Part shown: in pieces, positions 1 through 64,000 of the stretch
Layout: each line of letters starts with the position of its first letter
Position numbering within the stretch: position 1 is the stretch's first letter
Source: Sordariomycetes sp. S80-01Y
Taxonomy: Eukaryota > Ascomycota > Sordariomycetes
Length of the DNA stretch: 64,000 bases
Assembly: GCA_037042185.1 (NCBI GenBank)
Contig: JAXQJY010000032.1
Span: forward strand, 620,001-684,000
Direction of reading: 5' to 3'
The notes under the pieces: generated by a model
Databases searched by the model: none
Seen by the model: only the letters and a program-made list of their open reading frames with translations
Told to the model about the DNA's origin: nothing
Translations under genes and position numbers: made by a program

Positions 1-848
1 TCTTTAATGGACCTAAAGAAGGCGAAGAAGGTCTGTCTAAAGCTGATCAAGGAACGAAGGTGTGATAATTAGTGCATGAAGGCTAGCATAGAGTGTGAGC
101 AGGTTTAGTCTTGTAAATATCAGCGATACAGTTGAAGGAAACACAGAGTGAGCTTTTGGCTCTTGTCTAGTCCATCATACCATTGCCTGATTCCTGAATC
201 CTCTCAATACGGCATTCAGCCCTTTATGTTTGCCTTTCTCTTCTGGAACACAAAGGAAGAAGGCCATGCGATATTGCGTTCAGCAGCGCCAGGACGATCC
301 ATCTGACGAGCAGCTGTACGCTCCCGGCAACTACTAGCTTGGGCAGTCCCGGCAACGCTAATAATACCATGTCACGACAACCAACGCTAAGCCTGGTGCA
401 TTAAGCTTCGCGAGTGTAATCTTTGTTCAAAAAGTTCGAGAGGTATCTAGAATCGCCTGCATGTTGCTATTCAGGACATGCCACTCTCGCGTTATCGGAT
501 AGTTTCCTTTACACCGCTGACAATACCACCCCTGTCTACCCATCAGCTTGCTCCATGGTCTTGCTTCGGGCCTTGTAACGAGTGGACGTAGGCGGCTGAT
601 GACTTAGGCTTGATTGGACACAGATTCGGTGATGGTGAAACTTCCAATACTCTCGGCTTCAAGGTAAATGTTTTGCGTTTCAGCTGTCGCTTCCGACTAA
701 GCCTCGCATAGCGTAAACCGCAGGCGTTGCAAAGTGTCCTGTCACCGTGGGGTCCTCTGCGCCATTCTGGTGTATTGGCACGATTGCAGCTGTAACACCT
801 TTGGGCGGAAGTAGCACGCTTCCAACTGTCAGCACCGTTCCTCTGGGT

Positions 849-1923
849 TCAAATAGCCAAAGCCCTTACCGTTTGTTGTGTCTCAGAATTTGATCCCTTG
901 TAGCAGGTCGCAAGGTTGTCTCTGAGCTCTGGGGGAACATATCCATCCAAGGAGGTATGGTTTGTCTTGAGTGCGTCCCCAGCTTGTGTATTTTGAATCT
1001 GGGGCCGCATCGAGCCCCTACGAGCTCGATTGCAAGGAGCTGAAGCTCGTTGTTTAGCGGTCGTACGTGTGATCTCCTTTTTCGTAGACTTGCGCTCCGG
1101 AATCGATATGTTGTTGTATTCATCTTTGTTTGTTTTGTCGTAGAACTCAGCGAGTTTCAACAGGGTCCATCCGTAATGCTCAAGCTAACGGGTCGTCAAT
1201 CTCCTGTCCTTCTCCGGCCTGCCCAAGTGGTTGACTTACTCGAGAAAGGGATTCCGTGTAGGAACAAGGCATTGAGTTTACGGATGTTTCAATTGTCGCT
1301 CCATTCCCTGTTCCAGTATCCTTCATGCCATTCTTATGATCAATGTCGTTGCCTTCGCCGGATGCAGACCAGTCCTGTGGAGCACAACGGCGGGGGGAGG
1401 TGGAACGCGGTGGCATTTGCGCTTGAAGGAAGGCTTCCGGGGTGGAATATTCTCCTACTCCCAGTGCGGGTGCGGGAGAGGGAGTGTGAGCGTGAGGCGT
1501 TGTCCAAGGAATTGATGGTGGGTTGAGTTGTGGGGTGAACGAAAGTCTCGAAGCCTCGCCAGACAGCGGCACAGGAGCCTGCTTCGTAGGGTACAAGAGC
1601 TTCGAATGAGGCCCTTGTATAGGCATATGCCCAGTGATCTCCCCACATGCCTGCAATGAATCCGACCGTGATGACGGGAAGCTTGTGCTAGGCTGAGTAC
1701 TCGGAGGGGGAGGAGGCGCAGGGTATTCAGTCGAGGTGTTCGTAATCAGTTCGGAGATAGATGGGAGACGTTGTTGGGCCAAATCTCCATTCTTTCCGAA
1801 CTGCCATCTCGAATCTACTGAAGTATTCATGGTGACATCCATTGTAGATAGAAGGAGGATAACGAGCACTGAGGCTATCAGAGCTGAGATGCAGCTGTGG
1901 TGCAGTGCTCATGTCTATGAGTC
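849..1923 (-). other. Possible relic or unrecognised regulator-like gene
   Basis: On the minus strand an open stretch (about 1180-1850) encodes a low-complexity, Pro/Ser/Thr-rich sequence that includes a motif of the type RLPSISELI followed by a run of prolines. Such motifs are common in disordered parts of fungal transcription factors. It is preceded by a plausible start reading MSTAPQLH near 1911 in another frame. Downstream (849-1160) the frame continues only after stops and frame changes, through a basic segment. I could not join these pieces with convincing GT-AG introns and no DNA-binding domain is visible. It may be a decayed gene, a real gene whose introns I failed to place, or chance. 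Confidence 0.2.
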
Positions 1924-2030
1924 CAGCACACAAATTCTCGGGCCGAGTTCGATAGGATGGAGCCGATCACCTCCGTAAAGGGGGGGCCTTTCGGGAAGCT
2001 ACAGGGGTGGCCGGGGTCTGTCTGGGCTGG

Positions 2031-2057
2031 AGAGCCGGTATCGACCGCTAGCAAGGC
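2031..2057. repeat. Dispersed 27-nt repeat, copy 1
   Basis: This 27-nt stretch matches 11650-11676 at 25 of 27 positions; both differences are transitions (C/T and A/G). The shared core includes TATCGACCGCTAGC. It may be a remnant of a dispersed element in the gene-poor part of the window. No coding content is visible around either copy. Confidence 0.45.
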
Positions 2058-2958
2058 CTGGGGTGGGCGTCCGCGAAGCTGCTTTTATGCCACTTTTATG
2101 TAGAATGAGGTCTTGCGGTGCGAACGATGCCGCGCATGGATACAAGAATTTGGCCAGCTCTCTTTGCATTAGGCCATCTACAACTTGGCCCGCGGAAAGC
2201 TTTTGAGTGTTTGATGTGATGTGACATTGCAGTAGCATGGGGCGACACCCTCGATCAACAGCGGATCCATAGGCTGGCAGCAGTACCTTGTCGGCTGTCG
2301 CTAAATTTGCCAAGAGTTCCTGAATCGCGTATGTGAAAAAGCCCTGTTGCGCGCACTTGCTATGGGGGGAGGGGGCTGCGCTGCACCACCCTAACCATTC
2401 CAACCAAACGGAATTTCCCATTTCTAACATCTTCTAGCGCCTCCCAGAGAGGTACGCCACTCAGATTGTGTCGGACTTTGAGAATGACACCATCACATGT
2501 CACCAAGCGTGCGCTGCTGGAACGCAAGGAGTCACCATTCCCAAAATGTTTACGCCATGCGCGTGTTGTGGTGCGTTGTGAATGCTTCTCCGCAGCCTTC
2601 CATCAATAGTGTGAATAGTAGATGGGATCAAGGTACTCGGCGATCTTGCTCTACGGTCTGATGCCAGAGGGCTCCTTGCTAGGATCAAAGATGTCGCGGT
2701 TGACTCTATCGTTGGCGATGACACAACTCCCATTCTGTGATCCTATCCACCCGGAACATTATCGACGACAACGGGAAGGAATTTAACGCTAGTACCTGGG
2801 TTCGATGTTATATGTGCATTGGACATTGTGCAAGGCAGCTTGGATACATGAAGTGAAGTTGTAAGCTATCCAGACCATGATCTGGCTCACTCACCTTTGA
2901 TTCAGGCCAAGGCGTGGTCACACTTTCTCACTAAACTTTCAGCAGAAGGCCAGTAGGC

Positions 2959-2994
2959 ATCTGGGACGGCCTCTGGGATGGCCTCTGGGACGGA
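2959..2994. repeat. Three-copy 12-nt tandem repeat
   Basis: Three adjacent near-identical copies of a 12-nt unit (consensus CTCTGGGAYGGC) lie here; copy one starts with A instead of C and copy two has T instead of C at the Y. It is noncoding as far as I can tell and looks like a simple minisatellite. Confidence 0.6.
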
Positions 2995-4481
2995 ATCGCT
3001 GGTTACGCAACCGGTTCGGACGCTTGTCCATTTGATTTGGGAAGGGGGGGCCTGCAACCTCAAGTGCGCAGAAACCCCTAGGAAATCTTGAGCCTAACTC
3101 TTCGTCAGACCTGGCATCCAGCCTGGCTGGGACACGACACCTTCCTATTCTTAGGAGCTAGTCATGACGTATTCCTCCTTATTCTTAGCTATAATTACAG
3201 AGGATATATGAAGCCATTAACAACCGTGATTGGCCATTACATCGGAAGTTCTCTGCAGACAGAACTCCAAGGTACCATGATCACAAGGTAAGATCATTTA
3301 TCCCGGCGCTCGAAGGATGTCGCCCCTTCTTGGCTGTCCGTTCTCCATGTATCACGGCAATTGTAACCCGAAGCAGCCCGCTTCTTCCAATACGACGCTA
3401 ATGCTGAGTAGCTTGGACAGCCATAATGCAGCCGGGCGGGGGAGGTAGGGTTGATGGAGGCAGCCCGAACGGCTGATCAGCAGGGATCATCGTTCTTTTA
3501 ACACTTGGCATCCAGGGCTTTGGATCGTATTCCCTTGCTTGCGGATCATCAAACCGAATCACTCGGCCGGCGGGACGTAGAACCACCTCCCGTAGCTCGA
3601 CGGCGAAGCCGACTTGGCTCGTGCAGTACTCCTGTAGGCAAGCTGCAGCGGCATTGGTTCCACGTCCCACTAGCTTATCATGCTGTGTTCCATGATATGA
3701 TACCGTCCTCGCTTTGCCGGTGCGCGGAAACGGCGAACAGACCGCGGCGGTCTCTATCATGCCGAGGTTGGCGGCTCCCTAGATTTCACACCGTAGTGAC
3801 ACCTGAAGCATGGGATGAATCAAGTTATGGGACCCTCCAGTCATCAAACATGCCAATGAAGGCTACATCCGCCCCAGGAACGTGCAAGATCACCGCTTTC
3901 CGCAGCCTGCCAAGTCGTAACGTCTCACTGGTTGGTCATCTGAGGTAGTTCATGGAGCAGAAGCACGGAGGTGCAGTGCAGCAATTCCGATGAGTGTTCT
4001 TTGATACATGGTGTATGATATCAGCCACGCAAGTTGATATCGCGTTGTTGTGTGACCTTGAATTTTGGTCCCGTCCGCCAAGAAGTCACATTTTCACCGG
4101 AGGGGATCCTCACCTCATTCAGGATGTGGATCCTGCGCCTAAATCGCAAAAGTTCACAAAGCCACCCTGCTTCCTACGCGATCGGGTTGTCCAGGAGGAG
4201 GTGACCTGATGAAAACCTTGTTAGAATGACCTCAGTTTAGTTGGTTCGACTGGACGGACCGCAGAGCATTTCTTGGCCAGTTCTCCATGGGGTGGTAGGG
4301 ACCCAGTTTCAACACACCAGTGTTCAATTGCTGGGTTGCTCAAGCAGGGAGTATGTCAGGGGCTTGAGAGATGAGTCCTGTTCGATTTCCCTTGCGATAG
4401 AAAGTACCTCTCGCTCTCGATACCAGTGTTGAACTTGCAAACCTGTGATTCTATCCATCGTCGCTTTTCTTCTTCGCTGTC

Positions 4482-5731
4482 ATGAGTTGGGTGAAGTTCG
4501 CTTCGCCCTCCATCAGGGCCCTGTCTCGGTGGCCGACTATCGTCTCCGTCTCCATCGTATTAGGAATCCTATCCATTGTCTTTGTATCTTGGAGGTTGTG
4601 GATTCGTTTGAAGAAAACGCATCATTTAGCACTTGATGACTGTTTCTCGGTTTTGTCACTTGCTTTTGCTGTACTCTACACCGTTCTCTGCATCGCACGT
4701 AAGTCATTAATTGCACAAGGCGACATCTGAGCTCACAGGCTGATATGTTCACAGAGACGAGATATGGCCTAGGACTTCCTCCAACCTTCAGACCCAGCGA
4801 GAGCATTGATATCTACAGCAAATTGAACTTGGCCTGTCGTCCAGTTCACCAAATGGGCGTCAGCTTCTTCAAGATCTCCCTGCTCCTCAGCTACGTGCGC
4901 TTTCTGCAAGGGACTGATTATCGGGCCTTTCGCATAACTTCATGGAGCGCGATTGGTTTGATATTCATAAGTCATTTGATTTGCAGCTTGGTTCTTATAT
5001 TCGCATGTTCTCCGGTGGGGTCCCTACCTAAGTCGAAGCAATGCAAACGTCTCATTGATCACAGATAGAGAAGGCGTGGAAGCCCAGCATTCCTGGCGAA
5101 TGTCTCTCTGCTTCATCGACCTTAACAGCGTTCACTCTATTGACTATCATATCAGACCTGGTCGTAATGATATTTCCTATTCCGGTCTTCTGGAGGCTGC
5201 GCATACCATTCTCGAAGCGGCTCAGCTTGATCGGTGTACTGGTCCTTGGAATTTTTACAACTATCTGTTCTATCATGCGTTTTACAGAAATTCGCCGCAT
5301 TCAGTTCGGGGATGGGGACTCAACCATGTTCATCTTCTGGAGCCTTATAGAGTTCAACGTCGGCGTAGGGCACCTCCCAATTGCGAAAGCCATCGTTACT
5401 TACCAATTTTCACCAGAACACGGTATCATCCCTCCCAATAATTGTACCTTTCTTGGTACGGAAATCGAAGGAACTCTGCTCCAAGCGCTCAATCAGTGAC
5501 GTTGAAGCAGAACCAGGTGTTCAGACCAGCGGCAAATTCAGGCTCAAAACTATACGTCGCAAGGATCAAACCCCTTTGCACCATCACCGCGGCTCCGGGG
5601 AGCATATAAATCCGACATCAAATCAGGAGAGCATCGTCATCAAGTTTGTTCCCTCTCATACGGATCTACAGCGGTCTTCTACAGAAGGCACAGATCCAAA
5701 GTTCGCGGCCCAACCTCATTTGCCCCTTTGA
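4482..5731 (+). CDS. Fungal rhodopsin-domain integral membrane protein
   Basis: The protein is a multi-pass membrane protein of the fungal rhodopsin-domain family, whose molecular role is unknown. The spliced model is four exons: 4482-4698, 4755-5014, 5065-5364 and 5417-5731, giving 363 residues. All three introns are 50-56 nt with GT and AG ends and keep the frame. Visible family marks include the TRYGLGLPP segment after intron 1, the CSPIEKAWKPSIPGEC-type extracellular loop created by splicing intron 2, and the following IISDLVVMIFPIPVFWRL helix with its Pro pair. After that come the IRRIQFGDGDST loop and IEFNVG. The C-terminal 100 residues are polar and basic, as expected for a cytoplasmic tail. 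Without splicing the frame looks broken at about 5066, which is an intron, not damage. Start chosen because it opens just before the first hydrophobic helix. Confidence 0.85.
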
Positions 5732-6776
5732 GAATGTCATAAACTCGCAGAGAGCACCTCTTCCTGGGCCTTTCAGACGAAGAATATTTACCCTTCATTT
5801 TCAATGCCATGGCTGTAGAAAGCTATAACCGAAAGTCAGGGTGTTCAGCCTCTGCTCCGTTGAATACTATTGAGAACTTACACCATTTGTTAAATGGGAC
5901 CTATCCAAAATCACAATGCCCCCAAATAAATGCTTGGAAGCGAGTTCTGACCTGTGAGACGTCGGAAATACTGTATGTGCGCCGTCCCTGATCGCAATTC
6001 TGTTACATTGTGCAAGTGAGTGCGCACCCACAGTCGGATACGAAGTGCACATCAATTGAGTTATCTCGAGAACGAGAAGGCATATTCCATTTATCGTCGC
6101 GCACAGCTATTCCCTGCAAAAGATACGCATTTGAGCACCGACCAGGTGGCTCATACATGTGTAGGTGCCTCGGGCCCACATTTCGACAATTTCTTATAGG
6201 AGGACGCGTCGCAATCGCACCTCTGTGGCCATGCATGTCGGCCATCCCGAGATGAGCTGTAATTTTAGCATTTTCAAAAGAACTGCATAATAACAATAAG
6301 ACGGCCGTACTATTGTCTCACAGTGAAGGGAGTGTAGACCTAAGTTAGTAAAGAAACGGCCGACGGCGTTAGGGAGATGAAGAAAGATTCGTGCATTCGG
6401 CGACGTCAAGGGGGGGACACCCCCCAGTAGTGCGAGGCCCCGAGTTTGTCTGTATACTATCGCAGAATTTAAGGTATCAATATCGCATTGACATATGCTT
6501 GGCTATAACCGGCTGACGCGCTCACCGAATTGGATGAAACGACCCACTTGGCTAGGGTGATTAGTCGTAACCTAATGGCATTTTAGATCTATGGCTTGGG
6601 CAAGTTGTTCGAAGCCCCTTCATACTTCGATAAACTATAATACGGTTGAGCCAGCATCTGATTTCCAGGCTGCGATATGTCCATCCCACTCTCGTTTACC
6701 TCGAGGACTAGTGAAAGTCGTCATATTCTTACAAAATCCTCATACAGTCTTTGAACGCGCATCGATAGCACCAACC
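5732..6776. other. Intergenic, nothing recognised
   Basis: Only short overlapping frames without recognisable domains. The last 200 bases presumably hold the promoter of the secreted-protein gene at 6777. Confidence 0.5.
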
Positions 6777-8186
6777 ATGCTTATCAAGACTTCGATTTTC
6801 ACGGCCATAGCCGTTACCCAATCTCTTGTCACGGCCATCCCAGCTCATGGCAAAAGACCGGGGTTGGAACGACGCGAAGTTGAAATCATTGATCTTCCCC
6901 TTGGAGAGACCCCCCAAGTGATTGAGCACACCGGGTTGGACGAAGCTGGTATTTCGGACCTTGTGGCATCCTTATCATCGATTTTCCCCCCCGCGCCTAC
7001 CGCAGATGCCGAAGCTGCTCCTGCTCCGGGTCCTGCCGTCGCAGTTGAGCGTCGTCAGGAATCTAACCCTTTCCTCATCACGCCAAATGGAGAAGGAAGC
7101 AACTGCCCCGAAACAATCATCAATGGCCCTATCACCACTCTACAGGCGCTCACTGGCTCAAGCAGTCTTCGCGGTATTAGTGCCACCGATATGGCTCAGA
7201 AAAAGACCGACGTTTTTGGCGTGGTAGGTTGCAAGAAAGAACATGACGTTCACCTCGGTGTGAATTTATGGTTCAGAAGCTGATCGATATCCTGGTTCAG
7301 CAAAACGATGCCACGTTAGACGCCGGTATATTCTCATTTGAAAACAATGAACGTATCACCGAGATGTTCATATTCCCGTCTCAGGGCTGGGGGGGTGGTT
7401 TCAACTTTACAACAGACACCGGCCGAACCTACAGCGCACTTCCCAGGATTGTCGGAGACCCAATCAAAGCGGCCGTTGGCTCCGGGATCATTGGTCGCAT
7501 TCGCACGAATCTTTGTGACGTCGGGGTACTCTCAGCAACCCATTTTGACTTCCTTGATGAGCTCGAATCGATAGGGATTAGCGATATTGCCTATTCCGGC
7601 TTCACCGATAGCATACTACCCGCCGGGCCTGGCCAGTCCCTTACCGTTGGCAGTCAATCCATTGACAACACCAGGGGCTCGACGGAGCAAACCACAAGCA
7701 TCAATACGCAAGATGCAGTTGTGAAGCAGCGCTCGGTGACTGTCACCACTGGCTTCAGTGTTGGAGGCAGCATTTCCATACAACAGGAGGCTAACATTCC
7801 TTTCATTGCCAAATCTACGGTCACTGCAGAGGCCAATTGGCAGATGCAAGGGGCAGTTGTAAGCAAAGCCACCCATGAAGAAACGCAAGCTGGATCACTA
7901 ATCAGGCATTGGACAATAGACCGACATGGACTTGGAGGGAGAGACGATCACCAGAGGAACAATTATCTCCTTGGCCTGTCCAGCCGGCAAGTTTTGCTTA
8001 GGTACAAGCTTTGTGACCATCTTCAACATTGACGTGGATATTGAGGCTACTTTCCGAGCCACGACGAAGAGCGGAGCCATCTATGAATGGGTGCAGACGG
8101 GCACTTACGAAGGCGCTGATTCATTCGCTCTGGAGCTACGAATCGATGAATCGGATACGGTTTTGGCGAACGACACGCTTACCTAG
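6777..8186 (+). CDS. Secreted protein, possibly aerolysin/ETX-MTX2-like
   Basis: The gene reads as three exons, 6777-7223, 7277-7858 and 7920-8186, about 431 residues. Introns are 53 and 61 nt, both GT-AG and in phase 0; the second has an ACTAATC branch-like site. The first 20 or so residues form a signal peptide, followed by a dibasic KR near residue 27 and further RR pairs that could be Kex2 sites, so a propeptide is likely. Residues about 280-340 are Ser/Thr-rich with alternating polar and hydrophobic residues, then a glycine/serine-rich turn, the pattern of the insertion segment of aerolysin-fold beta-pore proteins. This resemblance is by eye and weak; it could equally be an unrelated secreted beta-rich protein. 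A longer frame starts at 6591, but the ATG at 6777 is preferred because the signal peptide begins there. The gene appears intact once spliced. Confidence 0.6.
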
Positions 8187-10021
8187 CACATGAGTCGCGA
8201 GGGCCATCTGTTTGCTACATTTTGGAGTCAGGGATAGGGAGGAGGTCTCCAGGTAGGTGCGCCACGGACCATTGGTTGTCAATTCATACAAATACGCACT
8301 CAAACGTTAAAATTCCATCAAATACGGAGCTACATTTGAAGTCTGAGTCTTATTCCCTCATGATCGCAGCAACTGCGAGGTCGCAGGACGAAGCCCTGCC
8401 ATTGCGAAACCGCTATTTAAAGCATCGAGGGTCTCTCTATGGAAAGTGCTTCAATGGCATCGGGGACTCTTACGGAACCATCACGGTCTCAAAAGAGAGG
8501 AAAGACTGTATCATGCACCTGCACGCCCTTCCTCAACCCCCACATTGTATTGCCACAACTAGCCGGCCCGAGCCATACTCTATCTGGAAAGAAATTATCG
8601 GTCCGAGACCTTCAAAAGGCGATGATCATGCTCTTCAAAAGGCCTCAATTATTGGTTGTTCCGTGAAAGGTAGTGAGGCAGACAAGGATTCGCCTGCTAC
8701 GTCTCCTCATTACTTAGTAGCTGCATGGGAAGCAAACGCCAGTCTCCCAGGCTAGCCACGGCAATGGTGGATGTCTCAACTGAGGGTCTAAACGTGCACA
8801 TTGGTGTCTCTGTAACCATAAGACTGATGACTGCTAGCGGTCATCCCCCCATATTGACATTGTGGAAATTGCGACACGGTTGAGAAGGGGGGCGAGATGT
8901 AGTGTTGATGTTGAATGCAGTCCGATCTGGCTGCGCCGCGCCGCGCAACTAAATCCGAGTGGGTATCGTAAGGCACTTTAGACTTTCAAAAGTATTGTCA
9001 TTAGACTGAGCGTTTGGGTGCCAGGTGTATGGGACCGGTGGCTGAGTCCAGGAGCCTACACGGATCACTTGATTCGGAAGGTGAGCTTGCCAAGAATGCC
9101 TCAACTACATGCACTCGTCCCAAATTGAAGTCACCTACACATCGATTACTCACACTGAGGATTAGACCTGATGGGCTTCTCTTAAATTTACTGCATGAAT
9201 CTGTATCCCATTCAAATGAGGCTTGCAATCCGCGAAGAGAAAGACAGGCTGTTGACTTATTCACCGACAAAATGGTGTAGTGCCGCTCGATACACTGGTA
9301 ACTTTGTGCTGGGGGAATTCATATGCCGCGGACCGTCGCTGGCTACTGCGGGCTATAGCATGCTCCTCTTGTTTCAAAGGCCGACTATGCCGCGTGCATC
9401 GACTCCTACACAACGGTAGAATGGATTGTGGGCTAATCACCACCCCTAGCAGGCCAATGTCATTCCAGCACGAGACACGTTCATGGGCCTTCAACCCCTT
9501 ATTGGTCATCTGCATCTTATAGTTGTCGGCGCGAGAAGTGATAGGAACGGTGACGTAGGAGGAGGAGAAGCTCTGCAGCAGCTTCCTATAACAAAAGTTC
9601 GTGGCTTGGCCACATATGTTTCTTGACTACGCGCAATGCGAATTCGATCAACACATCGCCTTGGTTCTTGGGCGTCACTCCTAGAGCCTCTATCCGTTGC
9701 CAATAATCCCCAAGGAAAACAGGTCCTCCTCCCCAATCCAACGATGATCGCCTAGTCATAGTTGGCTGAGCGGCAACATTCGACTACATTGCGCCGACCT
9801 CACCCCTCGCCCACCGAGTCAACATTGGAATACAGAGCGAAGTATGGTAGATACGATATTGTTCCCTGTGAAGGCGACTATAAGTATCTTAAGTTCTCCG
9901 GTTTCCCCTCGTTCATTTTACTTCCTTCGCCCATCAGCAAGTTCAAGCATTTACACTCAATCAAGCATATAAATCATCTTGACAAGCAGCTTGGGCTTCC
10001 ACTTCCCCTTACACTACCAAA
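8187..10021. other. Intergenic, nothing recognised except a promoter
   Basis: Open frames here, the longest 177 codons at 8222-8755, lack domains, signal peptides and convincing codon bias. The end of the stretch carries two TATA-like sequences upstream of the small secreted protein gene. Confidence 0.5.
9968..9973 (+). promoter_or_regulatory. TATA box of the CBP-like gene
   Basis: TATAAA 49 bases before the ATG at 10022, with a CT-rich tract and the CAAA-type start context between. A second TATAAG lies near 9890. Assignment rests on position only. Confidence 0.45.
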
Positions 10022-10520
10022 ATGCGTTTCGCCGCTCTCGTCGCGTCCCTCACTGCTGGTGCCTCTGTCACCGTGGCCGCAGGCAATGCGAATAGCCAGC
10101 GAATCATTGCAGATCTGAACAGCGCTGCTGAAGCCTCCATGCTAGAGTTGCAGTCCCAGGCATGCGACCTCTCCGGTAACTGACAAATCTCGGCGGCTTT
10201 TCCATAGAATGGGAGGCATATTAACAATATTCCCAGCCTGTATCGCTGCCTACGCTCCCACGTTGGTGGCGTGTGCTGCCGCCATCGCTGAGCCCAGTAA
10301 GCCCGTTCCAATAACCGACGAAAGGCGGAGTACCGGAGCTTGAATGATATCTAACGCCTGTCTTAGCCCCTTTCGGCGAAGCTGCCTGCATTGCTGCTAT
10401 TATCGCCACTGGCTCTAACCCTGTAAGCCCTGGCAATTGCTGCTCTCTCCACTGCTGTTCACAAGAACAAAGCTAACTCTATGGAAATCCAAGCCCGCGT
10501 CCTGCGACGGCTGCCTGTAA
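10022..10520 (+). CDS. Small secreted protein, fungal calcium-binding (CBP) type
   Basis: This 98-residue protein is cut into four exons, 10022-10175, 10237-10296, 10367-10422 and 10494-10520, so it is not seen as one open frame. Introns are 60, 70 and 71 nt with GT-AG ends; the last has a GCTAAC branch site. A signal peptide covers about residues 1-20 (MRFAALVASLTAGASV...). The mature part has six cysteines in the order QACDLSACIAAYAP, LVACAAAI, EAACIAAI and a terminal PASCDGCL. This cysteine layout, the repeated small-residue helices and the terminal SCxGC match the fungal calcium-binding protein family, whose founding member is Histoplasma CBP1. Homologues occur in many saprotrophic and plant-associated ascomycetes. 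Function here is unknown; secretion to the cell exterior is inferred. Confidence 0.8.
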
Positions 10521-12910
10521 GAACTTTAACTGTGAGAAAGTCCTGAACGTTGGTGAGTTTCTGTTCAGATTTCAACAATCCAAGACTCTCATTGCGGTGA
10601 TTGGAGCATTCTTCAAGACGGGGGAAAGCCGTTTACGTTACGCAGAGATGATAGCAATATACAAGTGGACATGTCACCAGAACTATCGTTGAGAACCACC
10701 AAGCTTTCCCACATTTGAAAGAGAAGTCATAGTTGAAGTGCTTTGAGAACGAGCCAAATGGCTCAATACGGAAATTCGGCCACTCTGTCGGCTTTTGTTG
10801 ATTCAAGAGGTGTCAACTTCCACTAACGTTGCTTCGTTCAGAAGACGGGCCGAGACAAGCATTAAGTAGTTTTGCACGTTTCTTGTTGCTGCAGATAACC
10901 TTGGCGACCATTGAAATACGAGTTGTTCCAGAAAAATATAGTTTATTCTTGACTCACACACCTACCAACTTCTATTGCTTTACCTACCTTGTACACCGGT
11001 GGGTATGAGCTACCTACAGGGTAGGCAGAGCAAGAACGTGGCTGTGCCATCGCGAACCATTTGATCAGCTCAAGCTGAAGCCGCAGCATGGACAGAACAA
11101 TTCACCTTGAAACGAATTCCGTCATCCTTCCAGGGCAAAAGGGTCGTCCATATTATGACGGGAGGGTGGCATAGCCTCGCGCCGTACGAGCACGCATTTC
11201 CACGTCCATGTCGCACATGCAGCCTCGAACAAATTGACAATGCGAGACTCTGCTAAGTCAACTGTGTTTTTTTATCCACCGCCGCGGCGGATTTGGAACA
11301 GAGCTTCGCAGAGATCAAGCGGAAAGGGCCAGGAAACGTTCCGCGGACACAGTTCCCACTTAAGCCCATCGGCTCATAGCTCAGAACGCGCACTTAGTGA
11401 GACAGGCTAAAATACCCATCACCGACAGCCCGCACGTGGACATTTGCGGGGAACACTAAAAGCAAAGGATTATGCATGCCGTAAGCATGCAAAGTAGGAG
11501 AGGGTTTGTGCCCGCCATGAGGTTGGTGGCGTCTGACCCTCCAACTCCTTAGCCAGGCCAGCCGTGATGGATCGGACCGACAAATCTCTTGCCCACAATG
11601 TGACATGGGTTAGGCAGGGAGGCTGCGTAGCAGGCCGAGTTTCACCTACAGAGCTGGTATCGACCGCTAGCGAGGCACCCCGGTTGATACCCACGATGCT
11701 AGATTTGTGCAGTTTAATGCAATCACATGGACTTTCTAGGGCGAAAGATGTTGAGTATGGGTGTCAAACCTCGGCTTTCAACCTTCGCACCGTTGGGTCC
11801 AGCGCGCAACACACAGACTGTGGTAGAGCATCGAATCGAATGTTTGGTTTAAAGGTGTAAAGCACCGACCCGCCCCGCGTTGGGCTAAACTAAATAGTCG
11901 AATTTTTTGAAGCGTTGGTCCGAGGAGCTTCGACATACAGAGCGACGACCACCGCCTACCATCCGAAGCAAGATTGATCACGGCCGATATACGCAACAAC
12001 TATTTCTGGGATGTGGTGGTTCGGAACCGAGGGTCATGGTGGGAACGTGCCGCCGTATCGGTTTGCAGCCGTGCAGCATACAGACACTAGGATTAGTTGG
12101 AGGTGGGGTTACATTAGTACCGCTCCCACCTCATATCAGGGGTGGTGGCAAACCGATCGACCGAATATGCATATCTGCCGCGAAGTGCGGCAGCTGAGAG
12201 GGGCAGATGGTTCCGCTCGTCCCCCTCCAAATTACTCATGGAGACTGCGAACGTAATACACATCGCACGTGGCAATGGAAGGGCGTTCACATCGCGCCCC
12301 TTGACTGCCGTTCGTGCGCGGTTCGACATGGTAGCTGAGTCGGCGACACGCCTTCGCTTCGCTAATGTTTTGATGTTTGACTTTTCACGAAAGAAAAAGG
12401 AGAAAAATAAAATAAAATGAGGCCTTGAACAACGATAACTAGAAAAATGAATTGGGGAAGGGGTTCAAAACTGACCTCACATCGGGCTTGAGAAGCCAGC
12501 CCTTGGTATGTCGAAACAGGCCTACTCCAAAGCCCCAGACCATCCGTAAGCCTCGCATTCAATCCACGCCGCAGCTCTAATGGACAGGGGCGGCTATTAC
12601 TGGCGGCCCCGGAGCCTGGAACAGTTTGGCCGCTAGTGTGCGGTGGGCAACGGTACCCCCGTTCGCTGCCGGATGCTTTGTGTTATCCTCGGCCGGAGAA
12701 TGATTAGCTGGCTGATCATGTTGTGCCTAAGAAGCCTTTTCAGTACAGTCATCTGTCGATAGATTTACAAAAGCAAAAGCCAATGCAGTCCCGCATGTCG
12801 CACGGTCATGAATTGCCCTCACCATCGCCAGACCTTAGCGGAAATTGCGAACCCCCTCAATGAGCAATTATTGACAACTCAACAACGGCGCACCGACGCT
12901 CTGACCCATT
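10521..12910. other. Long intergenic stretch, nothing recognised
   Basis: About 2.4 kb with only short overlapping frames. It includes copy 2 of the 27-nt repeat, a 7-bp inverted repeat around 11473-11491 and a 12-base GC palindrome near 11280. I see no gene. Confidence 0.5.
11650..11676. repeat. Dispersed 27-nt repeat, copy 2
   Basis: Matches 2031-2057 at 25 of 27 positions, with only transition differences, in the same orientation. Flanks of the two copies do not align well by eye. Confidence 0.45.
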
Positions 12911-14199
12911 ATGGATGAGTCAATGCCGATAGAAAAGGCTGTTGCGATACCGACCTTCGTTGGGTCTATCTTGTCCTTTGTCGCAACGACCACAGCAATT
13001 ATATTCCATATCGCCTTTCCGCCTAGGCGTCACTTCCGCCACGCCCTTGTCATTAATCTTCTTATTGCAGGTAAGGCAGGATCATGGTGATAATATAGTT
13101 ACCTGTCCGCTGACCATTCCAGAATGCCTAAACAGCCTCAATAACTCTATATCTGGCGGCGTCTTTCTAAACCGGGGTGTCACAGGGACATCGGAGACGC
13201 CGGCCTCGCCATCCTGCATCGCGAACGCGTATATCGGTCAATTCACGGTCCAGACCATCGATTTTACTATTCTCGTCATATCCCTATCCGTGCTGTCCAC
13301 CGTCCTCGACGTCAGGACCTTCAGGTCTCCGTCCTTGGTCACGTTACTACTAGTGTGCGGTGCGACTTGGGTTCCAGGGCTGATTACGAGTTTGTCTCCC
13401 CGGCCACCCCCCAGCAGTTTCCGAGCTGACTTCTATAGCCAATGTGGGACTTGGACTCGGCATTTACGGTCATGTAAGTGGTAACTGGTGCTGGATCTCG
13501 CCGCGCTATCTCGGCCTCCGCTACGCTCTTACCCACGGATGGCGCATAGCAATCTTCATAGCCACTATTGGCATCTACACATTCATTTACCTGCGCCTGA
13601 AGCAAGTCTTCAATCGTACCAGGATAAGCAACAAGCTTTCCTTGCCAAACACTATAGACAACCCCCGAGGCATCGGGTCAATCCCAAAGAACGCCAATGC
13701 TCGAAAGTCCTCAAGCGCAAGACCTTCAACGAGGTCCCACCAGCCCCAGGACGAACTGCAGCACGTTTCAATCAGCAAACCGACGTCCTCGACGGAGACT
13801 GCTTTCAACTCACGTCCCACGGACATAAGCAATGAGGACAACTCTTCTACCCTCGAGCTCACTGAAACACATGGGAACGGTGGCTCTGCACCATCGGAGC
13901 ATGTTTCCAACCGTACCGCAACACATTCATTCTCAGTTCGGCCTACACCGCCCCCAAACTTGAAGAGAATGCTGATGTTGAACGGCTATCCCATCGCCTA
14001 CATCATTCTGTGGATCCCTGGCATTGCAAATCGCTTCGTTGAGTCCAAGGACGCCTCGCCGCTCTGGTTAAGGGCTTTGCAATGCTCAACACAGTACATT
14101 GGCCTGGCAAACGCCTTGACATACGGGTTTAACGAGCAAATGCGACAGAAGGCTTGGGAAAGGTGGAATCGATGGGGCCTTGCAAGACGATTAACTTAG
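12911..14199 (+). CDS. cAMP-receptor-like G-protein-coupled receptor
   Basis: A seven-helix receptor of the fungal cAMP-receptor-like (GprH-like) class, expected in the plasma membrane and coupled to a heterotrimeric G protein. The model has exons 12911-13070, 13123-13389 and 13439-14199, 395 residues; introns are 52 and 49 nt, both phase 1. Diagnostic stretches are RRHFRHALVINLLIAE at the end of helix 1 and start of helix 2, the following LNSLNNSISG, a helix-3 region ending in FTVQTIDFTIL, the GNWCWI extracellular-loop motif, and LRYALTHGWR leading into helix 5. A long Ser/Thr-rich third cytoplasmic loop (about residues 220-310) precedes helices 6 and 7, where GYPIAYIILWIPGIANR is conserved. 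The ligand is unknown. The tail after helix 7 is short. The second donor (GTTTGT) is the least certain junction. Confidence 0.85.
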
Positions 14200-14897
14200 C
14201 ATACATATGTACGAGATACAACATCAATCTAATTCGTTCCCCACGCCCGTTCTCTCTTACCCTCCCTCACGGTCTCACTTCCCGGCGTCACTCGAAACGG
14301 ACTAAATATCAGAGTTCCGGCATTAGGTGGACCATGGCCGGACTCTTGGGAAAGCCTCAAGCAACGAACGGACCATAGGACTTTATGCCCCACACGCCGG
14401 TTTCAGGATCCAATGTTCGTTTTTAATTGAACTAAATTGCGGTACCCTGAAGCTGTAAGTGACAATTCGATTCTGACGCCTAACATTTCGCTGTGGCCAA
14501 CGGTGCCACCAAATACATAGCATTCGGCCCATGACGACGACGGCGCTAAATAACGAGCGCTATTGTTGGTTGGTCAAATGTGACAGCGGGGATTTTGGAG
14601 AAACGCGCGCCTCTCCAACGTGCCCTCACATCTTTGATCCATCAAGACCCAAAAGCCTCCTCCCACGTTTTAAACGCCTTCTAATTTTGTGGTTGAGGAA
14701 CGTCTTCTTAAGCAGATCTTCTGGCCAGCCTCTGATTCAAACAGCCCACGCTCAACTGAAAATTCCTCTTGCTCCTCTCTCGCAGTCCGGTGTGCTGCAT
14801 CAACGGCGACGACCTGGGTGCAACATGACTTGACCTTACGAGCCCTTACGATTTCCCATGAAATTCACACAGAGACGTCACCTACTCGGAAGGGAAG
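14200..14897. other. Intergenic, nothing recognised
   Basis: About 700 bases between the receptor and the Zn2Cys6 gene; short frames only. It presumably holds the terminator of the first gene and the promoter of the second. Confidence 0.5.
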
Positions 14898-16419
14898 ATG
14901 AAGCGAGCGCTCGGCCCCCTGGACAAGCGGAAGCAAGTGACACGATGCCAGGCTTGTGTCAAAAGACGCATCAAGGTCTGACTCCCATGGCATGCAAGCC
15001 AATGGGTTGGCCAAGCTAACGCCGTGTCGGTAGTGCGAAGGAGGCTATCCGTGCCGTTATTGTGTCCATACTAGCAAAGTGTGCCAACCGCCATCATCGC
15101 AACAGCAGAACAAAACCAAGTTCGTCGTTGTTGCCGCCCGAGAACAGTTCTCCCAAACAACAGAAATCCCAGCGCAATTGCCCAAGCACAATGAAACGAT
15201 TTACTTGGATCAATTTGGGCTGTTCATGAAAAAGTGTCAATTCACGAAAGCTTTCGCCTCTGTGACGGCTGATCTGATGCCTCTCGTGCAGACATCGCCT
15301 TCGCTTCAGGACTTGGCTGGGGCAATCGGCGCGCTTGAAGCCAGCAGAAGAGCTTCTGTCCGTTCATTTCGCGGACAGGAGTCGCCTCAAATTGCAGCTT
15401 TTCGTTTGTATGGCAGGTCGATACGGGCCCTGCGCCGTCAACTGGAGACGACAGAGCCGGGGAAATATCAAGACATCCTTTGGAGCACATTTCTTCTCGG
15501 TCTGTTTGAGGTACGCACATGACACTCAATTTGGAAACTGGGAATCTTTCTAAAACATCAGTCAAGCTGATTTCTGAATCGTCTGGAGACCGTTGGGCCC
15601 TGCATATGTGTCATGGCACTGCCAGGGTGCTGCAGCAGCAAGGCCCTATCGATTCTTCGTCTCCTCTTGATAAGACACTATTAGCCGGGTTCCGAGTACT
15701 GGAAGCCACCAGGGCGATCATGTACGGCGATGAAACATTTCTCTCACAGGATGTGTGGCAACCACATCGCCCTGGACTGACCTCGGAAGGGGCTGACTGG
15801 TCAGATCCAATGGAGACTATACATAGGATCGTGATCCAAGTTGCTTCCTTCAGTAAACGGTAAGCCCTACTACTTGCTGAGAGACGCATTTAGCTCATAC
15901 GTTTACAGCTTCCTCGACCAGATGGAAAGCATACCGTGTTCCCTCAGACCTGGCAATTCAGCCGTTGCCGCTCTCGCCTCTGAAGGGGTTCAAGTGCATG
16001 GAAAAATCCGCGACTGGCATGTTGATGCCTCCTCACGACTAAACCTTACCGATCCATACGCGCAACTGACCATTGCAACCTTCCACGCTCTTGAGCTGTT
16101 TCATTGCAGGAACTTCACTTTCTACTCCTGCTGGGAGAGTACAGTAGTCCCCTGCTTGACTCCACACGAACTTGACGCGCATGTGGCGTCGACACTTCAT
16201 CTATCACAAAAGGTCCTTGATGCGTCGGTCATTCCCGGGGTGACACTGCTTTTCCCTCTCCGGATGGCCGGGGCAAATGCAACCTGTTCGGAGCAAAGAG
16301 CCCGGATCGTGGACATCCTGGGCCAGATACACAAAACGGGATTCATTGTGTCGGAAAGGATCGAAGCTGATGTGCAAGAAATCTGGAACTTCATGGCCGC
16401 ACAAGACAGTCTCGTTTGA
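14898..16419 (+). CDS. Zn2Cys6 transcription factor
   Basis: A 452-residue regulator in four exons: 14898-14975, 15034-15510, 15567-15859 and 15909-16419. The first intron splits the DNA-binding domain: exon 1 supplies CQACVKRRIK and exon 2 CEGGYPCRYCVHTSKVC, together the six cysteines of a Zn2Cys6 binuclear cluster at about residues 17-43. The rest resembles the fungal-specific transcription factor domain (Fungal_trans_2 type), with the typical FLLGLFE segment before intron 2 and SSGDRWALHMCHGTARVLQ after it. For intron 2 the nearer AG would bring an immediate stop, so the next AG (GTCAAG) is chosen because it restores the family pattern. No neighbouring biosynthetic genes suggest a target pathway. 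Confidence 0.85.
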
Positions 16420-17065
16420 TGCTGAGCGAGTAAAGCATGGGGTGTTCACGACAAACCCTGCGCGAAAGCATCGACGTCTGTGCAAAGAGGGTCTCTCACT
16501 GCGAGACTCTAGGCGCGTTCAGTTACTTCCTAATTTGAAAGATCTCTGTAGTCAATCACCCAAAGCTGACAACAGCGCCGTGACAGCTGGGGGTCAAGAC
16601 GCTACCAGGATGTCAAGGATGAAATAAGTAGAGGTTTAATTTCTTTTGCCGCTTAGTGACGAATATTCCCGGCCGCGAGCTTTGGATTCCAAGCGCCACG
16701 CGGCTCACACCCAGACTACCGCAGCCATCTTCCCCACTCAGTCAGGCTGAAGGTGAAGATAGGCGGCCGTGCAACGGCTAGACTAGTGCTCCACTCTGCC
16801 CAAAAGGGAAACAATCGAACGCGCCCAGCAAGCTTGGTGAGTAACACCAAGGCTCAGGCTTCGGGCCCTACCAAGAAGAGTATTGATCAAGCGCTGTGGA
16901 GGCTTAGAATTCTTCGGAGACCCTTCATTGTTGAATGCTCCTTGAGTTTTGCATAAGTTGGAGAGTCACCTCGACCTTTCTCCAAGTCTGGCACGCAGGA
17001 CTCACATTCGCCCTCAAGATATACCTTGCACAGCTTCGTCCCAGAATCCCGTTAAACCAACCAAA
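16420..17065. other. Intergenic, nothing recognised
   Basis: Short frames only. An open frame from 16949 runs in phase into the secreted protein gene at 17066, but its extra 39 residues are not signal-like and I treat them as 5' untranslated sequence. Confidence 0.5.
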
Positions 17066-17819
17066 ATGCGGGTTGAATTTTGTATCTTGGCTTCTGCCTT
17101 CGCCACTTCTGCTGCTGCTGCGAGCTCGGCCAAATGTCCCTCTTTTCCTTCCTCAGTGGTCGAATACTCTTCCAACTTCAAACAGCCAGCCCCGCCGCTG
17201 GTCAAGTCTGAGTACGCCACCAGTTTTATTCAGCACAAGTGGTATGCACGCCCCAACTTGCCCTCCGGGCTATTTACAACTCCAGCTAATTTCACCGACA
17301 GGAACGAAAATATATCCCACATCACGGCCGGGTACATCACCAACTCTCCCTCTCAGGGGTTCGTGCGCGTAGAGGAGGCATACGATGGAAAGTTGGCCTC
17401 ATCCTTCTTCGATTACGCCAACGTCACCAAAGAAGGTCTGGTGGACAACACGTTGACCGAGTACGACGGCAACTCTACGGAGCCGGCCGCCGTGTTCAGG
17501 GGATATGTCAACTCGAACTATCCTATTTTCCAGCACAGCATCCTCATACACAGTGATGCCGTCTTTGGCGGACTAGTTGAACGTCGATTTTCGAATGAAC
17601 ATGTTGCAGCTGTGAGTTTCTATAAGGCTCCCCCAAAGCCTAAGCAATGGCCATCGCTAACGCGTTTGGAAGTGGAACATCATGTATATGGGGGCTATCC
17701 CGGTGACAATTTACTTGGATAGCTGCAATACCGTGGTGGGCTACGACTACTTTTCTCCTGGACTGCGCACCAGGGTTGTCATGGACTTTTTCAACATCCA
17801 AGCAGCAGAGTTGAAGTGA
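17066..17819 (+). CDS. Conserved secreted protein of unknown function
   Basis: The spliced product is 230 residues from exons 17066-17611 and 17673-17819, with a 61-nt phase-0 intron (GTGAGT donor). The N-terminus MRVEFCILASAFATSAAAAS is a clear signal peptide, which fixes the start. The mature protein contains WYARPNLPSG, an NISHITAGYITNSPSQGFVRV segment, several Asn-X-Ser/Thr sequons, and after the intron WNIMYMGAIPVTIYLDSC followed by GYDYFSPGLRT. The pattern looks like a family of uncharacterised secreted proteins of filamentous ascomycetes, but I cannot name a function. It is predicted extracellular or in the secretory pathway. Confidence 0.75.
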
Positions 17820-18890
17820 TGGCGGAAACGCCTGAGATGTGACGGCTTTTGTCGCGCTTAGTCGTCGTACTCTACAATCCTGGGGGCGGTCAGGTCTTCT
17901 CGAATGAGCAGTTCATCTTGTTGCAATAGTGAGCTCGTCTTGGTCTGAAAATGTTACCGGCAGGTTACCCATGCTTTTGAGCTTATCAAGATGGATTCCG
18001 CTGGTTCCCGAAGTCTAGCACCCGTTGCCACAGCTATATAGTGAATTAAATGATGGTGCCTCCAGTGGCGGTCGCCCTTACTGTCATGTTTCGCGATAAC
18101 TTTGCACAACGCCCATCGACAATGGTATCGTGTTAGCTTCCAGGATTGCACCTGGAGTCAAGAGTAAAGTGATCATATTGTTTCTGAGCCTCAGTGCCTG
18201 CATAGGAGCAGCTGTCCAATGTCGGACCTCTTGGTGTAACGGGAAACCATAAGGTGTAGAATCGAACACAGCTCTTATGAGAGTGTACGCCGAAAACGGT
18301 GGGTGGCTGGACGGTGGAAGGGAATTTGGCTTTCCAACTCGCAGGACGGCATGACGGAAAACAAAGGCGCATGACTGTGCACAAGGTCTAGACACAGTCG
18401 GCTACCGGGAGAGTACCTGTATGTACCCAAGACGAGGGTAAGGAGCGCCTGAACAAGAGCAGCGGGAACGCTAGTACTGATCGGGGCATGCCACACTTGA
18501 TGGCACATCGATCACCATCATGCCACGCAGCTGGTCCATTCCGGGCGACGCCTCGAGGGGTGGAGTGTGGACGACAATATTTTTTCGAGGGGCCTGGGCC
18601 ACACCTTTCGTTGGGGCAGATGTTGATGATGGTATTGAGGATTGGGAGGGTTCGGCGAACGTGGCTGAGCAACAGCGTCTCATCATGATTCTGGCCAAAT
18701 CTAGCAAGGGAAGGAAGGGGGAGCTGTCCCATTTGCCCGGCTCTATCCTGCTTGTCTCGCCAAGCGTCGCGGGCGGAAAGAGCGAGCGTTTTCGTTTCCA
18801 ACAGACGAGTTCCATAAAATTCCATGAAACAAGAACGTGGACTCCATAATCCCTCCCAACCTGCCAACCAAGCATGGCTCTCCATATTTT

Positions 18891-18895
18891 CCCCT
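18891..18895 (+). promoter_or_regulatory. STRE-like CCCCT, distal
   Basis: CCCCT 557 bases before the TPS3 start. STREs drive stress induction of trehalose genes in yeast; at five bases this could be chance. Confidence 0.2.
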
Positions 18896-19270
18896 CCTCC
18901 ATAACCGTATTTAATGGAACACTCGTCAGCTGGACCGATCTCGCGGACCAAAACCTCCTGTTTGTTCAAAGGAAAAGGAAAAGCGCGGCAGTCACTGGCA
19001 GGAATCTTCTCCCGATTTTTCCAGCAGCCCCCCAGGGCAGCATTACGTCAGAGCCCAACGCTCGGATCAGCCATCCAATTCTGGAACGTCCGGCTTTCTT
19101 GATTCGAAAAGTGCATCGAGAGCTTCGGTTCTTCCTATAAGGTCCTCTTTATTCCTGCCTGTCCCACACTCCTCTCGACGCGAGCTTCCCTCAGCACCAC
19201 CGTGACTCTTCTTGTGCTGTTACTTCGACCGGCCCATCGTCTTCTGTCGTTGGCAATTGGCCTCGAGCTG

Positions 19271-19275
19271 CCCCT
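19271..19275 (+). promoter_or_regulatory. STRE-like CCCCT, proximal
   Basis: CCCCT 177 bases before the TPS3 start, in the usual window for stress-response elements. Short motif, so weak evidence on its own. Confidence 0.25.
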
Positions 19276-19447
19276 CGTACGTGGCCACCAAGGCCCTCCC
19301 TCCGGCCCACCGATCCGTCGACCGTCAAGAGCTCAACTTGGAGTCAAGGCCAGCTTACCCTCATGCGCGTGCTGTAAAGGCTTGCGCGTCGCAGCTTAAA
19401 GCTTCAATCGTTTAATCCGGCTGTTTACTGCCCACGACATCTCCAAG

Positions 19448-22261
19448 ATGACGGTCTTTATTTGCTCCCTGTTAGTATGCGTGCCCCTCCTACGCGACGA
19501 CCGGCTGACTTCTCCAATTCCAGATTTCTTCCCAAAACTGTCCACTTCACACTTCCTGGGCAACGTCGACAACGCGGCCCCGGCATTGAGAGGAGAGCCA
19601 CCGCGCTCGATGACAAGACACCTAAAGCGCCAATAACGGTCGAGCCCGCGACGCCGAGTCTCTTCAAACCTCAACCCGACATCACCCCGCCGCAGACACC
19701 CCCCAACGTCCAAGACCCGGTCGACCCCTTTGCCAACGAAGATGGCTTCCGCGTTCAGTTCCCCCACGATCTGGGCTCGCCCTCAGACAACATTGCGAGT
19801 AGCTGGGGCGGGCGCTCAGACCAGCCCAAGTCCCGCGCCAACTCCCCGCCACCTGCTGCCATCTCGGAGCAGGGCCGCACGCTGGAGAAGGCGCGAGAGC
19901 TAGGACGTCAAGGTGTCACTCAGCCTAAACCTCTGATGCGGAGCGATAGCCACGATCGAGTCTTCTCTTCCGCCAACTGGAAGGTTGTCGATGCCGACCA
20001 GGGCAACGGAGGATTGCGCAACGCGGCGGAAGCTGCCGCGCGCGACGGCAAGCTTAGCGAATACACTTGGGTGGGCACCCTGGGCATGCCGACCGACGCG
20101 ATTGAGGGCACCCAGCAGAAGCAGGACATTGAGGATACCATGGCGACCGAGCACGATATGTTGACTGTGTTTTGCTCAGACAAGGACTTTGACGGACACT
20201 ACACCCATTTCTGCAAGCAGATCTTGTGGCCGGTATTCCACTACCAGATTCCCGACAACCCAAAGAGCAAGGCGTATGAGGATCACTCGTGGAAGTACTA
20301 CGTGAATGTGAACCAGGCCTTTGCCGACAAGGTGGTCAAGAACTGGAAGCGAGGTGATGTTGTGTGGATACATGATTATCACCTATTGCTCGTCCCTGGC
20401 ATGATCCGCAAAAAGTTACCCGATGCCAAGATTGGCTTCTTCCTGCATGTTGCGTTTCCCTCTTCAGAGGTCTTCCGCTGCCTCGCCGTGCGCAAGGAGC
20501 TACTCGAGGGCATGCTCGGCGCAAACCTGGTGGGATTCCAAATCCAGGAGTACAACAGACATTTCCTGCAGACCTGCAGTCGCATTCTTAGCGTCGAGGC
20601 CACACCAGAGGGCATCCAGCTAGAGGACCGCTTCATCGACGTCACCAACATGGCAATTGGCATTGACCTCGTCAGCCTGGGCAAGCACCGAGGCGAGGAG
20701 AATGTAGTGAAGTGGCTTAACATCATGCAAGAGCGCTACAAGGGCAAGAAGCTCATTGTGGCCCGTGATAAGCTCGATCACGTTCGAGGCGTGCGACAGA
20801 AGCTTCTGGCGTACGAGCTTTTCCTCAACAAGAACCCCCAATGGCGCGAGAACACAGTCCTCATCCAGGTCGCCTTGTCCGGAAGCGAGAAGAACGACCT
20901 GGACGCCACTGTATCGGACATTGTTACCCGCGTCAACTCCTCATGGGCCAACTTAGCTTACCAGCCGGTCGTCTACCTCAAGCAGGATATTGACTATGCT
21001 CAGTATCTTGCGCTCCTCACCATCGCCGACGCCCTGATGATTACTAGTCAGCGCGAAGGCATGAATCTCACATCTCATGAGTACCTCTTCTGCCAGGATG
21101 GTGCCCTGCTCCCGGACAAGCGTCACGGCTCATTGATCTTGTCCGAATTTGCCGGCACAGCGTCCCTCTTCAACAAGAACGAACTGTCTGTGAACCCTTG
21201 GGACTACCGCCAGTGTGCCGAAGCCATCCGGACTGCCCTCGAAATGCCCCAAGATGAGAAAAAGCGTCGATGGGAGAAGCTGTATGAGGTTGTCTCTCAC
21301 CACACTGGGTCTCACTGGTTCAGCGAATTCCTATCTCGACTTGATGTTGCCCACAACGAACAGCACAAGCGCGACCAGACTTCGGTACCTCGACTATCGA
21401 TTCCGGCGGTGTGCACCAAGTACCAGAGGTCTCAGAGACGACTCTTCGTGCTGGACTATGAGGGCACGCTTGTCAGCTGGGGCCCACTCAACCAAATCAT
21501 CCCAGTAAGCCCGCAGCGTACAATGGACATACTCAACGACTTGTTGCTGGACGAACGCAATACAGTCTACATCATGTCCGGGCGGAGGCCTGAGGAGCTG
21601 GACCAGGTCTTCCGGCGGGTGCCCAACGTGGGCCTTATCGCGGAGAACGGTTGTTTCCTGAAGACGGCCAACTCTGAGGAGTGGATTGATATGGCGGACA
21701 AGAGTCAGATCACCGCCTGGAAAGACTCGGTGAAGCCCATTCTGACCTACTTCCTGGAGCGAACCCCGGGTGCCGAACTCGAGGAACGACACTGCAGCAT
21801 CCAGTTCCACTACAAGGATGCCGAGGACGTCGAAGGTGCGGCTCGCCAAGCGTCCGAGTGCGCGAGCCACGTCAACGACGCCTGTGAGTCGCAGCGTGTC
21901 CACGCTGTTCCCTTGGAACGATCCATCGTTGTCGAGCCTCTTGACTGGACGAAGAAAACGGCCGCGCAGAAGGTGTACGAGGACATGATGGCCGAGCCCG
22001 GGGCTAAGCCAGTAGACTTCCTGATGGTGGTGGGAGACGGCCGCGAGGATGAGAAGGTGTTCAAGTGGGCGAACTGGCTGGGTGAGAGCCAGGTTCGCGA
22101 CGCCGTGACTGTCAGTCTCGGTACTCGCAGCACTGAGGCCACGGCTACAGCGACGCAGGGAGTTAGCGGTAAGTTCTTCCTAGTATCCGGACTTTGTGCC
22201 ACGTTTCTAACAGATACCAGGAGTGCTCACTTGCCTTCAACGGCTTGCTTCACTCTGCTGA
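19448..22261 (+). CDS. TPS3: Trehalose synthase complex regulatory subunit (TPS3 type)
   Basis: Large regulatory subunit of the trehalose-6-phosphate synthase/phosphatase complex in the cytosol. Exons 19448-19470, 19524-22168 and 22221-22261 give 902 residues. The tiny 23-nt first exon restores MTVFICSLFLPKTVHF, and the last exon gives GVLTCLQRLASLC, both matching the family ends. Residues about 220-640 are a glycosyltransferase family 20 domain (VWIHDYHLLLVPGMIRKKLP, FFLHVAFPSSEVFRCL). The rest is a HAD-type phosphatase domain. The phosphatase motif is DYEGT instead of DxDxT, so the second catalytic Asp is replaced. In the synthase part, ALSGSEKNDL stands where active enzymes have a conserved Arg/Lys substrate-binding stretch. 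Both active sites therefore look lost, which favours TPS3/TSL1 over TPS1 or TPS2. The long, proline-rich N-terminal 200 residues are typical of these regulators. Confidence 0.9.
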
Positions 22262-22844
22262 AAACATTAAAGGTATTTTTACGAGATGGACGAGGGAACG
22301 AGATTTGGCGAACTGGGTTTTGTTGCTTTCGGGATTATGCCAGGGGTTGGGCGCAGTTTCTTGCAGTTTTGAGCGAAAAAGGCGCACGGAAGAAAAATCA
22401 CCAAAGAAAGAAAGATCTCACGACTAGAGCTATGACAATGTTTCTCTGCCCTCTTGATTACCAGTGACAGTGCCGGTGGCTGCCAGCAAAGCCATGATAT
22501 CTTGTTCGGTGAAGCTGACAGTACTAAGCAGGTTCTCGGTGAGAGGCCAATCAGAGAAGACCAGTTTGACCCCTCGGTGCCCCGCGACATTTTTTGTTCC
22601 CTTTTGGGAGCTTCGGAGCGACATCGGCATGACGCTTTTTCTTACTAGAAGCTGCCCCAGCCGATGCCGCCGCGCGAACTTTCTGACTACGACACCGCTG
22701 GCACTCAAACACGGTCTGCTGCGCTGGAGCTCTGACAACCGAGCCCATCATCCACTCCAAACTTCCCTACAGCTTGCATAGCTTCGTTATCTCTGTGCTC
22801 TGTCCACCTGCCCCTCTCGAGCAGTAGCTGTCCTCCTCCTCATC
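22262..22844. other. Intergenic, 3' of TPS3 and promoter of BCAT
   Basis: The frame open here in phase with TPS3 is only intron-readthrough. No gene is recognised. The final CT-rich 60 bases precede the aminotransferase start. Confidence 0.5.
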
Positions 22845-24079
22845 ATGGCCGCGTTCCCGCCCCCTCCGGTCAACACCATTGACTGGTCCAATGTTGGCTT
22901 CAAGGTGCGCGAAGGTAGCTCCCTCCTCTGACCCCGTTGCGGCAGCCCCGTGTGCTGATTGAATCCCCCCCTCCAGTCAATGGCCACATCGAATCCCACT
23001 GGTCCAAGGCCACCCAGAGCTGGTCGCCCCTCGAGTTCGTCTCCGACCCCTACATGCGCATCCACGGCATGGCCCCGGCCCTGAACTACGGCCAGCAGGC
23101 CTACGAGGGCCTCAAGGCCTTCCGCACCCCGTCCGACGAGGCCATCACCATCTTCCGCCCCGACCGCAACGCCCTGCGCCTGCAGCACTCGGCCGACGTC
23201 GTGTCCATGCCGCGCGTGCCCGTCGACATGTTCCTGCGCGCCTGCAAGGCCGCCGTGGGCATGAACGCCGAGTTCGTCCCGCCCCACGAGACCGGCGCCG
23301 CCATGTACGTGCGTCCGCAGCTCTACGGCTCCAGCGCCCAGCTCGGCCTGAGCCCGCCCGACGAGTACACCTTCTGCGTCTTCGTCATTCCCACCGGCGT
23401 CTACCACGGCACCCACCCTGTCAAGGCCCTGATCCTCGAGGACTTTGACCGTGCGGCCCCCAACGGTACCGGTAACGCAAAGGTCGGCGGCAACTACGCT
23501 CCCGTCCTGAGGTGGAGCGACGCCGCCAGGAACGAGGGCTTCGGCATCACGCTGCACCTGGATAGCGCGAGGCATGAGGAGGTGGACGAGTTCAGCACCA
23601 GTGGCTTCATCGGCGCCATTCAAGACGGCGACCAGGTCGAGCTCGTCGTTCCGGATTCGACCTGCATCATCGACAGCGTCACCAGCGACTCCATCCTCAA
23701 GATCGGCCAGTCCTTCGGGTGGAAGGTCTCCAAGCGACCCATCAATTACACCGAGCTGCCAAAGTTCTCCGAGGTCATGGCCGCCGGAACCGCCGCTGCG
23801 TTGGTTCCCATCCGCAGCATCACCAGGCGCAACAAGAGCGCGCTGGCGGAGGGCGGCAGGGTGACCAAGAAGGACGGCGCCGAGACTGTGACGTTCCTCG
23901 ACGAGAAGACGGAGGATGCCGGTCCCATCTGCCTCAAGCTCCTGGAGCAACTGAGGGCGATCCAGCTGGGCAAGGTGAACGACGAGTTTGGCTGGAGGAC
24001 CCTCGTGAGCGACAGCGACAAGCTCGACGGGAAGGGGAGCAGCGGGACCAAGACGCCCACTGTTGATCAAATGGAGTAA
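22845..24079 (+). CDS. Branched-chain amino acid aminotransferase
   Basis: A class IV, PLP-dependent aminotransferase that interconverts leucine, isoleucine and valine with their 2-oxo acids using 2-oxoglutarate/glutamate. Exons 22845-22914 and 22977-24079 give 390 residues; the 62-nt intron is phase 1 and splicing creates VREVNGHIESHWSK. Family marks are LNYGQQAYEGLKAFR, MYVRPQLYGSSAQLGL, GNAKVGGNYAPVLR with the PLP-binding Lys at about residue 192, and GTAAALVPIRSI. The N-terminus MAAFPPPPVNTIDW is not an obvious mitochondrial presequence, so a cytosolic form is likely. Third codon positions are strongly G/C, which opens a long spurious frame on the other strand and may point to high expression. 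Confidence 0.9.
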
Positions 24080-24172
24080 AGCTTGAAATTGGTATAGACA
24101 AAAGCTAAAAGCAAATCTAAAACTTGTCAAACATTCGCCTGGCGCCCATGCATCTCCGCCTCTGAAACAACA

Positions 24173-25449
24173 TCAGAGCTTCGCCCCTTTACCCCTGAGC
24201 TTCTTGGTAACATCCCACGCACCACCCCCCTCGCCAAACATGCCCCTCAAGTCGCCCACCAACACCGTCGGCCTCTCCCAGGCGGCAAAGTGACCCCCGT
24301 CCTCGTGCCAGTTCTCGCTGACCACGGGCCCCAGGGTGCGACCCCACGTCTTGGGCGGCAGCGTCAGGTCCCTGGGGAAGTAGCTCAGCCCCAGCTTCAC
24401 CTTTCCGTTCCACTCCATGCCCTTCCTCGACAGCTCGCGCTCGGCGTGGTACGACTCGTAGTAGATTCGCGCGCTGGCGGCGGGGCCGGCGCGCGCGAAG
24501 GCGTAGACGGACACCCACGTCAGGACCTCGTCGTCGGTCCAGGGGTAGGCGTCGGTCCAGTCGTGCAGCTTCTCGTATATCCAGGCCAGCAGGGCGACGG
24601 GGGAGTCGGCGAGGGCGAAGCCGATGGTGGCGGGCTTGGTGCCCTGCAGGAGGTTGTAGCCGAAGCCCTCCTTGCTGAACCAGCGGCTCCGCGCCACCCC
24701 GGCCTTTTCGTCCTCGGAGTAGGGCAGCAGGGCGTGCTTGAGGGCCTGCCACGGCGTGGAGCTGAAGGTGGGCGCGTTGGCCCTCACCATGTTGACGTGC
24801 GTGGCGAGACAGTGCTCCGGGAAGCGGACGCCCATGAGGCGCGTGATGATGAAGCCCCAGTCGCCGCCCTGGGTGACGTACTGGTCGTAGCCGAGGCGCA
24901 GCATGAGGTTGTGGCACGCCTCCGCGTACTGCGGGATGCCGAAGCCGCGCTTGCTCGGGCCCTCGGACCAGGCGAAGTTGGGGAGGGACGGGGCCACGAC
25001 GTGGAAGGACTGCGACCCGTCGGTGGGCGAGGTGAGGAGGGGCAGGATCTTGGTGACCTCGAGGTAGCTGCCGGGCCCTGTGAGTGTTAGTGTCTGATTA
25101 TCTGGTCTCGTCAAGGGGACGTACATCCGTGGCAGAAGAGCAGAGGGATGCTGCCCTCCTTGTTGCTCCGTTCATGCACGAAGTGAATATCCAGCTCCCC
25201 GAAACCCTCGACCTCGACCTTTGTCTCAAACTGCGGCAGCTCATTCAGCTTGGCCTCCTGCGCCCTCCAGTCGAAGCCCTCGGCCCAGTACTTGGCCAGG
25301 CGCTTGACGTCGCTCGCGGGCGCGCCGTAGTCCCAGCTGTCGGAGAAGTCGACCGCGTCGGGGAAGACGGAGGCCTTGAGCTTGTCATTGAGGGTCTCCA
25401 GCGCGTGGTCCGGGACGGAGACTTTGAAGGGTTTGATCTCGGGCGCCAT
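24173..25449 (-). CDS. Epoxide hydrolase (alpha/beta hydrolase, EHN domain)
   Basis: Opens epoxides to vicinal diols by an Asp-ester mechanism. Exons on the minus strand are 25449-25125 and 25077-24173 (409 residues), with a 47-nt intron that splits the oxyanion-hole motif: splicing restores FCHGWPGSYLEV. Residues 1-108 form the epoxide hydrolase N-terminal domain ([20 protein letters not shown]). The nucleophile Asp is in QGGDWG at about residue 181 and the catalytic His in [10 protein letters not shown] near the C-terminus. Length and architecture fit microsomal-type fungal epoxide hydrolases, but I see no N-terminal membrane anchor, so a soluble enzyme is likely. It converges on the aminotransferase gene with under 100 bases between stops. 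The substrate is unknown. Confidence 0.88.
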
Positions 25450-26365
25450 ATTTGATGATTTCGTGTTTCAATTCCGTTTCTTGTGGTTGTTCTGTGGTCG
25501 GTTGGAGTTTGACGGGGAATTGCGCTTGCGGAGCTTGGTGTGCGTATATGTCGATACTCTCAGTCTGTGGATTCCGCCGAAAAGTCCAGCTCATATATCC
25601 TCATCAAGAAAGTGTCTTATAAATCACGAATTGGTAATCGCGGCCCTCATCAAAACTCACAATGAGCAGTCGGGGGCCAAGTATGAGGGGCGATGATGAA
25701 TCGTGATGTTGTCTCAAGGGCGCGGCGTCGGTCATGACGTAGGGGCGCGACGAGCCGAGGAGCACGGCGTGAAGCTAGTCTACCGGGAAGCCAGCAGCGA
25801 TTCACGCACGAGATGGAAAGGGTCGTCTTGTGGTTTTAAGGGCGTGGGCAATTGGAGGGTTTGGCGTCGTGGTTATGCTGTGGCCTGGTGGATGCGGTGC
25901 TCGTCTTTGTTGCTGGGGCTGTCGGTATTAAGAATGTAATGGGGAGGGAGGAACACAGCTCATAACTTAGGCTACCACACAAACCTCAATCATGTTTTAT
26001 CTCAGATAGCTCATTGCTGCGTGAAGTTGAGCCCCAATTCAATTCCACTGTCTAGCCTCTAATAGGTAAAGTGGTTGGACAGTATGTGAGGGGTTCATGG
26101 GCTACCGAGGTCCGCGAAAGCTGTCCGGTCAGAATGAGCCAAGACTTCGTGCATGGAGTACACCAGGGCACCAGTATAACCATAAAGTTAAGATGACTGT
26201 AGTTTATCAGCTCTATATAAAAAGAACAGTTGATTGGCAAGTAGATGCGGAAGCTTATGCAGGGCTAGCTAACCCTCCGACATGGCCAACAGCCACGGAC
26301 GTCAATATTGCGACTAGCCCTACGCTTCTCCTTTCTCCAGTGTACCCATCACTTATACTAGCTAT
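25450..26365. other. Intergenic, nothing recognised
   Basis: About 900 bases between the epoxide hydrolase start and the 3' end of the dehydrogenase. Short frames only. Confidence 0.5.
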
Positions 26366-27496
26366 TCAAACAGTAGCAAGCCTAGCCACGCAACCAGGCA
26401 TGGCCGTCTCCAAAGCCCCATGCAACTCCTTCCAAACCTTCTCACCTGCCCTGAAGGTCTCCTCGTCCTTGGCCCAGTCAGGGACATTCTGTCTAAAGCA
26501 TGCATTAGCATCCACACCAGCACTCGTTCTTTGAGAAGAGGTAAGACTAACTCCTTGACCTCGCATTCGCTGAGATACTTTCCATGGCTCTCCGTCCCCG
26601 CAGCGGCGCCGTGGATCAGCGTCCGGCTGCCCGCCTCGGCCGTCCTACCCATCAGCGCCCGCCCGATGGTGATCTGCAGCTTGAGGCTAAACTTTGCGTT
26701 ACGGTCGAGGTTCGTGTAGCAGAGGCCTGGGTTGACGTAGTTGACGATGACGCCGCCGCTGGAGACAGGGTGGAGCTCCGCTAGGTGGCGAACAACGAAG
26801 AGGAGGAGGAGCTTGGAGAAGGGGTAGCTGTTGTGGCGTCAGTAAGTTGGGTCGCGTTATGGGATGAAAGTGGACGTACAACTCCGTGATCTGACCCTTC
26901 CACTTGTCCTTGTTTTTTACGTCCTCCATGATGTTTCGCTTGTCTAGCTTCTTCCAGCACAGCTCCCCCATGCCCGAAAACGCGGCGCCGCTTCCAATGA
27001 TAGTGATCCTGGGCGTGAAGCCTGTCTTCTTGCCGACCTGCTTCAGATATGGCATAAGGCCCACCGTCAGGAGAACCTGCGATACCAGGTTGACCGTCAT
27101 GTTCATCTCCCTGCCCTCCTCGCAGACGATCCACCGGCCCATCCCCACAGCCGCGTTCAAGATCACGCCATCAACCCTATCCAGCTGACTCTCAACCTTC
27201 TTCACGAAGCTAACGACGGATTCGTACCTCGCCAGGTCGAGATGCCAGACCTGCAGCGCGCCGGACGTCTTGGTCTCGGCCTCGATCTGCCGCAGCGCCG
27301 TCTCGCCCGCCTCGAGGTTCCGCACGGCCATTACGACGCGTCGGGCCTTGAGGGCTGCGAGGTGCTTGACGGCTTCGTAGCCGAGACCGCTGTTGGCGCC
27401 GGTGACGATGTAGGTCTTGTCGGCCGTCTCCGCGGTGGTAAGGGAGAGGGGGAGCGGCTGGAGCTGTTCCCTACGAAACTGGAGAATTTGGCTCAT
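26366..27496 (-). CDS. Short-chain dehydrogenase/reductase
   Basis: An NAD(P)-dependent oxidoreductase of the SDR superfamily with unknown substrate. The minus-strand exons are 27496-26880, 26827-26560 and 26488-26366 (335 residues); the last acceptor may be off by one base in my counting. The cofactor motif is TGANSGLG near residue 30, followed by a conserved VILNAAVG where classical enzymes have NNAG. The catalytic Ser lies in TIIGSGAAFSG, and splicing intron 1 creates YPFSK, the YxxxK pair. The third exon restores VPDWAKDEETFRAGEKVW, the usual C-terminal helix of this subgroup. An upstream in-frame extension to 27562 begins with TTG, so the ATG at 27496 is used. Confidence 0.82.
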
Positions 27497-28251
27497 CTTG
27501 ACGGCCTTTTGGCGTTTGTGGTGACTTGAAGAATAGAACTGGGAATGCCTAACAGTATGCAATGGTACTGCTGCTCAAGGGCTTCGAAGCGGTGTCTATG
27601 TAGAAGTAGCTCAACTCAGAGGTGGTAGTCGCCCTTTTATACCCCCAATCCTCTGAAAAGACGCGACTCTCAACTCTGAGAATTAGATCTAACTCCGTCA
27701 CATATCTATCCTAAATCCACAGTCTTCGCAGACCTGAAGGAAACGCTGAATCTCCGCTCCTGAGCACGCCGCGCTGTGGTGTAAGTCACCGCTGCAGGGT
27801 GCCAGTCGATGCGACCCCAGCCCTGTGCCAGATGCTAAACTCCGCAGAATCAGCCCAGCCAATCACATACATGTTCTGCATCTGAGATGCTCTACTTCAG
27901 GCAATGTTGACGTGCCAATCGACCTCGCTTAACGACTAACACCGGCGGCACCCTGGAGATAGTGTGGGGTTCGGACAACTGAGAAGTCCGGACTAGGACC
28001 TCAATGAGGAAATTGTCCCTGAAATCTCCCTTCACTGTTATGCTTGGACAAAGTGGGCAACGAGATTCGCACAGGATTTGGGAATATGATGTAAAATTTG
28101 AATTATTGACGCCTGCTGAAGAGGGATCGTGTATGCTCGCTTCTGCCAAACCCCAGACGCCTTTTCCATGCTTTCCGTATCTCATACATCGACCGTTTAA
28201 AAGGCATTCTCTACAATTTACATCTCAACTTTTAGATCAACCCGGTTGAAT
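27497..28251. other. Intergenic, nothing recognised
   Basis: About 750 bases between two minus-strand genes: promoter of the dehydrogenase and 3' flank of the transporter. Short frames only. Confidence 0.5.
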
Positions 28252-29712
28252 CTAATTCGCCATGTCAGCGTCTTGCGCATGTCCTGTGGGCCCAATGGTC
28301 GCATAGTCCGTCGTGACGAAAGCACGGTCAACCTCGCCCAGCCCCTCGGCACAGTACTGCAGTGTCTCCGCCACGTCGTGGCTCCTCGACAGCCGCGTTT
28401 CCTGGTCCAGGAGAATGTCGAACTCCACCCACACGCCGTCTCCGGCGTGGTACGCCGTGATGCTCTTGAAGCCCTCTACCACGGGTGAGAAGCGGTAGGC
28501 GAGGTATGTGAGCTTGCGGAGGACGTCGTCGTCCACGGCCTCGCCGGAGAGGCGGACGACGTTCTCGAACGAGGTGTGGCCCCAGTCGTAGATGATGTAC
28601 AGAGACAGCAGGCCGGCGCCGACGGGGTCGAGCCACCAGACATCGACTTGGTGGCCGATGAGGGGGAAGAGGAGGGAAAGCGTGTTGAATATGACATCGG
28701 TCTTGCAGTCCTGGACGAGAGCCTGCACCTGGGTGGTCCGGATGGGGCGACAGCCCAGGCCGATGATACCTTTCAGGATGATGGTGGCGAGCAGAGATCC
28801 AACAGCTGCTGCGCTAAGGACCTCAGTCTCTGCGTGCGGCGGCATTATCCTCGACAGCGACTCTTGTAGGATCTGCAGGAACGAAATAACCATGATGACC
28901 GAGAAGACCAGGATCCCCAGCGGCTCGAGTCTACGTCGTCCGACAGGGAACCTCTTCCGCAGCGCATTAAGCCGCCAGAGAACCAGCTTGTTCGTCGTCC
29001 AGACAATCAAGGTACAAAGCAAGTCCAGCGCCGAGTCCACCAGCGACGCCATGAGCGACAGCGACCCCGTGGTGAAGACTGCGAACGCCTTTCCCACCAA
29101 CAGCAAGATGTTGGCAATGACGTTGATGTTGATCGCCCACTTTGCCTTTCTGGCGAACTTCCTCCTCCTCTCCTGCTCGTCCTGAGGCAGCAGCTCGCTG
29201 ATGTTGCCCTTGTTCAGCTGCAGCCCACCGCCTCGCTCCTGGTCGCCGTCGTGGTCCGGGTCCGGGTTCATGCTCTCAAGCACATCGTCCGCCACGGCCA
29301 TGACCACGGCGTCGACCTCGAGCCAGTCGTTCAGCCGCTGGTTCTGATCCTCGTAGAACTTCCTCACTTTCTTGTTCTGGATCTCCTTGAGCTCATCCTC
29401 GCTCTTGCGGAACTTCTCCAGCCCATCGCGGTCGATGCCCTTGAGGATGGCATTCTTGAGCTCCTCGCGCCTCGCGTCTTCCAGCGCTGTCCAGGCGGCA
29501 TCCTGGAACCGCAGGATCTTTGGTGGTGTGCGACGCGAGTAGGGCCTATGCACGGGGTAGTTGTAACCGCTGGCGGGCGCGCTCTCCTCGTCATTCAACC
29601 TTCTGTAGTTGTGATGATCAGGGTCGGCAGCGCGGCGGGCATCGCTGTGCGTGCGGTTGAGATCAGGCTTCTGGCCGTTGGGGCTGCGTTGGAGAGAGCG
29701 TTTGCCGACCAT
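28252..29712 (-). CDS. Cation diffusion facilitator, manganese type
   Basis: A 486-residue, intronless membrane transporter of the CDF family that would move divalent metal out of the cytosol in exchange for protons. The first 180 residues are a charged, soluble N-terminal region. Six hydrophobic helices follow, starting at WAININVIANILLLVGKAFAV. The metal-site motifs are DSALD in helix 2 and DCKTD at helix 5. DxxxD in both helices is the hallmark of the Mn subgroup, whereas Zn and Fe members carry HxxxD. A cytoplasmic C-terminal domain follows (ITAYHAGDGVWVEFDILLD). I infer Mn transport, probably into Golgi, vacuole or out of the cell; the exact membrane is not visible. Confidence 0.9.
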   Translation of the reverse strand: MVGKRSLQRSPNGQKPDLNRTHSDARRAADPDHHNYRRLNDEESAPASGYNYPVHRPYSRRTPPKILRFQDAAWTALEDARREELKNAILKGIDRDGLEKFRKSEDELKEIQNKKVRKFYEDQNQRLNDWLEVDAVVMAVADDVLESMNPDPDHDGDQERGGGLQLNKGNISELLPQDEQERRRKFARKAKWAININVIANILLLVGKAFAVFTTGSLSLMASLVDSALDLLCTLIVWTTNKLVLWRLNALRKRFPVGRRRLEPLGILVFSVIMVISFLQILQESLSRIMPPHAETEVLSAAAVGSLLATIILKGIIGLGCRPIRTTQVQALVQDCKTDVIFNTLSLLFPLIGHQVDVWWLDPVGAGLLSLYIIYDWGHTSFENVVRLSGEAVDDDVLRKLTYLAYRFSPVVEGFKSITAYHAGDGVWVEFDILLDQETRLSRSHDVAETLQYCAEGLGEVDRAFVTTDYATIGPTGHAQDADMAN

Positions 29713-30543
29713 AGCGGCGACGTCGGAGAATATGAGAGGGACGCGGGCGAAGATACGCGTATAGAGGATGATGCGGCTGCCACCACTGCATCTGGAGAAG
29801 CGTCGACGGCGGGAAGATAAGGGGAACGAAGAACAAAGTTACATCAAGTTGCAGCGCGCCAACTTGAAGGAGGCAGCCCGGCTTGGCGGCAGCTGCCCTG
29901 TTTCAGGAACTTGAACCCCGGGAAACGGAATCGATGATCGCGTCTCGATCCTGAGCCGTCCAGCCGTCCTCAGGCTGCGCTGCCGGTGGGCTGCCACTGG
30001 GCGCGCGCTGTTCAAGGTTCGCTAGGCGGCTGATTCTGGTCATGACGTAAGGCAACGCGGCCTCGCCAGGGCTGGGGCACAGCTCGGCAAGCTACCCGGG
30101 AGCCAAGAATATGCAACGAGGCCTGGCACGCCTCGGCGGTGAGGTCTGTTGAACGACAAGTCGTGAAAAGAGCGACGGCTAGTGACAATGCGTGTTTCCT
30201 CTCTGTTAGATCGGGTGACGCAGGCGGGAAGTGGTGGTATCACCGCAAGCCGCCTTGGCCATTGAGTTGCACTAAACCCGGGACTAGTCTTGTTCTGATA
30301 CGCGTTGCTGAGAGTCTGGGCAGCACATTCACTGAATAAATCATGTACACATGTTGATTGGAACTGTCTGAATGTTGCAAGTAGAATATTGTTTTAAGTC
30401 TATCTAAGCGTCTCGAATTCAATGTCGCTAATATCCATCAATTCCCGAACCATGCCAAGCAAACGTCGCTGTCCATCTATGCCAACGCCAACAAATCAAT
30501 GTTCACCCAGAATGCAGAAATCAGGCTCCTGATTTCAACGGCT
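29713..30543. other. Intergenic, nothing recognised
   Basis: Promoter of the CDF gene and 3' flank of the dynamin-like gene. No further gene seen. Confidence 0.5.
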
Positions 30544-33078
30544 CTACTGCTGGTTGCCCATCCTCATCACGTTGGCAAACCTGTTCCTGGCGCTCTCCTT
30601 GCTACGGCCGTTGCCTTGGGCCTGAGGACTCTCCGCCCGGGGAGTGGTGTCGTAGAATCTGTCACCCTCATCGAAACCGACCTTGGATGGGCGCGGTGGA
30701 GGTGGGGGAGCGTGGGCAGGTGGTTGCTCTTGACCATTGGTGGTGTAGTTGGCTTGCTCAAAGCTCTGGGCCGAGTGGCGGTTGTAGTTGGCGCCGTGGC
30801 CGTTGGTGTAGCTCTCCTGAGGGGTGGTCGGCGTTCGGGCGCTATCGTTGCGAACCGGACGACGCTCGGGAGCCGGCTGTTGTTGCTGCTTTTGAGCAGG
30901 CTGGTGGTAAGCCCTGGACTGCCTTTGCGGGATAGAGTAGGGCTGATCTTCATCGTCGGTCGCGACATCATCCTCGGCCTCGTCCTCATATGCTCTCAGC
31001 TCACTGCGCATAGCAAGAGTGGCGCAAATGTTGCGGGCCTCTTCGATGGCATCCTTCTGAGCCTTGAGAGCCAGGCGTCGATCCCGAGTCTCCTTGTTCT
31101 CAGCAGCGATGGCCTCGACGGTGGCATTAGGCATGCGGAGTATCTCAATGGGGTTGAAGAGGCGCAGCATGCCGAGAAGCAGGTGTCGCTCAACGACTTG
31201 CGTGACAACATTCCGTACAAAGATGCGTGCGGTAAGGTCGTAGTAGATGAGCATCTTCTCTAGTACTTCCTCAGCCTCGGTGTAGGTTCCTCCGTTCTCG
31301 GTCGCCGCTGCGCGCCACTTGCGCAGTCGATCCTCGTACTCTGGGTCGAAAGGCTGGATCTCGAGCTCCATGTCGTCGGTCAGACGGCCAAGCTCAACAT
31401 CCGCCTTCTCCATGCACTCCTTCATCTGTAACTCCAGGAAATGGAAGCGCAGGGGGTCGCGCATGCGCATCGGCCAGACGTGGTCGATGACATCGGCGAG
31501 GAACTCATTGCAAATGACGCCGAGGTTCTCCTTGTACTCGGTCGCGAGGGTCGGCCAGTTGCGAGAGTAATCCTGGAAGAGGATGTACGGAGCGCGGGGA
31601 TTCGAGTCAAGAGGCAGCTCATTACCGCGGATCTGTCGCAAGAGTGGCTCGACCTCGTTCTGCGCAAAGGCCTTCTTGGCGGGATCCCCAACAGCACCAG
31701 CAGCTGGGAGGCCTTCAGGGTTGTTGGCGAAGGTGACTCTACGGCCGTGCTGACGGAAGCGTCGAGCAAATCGATCGCTTTCCTCACGCACGCGGGCTCG
31801 GAGCTTCTGTGAAGGTGTACCCTTGGGGTTCGACTGTCGCGAGAAAAACTTCTCGCCGAAGGGGTTCTTGTAGTTGCCGTTGACAGCGGGCGTTACGAGA
31901 TTGTTGGAAGCTGTGAACAGCTCGCCCATCTCGAATCGCATCTCCTCGACGGTGTCCTTGCCGGCACCCATGGCCTTTAGCTGAGCTTCGCATCTCTCGA
32001 GCGACTCCTGGATTTGGCGTCTCAGGGACTTGACGTGCTTGCCAATATGTCGCTGCAGCTGAGAGCTCAACTTCTGGCGGAGAGAACCAATTCCCCACAT
32101 GTGAGGCGGCAGAGCTGCCCATTTCCCGCGAGTGAAAAACTCGGCTTCTTTGGCGAGACGTTCCTCCTGAGTAGGCCAGCTCTCGCCGGGACCGGGGTTC
32201 AAGAGGACGTACCAGCCCAGCTTGAAGTTGTTCTCCTGGTCCTTGTTGGTGACGAGCTCGATAAACTTGTCTTCCAAACCAATACGCTCCGTCATGTCGG
32301 GCTTGGTCAGAACACCAATCGTGCGGGATCCATTAGGGTCGAAGTGCCGGGCCTTTTTCAAAATCGGGGCCTGGACGTAGTCGTTGTTTCCACCAACAAC
32401 GGCCAAAATGATGGTTCGGGAACTCTTCATATAACGGTCTGATAGAGCGTCGATGGTCGAGATGTCGGCGTCAGATTGGTCGCGGTTGGCAACGCGAACT
32501 AGCCCAGGAAGGTCGACCAGGGTGAGAAGTGGCATATCAGGACCTCCCTTCTCAACAACGAGGATATCGCGAGCGGCGAACCGCCCGGGGATCTCTTTTG
32601 GTGCGATGAGCTCGGTAGCTTGCCTCATCATGGTGTCGAAAGGCACGTCGCCAGTAACATTGCCACCCCAGTCCTTCAGCCGTTGCTGGTCGTTGAAAGG
32701 CCGGTTCTTGTCGGGAATGATGGCAACCTTGAGAGTCGTCTCTTTCGAGCGGCGTAATCGGATCTCGGTCGCAAAACGTGTGCAAGCTCCAGCGTCTCTG
32801 GGGAATGGCGTGCCACTGAGGGCTTCTAGCACTGACGATTTACCGGCAGATTGGTCACCGACGACGACAATCTGCGGAAGTTTGACATCGTCGAGCTGAG
32901 CGAACTGTAGCTTGTCGATGAGATCAAGAAGCCCCTTCTGCTCATCTGCCATGCCTTGGGTGCCCAAGGAGCTGTTGATTGATTGCGGCATGTCGTAGGC
33001 GTTGCGGTGGTCGGTACCACGACGAATGTTGGAAGATGAATTTGACATTGAGACCATGCTGCCGTGGGAGTCTAGCAT
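30544..33078 (-). CDS. Dynamin-like GTPase
   Basis: A large GTPase of 844 residues in one exon. The GTPase domain (about residues 60-360) has all motifs: G1 GDQSAGKSS, a conserved T in the following switch region, G3 DLPG and G4 TKPD. The middle/stalk region follows, and the GTPase effector domain lies at about residues 620-720 (VTQVVERHLLLGMLRLFNP). There is no pleckstrin domain between stalk and effector domain and no mitochondrial presequence. That excludes classical endocytic dynamin and Mgm1/OPA1 and fits the Mx-like/Vps1-like fungal group that has expanded in filamentous ascomycetes. The C-terminal 130 residues are rich in Gln, Pro, Arg and Asn and probably disordered. The membrane it remodels cannot be read from sequence. 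Confidence 0.9.
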   Translation of the reverse strand: MLDSHGSMVSMSNSSSNIRRGTDHRNAYDMPQSINSSLGTQGMADEQKGLLDLIDKLQFAQLDDVKLPQIVVVGDQSAGKSSVLEALSGTPFPRDAGACTRFATEIRLRRSKETTLKVAIIPDKNRPFNDQQRLKDWGGNVTGDVPFDTMMRQATELIAPKEIPGRFAARDILVVEKGGPDMPLLTLVDLPGLVRVANRDQSDADISTIDALSDRYMKSSRTIILAVVGGNNDYVQAPILKKARHFDPNGSRTIGVLTKPDMTERIGLEDKFIELVTNKDQENNFKLGWYVLLNPGPGESWPTQEERLAKEAEFFTRGKWAALPPHMWGIGSLRQKLSSQLQRHIGKHVKSLRRQIQESLERCEAQLKAMGAGKDTVEEMRFEMGELFTASNNLVTPAVNGNYKNPFGEKFFSRQSNPKGTPSQKLRARVREESDRFARRFRQHGRRVTFANNPEGLPAAGAVGDPAKKAFAQNEVEPLLRQIRGNELPLDSNPRAPYILFQDYSRNWPTLATEYKENLGVICNEFLADVIDHVWPMRMRDPLRFHFLELQMKECMEKADVELGRLTDDMELEIQPFDPEYEDRLRKWRAAATENGGTYTEAEEVLEKMLIYYDLTARIFVRNVVTQVVERHLLLGMLRLFNPIEILRMPNATVEAIAAENKETRDRRLALKAQKDAIEEARNICATLAMRSELRAYEDEAEDDVATDDEDQPYSIPQRQSRAYHQPAQKQQQQPAPERRPVRNDSARTPTTPQESYTNGHGANYNRHSAQSFEQANYTTNGQEQPPAHAPPPPPRPSKVGFDEGDRFYDTTPRAESPQAQGNGRSKESARNRFANVMRMGNQQ

Positions 33079-35274
33079 GGCAACAGCAAGTGTATGGCAG
33101 AAATAGAGCCCAGGTTAGGCAACTGGCGCCCGAGAACTTTCTTTTATACGGCATTGATTCAGGCTCGAGGCAGCCACACCTCCCCTGTCGTCATACGCAT
33201 GACCGCGATTCACATTGCGCGGCATACCTTGGCCGCTAGGCTGGGTGGAATTTGGTAGGTCGACATGGGACTTGTTGATGCCCTGCGCCACAATCGATAT
33301 GCGTCGTCTCGCTCTCGGCCTCTAAGGTGTTGACAGGAGGCGCAACTCTGGAGTTGGTCGGGACTGGGGACGTTGGGAGGCGAATAGTCTTGGCCAATGA
33401 GAAGCGATGTGGCGCAGCAAGTGCGTGGCGGTGCAGAAAATTGTTGAAGGCCACATCGAAGGTCAGAGAAACCAAATGCACATGATTGCATTGCGCCCTC
33501 TGCGCAGAGTGAACAGTCTCAGCGTGACACATCCCCTAGAGGGGAAAATACCAGCCGAGGTAGCAGCGGATGAGGGTTGGGCGTCCTTGAGTAGATATTC
33601 AGCCACACATCGCACCGCCACAACTCGCTCAAGCCAGCCACAGTTCTTCTTGGTTGCCTGTTTTATCACATGCTGCCTATTTGGGTGAGCTAACCGTTGT
33701 GAGCTCCCAAACCCCGGGACGCGTCACAGCATTCGTCCTCCGCCCAGCGAAAAGCATGGCGTGCTGCTATAATGCCTTTGATCACTTAGATGCTGCTAAT
33801 ATTGAGCAAGCGCCGTGTCAGCTTGGTACGACTAGGGTTCTGCCGCAGTTACAGGCTTCACCAACGCCTGCGACACTTCCCAAGCAGCACACACCACCAG
33901 CCACATGCCTATATTGATGCCAGTGCAGGGCGCATTCGGCCACAATCTGTAATTTCCAGCTTTGGCACCACCCTAGCGACTATGGAGACTGCTAAGTCAA
34001 TCGGTTTTTATTTCCGCAGCCGCTCCAGATCTCATCAGAGGTTTGGGGTGGTGAGAACCAGTAGTGAACCGTGCGATGTCGATCTTGGTTGATGAGAGTT
34101 TGCCTCGACCTTCGATCTTACAACTCGACTTCAAACTCTGCACTGTTGTCGTGACTGATTGCAATCGCCAAAGCAAGCCCGACTCCCTTACCGAGACTTC
34201 AAACAGTCAGCACAAAAGGTATAGCACTGATGGACGACCGAGTGAACAGCGCGGACATTGACGCGCAAACCGGTTTGCGAGCTCCAGCTTACAAGTCGAC
34301 AAAGGGTTTGATCCGCGGTGAATCTAGGACAAATTGAGGACTGGAGATTAGCGTGTTTGAGAGCTTCACTTGGGAACAAGGTCTCGCAGCGACTAGTGAA
34401 GCGCGCAGATGTCTTGTTACCAATAAGATATCGAACGGAATGGCTCCGGTATTTGGGGTTCCCCACCTCTTAAAAGGCTTTATGAAAGCCGGCAAGTCAG
34501 AGATGAGAAGTCTCGGGGGCCTAAGACGCAAGCGCAGCGCCGAGTCCATGCGTGGCCGGCACATCTCCTGCGGTGGGGGCGTCTAGTTCCAGTGGCTTTC
34601 ACGATGATCTCGCTAATGTCCACACGAGAATGCGAATGGCAGTCGTGATGACGATCTTCCCAGAAGCCAAGTTGGTGGCAATTCGCAGGATGCTGGCGTC
34701 AGTCCAGCATTGGAAATCGGCAGTCTAATGACTCGTAGCTCATTTCACGGATCCCTCAAGCCATGATCAATCTAGGAAACAATACCAAGACTCCCAAGAC
34801 CCAATCTAACAATGTAGAAGGTCGAAACTTGCACGGCAGGCCCCCAACGGCGATTTCCACGAGGCCAGCGACGCTAAGCATCCACCATCGTGCGCGATTC
34901 ATTCATCACATCAACAACCCTGCTCCCACGCTTCCTAGTGGAACACGCGAACCGGCACTCCGGGACGTTCCCCCAGCCAAGGAGCTCGAACCCCTGTTCC
35001 CAGCGTCCCTGCCACCAAGCTTAAACCTTTCCTGGGACGGCGTGCATGGAGGTGTCATTGCCAGATGTTAGCGGCGCCATTGCCTCCTGGAACCCTGACA
35101 AGCCTGACGATGGAAGAGCAAGATTGGGGGTTTCATCGATCTTGCCTGCTGCGTGTCTTATTCCCAGGATCTGACATGTCAATATGCGGTGTGTCCTACC
35201 ACCGGCTTTGTTCCTTTTACTACTCAGTCGCCCGTGAAGACCACTGTGCCTTTCGTTGACATTGATCAAAAGCC
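33079..35274. other. Long intergenic stretch, nothing recognised
   Basis: About 2.2 kb between divergent genes. Frames up to 102 codons are present on both strands, none with a domain or convincing splice structure. It should contain the promoters of the dynamin-like and rhodopsin-domain genes. Confidence 0.5.
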
Positions 35275-36501
35275 ATGGCGGAGGAAAGCGTCCCTGACCA
35301 TGGGCCGTTGATGACAGGCTCGATATGGTTCATCTGTTCTTTCTGCTTTCTATTCCTGTTGGCACGCCTCTATGTCCGGTTTACCAGAGGCAGAACCCTC
35401 TGGTGGGACGACTGGATCTTAATCATCTCATGGGTAGCATTCCTCCTTCTCGTGTGCCACTATCCAAACTAATGAGGAGCAACAGCTGGCACTTCTAGGA
35501 CAAACAGCAATGACCCAAGCAGCCATCAAATACGGCTTCGGAAAATATGTCCACGACATAGCCGACCGCGCTAAGATCTTCACCATTGTCGTCTACGGTC
35601 AGATTGGTCTGACGTTCGTTGCCTTCGCAATCACGCTGAGCAAGATCTCTTTCGCTCTCACGCTGCTGCGGCTCACCGAGGGCTGGTGGCGGTACGTGGT
35701 CTGGTTCACCATCGTGACCATGGCGCTGCTGAGCATACCGGCCGCGGTGCTGCCGTGGATTCAGTGCCGGCCGTTCGAGAAGGGGTTGGACGACAGCATT
35801 CCCGGGGAGTGCTTCGACAAGAACATCTCGATCCAATATGGTATCTTCATGTCCGCCTGGAACGCCGCAATGGATTTTGTCCTTGCGGCGATTCCCTGGA
35901 CGGTCCTGTGGAAGCTCAACATGAACACGACGGAGAAGATTGGCATTGGCATCTGCATGTCTCTCGGCGTCCTGTAAGCCTTCTCCACAATCTTCTATTG
36001 ACAGCGGGCGCAGTATACTGACACGTGGTTTAAAGCGCCGGCATCGTCGCCATCATCAAGTCTTTCTACCTCCGCCAACTCGCCTCCTCAGACTTCTCCT
36101 ACGACGGCGTCGAGATAACTTGCTGGTCGGCCACGGAGTCCGCTGCCGCCATCATCGCGGCATCCATCCCCGTCCTCCGAGTCTTCATCCGCGAGAAAAC
36201 CTCCTCGAGGAGCTACGGTTCCAAGCGCGGCATCGACGGGATCCAACTCTCCAGGGTGGGAGGCAGCCACCACGATCCCAAGGACCCGAGAAAGGTGGTC
36301 AACGAAGTCTGGGTCAGCGCGCACAAGAGAGACGATGAAAGTGATAGGAGCATACTTCGAGGCGAGGGGCCGGGGGGTAGTGGGAGTGGAAATGGGGGCA
36401 TCATGCAGACCAGTACGTTTATGATCGATACGCATAGCGATTCAGAGAGTGCAGGCAGAAGGGAAAGTGATGGTATTGAAGAGGTCAAGACCAAGGGTTG
36501 A
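35275..36501 (+). CDS. Fungal rhodopsin-domain integral membrane protein
   Basis: A second member of the rhodopsin-domain family, unrelated in detail to the one at 4.5 kb. Exons 35275-35433, 35486-35973 and 36036-36501 give 370 residues; introns are 52 nt (phase 0) and 62 nt (phase 2). Helices are visible from residue 14 (IWFICSFCFLFLLARLYVRF). Then come the WDDWILIISW motif at the first splice site, the QAAIKYGFGKYVHDI loop, LSKISFALTLLRLT, the IQCRPFEKGLDDSIPGEC loop and MDFVLAAIPWTVLWKLNM. The last 110 residues are a polar cytoplasmic tail rich in Ser, Gly and Asp. Its role is unknown. Confidence 0.88.
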
Positions 36502-37159
36502 AAACGACGGAATCAAGAATTTTCCGCCTTGGAGTCCGGCAATGGATGATACATGATCTTTACGACAAGAGTTCTCTAGCGAGTATACGTTTTGCAATTT
36601 CTGCTTTGCTGATTTGAAGGCCTATGTACACCATCACTGCATTTGTTGGGCGCTTGAAATCGACCGTATGGCTCGTAGTGCCACCGCATCCTCGTCGTCT
36701 TGCGACCCTCATGTGAGCGTCCTCTTATCTTTCCTAGTCTTGTCAGGCCAAGGCCCAACTTCGGCAGCTACATGATCGTGCTGCTGCCTGCGCGAGTTCC
36801 TCTCAAGTGCGTCCGCGCTTGGCTTCGTGAGTTCTGGCGTAGACCAATCTCAGCGCTTCGCACTATCGAGAGAATTGTAGACGGCTTGCCGTGGCAAGAT
36901 GCCGTGTGTGCGACGACTGACGGCTAATGCCAGCTCTCAGTCAAAGTTCTGCATGGAAGGCTGACTCTGGAATACGTCGTCCTAACCGTAAGGAACGGCT
37001 CAACGGGCATGGGTTCCCCAATGCATGTTCATCAATCGGTCGATCCCTGAATGCAGCATGCACCCACACCTTCGGCGTGGTTGAGGGCAGGGAGCCGCAA
37101 CAGCATATTCTGATACCTGCTCATCTTTCCTTGGCAGTATCTTTTGGTTTTGTGAGCGA
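36502..37159. other. Intergenic between convergent genes
   Basis: 3' flanks of the rhodopsin-domain gene and of the quinate repressor. I looked here for the missing catabolic dehydroquinase and saw none. Confidence 0.5.
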
Positions 37160-39769
37160 TCAAGGCACTTCCCTAACCTCGGATGGCATCCTTGATTGGA
37201 GCTCTTCATGCATGAAGCCCTGTTCGTCACGATAAGCTCTCAGCAGGTCTCTCCTCATGACCTTTCGTGGCGCACGCTTCCCCGTGAACAGCTCAAACTG
37301 GGCAAATCCTTGCTCCGGTAAGAGATCTAGGCCAGTCAACGCAACCCACCCGCGTGAGGCTTGTTGTCTAGCTTGACGCAACAATGGGGTGTCTAGAGTC
37401 TTGTAGCCAAGCTCGATAATGACGCCACCTGTACGGCTTGCGAGCCAATCCTCTGGAACAGTGAAGTTTGGCGCTGGCACGTCTCCGATGCGGTGTGTAG
37501 GAATACACGAAATGATAATTGTTGGCAAGTTGAACTCCGTCGGCCAAGGGTCGTGGATGTCGTGGAGGACGTGAAAGCGCGTGTCGCTCCCAGCACCCAG
37601 TGACCGAAACTCTGGTTTCTGTAGCAGCAGCGTGAAATGCTTGGCCAGCTTTTCAGCGTTTGCCAAGGTTCGGTTGTACAAGACAATGTTCTGGACGCCA
37701 ACCTGAAGCATGGCGTACAACGCAGCTCGAGCCATTCCGCCAGCACCCACCAGCACGCCACAGGATCCAGGTCGGACGGCATTCGCTGGTGATAGACCTC
37801 GTCTGATGCAGGCACGGATGCCGATCCAATCTGTGTTCTCTCCGTACAGGGCTTTGACAGGTCCTGCCCTGCCCATCGATCTGAAGAACTCGCCGCCTTG
37901 AGGCAGCGAACCGTCCGGGTTGAGACGCCGCACAGGAATCAGCGTATTCACAGCTCCAATGGCTTGAGCATGGCGGCTCAGAGAATGTATCAGAGTGATG
38001 ACTTCGACCTTGAACGGGAGGCCTATGGAGGCACCGCCGAAATTGGGATCTTCAATCAGATGCTTGATCGCACTCAGCGATTCCGTCGAATGAGGTGTGT
38101 AGTGATGTGGGAGGCCGCAGGCGGCGAGGGCAGAGTTATGCATCACCGGTGACATGCTGTAGCCGACCTTCACGCCAAAGACATACATCTTCATCCTGTC
38201 ATAGACGAATGACGAACATAGTGCCTTTGTGGCTGCTTGCGCCGTCAGCTGGTAGCCCTCCATATCGCTGTCTTCTTTCGGTACGACAGCTGTAAGGATA
38301 GGATTGAAGCAAGCCGATGTCCTTCCCAAGGGACCGGAATTGTATGTGATTAACGGTATCTGTTTGCAGTCAAGAGCCTTAGCGGCTGCTCTAAACTGAT
38401 TGACAGCGAGGTTGTCGTCAAATGTGGTCGCCGGTCGAACGAGTCGTGCCAGGTCGCATCCGAGCTTGCTCGCCTTCTGATAGAGGGAGAGCCAGGACGG
38501 CGAATCCCATGCTGGCGGATCTGTCGTGATCAAGCAGTCTCCAATGATCTTGGAACGTCCCCTGGCAGCTAACAGGCGAGAAATATCAGCGTTGTTGAGT
38601 CGGAGGTTTATCGTGACCATCTCTGGTGCTAGACGGACTGCATGAGACACCAGGTCAAGATACTGGCGAACGACATCCTCGTCGGCATCCTCGGGTAACT
38701 CAACGTGAACCGCCAAAGGCAGGACGGTGCCGCGTCGTGCTATGCCTACCCCTTTTGTAACTTGTTCCGTGAGGTCCCGGAAGCTGTCTACCTGCCCTTC
38801 TGCGGAATCCCCTAGCAAGTCGCTGACCACAATCTGGACCACGTCCGCGCCACCAACAAGATCCTCCAGCTCAAAACCTGGCTTCAGCAGGTCGGATAAG
38901 GGAATGCACATGGCGTACGTGAACTGCAGCTGCTCCGAGGGAATGGTTGACAACGGAAACGCGGACTCAATGAAGGGTATCGCCCCTGGCGGGAAGATGA
39001 GCGACAGGAATTTCAGCATGTGCCTCTCCGCCTGCTTCAAGGTCAGATAAGGTGCCGGTAGCCTGTCGAGGAGGGTCTCAGATGAGGGCGATTCGGGTAT
39101 CTCCAACTGTCTTTCCGAGACATTGAAGAACTCGAAGTTGGTGCATGTCCTGAAGATGGCTCGGCTCACGCTGAGCAGGTTGTCTATCTTGGTACGGTCT
39201 TGGATCTTCAAGTGGTCCTGAATGGCTTCGGCATCTCGCACGACGTGTATGACGGGATGCGTGGCAGCAAATTCGCGGAGCAATGCTTGTATCCTGCTCT
39301 CCATCCACGAACACACGATGACGCTATCTGTGCGGTTTCTTTCGAAGACGCTTTGCAGAACCTTGGCCTGCTGACGGTGACACTGAGGCGTGCCGTGCTC
39401 CTTTCTGTATCCCGCACTCGAAGTGCCACAAGACCGCTGGAAGGCCGTCTCGAGGTCGATAACCTTGCGCTTCATAGCGGACGAAGCCATGATGGCCAAC
39501 GTCGACTTGCCCGCGCCGCGGATGCCGACCAGCACAATGGATGCATCGGCTCGAAAGTCAGGAACCTCCCCCGTCAAGGGAGGAAAGGATGGCGACGGCG
39601 TTCGCGTGGTCGCCTCCATCGCGTCGGGCGGGTAGGAAGTTCGCGCTCTTCTATGGTTTGTAGACACGTCCGGGTCGGCTTGGTGATGGTGATGGTGGTG
39701 GTTGTTGAAGTGCTCGTGACCAAGCATGGTCTGGAAGGGCCTCTTGACTCCGGCCATTGCGGGCGTCAT
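37160..39769 (-). CDS. qutR: Quinate pathway repressor (QutR / qa-1S)
   Basis: The repressor keeps the quinate genes off without inducer, by binding the activator QutA. The 869-residue, intronless protein corresponds to the last three domains of the pentafunctional AROM protein. These are a shikimate-kinase-like domain with Walker A GIRGAGKSTL (about residue 81), a 3-dehydroquinase-like domain in the middle, and a shikimate-dehydrogenase-like domain starting at about MKMYVFGVKVGYSMSPVMHN. In that last domain the Lys of GLPFK and the Asp of ENTDWIGI, catalytic in true enzymes, are kept, which fits a role as metabolite sensor. A run of six His lies near residue 24 in the otherwise disordered N-terminus. 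It is divergent from the activator gene, 570 bases away, as expected for the regulatory pair. Confidence 0.92.
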   Translation of the reverse strand: MTPAMAGVKRPFQTMLGHEHFNNHHHHHHQADPDVSTNHRRARTSYPPDAMEATTRTPSPSFPPLTGEVPDFRADASIVLVGIRGAGKSTLAIMASSAMKRKVIDLETAFQRSCGTSSAGYRKEHGTPQCHRQQAKVLQSVFERNRTDSVIVCSWMESRIQALLREFAATHPVIHVVRDAEAIQDHLKIQDRTKIDNLLSVSRAIFRTCTNFEFFNVSERQLEIPESPSSETLLDRLPAPYLTLKQAERHMLKFLSLIFPPGAIPFIESAFPLSTIPSEQLQFTYAMCIPLSDLLKPGFELEDLVGGADVVQIVVSDLLGDSAEGQVDSFRDLTEQVTKGVGIARRGTVLPLAVHVELPEDADEDVVRQYLDLVSHAVRLAPEMVTINLRLNNADISRLLAARGRSKIIGDCLITTDPPAWDSPSWLSLYQKASKLGCDLARLVRPATTFDDNLAVNQFRAAAKALDCKQIPLITYNSGPLGRTSACFNPILTAVVPKEDSDMEGYQLTAQAATKALCSSFVYDRMKMYVFGVKVGYSMSPVMHNSALAACGLPHHYTPHSTESLSAIKHLIEDPNFGGASIGLPFKVEVITLIHSLSRHAQAIGAVNTLIPVRRLNPDGSLPQGGEFFRSMGRAGPVKALYGENTDWIGIRACIRRGLSPANAVRPGSCGVLVGAGGMARAALYAMLQVGVQNIVLYNRTLANAEKLAKHFTLLLQKPEFRSLGAGSDTRFHVLHDIHDPWPTEFNLPTIIISCIPTHRIGDVPAPNFTVPEDWLASRTGGVIIELGYKTLDTPLLRQARQQASRGWVALTGLDLLPEQGFAQFELFTGKRAPRKVMRRDLLRAYRDEQGFMHEELQSRMPSEVREVP

Positions 39770-40338
39770 GGTCAGCGATCCGAGTCGTCCATGGCTTGAA
39801 TCTCACGATGGTGTGTTGAGGAACGAAGTTGGAGGAGCCAAGAATCGCCTGACAGTGACAGCGACGGTGACAGTCCATTGGACCATCTCGGCTGCTTGAA
39901 ATCCGACCCCGCCAAATCGGACTTGGCTTAAAGATTCCAGGGTTGGAAGACGACTGCAAGGGAGGCAACCACGAGGAACTTCTGCTAGGTGGAAGAGCCT
40001 TTACCCGGCTCGACAAAAAGCAGCAAGAAACCTGTCACCCAACCGAGGTGTATTCTTTTCTGTCAAGTTTCTGCCCCACCATCGCCGTCATCCGCGGTGG
40101 CCCTCAGTGCGCCCCAGATTCACCCCCCGCAAAGCTCAGCACCGGCGTCGACGACAATCGCCAATGGCCTCAATTCGCCTCCTAAGGCCTCTCTCTACTC
40201 CCAATAGCCCCGGTCTTGTCATTTGAGAGATGCAACGGCAGATCGTCATGTCTTCTCGCGCTGCGTAGATGCGCGCATCGAACTGAGCTAACGGCGTCCA
40301 TCCATCACGACCCCTCGAACCCATGAGTCCGCGGAAGG
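39770..40338. other. Shared qutR/qutA promoter region
   Basis: The 569-base divergent promoter of repressor and activator. It contains a candidate activator-binding site at 39991-40006, listed separately. Confidence 0.6.
39991..40006 (+). promoter_or_regulatory. Candidate QutA/QA-1F binding site (degenerate)
   Basis: GGAAGAGCCTTTACCC. One half-site (TTACCC) is perfect against the known consensus GGRTAA-N4-TTAYCC and the other has two changes. It matches the better site before qutD (42700-42715) at 14 of 16 positions. The qa-1F activator is known to regulate its own gene in Neurospora, which fits the position. Confidence 0.4.
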
Positions 40339-42597
40339 ATGCCGCAGAAAAAAAGAGTTGGCGATGCAGGCACCAACCCTCAAGATGAGCCTGGCGAGTC
40401 CGCAGCTCCGAAGCGACAGCGCGTGAGCTTGGCCTGCGATGCATGTCGAACAGCCAGAGAGCGATGCGACGGGCTGCGACCACGATGCGGGACATGCGTC
40501 TCACAAAACCGATCATGCTCGTATACCCCGACTGCGAAGAAACGAGGCGTACAGACGGGTTATTTGCGCACAATAGAGTTGTCCCTGGCATGGTTGTTAT
40601 ACGAGCAGGCTCCTGAGAGCGAGGAAGCCTTGTACAGACTCCTGATAAACGAGGGCGGGGTTCTCCAGAAGAAAGGGAAGGCTGCGGATCGCTTGCACAA
40701 GAAATGGAGCAAAAGCAGGGTCAGTAAGGAGATCAGCCGCATCTTGTCTGGAGCGCCTTCCCAGTACCAGGTTTGTGGTCCTCATCTGTCAGCCATCAAC
40801 AGCACATCTGACAAGAGACAGTCCAAAGTCGACAGTTCAGGCGAGGGCTCCGATACGGAGGGCGACGGAGATGGGACCTCAATGACTGACTCCAACGACC
40901 CGGCCGTGTTTGGAAACTCGCCAATCGTGCCGCGCCCAAGGACTCAACCTGATAATCCTTCGACGCCAACCCTCAAGCTACCCTCGAACTGGCGAAGGCT
41001 GGTCGACATCTACTTCACATACACGCACTGTTGGTTCCCGCTGCTCGATAAACAGCGAATACTGGAAACAGGACTGGGGTATCCAGCGGATGGTCTCCCC
41101 GCCCCCGCTGGGCAGACTGACGTGGCCGCATGCTATGCTGAGCTGTGGGCTGTGATGGCGCTTGCTGCTTTTCAGAATCCGTCGGCAGAGGGCTCGTCAA
41201 GCGAAGACCTGTCAGCAAAACGCATGTACGCTGTTGCACGCTCTTTGATACCTTCGGAGGAAAGTCAGTTCGAACTTCCCCATCTACGCTCGCTGTTGCT
41301 CCATGGGCTGGTGCTCATTGGCCAAGGTGCCGACCTCGCAGCGTGGATGTTGATAGGAACAGCAACTCGGCTGGCCTTGCATTTACGCGGCACTGGTGGC
41401 TTGTTCGTGCACGACGGCCGGCGCGACGAGGTGTCGAGCCGCTCTGGCTTCCTGACGCTGGCAGCTTGTTTCATTCTGGATACCCTGACCTCGACGGCAT
41501 TGGGTCAGGACACTTCACTACAGATGGACTTGACTGACGTTCTCAATGTTGTGTCGTCTTATGGAGACTTTGCCGAGAGTGAGGCGTGGCAGCCGCTCCC
41601 TGGCTTCAATGGTGCCCAGGGCGGGCCAGAGTCACAGCCCATTCCCACGCAGCCCGTCAGAATGTTTCGGCAGCTTCTACGGTTCATCCAGATCTTGAGC
41701 GCCAACCTGAGCCAGAAGGCCGGGTCCAACTTTGCAGGCTCAGGAGCTGAAGAGCTTGGCAAGTCGCTCGATCCAAACTACGCCTTCTGCAACTCGGTTA
41801 TACTGGGCGGGACGACTCCTGCTGTACCGTCGGCTTTCCTCCTCCAGATTGCGTTCATGGTCACGACAATACGACTGATGCGGGGCTTCCGGGCTTCAAT
41901 TTTGTCGAGCGTAATGGAGATAGCTGAAGCATGTATATCATCGTTCGGTCTCTGCGGGACTCCACCCGTAGTGGTAGGCCTGCTCGGAATCGTGCAGCGT
42001 TGTGGGCATGTCGAAAAGATGCATCAATCGGAGCAGTCAAAATGGTCAGCCATGATGGACTCGCTAAAGCGGGTCTGGAAGGCTGACGACTGGAGGCAGG
42101 GTCAACATTCATATGGAACCCCCTACTCAGCGACGACGGGGAATGCCTCGAGTGCGGTCTCCTCAGGCGGCGACTTCGTTTACGCAACCGGTCATGTGCA
42201 ACACGGCTATTTGCCTACGCGCTCCCACAGCTCGATGGGCGGCCAACTGGACACCCAGCACAACTCAGGGCTAGATTTCACCCTGCCGCAAGCTCAAGGG
42301 CTCGCCAGCAATCCGCCATTCACGATGGGTCCGCCGTCAAAGAGCCCAGCGAACTCGCGCAGCATATCCTTGGCAAGCCCGAACATGCAATCATCCGGTA
42401 GAGGTACCGGGGCGTCAGTGTTTTCCGGTGGGGGAGACGTGATGGACCAGACTATCGATTACGACGCAATCCTGGAAGAACTTGGTTCCATCGACGCCAA
42501 CGACGGCCTCGATATGGACCCCCAGTTCATGACCAACCTTGGCTTCGCCCCAGGCTGCGACCTGGGAGAAATGTTCCAGGGGGACTTTGGCGTGTAG
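40339..42597 (+). CDS. qutA: Quinate pathway activator (QutA / qa-1F)
   Basis: Zn2Cys6 transcription activator of the quinate genes, 752 residues in one exon. The DNA-binding cluster starts at CDACRTARERCDGLRPRC and continues GTCVSQNRSC, about residues 32-60, preceded by a basic PKRQR stretch. It is followed by the linker KKRGVQTGYLRTIE, characteristic of QutA-like proteins, and by the fungal-specific transcription factor middle domain (WRRLVDIYFTYTHCWFPLLDK). The acidic C-terminus (DYDAILEELGSIDANDGLDMD) is a plausible activation region. QutR resembles the three C-terminal domains of AROM, and QutA is thought to derive from the N-terminal part of AROM. The assignment rests on the domain plus its place beside QutR and the structural genes. 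Confidence 0.9.
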   Translation: MPQKKRVGDAGTNPQDEPGESAAPKRQRVSLACDACRTARERCDGLRPRCGTCVSQNRSCSYTPTAKKRGVQTGYLRTIELSLAWLLYEQAPESEEALYRLLINEGGVLQKKGKAADRLHKKWSKSRVSKEISRILSGAPSQYQVCGPHLSAINSTSDKRQSKVDSSGEGSDTEGDGDGTSMTDSNDPAVFGNSPIVPRPRTQPDNPSTPTLKLPSNWRRLVDIYFTYTHCWFPLLDKQRILETGLGYPADGLPAPAGQTDVAACYAELWAVMALAAFQNPSAEGSSSEDLSAKRMYAVARSLIPSEESQFELPHLRSLLLHGLVLIGQGADLAAWMLIGTATRLALHLRGTGGLFVHDGRRDEVSSRSGFLTLAACFILDTLTSTALGQDTSLQMDLTDVLNVVSSYGDFAESEAWQPLPGFNGAQGGPESQPIPTQPVRMFRQLLRFIQILSANLSQKAGSNFAGSGAEELGKSLDPNYAFCNSVILGGTTPAVPSAFLLQIAFMVTTIRLMRGFRASILSSVMEIAEACISSFGLCGTPPVVVGLLGIVQRCGHVEKMHQSEQSKWSAMMDSLKRVWKADDWRQGQHSYGTPYSATTGNASSAVSSGGDFVYATGHVQHGYLPTRSHSSMGGQLDTQHNSGLDFTLPQAQGLASNPPFTMGPPSKSPANSRSISLASPNMQSSGRGTGASVFSGGGDVMDQTIDYDAILEELGSIDANDGLDMDPQFMTNLGFAPGCDLGEMFQGDFGV

Positions 42598-42699
42598 CAT
42601 AGAGCGGCAGCATAACTCCGTGGAACCCACAGCTTCATCGGCACTGAATAGTGACTTTGCTGAGCCCATGCGTCAGTCCTGGTCCAGCCAGGGGTTGGG

Positions 42700-42715
42700 G
42701 GATAAGCCTTTACCC
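42700..42715 (+). promoter_or_regulatory. qutD: QutA/QA-1F binding site upstream of the permease
   Basis: GGATAAGCCTTTACCC fits the quinate activator consensus GGRTAA-RYRY-TTAYCC with both half-sites intact and one spacer position off. It lies 350 bases before the qutD start and 270 before its TATA box. This supports activator-dependent induction by quinate. Confidence 0.65.
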
Positions 42716-42968
42716 ACCAGCCAAGCCTCCACCCAAACTAGGTTGAGTCCGCTCAGCCGTCACCACTGCCGGGCAAAAACTTTGCAAGAATCTTCCTGGG
42801 CTCTCCACAGCGATCCCCGCACGAACCCCAGGTTATGGGAAGGGAAATCTCTGGAGCCGGGGCGCGTTCCTCTCTTCGTTGACATTACCGGGTATGGGAT
42901 TGGCTCCCCAACGTGGCGCAACCGAGACCTAGCACCCTCGTTATATTACCTCTTCGCCCAGCGGGCTG

Positions 42969-42974
42969 TATAAA
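42969..42974 (+). promoter_or_regulatory. qutD: TATA box of qutD
   Basis: TATAAA 91 bases before the ATG at 43065, followed by a CT-rich start region. Confidence 0.5.
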
Positions 42975-43064
42975 TCCCCTCCCCGTACTTGCGACAAGAG
43001 ACCTGCCTCCTGTTTGTCGCCCATCCTCCTTCATTTTCTACACCGTCGACGCAGGCTCCTCACC

Positions 43065-44736
43065 ATGTCTATCCTCACCCTAAAGGAGGACAGGCCCACG
43101 CCCAAGGCCGTCTACAACTGGCGCGTCTATGCCTGCGCAGCCATCGCGTCTTTTGCGGCCTGCATGATCGGCTACGACTCTGCTTTCATCGGCACGACGC
43201 TTGCTCTCCCTTCATTCACGGAGGAGTTTAAGTTCGATACGTATTCTGAGAACAGCCTCGCTCTCCTCAAGCAAAACATCGTCTCGGTGTACCAAGCCGG
43301 TGCCTTCTTTGGCAGTTTGGCCGCCTATGTCTCCTCTCACTTCTGGGGGCGACGATGGTCGCTCATCCTCTTCACCGTCATCTTCTGCGTCGGCGCTGGT
43401 ATGATGCTGGGCGCCAACGGTGACCGCGGTCTGGATCTGATTCTGGGCGGACGTGTCTTGGCCGGTTTCGGCGTGGGCGGATGCTCCAACATGACGCCCA
43501 TCTATATCTCAGAGCTGGCGCCCCCTGCCGTCCGTGGCCGTCTCGTCGGTATTTATGAGCTCGGCTGGCAGATTGGCGGTCTCGTCGGCTTCTGGATCAA
43601 CTATGGCGTCGACAGCACCATGGAGCCTAGCCGCTCCCAGTGGCTCATTCCCTTCGGTGTCCAGCTGATCCCGGCCGGTATGCTGCTCATCGGTGCCCTC
43701 TTCATCCCCGAGTCCCCTCGCTGGCTGTTCTCCAAGGGCAAGCGTGACAAGGCCATGAAGAACCTGTGCTGGATGCGAAACCTCAGCCCGGACGACCTGT
43801 ACATCCGCGAGGAGGTCAGCTTCATCGATGGTGATCTCGAGCACTTCCGCCGCGAGGTCGGCGCTGGTTTCTGGAAGCCATTCCAGGCTCTGAAGGAGAG
43901 GCGCATCCAGTACCGATTCCTGATCGGTGCTCTCCTCTTTGTGTTCCAAAACGGTAAGCAACTTCTGGTTCGATGACAACGATGAGTACTGACATTCTCC
44001 AGGATCTGGTATTAACGCCATCAACTACTTCTCCCCCACCGTATTCGCCTCCATCGGCGTCAGCGGAACCAACACTTCATTCCTCACGACCGGCATCTTC
44101 GGTGTCGTCAAGACCGCCCTCACCTTTGTCTGGCTTCTCGTTCTCATCGATCACATGGGCCGTCGCCTGCTGCTCATGGTCGGTGCCATCGGCGGCTCGC
44201 TCTGCATGTGGTTCATCGGCGCCTACATCAAGATCGCCAACGCCGGCAGCGGCGAGTCCGACGGCGGTGGCCTCTCCAGCGGCGGCATCGCAGCCATGTT
44301 CTTCTTCTACCTCTGGACCGCCTTCTACACCCCCTCCTGGAACGGCACGCCTTGGGTCCTCAACTCCGAGATGTTCGACCAGAACACCCGCTCCCTCGGC
44401 CAAGCCAACGCCGCGGCCAACAACTGGCTGTGGAACTTCCTCATCGCCCGCTTCACGGAGCAGATGTTCAACGCCTGGGGCTTCGGAGTGTACTTCTTCT
44501 TCGCCTCGCTCATGATCCTGTCGGTCGGCTTCGTCTTCTTCTGCGTGCCGGAGACCAAGGGCATCCCGCTGGAGGCCATGGACAGGCTGTTCGCCACGAA
44601 GCCCATCTGGAGGGCGAACAAGATCCTGATGGAGGAGCTTCAGCTTCAGGATGAAGACTACAGGCAGCAGATCGATGAGAAGGGCGCTGCGGAGGAGCAC
44701 GTGGAGGGAAAGGAGCGCCTGACCGGCCAGGCTTAG
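43065..44736 (+). CDS. qutD: Quinate permease (QutD / qa-y)
   Basis: A 12-helix major facilitator of the sugar porter family that imports quinate across the plasma membrane. Exons 43065-43953 and 44003-44736 give 540 residues, the usual size; the 49-nt intron is phase 1 and splicing yields FVFQNGSGINAINYFSP. Sugar-porter marks are SHFWGRR after helix 2-3, PESPRWLF after helix 6, DHMGRR in the second half and PETKG after helix 12. The N-terminus MSILTLKEDRPTPKAVYNWRV is typical of quinate permeases. Its identity as the quinate carrier, not a hexose carrier, comes from that sequence and its place between activator and QutB. Confidence 0.92.
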
Positions 44737-45484
44737 ATGGTGGGAGAGGTCGTTGAGGTGGAAGCAGCGGAAAAGATGATTTAGCTAGCTACGAAGTCTT
44801 TTCCTCAAATTGAGATATCCGGATTTCTCCAATCAATCAGTGCCTCGACCTGTGATCAATCTTGTCGCGTTGTGGGTATGATTTCTCACAATCCGTAGAT
44901 ACTTCGAACACTATCCTATGTAGAACTGTCATTCCTTGCGAACAATAACAATTTCACACAGTAGATACTGGATCTTGAGCCTTGTGTTATAGCCCACTGC
45001 GTGGCAGACGTCTTTTCAATCCGCGGTATTGGTGACGTTGTGTACAATGCCGCCTTCCCAATACACCCGCAGGCGCTCTGCCCAATCGAAAGACAGCGAT
45101 AGCTCCGCGAGGGACAAATTTGGCAGTCTTCTGGAAAGATCCCCAGCTATGCAGCTGCTCCTTGGGCTACGGTTTGCACGAAGCGGCATGACCACTCTAG
45201 AGACGCCACTGAATTTGAGAATCCCATGCATGGTGGCCCGTGAACGATCCGTCAAAACTCGAAGCAGTGTACAAATGACGCAGGTCTCGTCCTTAGTCCT
45301 TAGCCTAGCTTTCCAGCGCGGTGTCATTTGGGAGTTGCCGAGCTTGAGAGATGTTGAAACATGGCGAGGGTCGTCGCCAGATTCCTGACTGAGGGGGATA
45401 GGTCAGTACCGGACACAAGAGCACTATATCCTTGAAAGCTCAATCTTGGAGGCATGATTCGTTTACATATTTCTTCTACAGCGT
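44737..45484. other. Intergenic between convergent genes qutD and qutB
   Basis: About 750 bases. In several fungi the type II dehydroquinase lies inside this cluster; no such gene is seen here. Short frames only. Confidence 0.55.
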
Positions 45485-46508
45485 CTACAGCTTGGCTAAC
45501 CTCGCAGCAACCTTGTCCGCAATGGCCATCTTCACCTTCTCCGTGGGCAGCTCAGCCAGCTCCCTGCCCGTCCAGTACCGATCCTGCTCGAGGCCCTGCC
45601 ATATCAGCGCCTCGGTCCCCAGGATGACCTGCCAGCCCCTGCCCTCGGCCAGCGCCCCGAGCTCGGTGAAGGGCGTCGGGTTGTAGCACATCTCCAGCAT
45701 GGCGCCCTTCCGCGGCCCGCTCAGGAAGACGTCCGTCACGGCGCGCGCCTGCTTCTCCTCGGGGGTGCTGGGCGGGAAGTCCGGCACGCAGGCTACTATG
45801 GCGCCCGGCCCCTCGAGCGACGACGCCTCCTCCACGGTCTCGACGTGCCTCAGGCCCTCGCCGTAGCCCCGGCCTCTGCACTCCTGGATGACGGCCCTGA
45901 CCTCCTCGGCGTCTCGGTTTACGAGGTAGATGTCCTTGATGCCGAGGAGCTTCCGCAGGGCGTAGACCGCGCTCCTGGCCGCGCCTCCTCCGCCGATGAC
46001 TAGGCCGGGGCGCCCGTGGTATGTGCTTGCTGGGTCCTTGACGTTCATTGTGAAGGAGTTCTTGATGCCGATGACGTCCGTGTTGGCGCCGCACAGCAAC
46101 CTCCGCCCCGTGGACGGATCTTTGCGGATGAACAGGGTGTTGCAAGCGCCAACGTCCCGACACTCGTCAGTCAGCTCATCCAGATGGCGGATGATGGCCA
46201 CCTTGTTGGGCATCGTGACTGACGCGCCTGCAGAAGTCAGTCTCAAGCTGCAGGTCGGTTAACTCGGACCACGAACCGTAGAATTTGGGATGCTGTATCA
46301 GCTTGAGGAACAGGTCCATGTCCGATGAGTCAAGCCTCACCTGGCCCCAATGCAGCCCGAGATGCTGGTAGATGACATCGTGCAGGAATGGCGACCAGGA
46401 GTTGGCCAGATGCAGACCGAACAGGTATCCATGTCGCTCCAGCTGCGACGTCTCGGCGGACACCTCTCGGGGAGCCGAAGTCTCTATGTCGCGTATTTGG
46501 GTCGTCAT
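45485..46508 (-). CDS. qutB: Quinate/shikimate 5-dehydrogenase (QutB / qa-3)
   Basis: NAD-dependent oxidation of quinate to 3-dehydroquinate and of shikimate to 3-dehydroshikimate, in the cytosol. Minus-strand exons are 46508-46277 and 46227-45485 (324 residues). The 49-nt intron is phase 1 and splicing produces [11 protein letters not shown], containing the catalytic Lys. Other marks are GACNTLF, the NTDVIGI stretch with the catalytic Asp, and the nucleotide-binding [13 protein letters not shown]. Length and the [20 protein letters not shown]-terminal domain fit the catabolic qa-3 type and not a biosynthetic domain of AROM. It is divergent from qutC with about 800 bases of shared promoter. 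Confidence 0.92.
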
Positions 46509-47324
46509 GTCGGCGGTGTGGTGAGGGGAGCGGCGTGTAAGCGAGTCTGCTGGGATGGGCAACTCATGTCGTTTGGAGGCTCGACGCGATGGCTTCATGT
46601 AATACCAGCTATCCTCCGTACAGGGAAAAATATGGGGCGCCCCGACGAAAAGGACCGGCAAACGTTTCTTCTCCCGCGACAGCAGGAAGAGAGGCGCAGG
46701 AGTCGGGGGATCGCAGACCGGGAGCTGAGGGTGTAAACAAATAACCGGCAGTCCGACCGGGGGGTCCACCTCGGATCCGCACTCGGGCTCCACACCTCGG
46801 AGTCCGGGTAAACGCTCTGCAGGCCGCAGCCACGAGACGCGGCGAGCCCCAAGAGGAAATCAAGGCCGCTGTGTATTGATGCAGTCCGAGGGTGGGAAGA
46901 CGGCGAGTCGCAAGTGGAAACGCAGACCGAAGAGTGCTGAAGGGCGTCCTGGGCGTGTAAATGTATTGCCCGTGCGAAGCCGTGGGAAAGCGCTCTTACA
47001 CACACCCACTCGCTGGGGGATGGAGGTGCCCGGATGTTGCAGTGTGATGTGGCAATGCTATCATTGGGGATCGGATCGGTAAATGAGGCCATGGGACTTG
47101 CTTTGCGGTCCTTCTATCGCTGAGATGATCTGACTCTGCTCGGCTTTATCGGACAGTCTTGTCTAGACGATTCGAGAGCGAACAGCTTCCCCCTCGGCCA
47201 GGACTCATCCATCTTCTTATCAGTGCCACAAATACTGTCTTTGGTCCACAGACTCGAGAACAATAGCAATACTCGCTTCTTCTTTTCGACAAACGCTGCC
47301 AAGTAAACTACATAGACCGTCACC
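46509..47324. other. Shared qutB/qutC promoter region
   Basis: 816 bases between divergent quinate genes. I found no full activator site, only a left half-site plus spacer, GGGTAAACGC at 46806-46815, so a weak or diverged site is possible. The antisense frames here are not convincing genes. Confidence 0.5.
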
Positions 47325-48404
47325 ATGGCGCACAAGCCCGCCATATGCACAATGTCCCTGGGCCGATGCTTCGCCGGCCACTCACTCCCCCACAAGCTCG
47401 ACATGGCCGCCAAGTACGGCTTCAGGGGCATCGAAGTCTTCTACGAGGACCTCGTCGACCTCGCGGCCTCCTTCCCCGGCGGCAAGACCCCCGAGAACCA
47501 GCTCGCAGCCGCTGGTGTCATCAGGGACCTCTGCCTGGAGCGGAACCTGGAGATCATGTGCCTGCAACCCTTCATGCACTACGGTGGAAGGGTTGATAGA
47601 AAGGAACATCAGAAGCAGCTGGACGAGATCTGTTTGGGGATGAGGCTCGCGCGCGTCCTGGGGACTGATTTGCTGTGTTTGCCGAGCAGTTTCCTCACCC
47701 CTGAGGAGGTAACGGAGGACATGGACCGGATTGTCGAGGACATGATCACAGTCGCCGACTTGGCCCTTCAGCAGTCACCAGTAATACGGATCGCGTACGA
47801 AGCACTCTGCTGGGGTACCAGAATAGACACATGGGAAGCCAGCTGGGACCTCGTCCAGAGGGTCGACCGTCCCAACTTCGGCCTCGCTATCGACACCTTC
47901 AACCTGGCCGGAAGGGTATACGCCGACCCAACATCGATAACGGGAAGAAACGAGAACTGCGAGCAGGAGCTTATGGCATCCCTGACATCCCTGGTGGCAG
48001 ACGTCGACGTCAACAAGGTCTTCCTCCTGCAGGTCGCCGACGCAGAACGCCTGTCGAGCCCGCTGACCGAGGGCCACCCCTTCCACGTCGCATCACAACC
48101 TTCTAGGATGAGCTGGTCGCGGAACTGTCGACTATTCTACGGCGAGACGCAGCACGGCGCCTATCTGCCCATACGGATGGTGCTCGCGGCGATGATCAAC
48201 GGGCTGGGGTTCAAGGGGTATCTGAGCTTTGAGGTGTTCAACCGGAGATTGGCGGATCCTGGTCAGGGTATACCAGAGGAGATGGCCAAGAGAGCGAGCG
48301 TTGCCTTTGACAAGATGGTTAGGGATGTCCCGTTGAGGATTGAAGGGGCACCGCAGGGTCCGCAGAGGGAGGCGCCGCAGGAGAGGGTTGCAGCCATGTT
48401 GTAA
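47325..48404 (+). CDS. qutC: 3-Dehydroshikimate dehydratase (QutC / qa-4)
   Basis: Converts 3-dehydroshikimate to protocatechuate, which feeds the beta-ketoadipate pathway. The protein is 359 residues in one exon, the size of fungal single-domain enzymes. It is a TIM barrel of the xylose-isomerase-like superfamily. The start MAHKPAICTMSLGRCFAGHSL is typical. The metal ligands fall in the expected strands: Glu in AYEALCWGT, Asp in LAIDTFNLAG, the residues of LLQVADAE, and Glu in LSFEVFNRRL. It is divergent from qutB and followed 414 bases on by qutG. Confidence 0.93.
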   Translation: MAHKPAICTMSLGRCFAGHSLPHKLDMAAKYGFRGIEVFYEDLVDLAASFPGGKTPENQLAAAGVIRDLCLERNLEIMCLQPFMHYGGRVDRKEHQKQLDEICLGMRLARVLGTDLLCLPSSFLTPEEVTEDMDRIVEDMITVADLALQQSPVIRIAYEALCWGTRIDTWEASWDLVQRVDRPNFGLAIDTFNLAGRVYADPTSITGRNENCEQELMASLTSLVADVDVNKVFLLQVADAERLSSPLTEGHPFHVASQPSRMSWSRNCRLFYGETQHGAYLPIRMVLAAMINGLGFKGYLSFEVFNRRLADPGQGIPEEMAKRASVAFDKMVRDVPLRIEGAPQGPQREAPQERVAAML

Positions 48405-48817
48405 TACGTCTTCACTCATGCATTCCCAGATCAAACATAGCGACACATATATCAATGATAATACATATTCTTCCATCCATCGCCCATGTGTCATCGCACT
48501 GGTCGATCGAATCGGTTCCAAGCAGAGGCTCACATACAAAACCCCCCTTTCGGCCAGCCCCCGAATCCGATACCCACACCTCCATCGCCTCCCCCACCGC
48601 GCGATTGAAAGGTCGAGGTAAAGCATTCATCCCACTCCCCGCATCGGGCGTCCGTGCCTATCAGCAAACCAGGTGCTGGTTTCGTAGCGTAGCGACAACG
48701 GAGCGGCTGGAATCGCTTAGCTTCGCTTCTCCAATCTATCGTAGGCGGCGCGCGCGCACACGGAAAGTTGACAGAGGGCTGACTTGCACTCAGCATCTAC
48801 ACCTGAACGCGCCCAAC
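48405..48817. other. Intergenic between qutC and qutG
   Basis: 413 bases; no GGRTAA-type site seen. Probably qutC 3' flank and qutG promoter. Confidence 0.5.
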
Positions 48818-49969
48818 ATGACCACCGAGCAGGACCTCGACTTGGACGACATCTACGCCTTTGCGCTGCAGCTGGGTAAAGATGCTGGGAAAATGCTTAT
48901 GGACGCCGTCCATCGGCGCATTCAAGGCAACGGCGCAACCACGAGCGTCTCGTATGTCGAGAAGGAGAACTCCGTAGACCTCGTCACCAAGACAGACAAC
49001 GGCAGGTCTTCCGCCCTGTTTTTGCTCCAGACTGCCCGCTAACACATCTAACAGAAGTCGAATCATTCATCAAAACCTCTATCGAGAAGAAGTTCCCCTC
49101 CCACAAGTTCATCGGCGAGGAGACCTACTCCGCCGGCGCTTCGCGGGACTACCTCGTAGATGGCTCGCCTACCTGGATCATCGACCCACTGGATGGCACG
49201 GTGAACTTCACCCACCTGTTCCCCATGTTCTGCGTCTCCATCGCCTTCGCCGTCAACGGCCACCCCATAATCGGCATCATCGACGCTCCCTTCCTGAAGC
49301 AGACATTCTCCTCATGCAAAGGACGCGGCTCATGGCTCAACGAGACCCAGCAGCTACCCCTGATCAGGAACCCCACGCCGCCAATGCCGGAGAATGCGCC
49401 CGGCGGGTGCACCTTCAGCTGCGAGTGGGGCAAGGATAGAAGGGACGTACCGGAGGGGAACATGAGGAGGAAGATCGAGAGCTTTGTGAACATGGCGGCG
49501 GAGAAGAAGGGGAGAGGGGGCAAGGGTGGCATGGTGCACGGGGTGAGGAGTCTGGGCAGCGCGACGCTGGACTTAGCTTATGTGGCCATGGGCTCGCTCG
49601 ACATCTGGTGGGAGGGAGGGTGTTGGGAATGGTAAGTTTGAAGCTGGCGTGGAATTGCAGAATGCTGATACGGGGTACAGGGACGTCGCTGCCGGTATCG
49701 CGATTTTGGAAGAGGCTGGTGGTTTGGTGACGACGGCCAACCCTCCCGCGAACCCAACCACAGCTGAGGTTCCTCGGGTAAAGCTTGGCAGTCGTCTATA
49801 CCTGGCAATCAGGTAAGTTGAACAGCAGCGTGATACAAGTATTGGCTGACATTCAAGCAGAGCAGCAGGCGATTCGGCAACAGAGACCGGCCGTCAGTCG
49901 CAGGAGAGAGCTGTCCGAGAGACATGGAGACGGGTCGAAGAACTAGACTACCAGAGGCCTGGGGCATAA
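48818..49969 (+). CDS. qutG: Inositol-monophosphatase-like quinate cluster protein (QutG / qa-x)
   Basis: A Mg-dependent phosphomonoesterase of the inositol monophosphatase family that is a standing member of quinate clusters but has no settled role in the pathway. Exons 48818-49001, 49055-49631, 49681-49812 and 49861-49969 give 333 residues. Catalytic motifs are complete: FIGEET, WIIDPLDGTVNF and WEGGCWEWDVAAG, the last restored by splicing intron 2. Intron 1 (49002-49054) has a GC donor (GCAGGT) and normal AG acceptor; no GT donor in the right phase is available, and using GC gives TKTDNEVESFIK as in homologues. The C-terminus converges on MSH4, about 60 bases away. Confidence 0.9.
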
Positions 49970-50026
49970 GCAGCAATAATGCATGCAGCAACTATTCGAT
50001 AAGCAATTTCGCTCCATACTGGGTAC

Positions 50027-52904
50027 TTACAACCCACTCACTTCCTCCATTCTGATGACGAACTCCTCCTGCAGACGCTGTAAATACCCTGGTAGCGCCT
50101 CTTCATTCCCTGACTCATTGGCCTGCTTCAGGGCTTCGTGAAGATTGAGGATAAGACGCCGACGGGCCATAACTTTGCCGGAATCGGAGTTCTGCCGGTT
50201 GGCAGCTCTCTTCTGCCTAAGGTCGTTGGCAACTTCCTCGGCTTTATGTATGAACGAGGGCGGGAGGCCAACAGCCCGAGCAAGCGTGATACCATAGTTT
50301 TCGTCTTCATCAATCATGCCGGAAGCTACTTTGTACAACATGGTGATTTGAGGCAGGCCGTCTTCTCTGACTGAATTCTTTGCTGCCAGGTGTAAGTTCA
50401 GTACGCCAGGGCGATCGGCGAGTGCCCTGGCTAGTTCGATGAAGTGAGTTGCGAACCAGACCGATGCCTTACTCTGAATTAAAGCTTCCGACATAGCTAC
50501 CGCTATGGCAAGTCCGTCGCGTGTGCTGGTCCCACGACCTAGTTCATCGATGATGGCCAAGCTCTTGTCGTTTATGTTCCGCAGGATGAAAGCCATTGAT
50601 TGCATTTCGACCGAGAACGTCGATAGGTTTGATTCTATGCTGTCGTTCATCGAAACGCGGGCGAAAAGTTGATGAGTGACGGGGAATGACGCATACTCCG
50701 CCGGGACGAAGGAACCAACTTGTGCCATGATTTGAAGAAGGGCAACCGAGCGGATGTAGGTACTCTTGCCACTCATATTGCAGCCAGTAACGATGTGAAA
50801 GCGGTACTGCTCAGTAGCGTAGTAGTCATTGGGCACGAAAGAGGTAGCTATGTTCTGCGGGATGTCAGCTCATGTGATCTTATGGTGGGCGGCTTTTGTA
50901 CATTGTCAAGTATGGGGTGCCGAGCACCCTTCAGCGCCAGCGTGGGCGTGATCTCTGGTTTAACGTAGTCTCGAGTGGTTGCAAGCTGACCAAAAGATGA
51001 AATCATGTCCACCATGGCCACCGCCTCGCAGACTGAGAAAAGCTGGGGTGCTGCGGACCGCAGGTCCTTGACTAAGTCGGCGACCACCTTGTCACTGCGC
51101 AGCACGCACTCGTTAGAAGTGTCCGATAGTCGGAAGTTCAACTTGACAAGGTCCAGAGTTTGGCACTCGATCTTGTCCTTTTTGCGAATTGCGTTGATGA
51201 AGATGGGAGGCAAGGTATCGTCCTCAAAGTCCGAGGCTCGCAAACGCAGCTAGTATTTGCGGCCATTATCGAACTTCAAAATAGCGTTTATCTGATACTC
51301 TTCTATCGAATAGTCAGCCAGTTATTCACCATTAGTCGAGGCTGCCTTGCCGTTGATTTGATCGACGTGTTGGTGGATGTCCTCCGTCAGTTCCTTGTAA
51401 GTCTGGCGAGCAACGTCAAGCATTCCGTTGACGCCTGGTTTGACTGCAAAGGTACGCTGGTTGCGAAGATCTAGAGGTGATTTCATGTATGTGACATCTG
51501 CCTCGATGACACGGCGAATGCTGTCTAAGACGGGGTTCGTTAGCTCGGGATGGCAGTTGTCTCTAACCTTGACGAGCAACACAGATCTGGCAGACGTCAG
51601 AGCTTGATGGATTGCAGGTGTGGCCTCAAGAAAGCTCTTCATCAAAAGTATATTATTGATTTGGCCTTCCATGTGCGTCACATCGGTCGAAATCGATACG
51701 ATAATAAGCCTGGTGAGCAGCTTCTCGACGTCTTGGAACAGTTTCAATGCTACGAGATGTCAGCGATTATGCATAGCTTATGCGCGAGACTGACCCTTCC
51801 GAATTCCTAGGAACATGTCTTCGTTGGTTGTCAGTTCTTCCAAGGCGTCATGTCTGGGGACAATAATCTCCCTCTGCCGCGTAGGTGGCTGCAGGATGTT
51901 GGTCCGAAGTAGACGAGCCCCCATGGGCGTAGTTGTGTGGTTTAGCAAGCCGAACAGACAGTCTTTCGACTTGTGATCACGGGAGTTCTGCATGATTTCG
52001 AGTGATTCGAACGCGGCAATATCTATCATCATTGTATCGTCAGAAGGTTGGTACCTGACTCGCAGCGAGTGAGGCACAAATGTGATTGTAAAGTGCTTCC
52101 CGATGTACTTCATTGCCTAACCAGGTTAGTCAGCGTGTCTCGAATAAGGATATCAGCCATACTTACTGCGCTGAGAGACGAAATAGCATAATACTTGCCA
52201 TTGATGGCCACCTTGAGTGGCTCAATATCGTTCATGAAAGCGAGATGTCGTATATAGTCATAACCTTCGCTCTCTGACCAGGCAGATCTATCGAATGCGT
52301 CAATCTGTGCCTCGGATACCAGCTCCTGGACCGTTGAATATAGGACGCTGGGTCGATTAGGGGGGCAGGCCGTAGACATGAAGAGAACCCTGGAAGGGCC
52401 CATTGTTTGAATCTTGTTGATCGTCTTCACGTAGGACTGGTTGTCGCAGATTTGACTGAGAATCACATCGCCATGAGAAACGTTCACAAAGGCGATACCG
52501 ATGGTGGGCGTCACGCCCCGAGCCTCACTGACCGCACAGATGATGGTCTCAGATTCGCGTCTTCCGAGGATGCTTGAAATGTTGGTACCACGCGATTTGC
52601 GGCCAAATGCGGTCCCTGATCGAGTTTCCGGGCGCGATGCTGAGGTGCGTGAGGGGCTCATGCTGGTACTCGCCATCGACTGAGTATACTCAGACTGTCC
52701 ACCAGTGTAACTGCCATGAGTGTCCGCTGTGTCCGCCCTTGAAATTCTTGAGACACGCCCGTCATTGTTTCGTATAGTTTTGGGGCCAGTAGAGAAATGG
52801 GAAGATGAACCTTCACTAGGGGGGGTTGTTTTTGTCGCTGAGGATGCATGGGGATCACCAATTGAGAGTGGACGTTGACGTTGTCGACTTCGAGGTCTGA
52901 GCAT
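50027..52904 (-). CDS. MSH4: Meiotic MutS homologue MSH4 with an in-frame TAG
   Basis: MSH4 pairs with MSH5 to stabilise crossover intermediates in meiosis. Minus-strand exons are 52904-52167, 52116-51795, 51749-51351, 51302-50902 and 50854-50027, making 896 codons including one internal TAG. Exon 5 holds the ATPase: P-loop TGCNMSGKST, signature STFSVEM and Walker B LAIIDELGRGTS. The MutS core precedes it (KYIGKHF, LFGLLNHTTTPMGARLLR). Intron 3 (51350-51303) is GC-AG (GCAAGG donor); using it gives DQINEEYQINAILKFDNGRKY. The next codon, TAG at 51252-51250 (codon 504), stands where a Trp or other aromatic is expected, and the frame then continues LRLRASDFEDD to the end. It may be edited to UGG in sexual tissue (see findings), bypassed by alternative splicing, or a true break. 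Lacking Msh2-type N-terminal mismatch domain supports MSH4 over MSH2/3/6. Confidence 0.9.
51235..51264 (-). promoter_or_regulatory. MSH4: Predicted RNA hairpin presenting the MSH4 UAG
   Basis: In the MSH4 transcript, GGC-CGCAAA (51264-51256) can pair with UUUGCG-A-GCC (51244-51235), nine base pairs with one bulged A. The 11-nt loop (51255-51245) is UACUAGCUGCG, and the A of UAG (51251) is its fifth base, preceded by U. Hairpin loops with U before the target A are the preferred sites of the sexual-stage A-to-I editing of Sordariomycetes. Folding was done by eye. Confidence 0.55.
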
Positions 52905-53308
52905 CTTGCTGGGGACAGGTTGAACACCGCAATGACACCCAAGTCATCAGATTTGACGATTTTATGGCGATGAAACTTCTGTGGGAGGTCATTGTTGGAG
53001 GTCTGAGGCAGCTGCTGCCTGAGCTTCATTTTGTGAAGTTGTGTGCTTGGTTCTAGGGTAAGTATTTCAGTAAGGAAGGAGATGCGTCGCGACTTCCTTA
53101 CAAGACACCGTTCAAACGCCCGATCGGGCATTGGCCCGTGCTTTAGCCGCCAAATCATCACCACCCGCCGAATTCCTCACCAGCCTCTCCACATCGCACC
53201 GCCCAGCCAAAGGATTCGCACATCCGCACGCGTCTATCGACATCAATCGTCCACAGCGACTTACACGCCCCAACGACCAACGCGTCCCACGTCGCGCGAT
53301 CGGTCGCC
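52905..53308. other. Divergent promoter of MSH4 and the FAR1-type gene
   Basis: 404 bases between two starts on opposite strands. No specific site recognised; meiotic regulation of MSH4 would have to act here. Confidence 0.5.
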
Positions 53309-54409
53309 ATGTTTGGCATCCTCGAGGCCGTCGCGGTACCGCATACCGCCATCTACTCTTCGTATGAGGAGCTGATGCAGAATCTCAACGACCGCGTCTC
53401 GAAAGAGGGCTACAAGATCGTCAAGGCGCGCTCCCACCGGGGCCGCACTGGAGGCGCCGAGCTGCCTGGGAATGAAATGGTCCGATGCGATTTGGTATGC
53501 GACCGAGGCGGCAGACCCTACAAGTGCATGGCGACGAAACACAAGACCACTACGAAGAAGACAGGATGTCCTTGGAAGGCCAAGGCTGTGCATCGCAAGA
53601 CGGTCGGAGGATGGGTCCTCACGATAAGCTGCGATCAGCACAACCACGAGCCTGGCACCCCCGAGCCGCCCACGCCGGACGAAGTTAGCGAGGTCGAGGA
53701 CAGCGTGGATGCTGAAGGCAAGTTGCAGTCCCGTATAGCCTCGCCAGCACTAACATCCTCAGCGGACCCAGGCCCCCAGCCCGACCCCGAGACTTCGGCC
53801 GCGATGCAGGTCGCAGGCGTATCGAATGCTGTCCTGAGGTTGACCGGCGACACTTTCCAGCAATTCAAGACCGAGTATCGGAAGATGTCGCAACCGGAAC
53901 GATTGGGCATCTTATCACAGCTTCAACTAAGGATCGCGGCGATATATGCGGTGCAGAACGAGGATATGCAAAGGACACAGAGGCAAGACGCATTGCAAAA
54001 GCGCCACGAGGAAATCGACGCGCAGCGACGGCAGCGCAAGCAACAGAAGGCCCAAAGGCGCCAACACCATCCACAGCAGCACCAACCTCAACAACCGCAA
54101 CAGCCTCAGCAGCAGCCCCAGCCGCAACACGACCACAGCCAGCTGGGTACACCGCAGCCGATGCACATGCAACCACAGCAGATGCACACGCAGCATATGG
54201 CTGCTCAGAACCACCAACAAATGAACCATCAGCAGTTCCACCTGCCTGACAGCCCAAGTCAGCAGCTCATGACGATGGGCATGAACCTGTCCCTTCCGTC
54301 GCAAGCGCCGCCGCAGCATCAGCAGCAGTTCCCGCAAGCTCCCGCGCCAAATCAACGCAGGCGCGTAAACCGGCCATCACAGAACGGCACGCCCCAGCCA
54401 GGCCAGTGA
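53309..54409 (+). CDS. FAR1-type (WRKY-GCM1 fold) DNA-binding protein
   Basis: A 366-residue, intronless protein. Residues about 15-115 form a FAR1-like zinc-binding domain, with a start of the type YSSYEELMQNLNDRVSKEGY, then RCDLVCDRGG, TGCPWKAKAV and the terminal SCDQHNHEP. The spaced C...C...H-x-H pattern is the zinc site of the WRKY-GCM1 superfamily, shared with Mutator-type transposases. Only the DNA-binding part is present, with no transposase core, so this is a transposase-related regulator or a domesticated piece, not a mobile element. The last 150 residues are very rich in Gln, His and Pro (CAG/CAA repeats at about 54070-54350), a plausible activation region. Target genes are unknown. 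Confidence 0.8.
   Translation: MFGILEAVAVPHTAIYSSYEELMQNLNDRVSKEGYKIVKARSHRGRTGGAELPGNEMVRCDLVCDRGGRPYKCMATKHKTTTKKTGCPWKAKAVHRKTVGGWVLTISCDQHNHEPGTPEPPTPDEVSEVEDSVDAEGKLQSRIASPALTSSADPGPQPDPETSAAMQVAGVSNAVLRLTGDTFQQFKTEYRKMSQPERLGILSQLQLRIAAIYAVQNEDMQRTQRQDALQKRHEEIDAQRRQRKQQKAQRRQHHPQQHQPQQPQQPQQQPQPQHDHSQLGTPQPMHMQPQQMHTQHMAAQNHQQMNHQQFHLPDSPSQQLMTMGMNLSLPSQAPPQHQQQFPQAPAPNQRRRVNRPSQNGTPQPGQ
54049..54352 (+). repeat. Gln/His/Pro-coding low-complexity tract
   Basis: Imperfect CAG/CAA/CCA/CAC triplets inside the FAR1-type gene encode a Gln-, His- and Pro-rich tail. Such tracts vary in length between strains and could be checked as a polymorphic marker. Confidence 0.6.
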
Positions 54410-54892
54410 GATTCGATGATCCAAAGCTGAGGATACAATGACAATCCATCAGTAATCTACGTCGGCTGGTCAGTAAAGAGACATGAGGTGACGACTAGTC
54501 TCAGCTAGGGCAGGTGTCCTGTTAATCAAGAACCCAAGAGCTGCTGAGCGCCTGGGCAGGGACGGATAGACGGGCCCTCCTCAGGCAGTATTTAGTGGAG
54601 AGGACGGTTGTAATATTATGGCACGCGAGAAGCATGGGGTTTGGCGTTCAGCGAAGGGTGCTCGTAAAGCACGACGGCGTTGGAATGGGATCCGGTACGT
54701 TAACAGGTCATGAGTATTCATAGGAGCGTTGCTGTTAGTGGCATTAGACTTGCTTCACCGCCTAAGTTTTCAGAGATTTTGCCGACTCCAACAATTTGCC
54801 CCACCATCGACAGCCTCAGTTGCTAAGTAGCTACACCAGCAAATTGTTTTATCGTTTACATTTGCGAGACAGTATTCCTCTTTCGTTCTACC
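54410..54892. other. Intergenic, nothing recognised
   Basis: 3' flank of the FAR1-type gene and promoter of RSA4. Short frames only. Confidence 0.5.
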
Positions 54893-56544
54893 ATGGCGAC
54901 GATTGTGCCGCCTCCGTCGAAACGACAGAAGCGCCAGGACTTGGAGCGCAGTCAAATCCAGCAAGATGTTACGGCCGCGCAGGCGGGCCCCGCGGGCTCG
55001 TTCAAGGCAAGATTTCTAGACGGCGACGGACAGCAGATGGCGGATGTGATTGAGGTGCCATTGGCGGACGCCTCAGAAAAGAATCTGTCGCTTCTGTTGA
55101 ACACTTTGATGGCAAGGGTATGAGCTGCGGTAACTTGCGCGCAGAGCAGTGCTGATGTACTCCGCAGGATAAGGAAGAGTTCCTCCCATATCGCTTTCGC
55201 ATCCACGTCCCTGGCACAGACATCGTCGTCGACCAGTACCCCTCGGATCTACTCAAGCTTCTCCGCGATCATGGCATCGAGAATCCCTTCGAAACGACCG
55301 TTACCCTCAGCGCCGAACCGCAAGCTGTGTTCAAGGTGCAAGCTGTCACGCGCATGTCGCACAGGATTCCAGGCCACGGCGAAGCAATCCTTGCAGCACA
55401 ATTCAGCCCCGCGAACAGTAGTAGGCTGGCGACGGGCTCAGGCGACAAGACGGCGCGGATATGGGATACCGAGACCGGCACCCCCAAGTTCACAATGCAA
55501 GGCCACACGCACTGGGTGCTCTGCGTATCCTGGTCACCGGACGGCAAGCGCCTGGCGACGGGCAGCATGGACAAGTCTGTGCGGTTATGGAACCCAGAGA
55601 CAGGAAAGCCCTTTGGCTCGGCGCTGACGGGCCACGCAAAGTGGGTGACCAATATCGCCTGGGAGCCGTATCACCTCTGGCAGGACAACTCGCCCCGCCT
55701 TGCAAGCGCAAGCAAAGACAACACCATCCGCATCTGGGGTGTGAACACGGGCAAGACGGAGCACGTACTTTCCGGCCATAAGAGCAGCGTGAGCTGCGTG
55801 AAATGGGGTGGAACGGGCCTCATCTACTCCGGAAGCCACGACAAGACCGTGCGGGTGTGGGATGCGGAGAAGGGGACGTTGGTTCACAGCCTGTCCGCCC
55901 ATGCTCATTGGGTGAACCACCTGGCATTGTCTTCCGACTTTGCCCTGCGCACTGCCTACTTCGACCACCAGCCCATCCCTGACTCGGAGGCGGGGAAGCG
56001 GGCGAAGGCTAAGGAACGGTTCGAGAAGGCCGTCAAGGTGAATGGCAAGGTGTCGGAAAGAATCGTGTCGGCGAGCGATGACTTCACAATGTACCTCTGG
56101 GACCCGTCGACAGGGACCAAGCCAGTCGCCAGGATGGTTGGGCACCAGAAGCAGGTGAACCACGTCACGTTCTCGCCGGACGGAAACCTCATCGCCAGCG
56201 CTGGATGGGACAATCACACCAAGATCTGGAGCGCAAGGTGAGCAAGATAGCTTGCGACACAAAACGAACTGACATTCTGACAATCTCACAGGGACGGCCG
56301 TTTCATCAACACCCTACGAGGTCACGTCGCGCCGGTCTACCAGTGCGCCTTCTCGGCGGATTCTCGACTCCTGGTAACAGGGTCCAAGGATACGACGCTA
56401 AAGGTGTGGTCCATGGCGTCGTGCAAGCTAGCAGTGGACCTGCCGGGCCACCAAGATGAGGTCTACGCCGTCGACTGGAGCCCCGATGGGAAGAGAGTGG
56501 GTAGCGGTGGAAAAGACAAGGCGGTGCGTCTCTGGTGCCACTAA
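54893..56544 (+). CDS. RSA4: Ribosome assembly factor Rsa4 / Notchless
   Basis: Nucleolar/nuclear factor for 60S maturation; the AAA ATPase Rea1 removes it from pre-60S particles. Exons 54893-55117, 55168-56237 and 56292-56544 give 515 residues, the length of yeast Rsa4. Residues about 30-130 are the NLE domain (FLPYRFRIHVPGTDIVVDQYPSDL), which holds the Rea1 MIDAS contact. Eight WD repeats follow, starting at ISGHG-like MSHRIPGHGEAILAAQFSP. Several end in the usual dipeptide forms (TARIWDTE, SVRLWNPE, TIRIWGV, TVRVWDAE), and the last ends AVRLWCH at the stop. The inserted segment after repeat five (FDHQPIPDSEAGKRAKAKERFEK) is typical. Introns are 50 and 54 nt. Confidence 0.95.
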
Positions 56545-56911
56545 GTCGACCGTGCGAATGGGGAATTTTCTTTATGGAGATTACGAGAAGGCGTTACGGA
56601 TAGGAAAAAGGCATGAAAGAGCCATGCCCGATAATGCGAGCACCTGACACGCGACACAGTGACCCCTACATATCAATGCCATATAGTTAGGGATTACGAT
56701 CATACACACTTGGTCATATTAATAATATTACTTGGTGCAATATTTACTATAACATGAAGTAAGTTACACTCACTTGTTTTATGATCTTGGGCGCAGCTGT
56801 GACCCACTCTTCTCTCTGTTTCACTCTTCTACCCATGCCCTCGCCCTCCTTGACTCGTCCTGCCGTCCACACCCGAAGTCTCCAAGCTACTTAATTTGTC
56901 CACATTGAGGA
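56545..56911. other. Intergenic, nothing recognised
   Basis: 367 bases; AT-rich near 56690-56760, then CT-rich before the F-box gene. Confidence 0.5.
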
Positions 56912-58813
56912 ATGCCGAACAGAGATCTCAAAGTGAGGATAGCGGCGCCTGAGTCGTTCCCTCTGGACCCCCGCAACGAGCAAACGCGGACCCCGCTCGC
57001 GAGTATCCGTCCAGCAGTGCGCATATTCCAACACCACAAGCGAGACACAAGCAGGCTTTTGCAACTCCCCGATGAGATTTTATGGGTGATCACGCAATGT
57101 CTCGCCGAAGAGAACCAAGCGCGCTATTTGTCCCAGTTCGCTCTGGCGCATCGAGAATGCAGACAGCTCGCTCGTCCATATCAGTTCGCTGATGTCTGGA
57201 TTACTCGCAGCAATTTATCTTGGGCGTTTCTGCGCTACTTGAGGAATGAAGACTCGAGCTCTAAGATTCCGCCCATTGGCAGTCTCATAATGTCCCTGAC
57301 CTTCACCATCGACATAGACTACAGTAACTCTTGGGGGTTCGACGTAAGAGGATTGGACCCAAAGGCCGCTGACCGTATTGAAGAGTGGGAAGGGTCTTGG
57401 AGCGGCATTCTCGACGATCTTGCTCATGTCGTGAAGTCTTCGACGCCAAGCCTTGACCAGTTATATTGGATGATGGCGGCTGACCTTGATAAGTTTATGG
57501 ACCTCCTGGCACCCCTGTTGCAAGCTGTGTTGCAGCGGGCCAGCTCACCGGAGGGCTTGAGAACGCTTTACTTTGAAGACTATGGTCTTTGCTTCAGCGA
57601 GCTGGAAGAGCTTGAGCCAGTCCTTGGATTTCTCTCAGCAGATCAAACCTTTCACCTTCGCGATCTAGCCTTTGGATCCAACAGATACGTGCCCGCATAT
57701 ATTGACCCACACAACGGCACGGCCTTGCTTTGCGAGACCATCCTGCGACGGTCTGCTCCTACCCTTGAGTCATATGTTTGGAGCTCTGACTTTGGGTACG
57801 AGGTGTACCAAGATAATTTGCTCGAATATGTCGCAAAGTTCTACAATGGCCCGATCGCTTTCCAGAAGCTGCGTAAGTTCTGGACCTACTCGGGCGAGGA
57901 TTTGAAGATGGATCCGAGTATGCTCGAGTGCTTCCTATCCGCCCCATTGGAGAGCTTCGCACCCTCACCGTCAATGTGCTCCGTAATACTAGCAAATGAC
58001 ATGGTGGAGAAACATCCTCTACCCCATCTTCGCACGTTTGCGGTTATAGGGCAAGTATTGCATATCCAGCACTCGGAGAGATCGAACTACGTAGACGGCG
58101 TTTTTAAGCTAGGCCGTCACTACGGCCAACACCTTGAAGAGCTATTTGTGTATCTGCTAGCAGACTCTGGGCTTGATAGCCAAGCAAACCTGCTGCTTGC
58201 TTCACACTACGCTTCTGGAAGTTTTTCCAATTTGCGATTCCTGTGCTTTGCCTGGCCAGAAAACCCGGAATTAGAAGTGTTGAAGGCGATCGGGTCAAAC
58301 CTTTTGACCTTGGAGGAGCTTTCCTTTGGATTCCAGCCAAATGATGAAAAGACTGCGGCCAACGAACCTACCGATGAGACCTTTACTTGTCGACTCAATT
58401 CTCCACCAAGCCATGATGATATCCGGGCAGCCATTGCGCAGCTTCAAAGGTTGCAGAGGTTGACTGCATTCGGTGACGAGTACATCGCAGACTGGGCCGG
58501 CGAGCACTGGGCCTGGCACCGCTTCTTCAAGGAACATGTTTGGTACCACCAAGGGCGAAGTTTCATCGATAGAGAGGTTGGGCCGGGGCCTGGGGAAGGA
58601 CAGATATGGTCAGAGGCAACACGCGGCCACATTCGTCCTGGGGTTAAGGTGAATGACTGGCTGACCCCGTGGATCACGAGAACCAAGTCGCCCGAGGAGG
58701 CACGTATTGCTGTGGGGGATCTAGCGTTGAAGTATGCAGAGGTCTTGCCAAATTTGCAGGGTTTCATCAGTGGCAGAGTCCTTGTCGAGATTACTGGCCC
58801 ATCACAACACTAG
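56912..58813 (+). CDS. F-box-like protein of unknown target
   Basis: A 633-residue, intronless protein. The segment RLLQLPDEILWVITQCLAEE at about residues 47-66, followed by FALAHRECRQLARPYQF, is a typical fungal F-box, which would dock the protein to Skp1 in an SCF ubiquitin ligase. The remainder shows repeated leucine-rich stretches (LYFEDYGLCFSELEELEP, LRFLCFAWPENPELEVL, LEELSFGF) that resemble degenerate leucine-rich repeats, probably the substrate-binding part. No catalytic motif is present. Such genes are numerous and fast-evolving in filamentous fungi, so no orthologue is named. Confidence 0.75.
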   Translation: MPNRDLKVRIAAPESFPLDPRNEQTRTPLASIRPAVRIFQHHKRDTSRLLQLPDEILWVITQCLAEENQARYLSQFALAHRECRQLARPYQFADVWITRSNLSWAFLRYLRNEDSSSKIPPIGSLIMSLTFTIDIDYSNSWGFDVRGLDPKAADRIEEWEGSWSGILDDLAHVVKSSTPSLDQLYWMMAADLDKFMDLLAPLLQAVLQRASSPEGLRTLYFEDYGLCFSELEELEPVLGFLSADQTFHLRDLAFGSNRYVPAYIDPHNGTALLCETILRRSAPTLESYVWSSDFGYEVYQDNLLEYVAKFYNGPIAFQKLRKFWTYSGEDLKMDPSMLECFLSAPLESFAPSPSMCSVILANDMVEKHPLPHLRTFAVIGQVLHIQHSERSNYVDGVFKLGRHYGQHLEELFVYLLADSGLDSQANLLLASHYASGSFSNLRFLCFAWPENPELEVLKAIGSNLLTLEELSFGFQPNDEKTAANEPTDETFTCRLNSPPSHDDIRAAIAQLQRLQRLTAFGDEYIADWAGEHWAWHRFFKEHVWYHQGRSFIDREVGPGPGEGQIWSEATRGHIRPGVKVNDWLTPWITRTKSPEEARIAVGDLALKYAEVLPNLQGFISGRVLVEITGPSQH

Positions 58814-60212
58814 CAAACAAACAGGCTCACCTGTCAAGCCCGTCCTGAGACCATCGCGCACCTCTCCGTCAGTCCCACCTAGTCTCCACCTCATCATTCT
58901 GCATACAGATTCGTAAACTGCTAATGTTATCATAAGTCTTCCGTGGAACAAAGTTCTTTGAAGTTTTCAGCACTCGCCAGGATCTCTCTGGAGCCTGCCG
59001 GGGTACAGAGAGAACTTTACGAAGCCATCTGCAATTATGTAGCATTTGCAGGGGTCACTATGTCATGCTGTTAAGATACTCAGATAATGCGATGCAACGC
59101 TGCTTTCCTCTCAAGTACGTCAGCGAACCTCCTGCCACGCCCCAGGTCCGATTAGGTTTGGGGCCACATTCCAGCTCAGGAGACGATCAGCACTGACTGT
59201 CTATGCTCCGGGAGAAGCACGCGAAACGCGAGGCCACGGAACGCTCGGCCAGCTGTCTCGTCCTCAAAGTGGATAATAGGAGGATCCAGCCCAATGCCCG
59301 TGATCACCCGCGCTGCTCGTCCGCCTTGATAACACCGCCGCCGTCTGTGGGTTCGCTGGTCCAGCTGTCACACGAGTTTCAAACGGAAACCACGTGCGAA
59401 GAAGTACTGGGAAATGCTTAGCCTCAGCCACATCGAAGCCAGCAGCAGCCTTGGATCTTGACGTTTTGTTCTAGCCGAAGTCAAACACCCTGAAACCGCG
59501 AAACCGGCACGCGGCCATGACGATCCAAGTGCCGTCTGCCGGACAGCCCTAGCTCCGCTCAGCAAACTGGTACGAAGTCAGACCCCCTGGCCTCTTATTC
59601 CCGACCCTGTCGCGTCCCTTGAGCCTCAAGTGGACCACCACCCTGCATGACGTTCCCTCGCCCGCCGCTCACCTTCTCCCAACAACACGCAAAATCCCTC
59701 TCGAATCCCATCTGGGCTTTTGCCAGGGTAGCAGCAAATTTTCCCGTCAAATCCCGCGTCTCGGTCACCCTCCGGCAGTCTCACGTCGACTGCCGATCCA
59801 CATCGCCGGTTCTGCCGGCCCGCTCCGGACGCTAAGGCACTCACACCGAGTAAAACCCCGTGCCGGACATCCGACTGCGCATTGCCGCTTCCGGCAAGCG
59901 CCTCACGATGTTGGGGAGCTGGCAGGCAGCTGTCCTGAACTCGAGGGCGGCGGCGCTGACGTTCAAGATGCGTCCCGCTGGCTGTCTCGTTGGGCTCGAC
60001 CTCACCGTGTGGAGCGTGGGCTTTTGCCCTCACTGATGGACCGCCGCGGGGACATACGGGGCTCCGCGAGGGGGGTCACTAAGCTTCTTTTCAGAATCGC
60101 TCCCCTCTCGAAAAAGAGGCTATATAAAATATAAGAGGGATCAGCAGCTCTCGTCGGGTACCCTACCCTCCCTGCTCTCCCTTCTCACGACGCTCTGCTG
60201 CCAACCTCAGCC
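58814..60212. other. Long promoter region of the MFS transporter
   Basis: 1.4 kb without a gene. Overlapping frames up to 171 codons (59619-60134) lack domains. A strong TATA box lies at 60121. Confidence 0.5.
60121..60129 (+). promoter_or_regulatory. TATA box of the MFS transporter gene
   Basis: TATATAAAA 92 bases before the ATG at 60213, followed by a CT-rich tract that is common before highly expressed or inducible fungal genes. Confidence 0.55.
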
Positions 60213-61808
60213 ATGGCTCCAAAGTACTTCGGCGTCCAGGGCAGCGCCCTGTCCACGCTCCAGATCGCTCTGATCGTCGCCCCAGCATTTATCCTCTTTG
60301 GATACAACCAGGCCGGCATCGGCGGTCTCCTCGGCGAGGAGGACTGGGTCAAGACCTTTCCCGAAATCGACACTGTCAACTCTGAAGGCTCTGAGAAGAG
60401 CAGAAAGTCCACTCTTCAGGGCTTTGTGGTCGCCACATTTACCATCGGTGCCCTCGTCGGCTCCCTTTCCTGCTCATACACCGGCGACAAGTTCGGTCGA
60501 CGAAACGTCATCTTTGCGGCGGCGTGCTGCACCCTCATCGGCGAGATCCTCGAGGCCTCGTCCTTCTCCCTCGCGCAGTTCATCGTCGGTCGCGTCATCG
60601 TCGGTCTGGGCATTGGACAGCTATCCTCCATCGTTCCGGTATGGCAGTCCGAGACTTCGGGCGCTCGCAACCGCGGTCGTCACGTCGTGCTGGACGGTCT
60701 CTTCATCTGCCTGGGCTATGTGATGGAATCGTGGATTAACTTGGGCTTCTTCGAGTTCAAGCATGGCCCCGTCACGTGGCGTCCGCCGATCGCCATCGCC
60801 ATCGCCTTCTCTCTCATGCTCATGGGATGCATCTACCTGCTCCCGGAGTCTCCTCGTTGGCTCGTCATGAAGGCCCGTTCCAAGGAGGCGACCGCCATCG
60901 TGGCGGCTCTCAGGGGCCACTCCGAGGACTCCCTTGAGGTCCAGGCTGAGGTTTCCGGCATTGAACACTCGCTCGAGGAGACGTCTAAGTCCGGCGCCAA
61001 GCTCCGCGACATGATGACCATGGGCGAAGACAAGCTCCTCTACCGATTCATGCTGTGCATTCTGCTGCAGTTTTACCAGCAGATGTCTGGCTCGAACCTA
61101 ATCTCGGTCTACGCTCCCATCCTATTCAGGGACAACCTGAACATGTCGGAGGAGACGTCCAAGATGTTGTCTGGCGGAGCGCTGACGTGGAAGTTCCTCT
61201 CGTCCTTCATCGCCTTCTTCACCATCGACAGGTTTGGACGACGGGTGGTCTTCATCGTCTCCGGTATTGGGATGTCGTGCTGCATGATTGCCCTGGCCAT
61301 CTCTGTGTCCTTCGGGTCGGAGAACAAGCCCGCCATGATTGCGGCCGGATGCTTCATCTACCTCTTTAACACCTTTGTCCCCATCGGTTTCCTCGGTGCC
61401 AACTTCCTGTACTGCACAGAGGTCGCGCCCATCCGCCTCAGAATGGCCATGTCCTCCATCTCGACCGGAAATCACTGGCTTTGGTAAGTGCCTTCCATCT
61501 TGCCCCCGTATGAACCCAGCGCTGACAGAATCAGGAACTTTGTTGTGGTTATGATCACCCCTGTCGCCATCAACTCCATTGGCTACCAGTACTACATCGT
61601 CTACGCCGTCATCGGCGCCTGCATCCCCGTCACCGTCTACTTCCTCTTCCCTGAGACTATGGGTCGCAACCTCGAGGAGATCGAGCTGATGTTCAAGGAG
61701 AGTCCGAGCGTGTGGAGCACGGTCAAGTTCGCCAAGACGAGGCCGGTTGCTATGCCCAGCGAGTTCATCTCGGAGAAGGATGAGAAGCCGACTCAGCATG
61801 ACGAGTAG
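60213..61808 (+). CDS. MFS sugar transporter
   Basis: A 514-residue, 12-helix sugar porter of the plasma membrane. Exons are 60213-61483 and 61535-61808; the 51-nt intron is phase 2 and falls at HWLW-NFVV. Family marks are DKFGRRN after helix 2, GRVIVGLGIGQ, PESPRWLVMK after helix 6, QFYQQMSGSN in helix 7, DRFGRR after helix 8 and PETMGRNLEEIE after helix 12. The substrate cannot be read from sequence; QQxSG is typical of hexose and related porters. It sits 10 kb from the quinate cluster and is less like quinate permeases than the gene at 43065, so I do not link it to quinate. Confidence 0.9.
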
Positions 61809-62237
61809 GGTCCGAAGTTTTGGATTGAGAACATAAGTGAAGGGGTATATCTTGAATGTAAAGCTGCGAAAGAATAAAGCAGAAATCAAGAAATACTATC
61901 GCGAATCATACGCAAATTATCTCCATCATCTGTACTAAATTGCTGTCTAGCATAGCAGCCTGTTGGACACGTAGCAACTGCGGCGCTGAGGAACCTACAC
62001 TCACTTGTTATAAATTAGGAACTGAATGCTTGAAGAAAGTTTAACGAGGTTGTAATCTTGGGCATCTAGTCTAGACCCTTAACCTGCAAAATGGAGCCCT
62101 TCATTAAATGTAATCGGTGACGACGCGGGTACTCAGTGGCCTGGATTCGTTTATGTCGATCCAATGCTTTCTTCTAGACAGTGTGAATAGCTCTTTCGCC
62201 AATTCTACAGGTGAAATCTGGTGTTATGATTCGAGGC
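61809..62237. other. Intergenic between convergent genes
   Basis: 429 bases of 3' flanks, AT-rich. Nothing recognised. Confidence 0.5.
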
Positions 62238-63933
62238 CTACTCAGAAACCTCGTCCAAGGCACTGTACATGTTCCCATGCCCTGAAGCATACGACTGTCG
62301 TGCCGCACCTACGCTCTCCTCCCACTCCTCCGCGCCCTCAGGCTTGATCAAGCTCTCAATCGCCCAGGCAACCCTTTCAGCGCCAATCTTCGCACCTCCG
62401 ATGTTAGGCGCCGCGGGTCCCAGCTGCAACGAGCCAAGCCTTCCCGTCATGAACAGCGGCACGTCGTCCTTCCACATGAGGTCCTCGTTGAGGCAGGGGA
62501 ATCCGCCGAAACCCTTCACGGGGTACTTCTCGAGCATTGTCTGTAAGTAGGGTAGCTTCGCGAAGTCGGTCTGGATGCCAGTGGCGAAGACGATGTAGTC
62601 CATCTTGGGCAGCTGCGTGTCGGCGGGCTCGATGGTGACCGACCACTTACCGCCGCCATCACCTTCGTCTTCAAATTTGGCATCGACCAGTCTTGTCTTC
62701 GTCCGAAAGTCACATCTTCCTGAAGCTATGTGCTTCTTGGTTCTCTCCCTGTAGAACAACGGTGTGATGCTGCCTCCTCCGCGGGCTTGTTTGATGATGG
62801 CTAGTCGCTCCTCGTCCGAGTCAGCGGTCCAGAATCTAGATTGCTCCGCATTCTTGTATTTTCCCATCCACTCCAGATCCACGTCGAAATGCTTGAGACG
62901 TAGCGAACTTCTAAGGAAATGATACACCTTGGTTACTCCTCGCCGAATTGCTACGTCGGCGAGCTGTGCAGAAGTAAGTCCGCCGCCAATGATGAGCAGG
63001 TTCGTGGGCTTCTTCGCGGCCATGCGTCGCTGGATGATGGGTGGGGGATACTGGTCCTTGTTGGCGGTGATATGGAAGCTGTGGCAGCACTGTAGTATCG
63101 GGCCGGTCTGAGGCATGGAGGGCGGACGAGGGATGACAGGGGAGTTAGCAGGCCCAACGGCCATCACCACTGACTTCGCATATCGCGTTGATTTGTTCGT
63201 GGTGACAGTGAAGAGCTTTTCGTCACCAGACGAGACTCCCCTGACCACTCCATAGTCCAGGTTTTGGATGCCTTCTTGGGAGATCAGGTCGTCATTGAGC
63301 CCGTACCGGTCGACAACGTCTTGGCTGTGATCGATAAAGAGCGCTTGCGAGGGAGTGTAGTAGTCGTTGCGATCACGCAAGTTGATGGCAACTCGTCCAC
63401 TTTGTCTAGGAAGTCTTAGCAAACCCCAACAATCTGATAGCTCGCACTGACCTCCCGCCATAATTCTTTTGTCCTTTCTGCTTCTTCGCATGCTTGCTGA
63501 CTTCCTTTCCAACACAGTTCTTGATCTCAATCAGCTCGTCCTGTCTTCCAGTCCGGTACGCATGAGCAAGCATGGCATCCCTATCTAAAGGGTCTATATG
63601 CCAAAGCATGGGGCTCCTCAGATGTTGGATGTCATAAGCGGCAAAGAGTCTCTTCCACCGTCCGAGGAAGACGTCCGTCTCGGCATCGAGGACGAGCATC
63701 TTGTATTCCGGCCGACGTCCGGCCTGTGAGGCGGGTGTCTTCTTGCCGGACTTGACGTGCTTCAGGGCTACTCTGTTCCCATACTTGCCTATCCAGGAGT
63801 ACCGACGGTGCTCTTCGTCGGTGAAGAGGGCATCGGGGGCATGCTCACGCAGGCGGGCTGCGGTTGCGAGGCCGCATGGACCGGCGCCCACGATAATGAC
63901 ATCAAGTACTTCCTCTTCCAGGAAGTGAGGCAT
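62238..63933 (-). CDS. FAD/NAD(P)-dependent oxidoreductase, monooxygenase-like
   Basis: A two-dinucleotide-binding flavoprotein. Minus-strand exons are 63933-63452 and 63399-62238 (547 residues), with a 52-nt phase-2 intron. The FAD-binding GxGxxG is VIIVGAGPCGLATAARL at the N-terminus. A second glycine-rich motif, LLIIGGGLTSAQLAD, near the middle would bind NAD(P)H, followed by KVYHFLRSSLRLKHFDVDLEW. A later FATGIQTDFAKLPYL matches the ATG motif of flavin-dependent and N-hydroxylating monooxygenases. The family resembles ornithine/lysine N-hydroxylase-like proteins, but there is no siderophore synthetase nearby and the substrate is unknown. The frame runs up to a GTG at 63954; the first ATG is at 63933. 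A further exon upstream, up to or past the window edge, cannot be excluded. Confidence 0.8.
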
Positions 63934-64000
63934 GGCTGTGCTCTTGAAGCTCACCTTAATGACTCAAATGGTGATAGAAGGGTCACTAGAAGGGAGGATT

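Follow-up and report, generated by a model that had tools for sequence, protein, structure and literature searches.

An in-frame UAG in a fungal MSH4 gene as a candidate site of restorative A-to-I RNA editing

In Fusarium graminearum, A-to-I editing corrects UAG to UGG in PUK1 and AMA1, as the initial annotation of the locus described here had stated and as PMC4817773 bears out. The same paper places AMA1, SPO22 and RID among 69 further PUK1-like genes. A stop codon is likewise restored by editing in CHE1, where the stop is conserved in related Fusarium species (excerpts of PMC11169179), and Ame1 has been described as an activator of mRNA editing in this fungus (excerpts of PMC11087585). For fungal MSH4 we found no A-to-I editing in the open-licence literature, nor for MSH5 among the first 10 of 41 matching papers; such cases may stand in supplementary gene lists.

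Here we describe an MSH4 gene with one in-frame UAG in Sordariomycetes sp. S80-01Y. The gene lies in a window of 64,000 nucleotides, the whole stretch of DNA analysed (positions 620,001 to 684,000 of contig JAXQJY010000032.1). We put the probability that the UAG is a restorative editing site, at which a premature stop is corrected, at roughly 80%.

The MSH4 gene and its internal stop

A MutS_V profile search of the whole genome returned six places, one of which is MSH4. Its features, in window coordinates, are listed below.

52904-50027, minus strand: MSH4 gene, five exons
52167..52904, minus strand: exon 1, start at 52904 assumed (first ATG, open frame; homologues)
51795..52116, minus strand: exon 2, from the spliced open frame
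51351..51749, minus strand: exon 3, from the spliced open frame
51303..51350, minus strand: intron 3, taken to be of GC-AG type, 48 nt; homologues have no insert here
50902..51302, minus strand: exon 4, contains the internal stop; from the spliced open frame and homologue alignment
50027..50854, minus strand: exon 5, complete MutS_V ATPase domain (Pfam PF00488, 8.6e-64)
51250..51252, minus strand: in-frame TAG, candidate A-to-I site being the A at 51251; Trp column in the homologue alignment
51223..51280, minus strand: predicted RNA hairpin whose apical loop (51252-51248) contains the UAG, from RNA folding, shuffles and re-coding

Joining the exons (52904-52167, 52116-51795, 51749-51351, 51302-50902 and 50854-50027) gives 896 codons including the final stop, which confirms the earlier description of a spliced frame open except for one TAG. 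Three introns are GT-AG (50, 45 and 47 nt). The frame depends on a GC-AG intron 3 of 48 nt (51350-51303), and this reading is the best one because an intron from the GT donor at 51329 would be 27 nt long. The apparent GC-AG type of this intron is a rare kind.

Proteins named MSH4 are among the best homologues, with 60-71% identity along the length, and the same holds for the piece downstream of the stop. The gene is thus identified by its relationship to annotated MSH4 along its length and by its ATPase domain, which is complete in exon 5 as first reported (PF00488, 8.6e-64). Identity does not exceed 71% in the best 120 of 646 homologues. The top homologues belong to Tolypocladium, Fusarium, Stylonectria, Neonectria, Cosmosporella and Stachybotrys, genera that we take to be Hypocreales. 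The host is therefore a Sordariomycete, by these matches a hypocrealean one, and has no close annotated relative among the best 120 of 646. Two fragments are closer: P0124 is 98% identical over 69% of the downstream piece and P0241 is 97% identical over 78% of exon 4.

The sole internal stop is the TAG at 51252-51250, between DNGRKY and LRLRASDF. Among the aligned homologues (best 120 of 646), 96 of 120 have Trp in this column and 19 have Tyr, with 5 gapped here, in line with the initial expectation of Trp or another aromatic residue. Judged by source name, the Tyr rows are presumably Leotiomycetes plus one member of the Xylariomycetidae. A set of 58 exon-4 fragments shows Trp in 28, Tyr in 2 and Phe in 1, the column not being covered in the other 27. 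Because Trp is the conserved residue, a UAG read as UGG gives the amino acid expected from homologues. Given Trp at this codon, the MSH4 coding sequence (CDS) would contain 3 Trp codons, and a single-base change could create a stop in 290 ways; TGG-to-TAG accounts for 3 of these 290 and for 3 of the 52 that are transitions.

Two further features of the matches were considered. The nearest fragments, P0241 (97%) and P0251 (78%), begin downstream of the TAG site, a late start that fits a stop and would equally fit a plain choice of start. Gaps in five homologues (P0026, P0042, P0064, P0065 and P0067) were rejected as signs of a conserved stop because F. graminearum is represented by an ungapped sequence with Trp (P0017) as well.

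Decay was assessed over 259 columns that are at least 90% conserved among homologues (best 120 of 646). MSH4 deviates at 10 of the 259, with 7 of 128 before the stop and 3 of 131 after it. This downstream rate is equalled or exceeded in 52 of 119 homologues (one was dropped for too few columns), a comparison tilted slightly toward the homologues because they helped define the columns. The upstream rate is reached by just 20 of 120 homologues, which counts against editing. The gene model has neither another stop nor a frameshift, and none of its splice sites is broken. With 3 deviations in 131 columns after the stop and a complete ATPase, the remainder of the gene is intact and conserved, unlike that of a decaying gene, as had been claimed. 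Two of the 10 deviating columns (codons 135 and 705) are also restorable by A to G; neither was counted as an editing candidate because both have C at -1.

The predicted hairpin around the UAG

In the predicted fold, an inner stem of 10 pairs joins 51264-51255 to 51245-51235 with base 51238 bulged, an isolated C-G pair (51253/51247) encloses the loop UAGCU (51252-51248), and an outer stem of 12 bp joins 51280-51269 to 51234-51223. The initial annotation had the TAG in an 11-nt loop closed by nine pairs with one bulge. The hairpin predicted here is larger than that, with its tenth inner pair, the short UAGCU loop and the outer stem.

The 60-nt fold has an energy of -24.6 kcal/mol (z -4.35), and none of 200 shuffles is as good. 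Longer folds are less extreme (100 nt, z -2.55, 4/200 shuffles; 140 nt, z -1.83, 8/200), and the 32-nt core by itself is unremarkable (z -0.94, 33/200). For the scoring of UA sites we followed the 30+30 nt convention of work on F. graminearum (excerpts of PMC9600606). Alone among the 99 UA sites of the MSH4 CDS, the TAG site lies in a hairpin loop this stable. The background was a set of 40 open reading frames (ORFs), each 400 codons or longer and not checked gene by gene, taken from the window and from 200 kb of sampled genome. Of their 1733 UA sites, 679 fall in a hairpin loop of any stability and 6 in one that is at least this stable; 15 match the energy in any position. Within the MSH4 CDS, 2 of 854 codon-centred 63-nt windows are as stable (windows with the in-frame TAG excluded).

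Synonymous re-coding matched both stability and loop in 83 of 5000 sequences with ORF codon usage and in 36 of 5000 with MSH4 usage. With the -1 base fixed, re-coding of 21 codons and of 11 codons each gave 95 matches in 5000. Against editing, 3543 of 5000 re-codings (ORF usage) and 3408 of 5000 (MSH4 usage) leave the A in a hairpin loop. The counts therefore indicate that loop placement comes easily to this peptide and that stability does not.

The candidate A thus has U at -1 and sits in a stable predicted hairpin loop, the U being automatic because the codon is UAG. Compared with the preferences given in excerpts of PMC9600606, the flanking bases are preferred at 4 of 6 positions (-2, -1, +1 and +4) and depleted at +2 and +3, the latter counting against editing.

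Editing machinery, meiotic genes and MSH5

In F. graminearum Ame1, residues M500-V501, E546/R548 and D589 are needed for Tad3 contact or function, and S531A is tolerated (excerpts of PMC11087585). Activity of the complex of Tad2, Tad3 and Ame1 has also been reported in yeast. The host genome has three DUF726 genes, one of which is the AME1 orthologue:

G000:C13:1430056-1434102: AME1 orthologue (L009), with M500, V501, E546, R548, D589 and H629 in register

The register was set by ungapped counting from position 531, and the MV motif is absent from the two other DUF726 genes. Where the hydrolase nucleophile would stand, S531 in F. graminearum, the orthologue carries Gly and is therefore probably no active hydrolase. 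A gene that we take to be Tad2-like, from its motif, is also present. The machinery identified thus comprises an AME1 orthologue and a Tad2-like gene, and does not include Tad3 or FIP5.

Stops in these gene families were rejected as editing candidates: a TAG in DUF726 match L007 ends a standard-looking intron, a TAG in deaminase match L012 sits at an intron donor, and a TGA in the Tad2-like match L013 lies within an intron. No stops were found in the matched parts of MAT alpha box, SPO22, SPO11, HORMA, Sec63, Rad21/Rec8, Rad51 and MutL genes. A DNA_methylase search matched one gene (L017, G000:C16:2897519-2901046), either RID or DIM-2; in contrast to FgRID, it is free of stops over its matched parts. 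For the Rad51 family there were one strong and one weaker match (G000:C12:1587579 and C13:1223850), so a separate DMC1 may be absent.

Another of the six MutS genes is, from its motifs, presumably MSH5:

G000:C3:16913-20497, minus strand: MSH5 (L006), MutS_V match

Five of the six MutS genes have DE in Walker B (DELGRGT or DEIGRGT), and MSH5 has IDKFGKGTN. Its Lys codon, AAG at C3:18743-18745 on the minus strand, stands at the position of the catalytic Glu; Glu is also the residue in the three listed solved-structure alignments, all with MSH3 chains. GAT precedes the codon, hence U at -1. A 12-bp stem is predicted to carry the 5-nt loop U-A-A-G-U, in which the candidate A comes second, as it does in MSH4; such a placement is shared by 19 of 1751 background UA sites. 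A-to-I editing would turn AAG (Lys) into GAG (Glu) and so restore the catalytic residue.

Several observations count against editing of MSH5. Along the MSH5 stretch, 7 of 96 UA sites, the candidate included, lie in a loop at least as stable; re-coding of 21 codons matches it in 532 of 5000 sequences and re-coding of 11 in 167 of 5000; the context is preferred at 3 of 6 positions (-1, +1 and +2; excerpts of PMC9600606); and the case was noticed after the fact among six MutS genes. Lys at this position may be ordinary in this group. The gene is read provisionally as two open frames of 401 and 371 residues, and it may extend past the matched locus on the 5' side. We regard it as a tentative idea, at somewhat less than even odds, that MSH4 and MSH5 are both inactive as encoded and both restored by RNA editing in the fruiting body. 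One protein complex would then need editing in both subunits, making crossover formation doubly dependent on the editing enzyme.

Competing explanations and known systems

The stop could instead mark a recent loss of MSH4 by a plain nonsense mutation, if the strain or its lineage is asexual or forms crossovers without MSH4-MSH5. A single stop suffices to kill a gene, but here it came without any further stop, frameshift or broken splice site, and with 3 deviations at the 131 conserved columns that follow. RIP or cytosine deamination would likewise produce the G to A change, which is of the CpA-to-TpA sense, and the upstream part deviates somewhat more than in most homologues (best 120 of 646). 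Set against these points, the stop is among the few that editing can restore to a conserved residue, and its predicted hairpin is stabler than codon choice predicts. The catalytic residue is altered in MSH5 too, where the Lys could be the second lesion of one decaying complex; AME1 and meiotic genes, however, are retained. On balance we consider loss unlikely. An assembly or sequencing error, with a true base giving TGG, would have to change a single base, yet that random hit must have produced a restorable stop within an unusually stable hairpin. MSH5 would need another such error, and the assembly consists of 16 contigs, several longer than 2 Mb, so that we hold an error to be extremely improbable.

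Alternatively, the codon could be bypassed or removed without editing, which we judge very unlikely. The stop is followed by CUG close to the hairpin, a conceivable context for read-through. As for alternative splicing, FgBUD14 of F. graminearum combines it with editing at its stop (excerpts of PMC11156358). In MSH4, 78 GT/GC-AG intron candidates of 40-200 nt span the TAG; the only one with a consensus-like donor and a YAG end shifts the frame and has no branch site. Reading frame was followed for donors within exon 4, at 51350 or at 51329. Eight candidates are in frame, none with a CTRAY branch site or a YAG end, and they would take away part of the conserved DNGRKYWLRL block. Over this range of donors we thus found no in-frame intron with standard signals that removes the stop, and splicing around it was rejected.

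Editing is accordingly the reading that we prefer, as initially proposed: the conserved Trp, the AME1 orthologue, the undecayed remainder and the lack of an in-frame standard intron at the donors considered all support it. Translation of unedited mRNA would end after 503 residues and leave out the ATPase. In the sexual fruiting body, Tad2-Tad3, activated by Ame1, would convert the hairpin-loop A to I, just as this deaminase acts on A34 in a tRNA anticodon loop. The edited UAG would be read as UGG, the conserved Trp inserted, and full-length MSH4 then made for meiotic crossovers. From the sequence we infer this editing and its sexual timing, and the stop may have a regulatory role as a developmental switch for crossovers.

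SPO22, also known as ZIP4, belongs to the same crossover pathway as MSH4. If the editing reading is true, MSH4 would be the second gene of this pathway under editing, and a core crossover protein would require an active sexual-stage editing enzyme, tying meiotic recombination to RNA editing. The locus would also test, in a gene of understood function, why fungi keep correctable stop codons.

Among known systems, the PUK1-type genes of F. graminearum resemble MSH4 in having a UAG in an otherwise open frame that UGG restores, with U at -1, a hairpin loop, a role in sexual reproduction and a Sordariomycete host. They differ in that their editing was demonstrated by RNA-seq, whereas that of MSH4 is read from sequence, and PUK1 itself has two tandem stops where MSH4 has one (excerpts of PMC4817773 and PMC11156358). 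CHE1 likewise has a single mid-frame TAG in a hairpin loop and is restored by editing, but it is a zinc-finger gene edited in hyphae (excerpts of PMC11169179). Two further cases are SPO22 (FGRRES_01563) and AMA1 (FGRRES_10728), meiosis genes in which UAG becomes UGG; the SPO22 domain match in the host genome has no stop inside, unlike SPO22 of F. graminearum (excerpts of PMC4817773). Because that SPO22 is a precedent from the same pathway, MSH4 would join the known stop-corrected genes.
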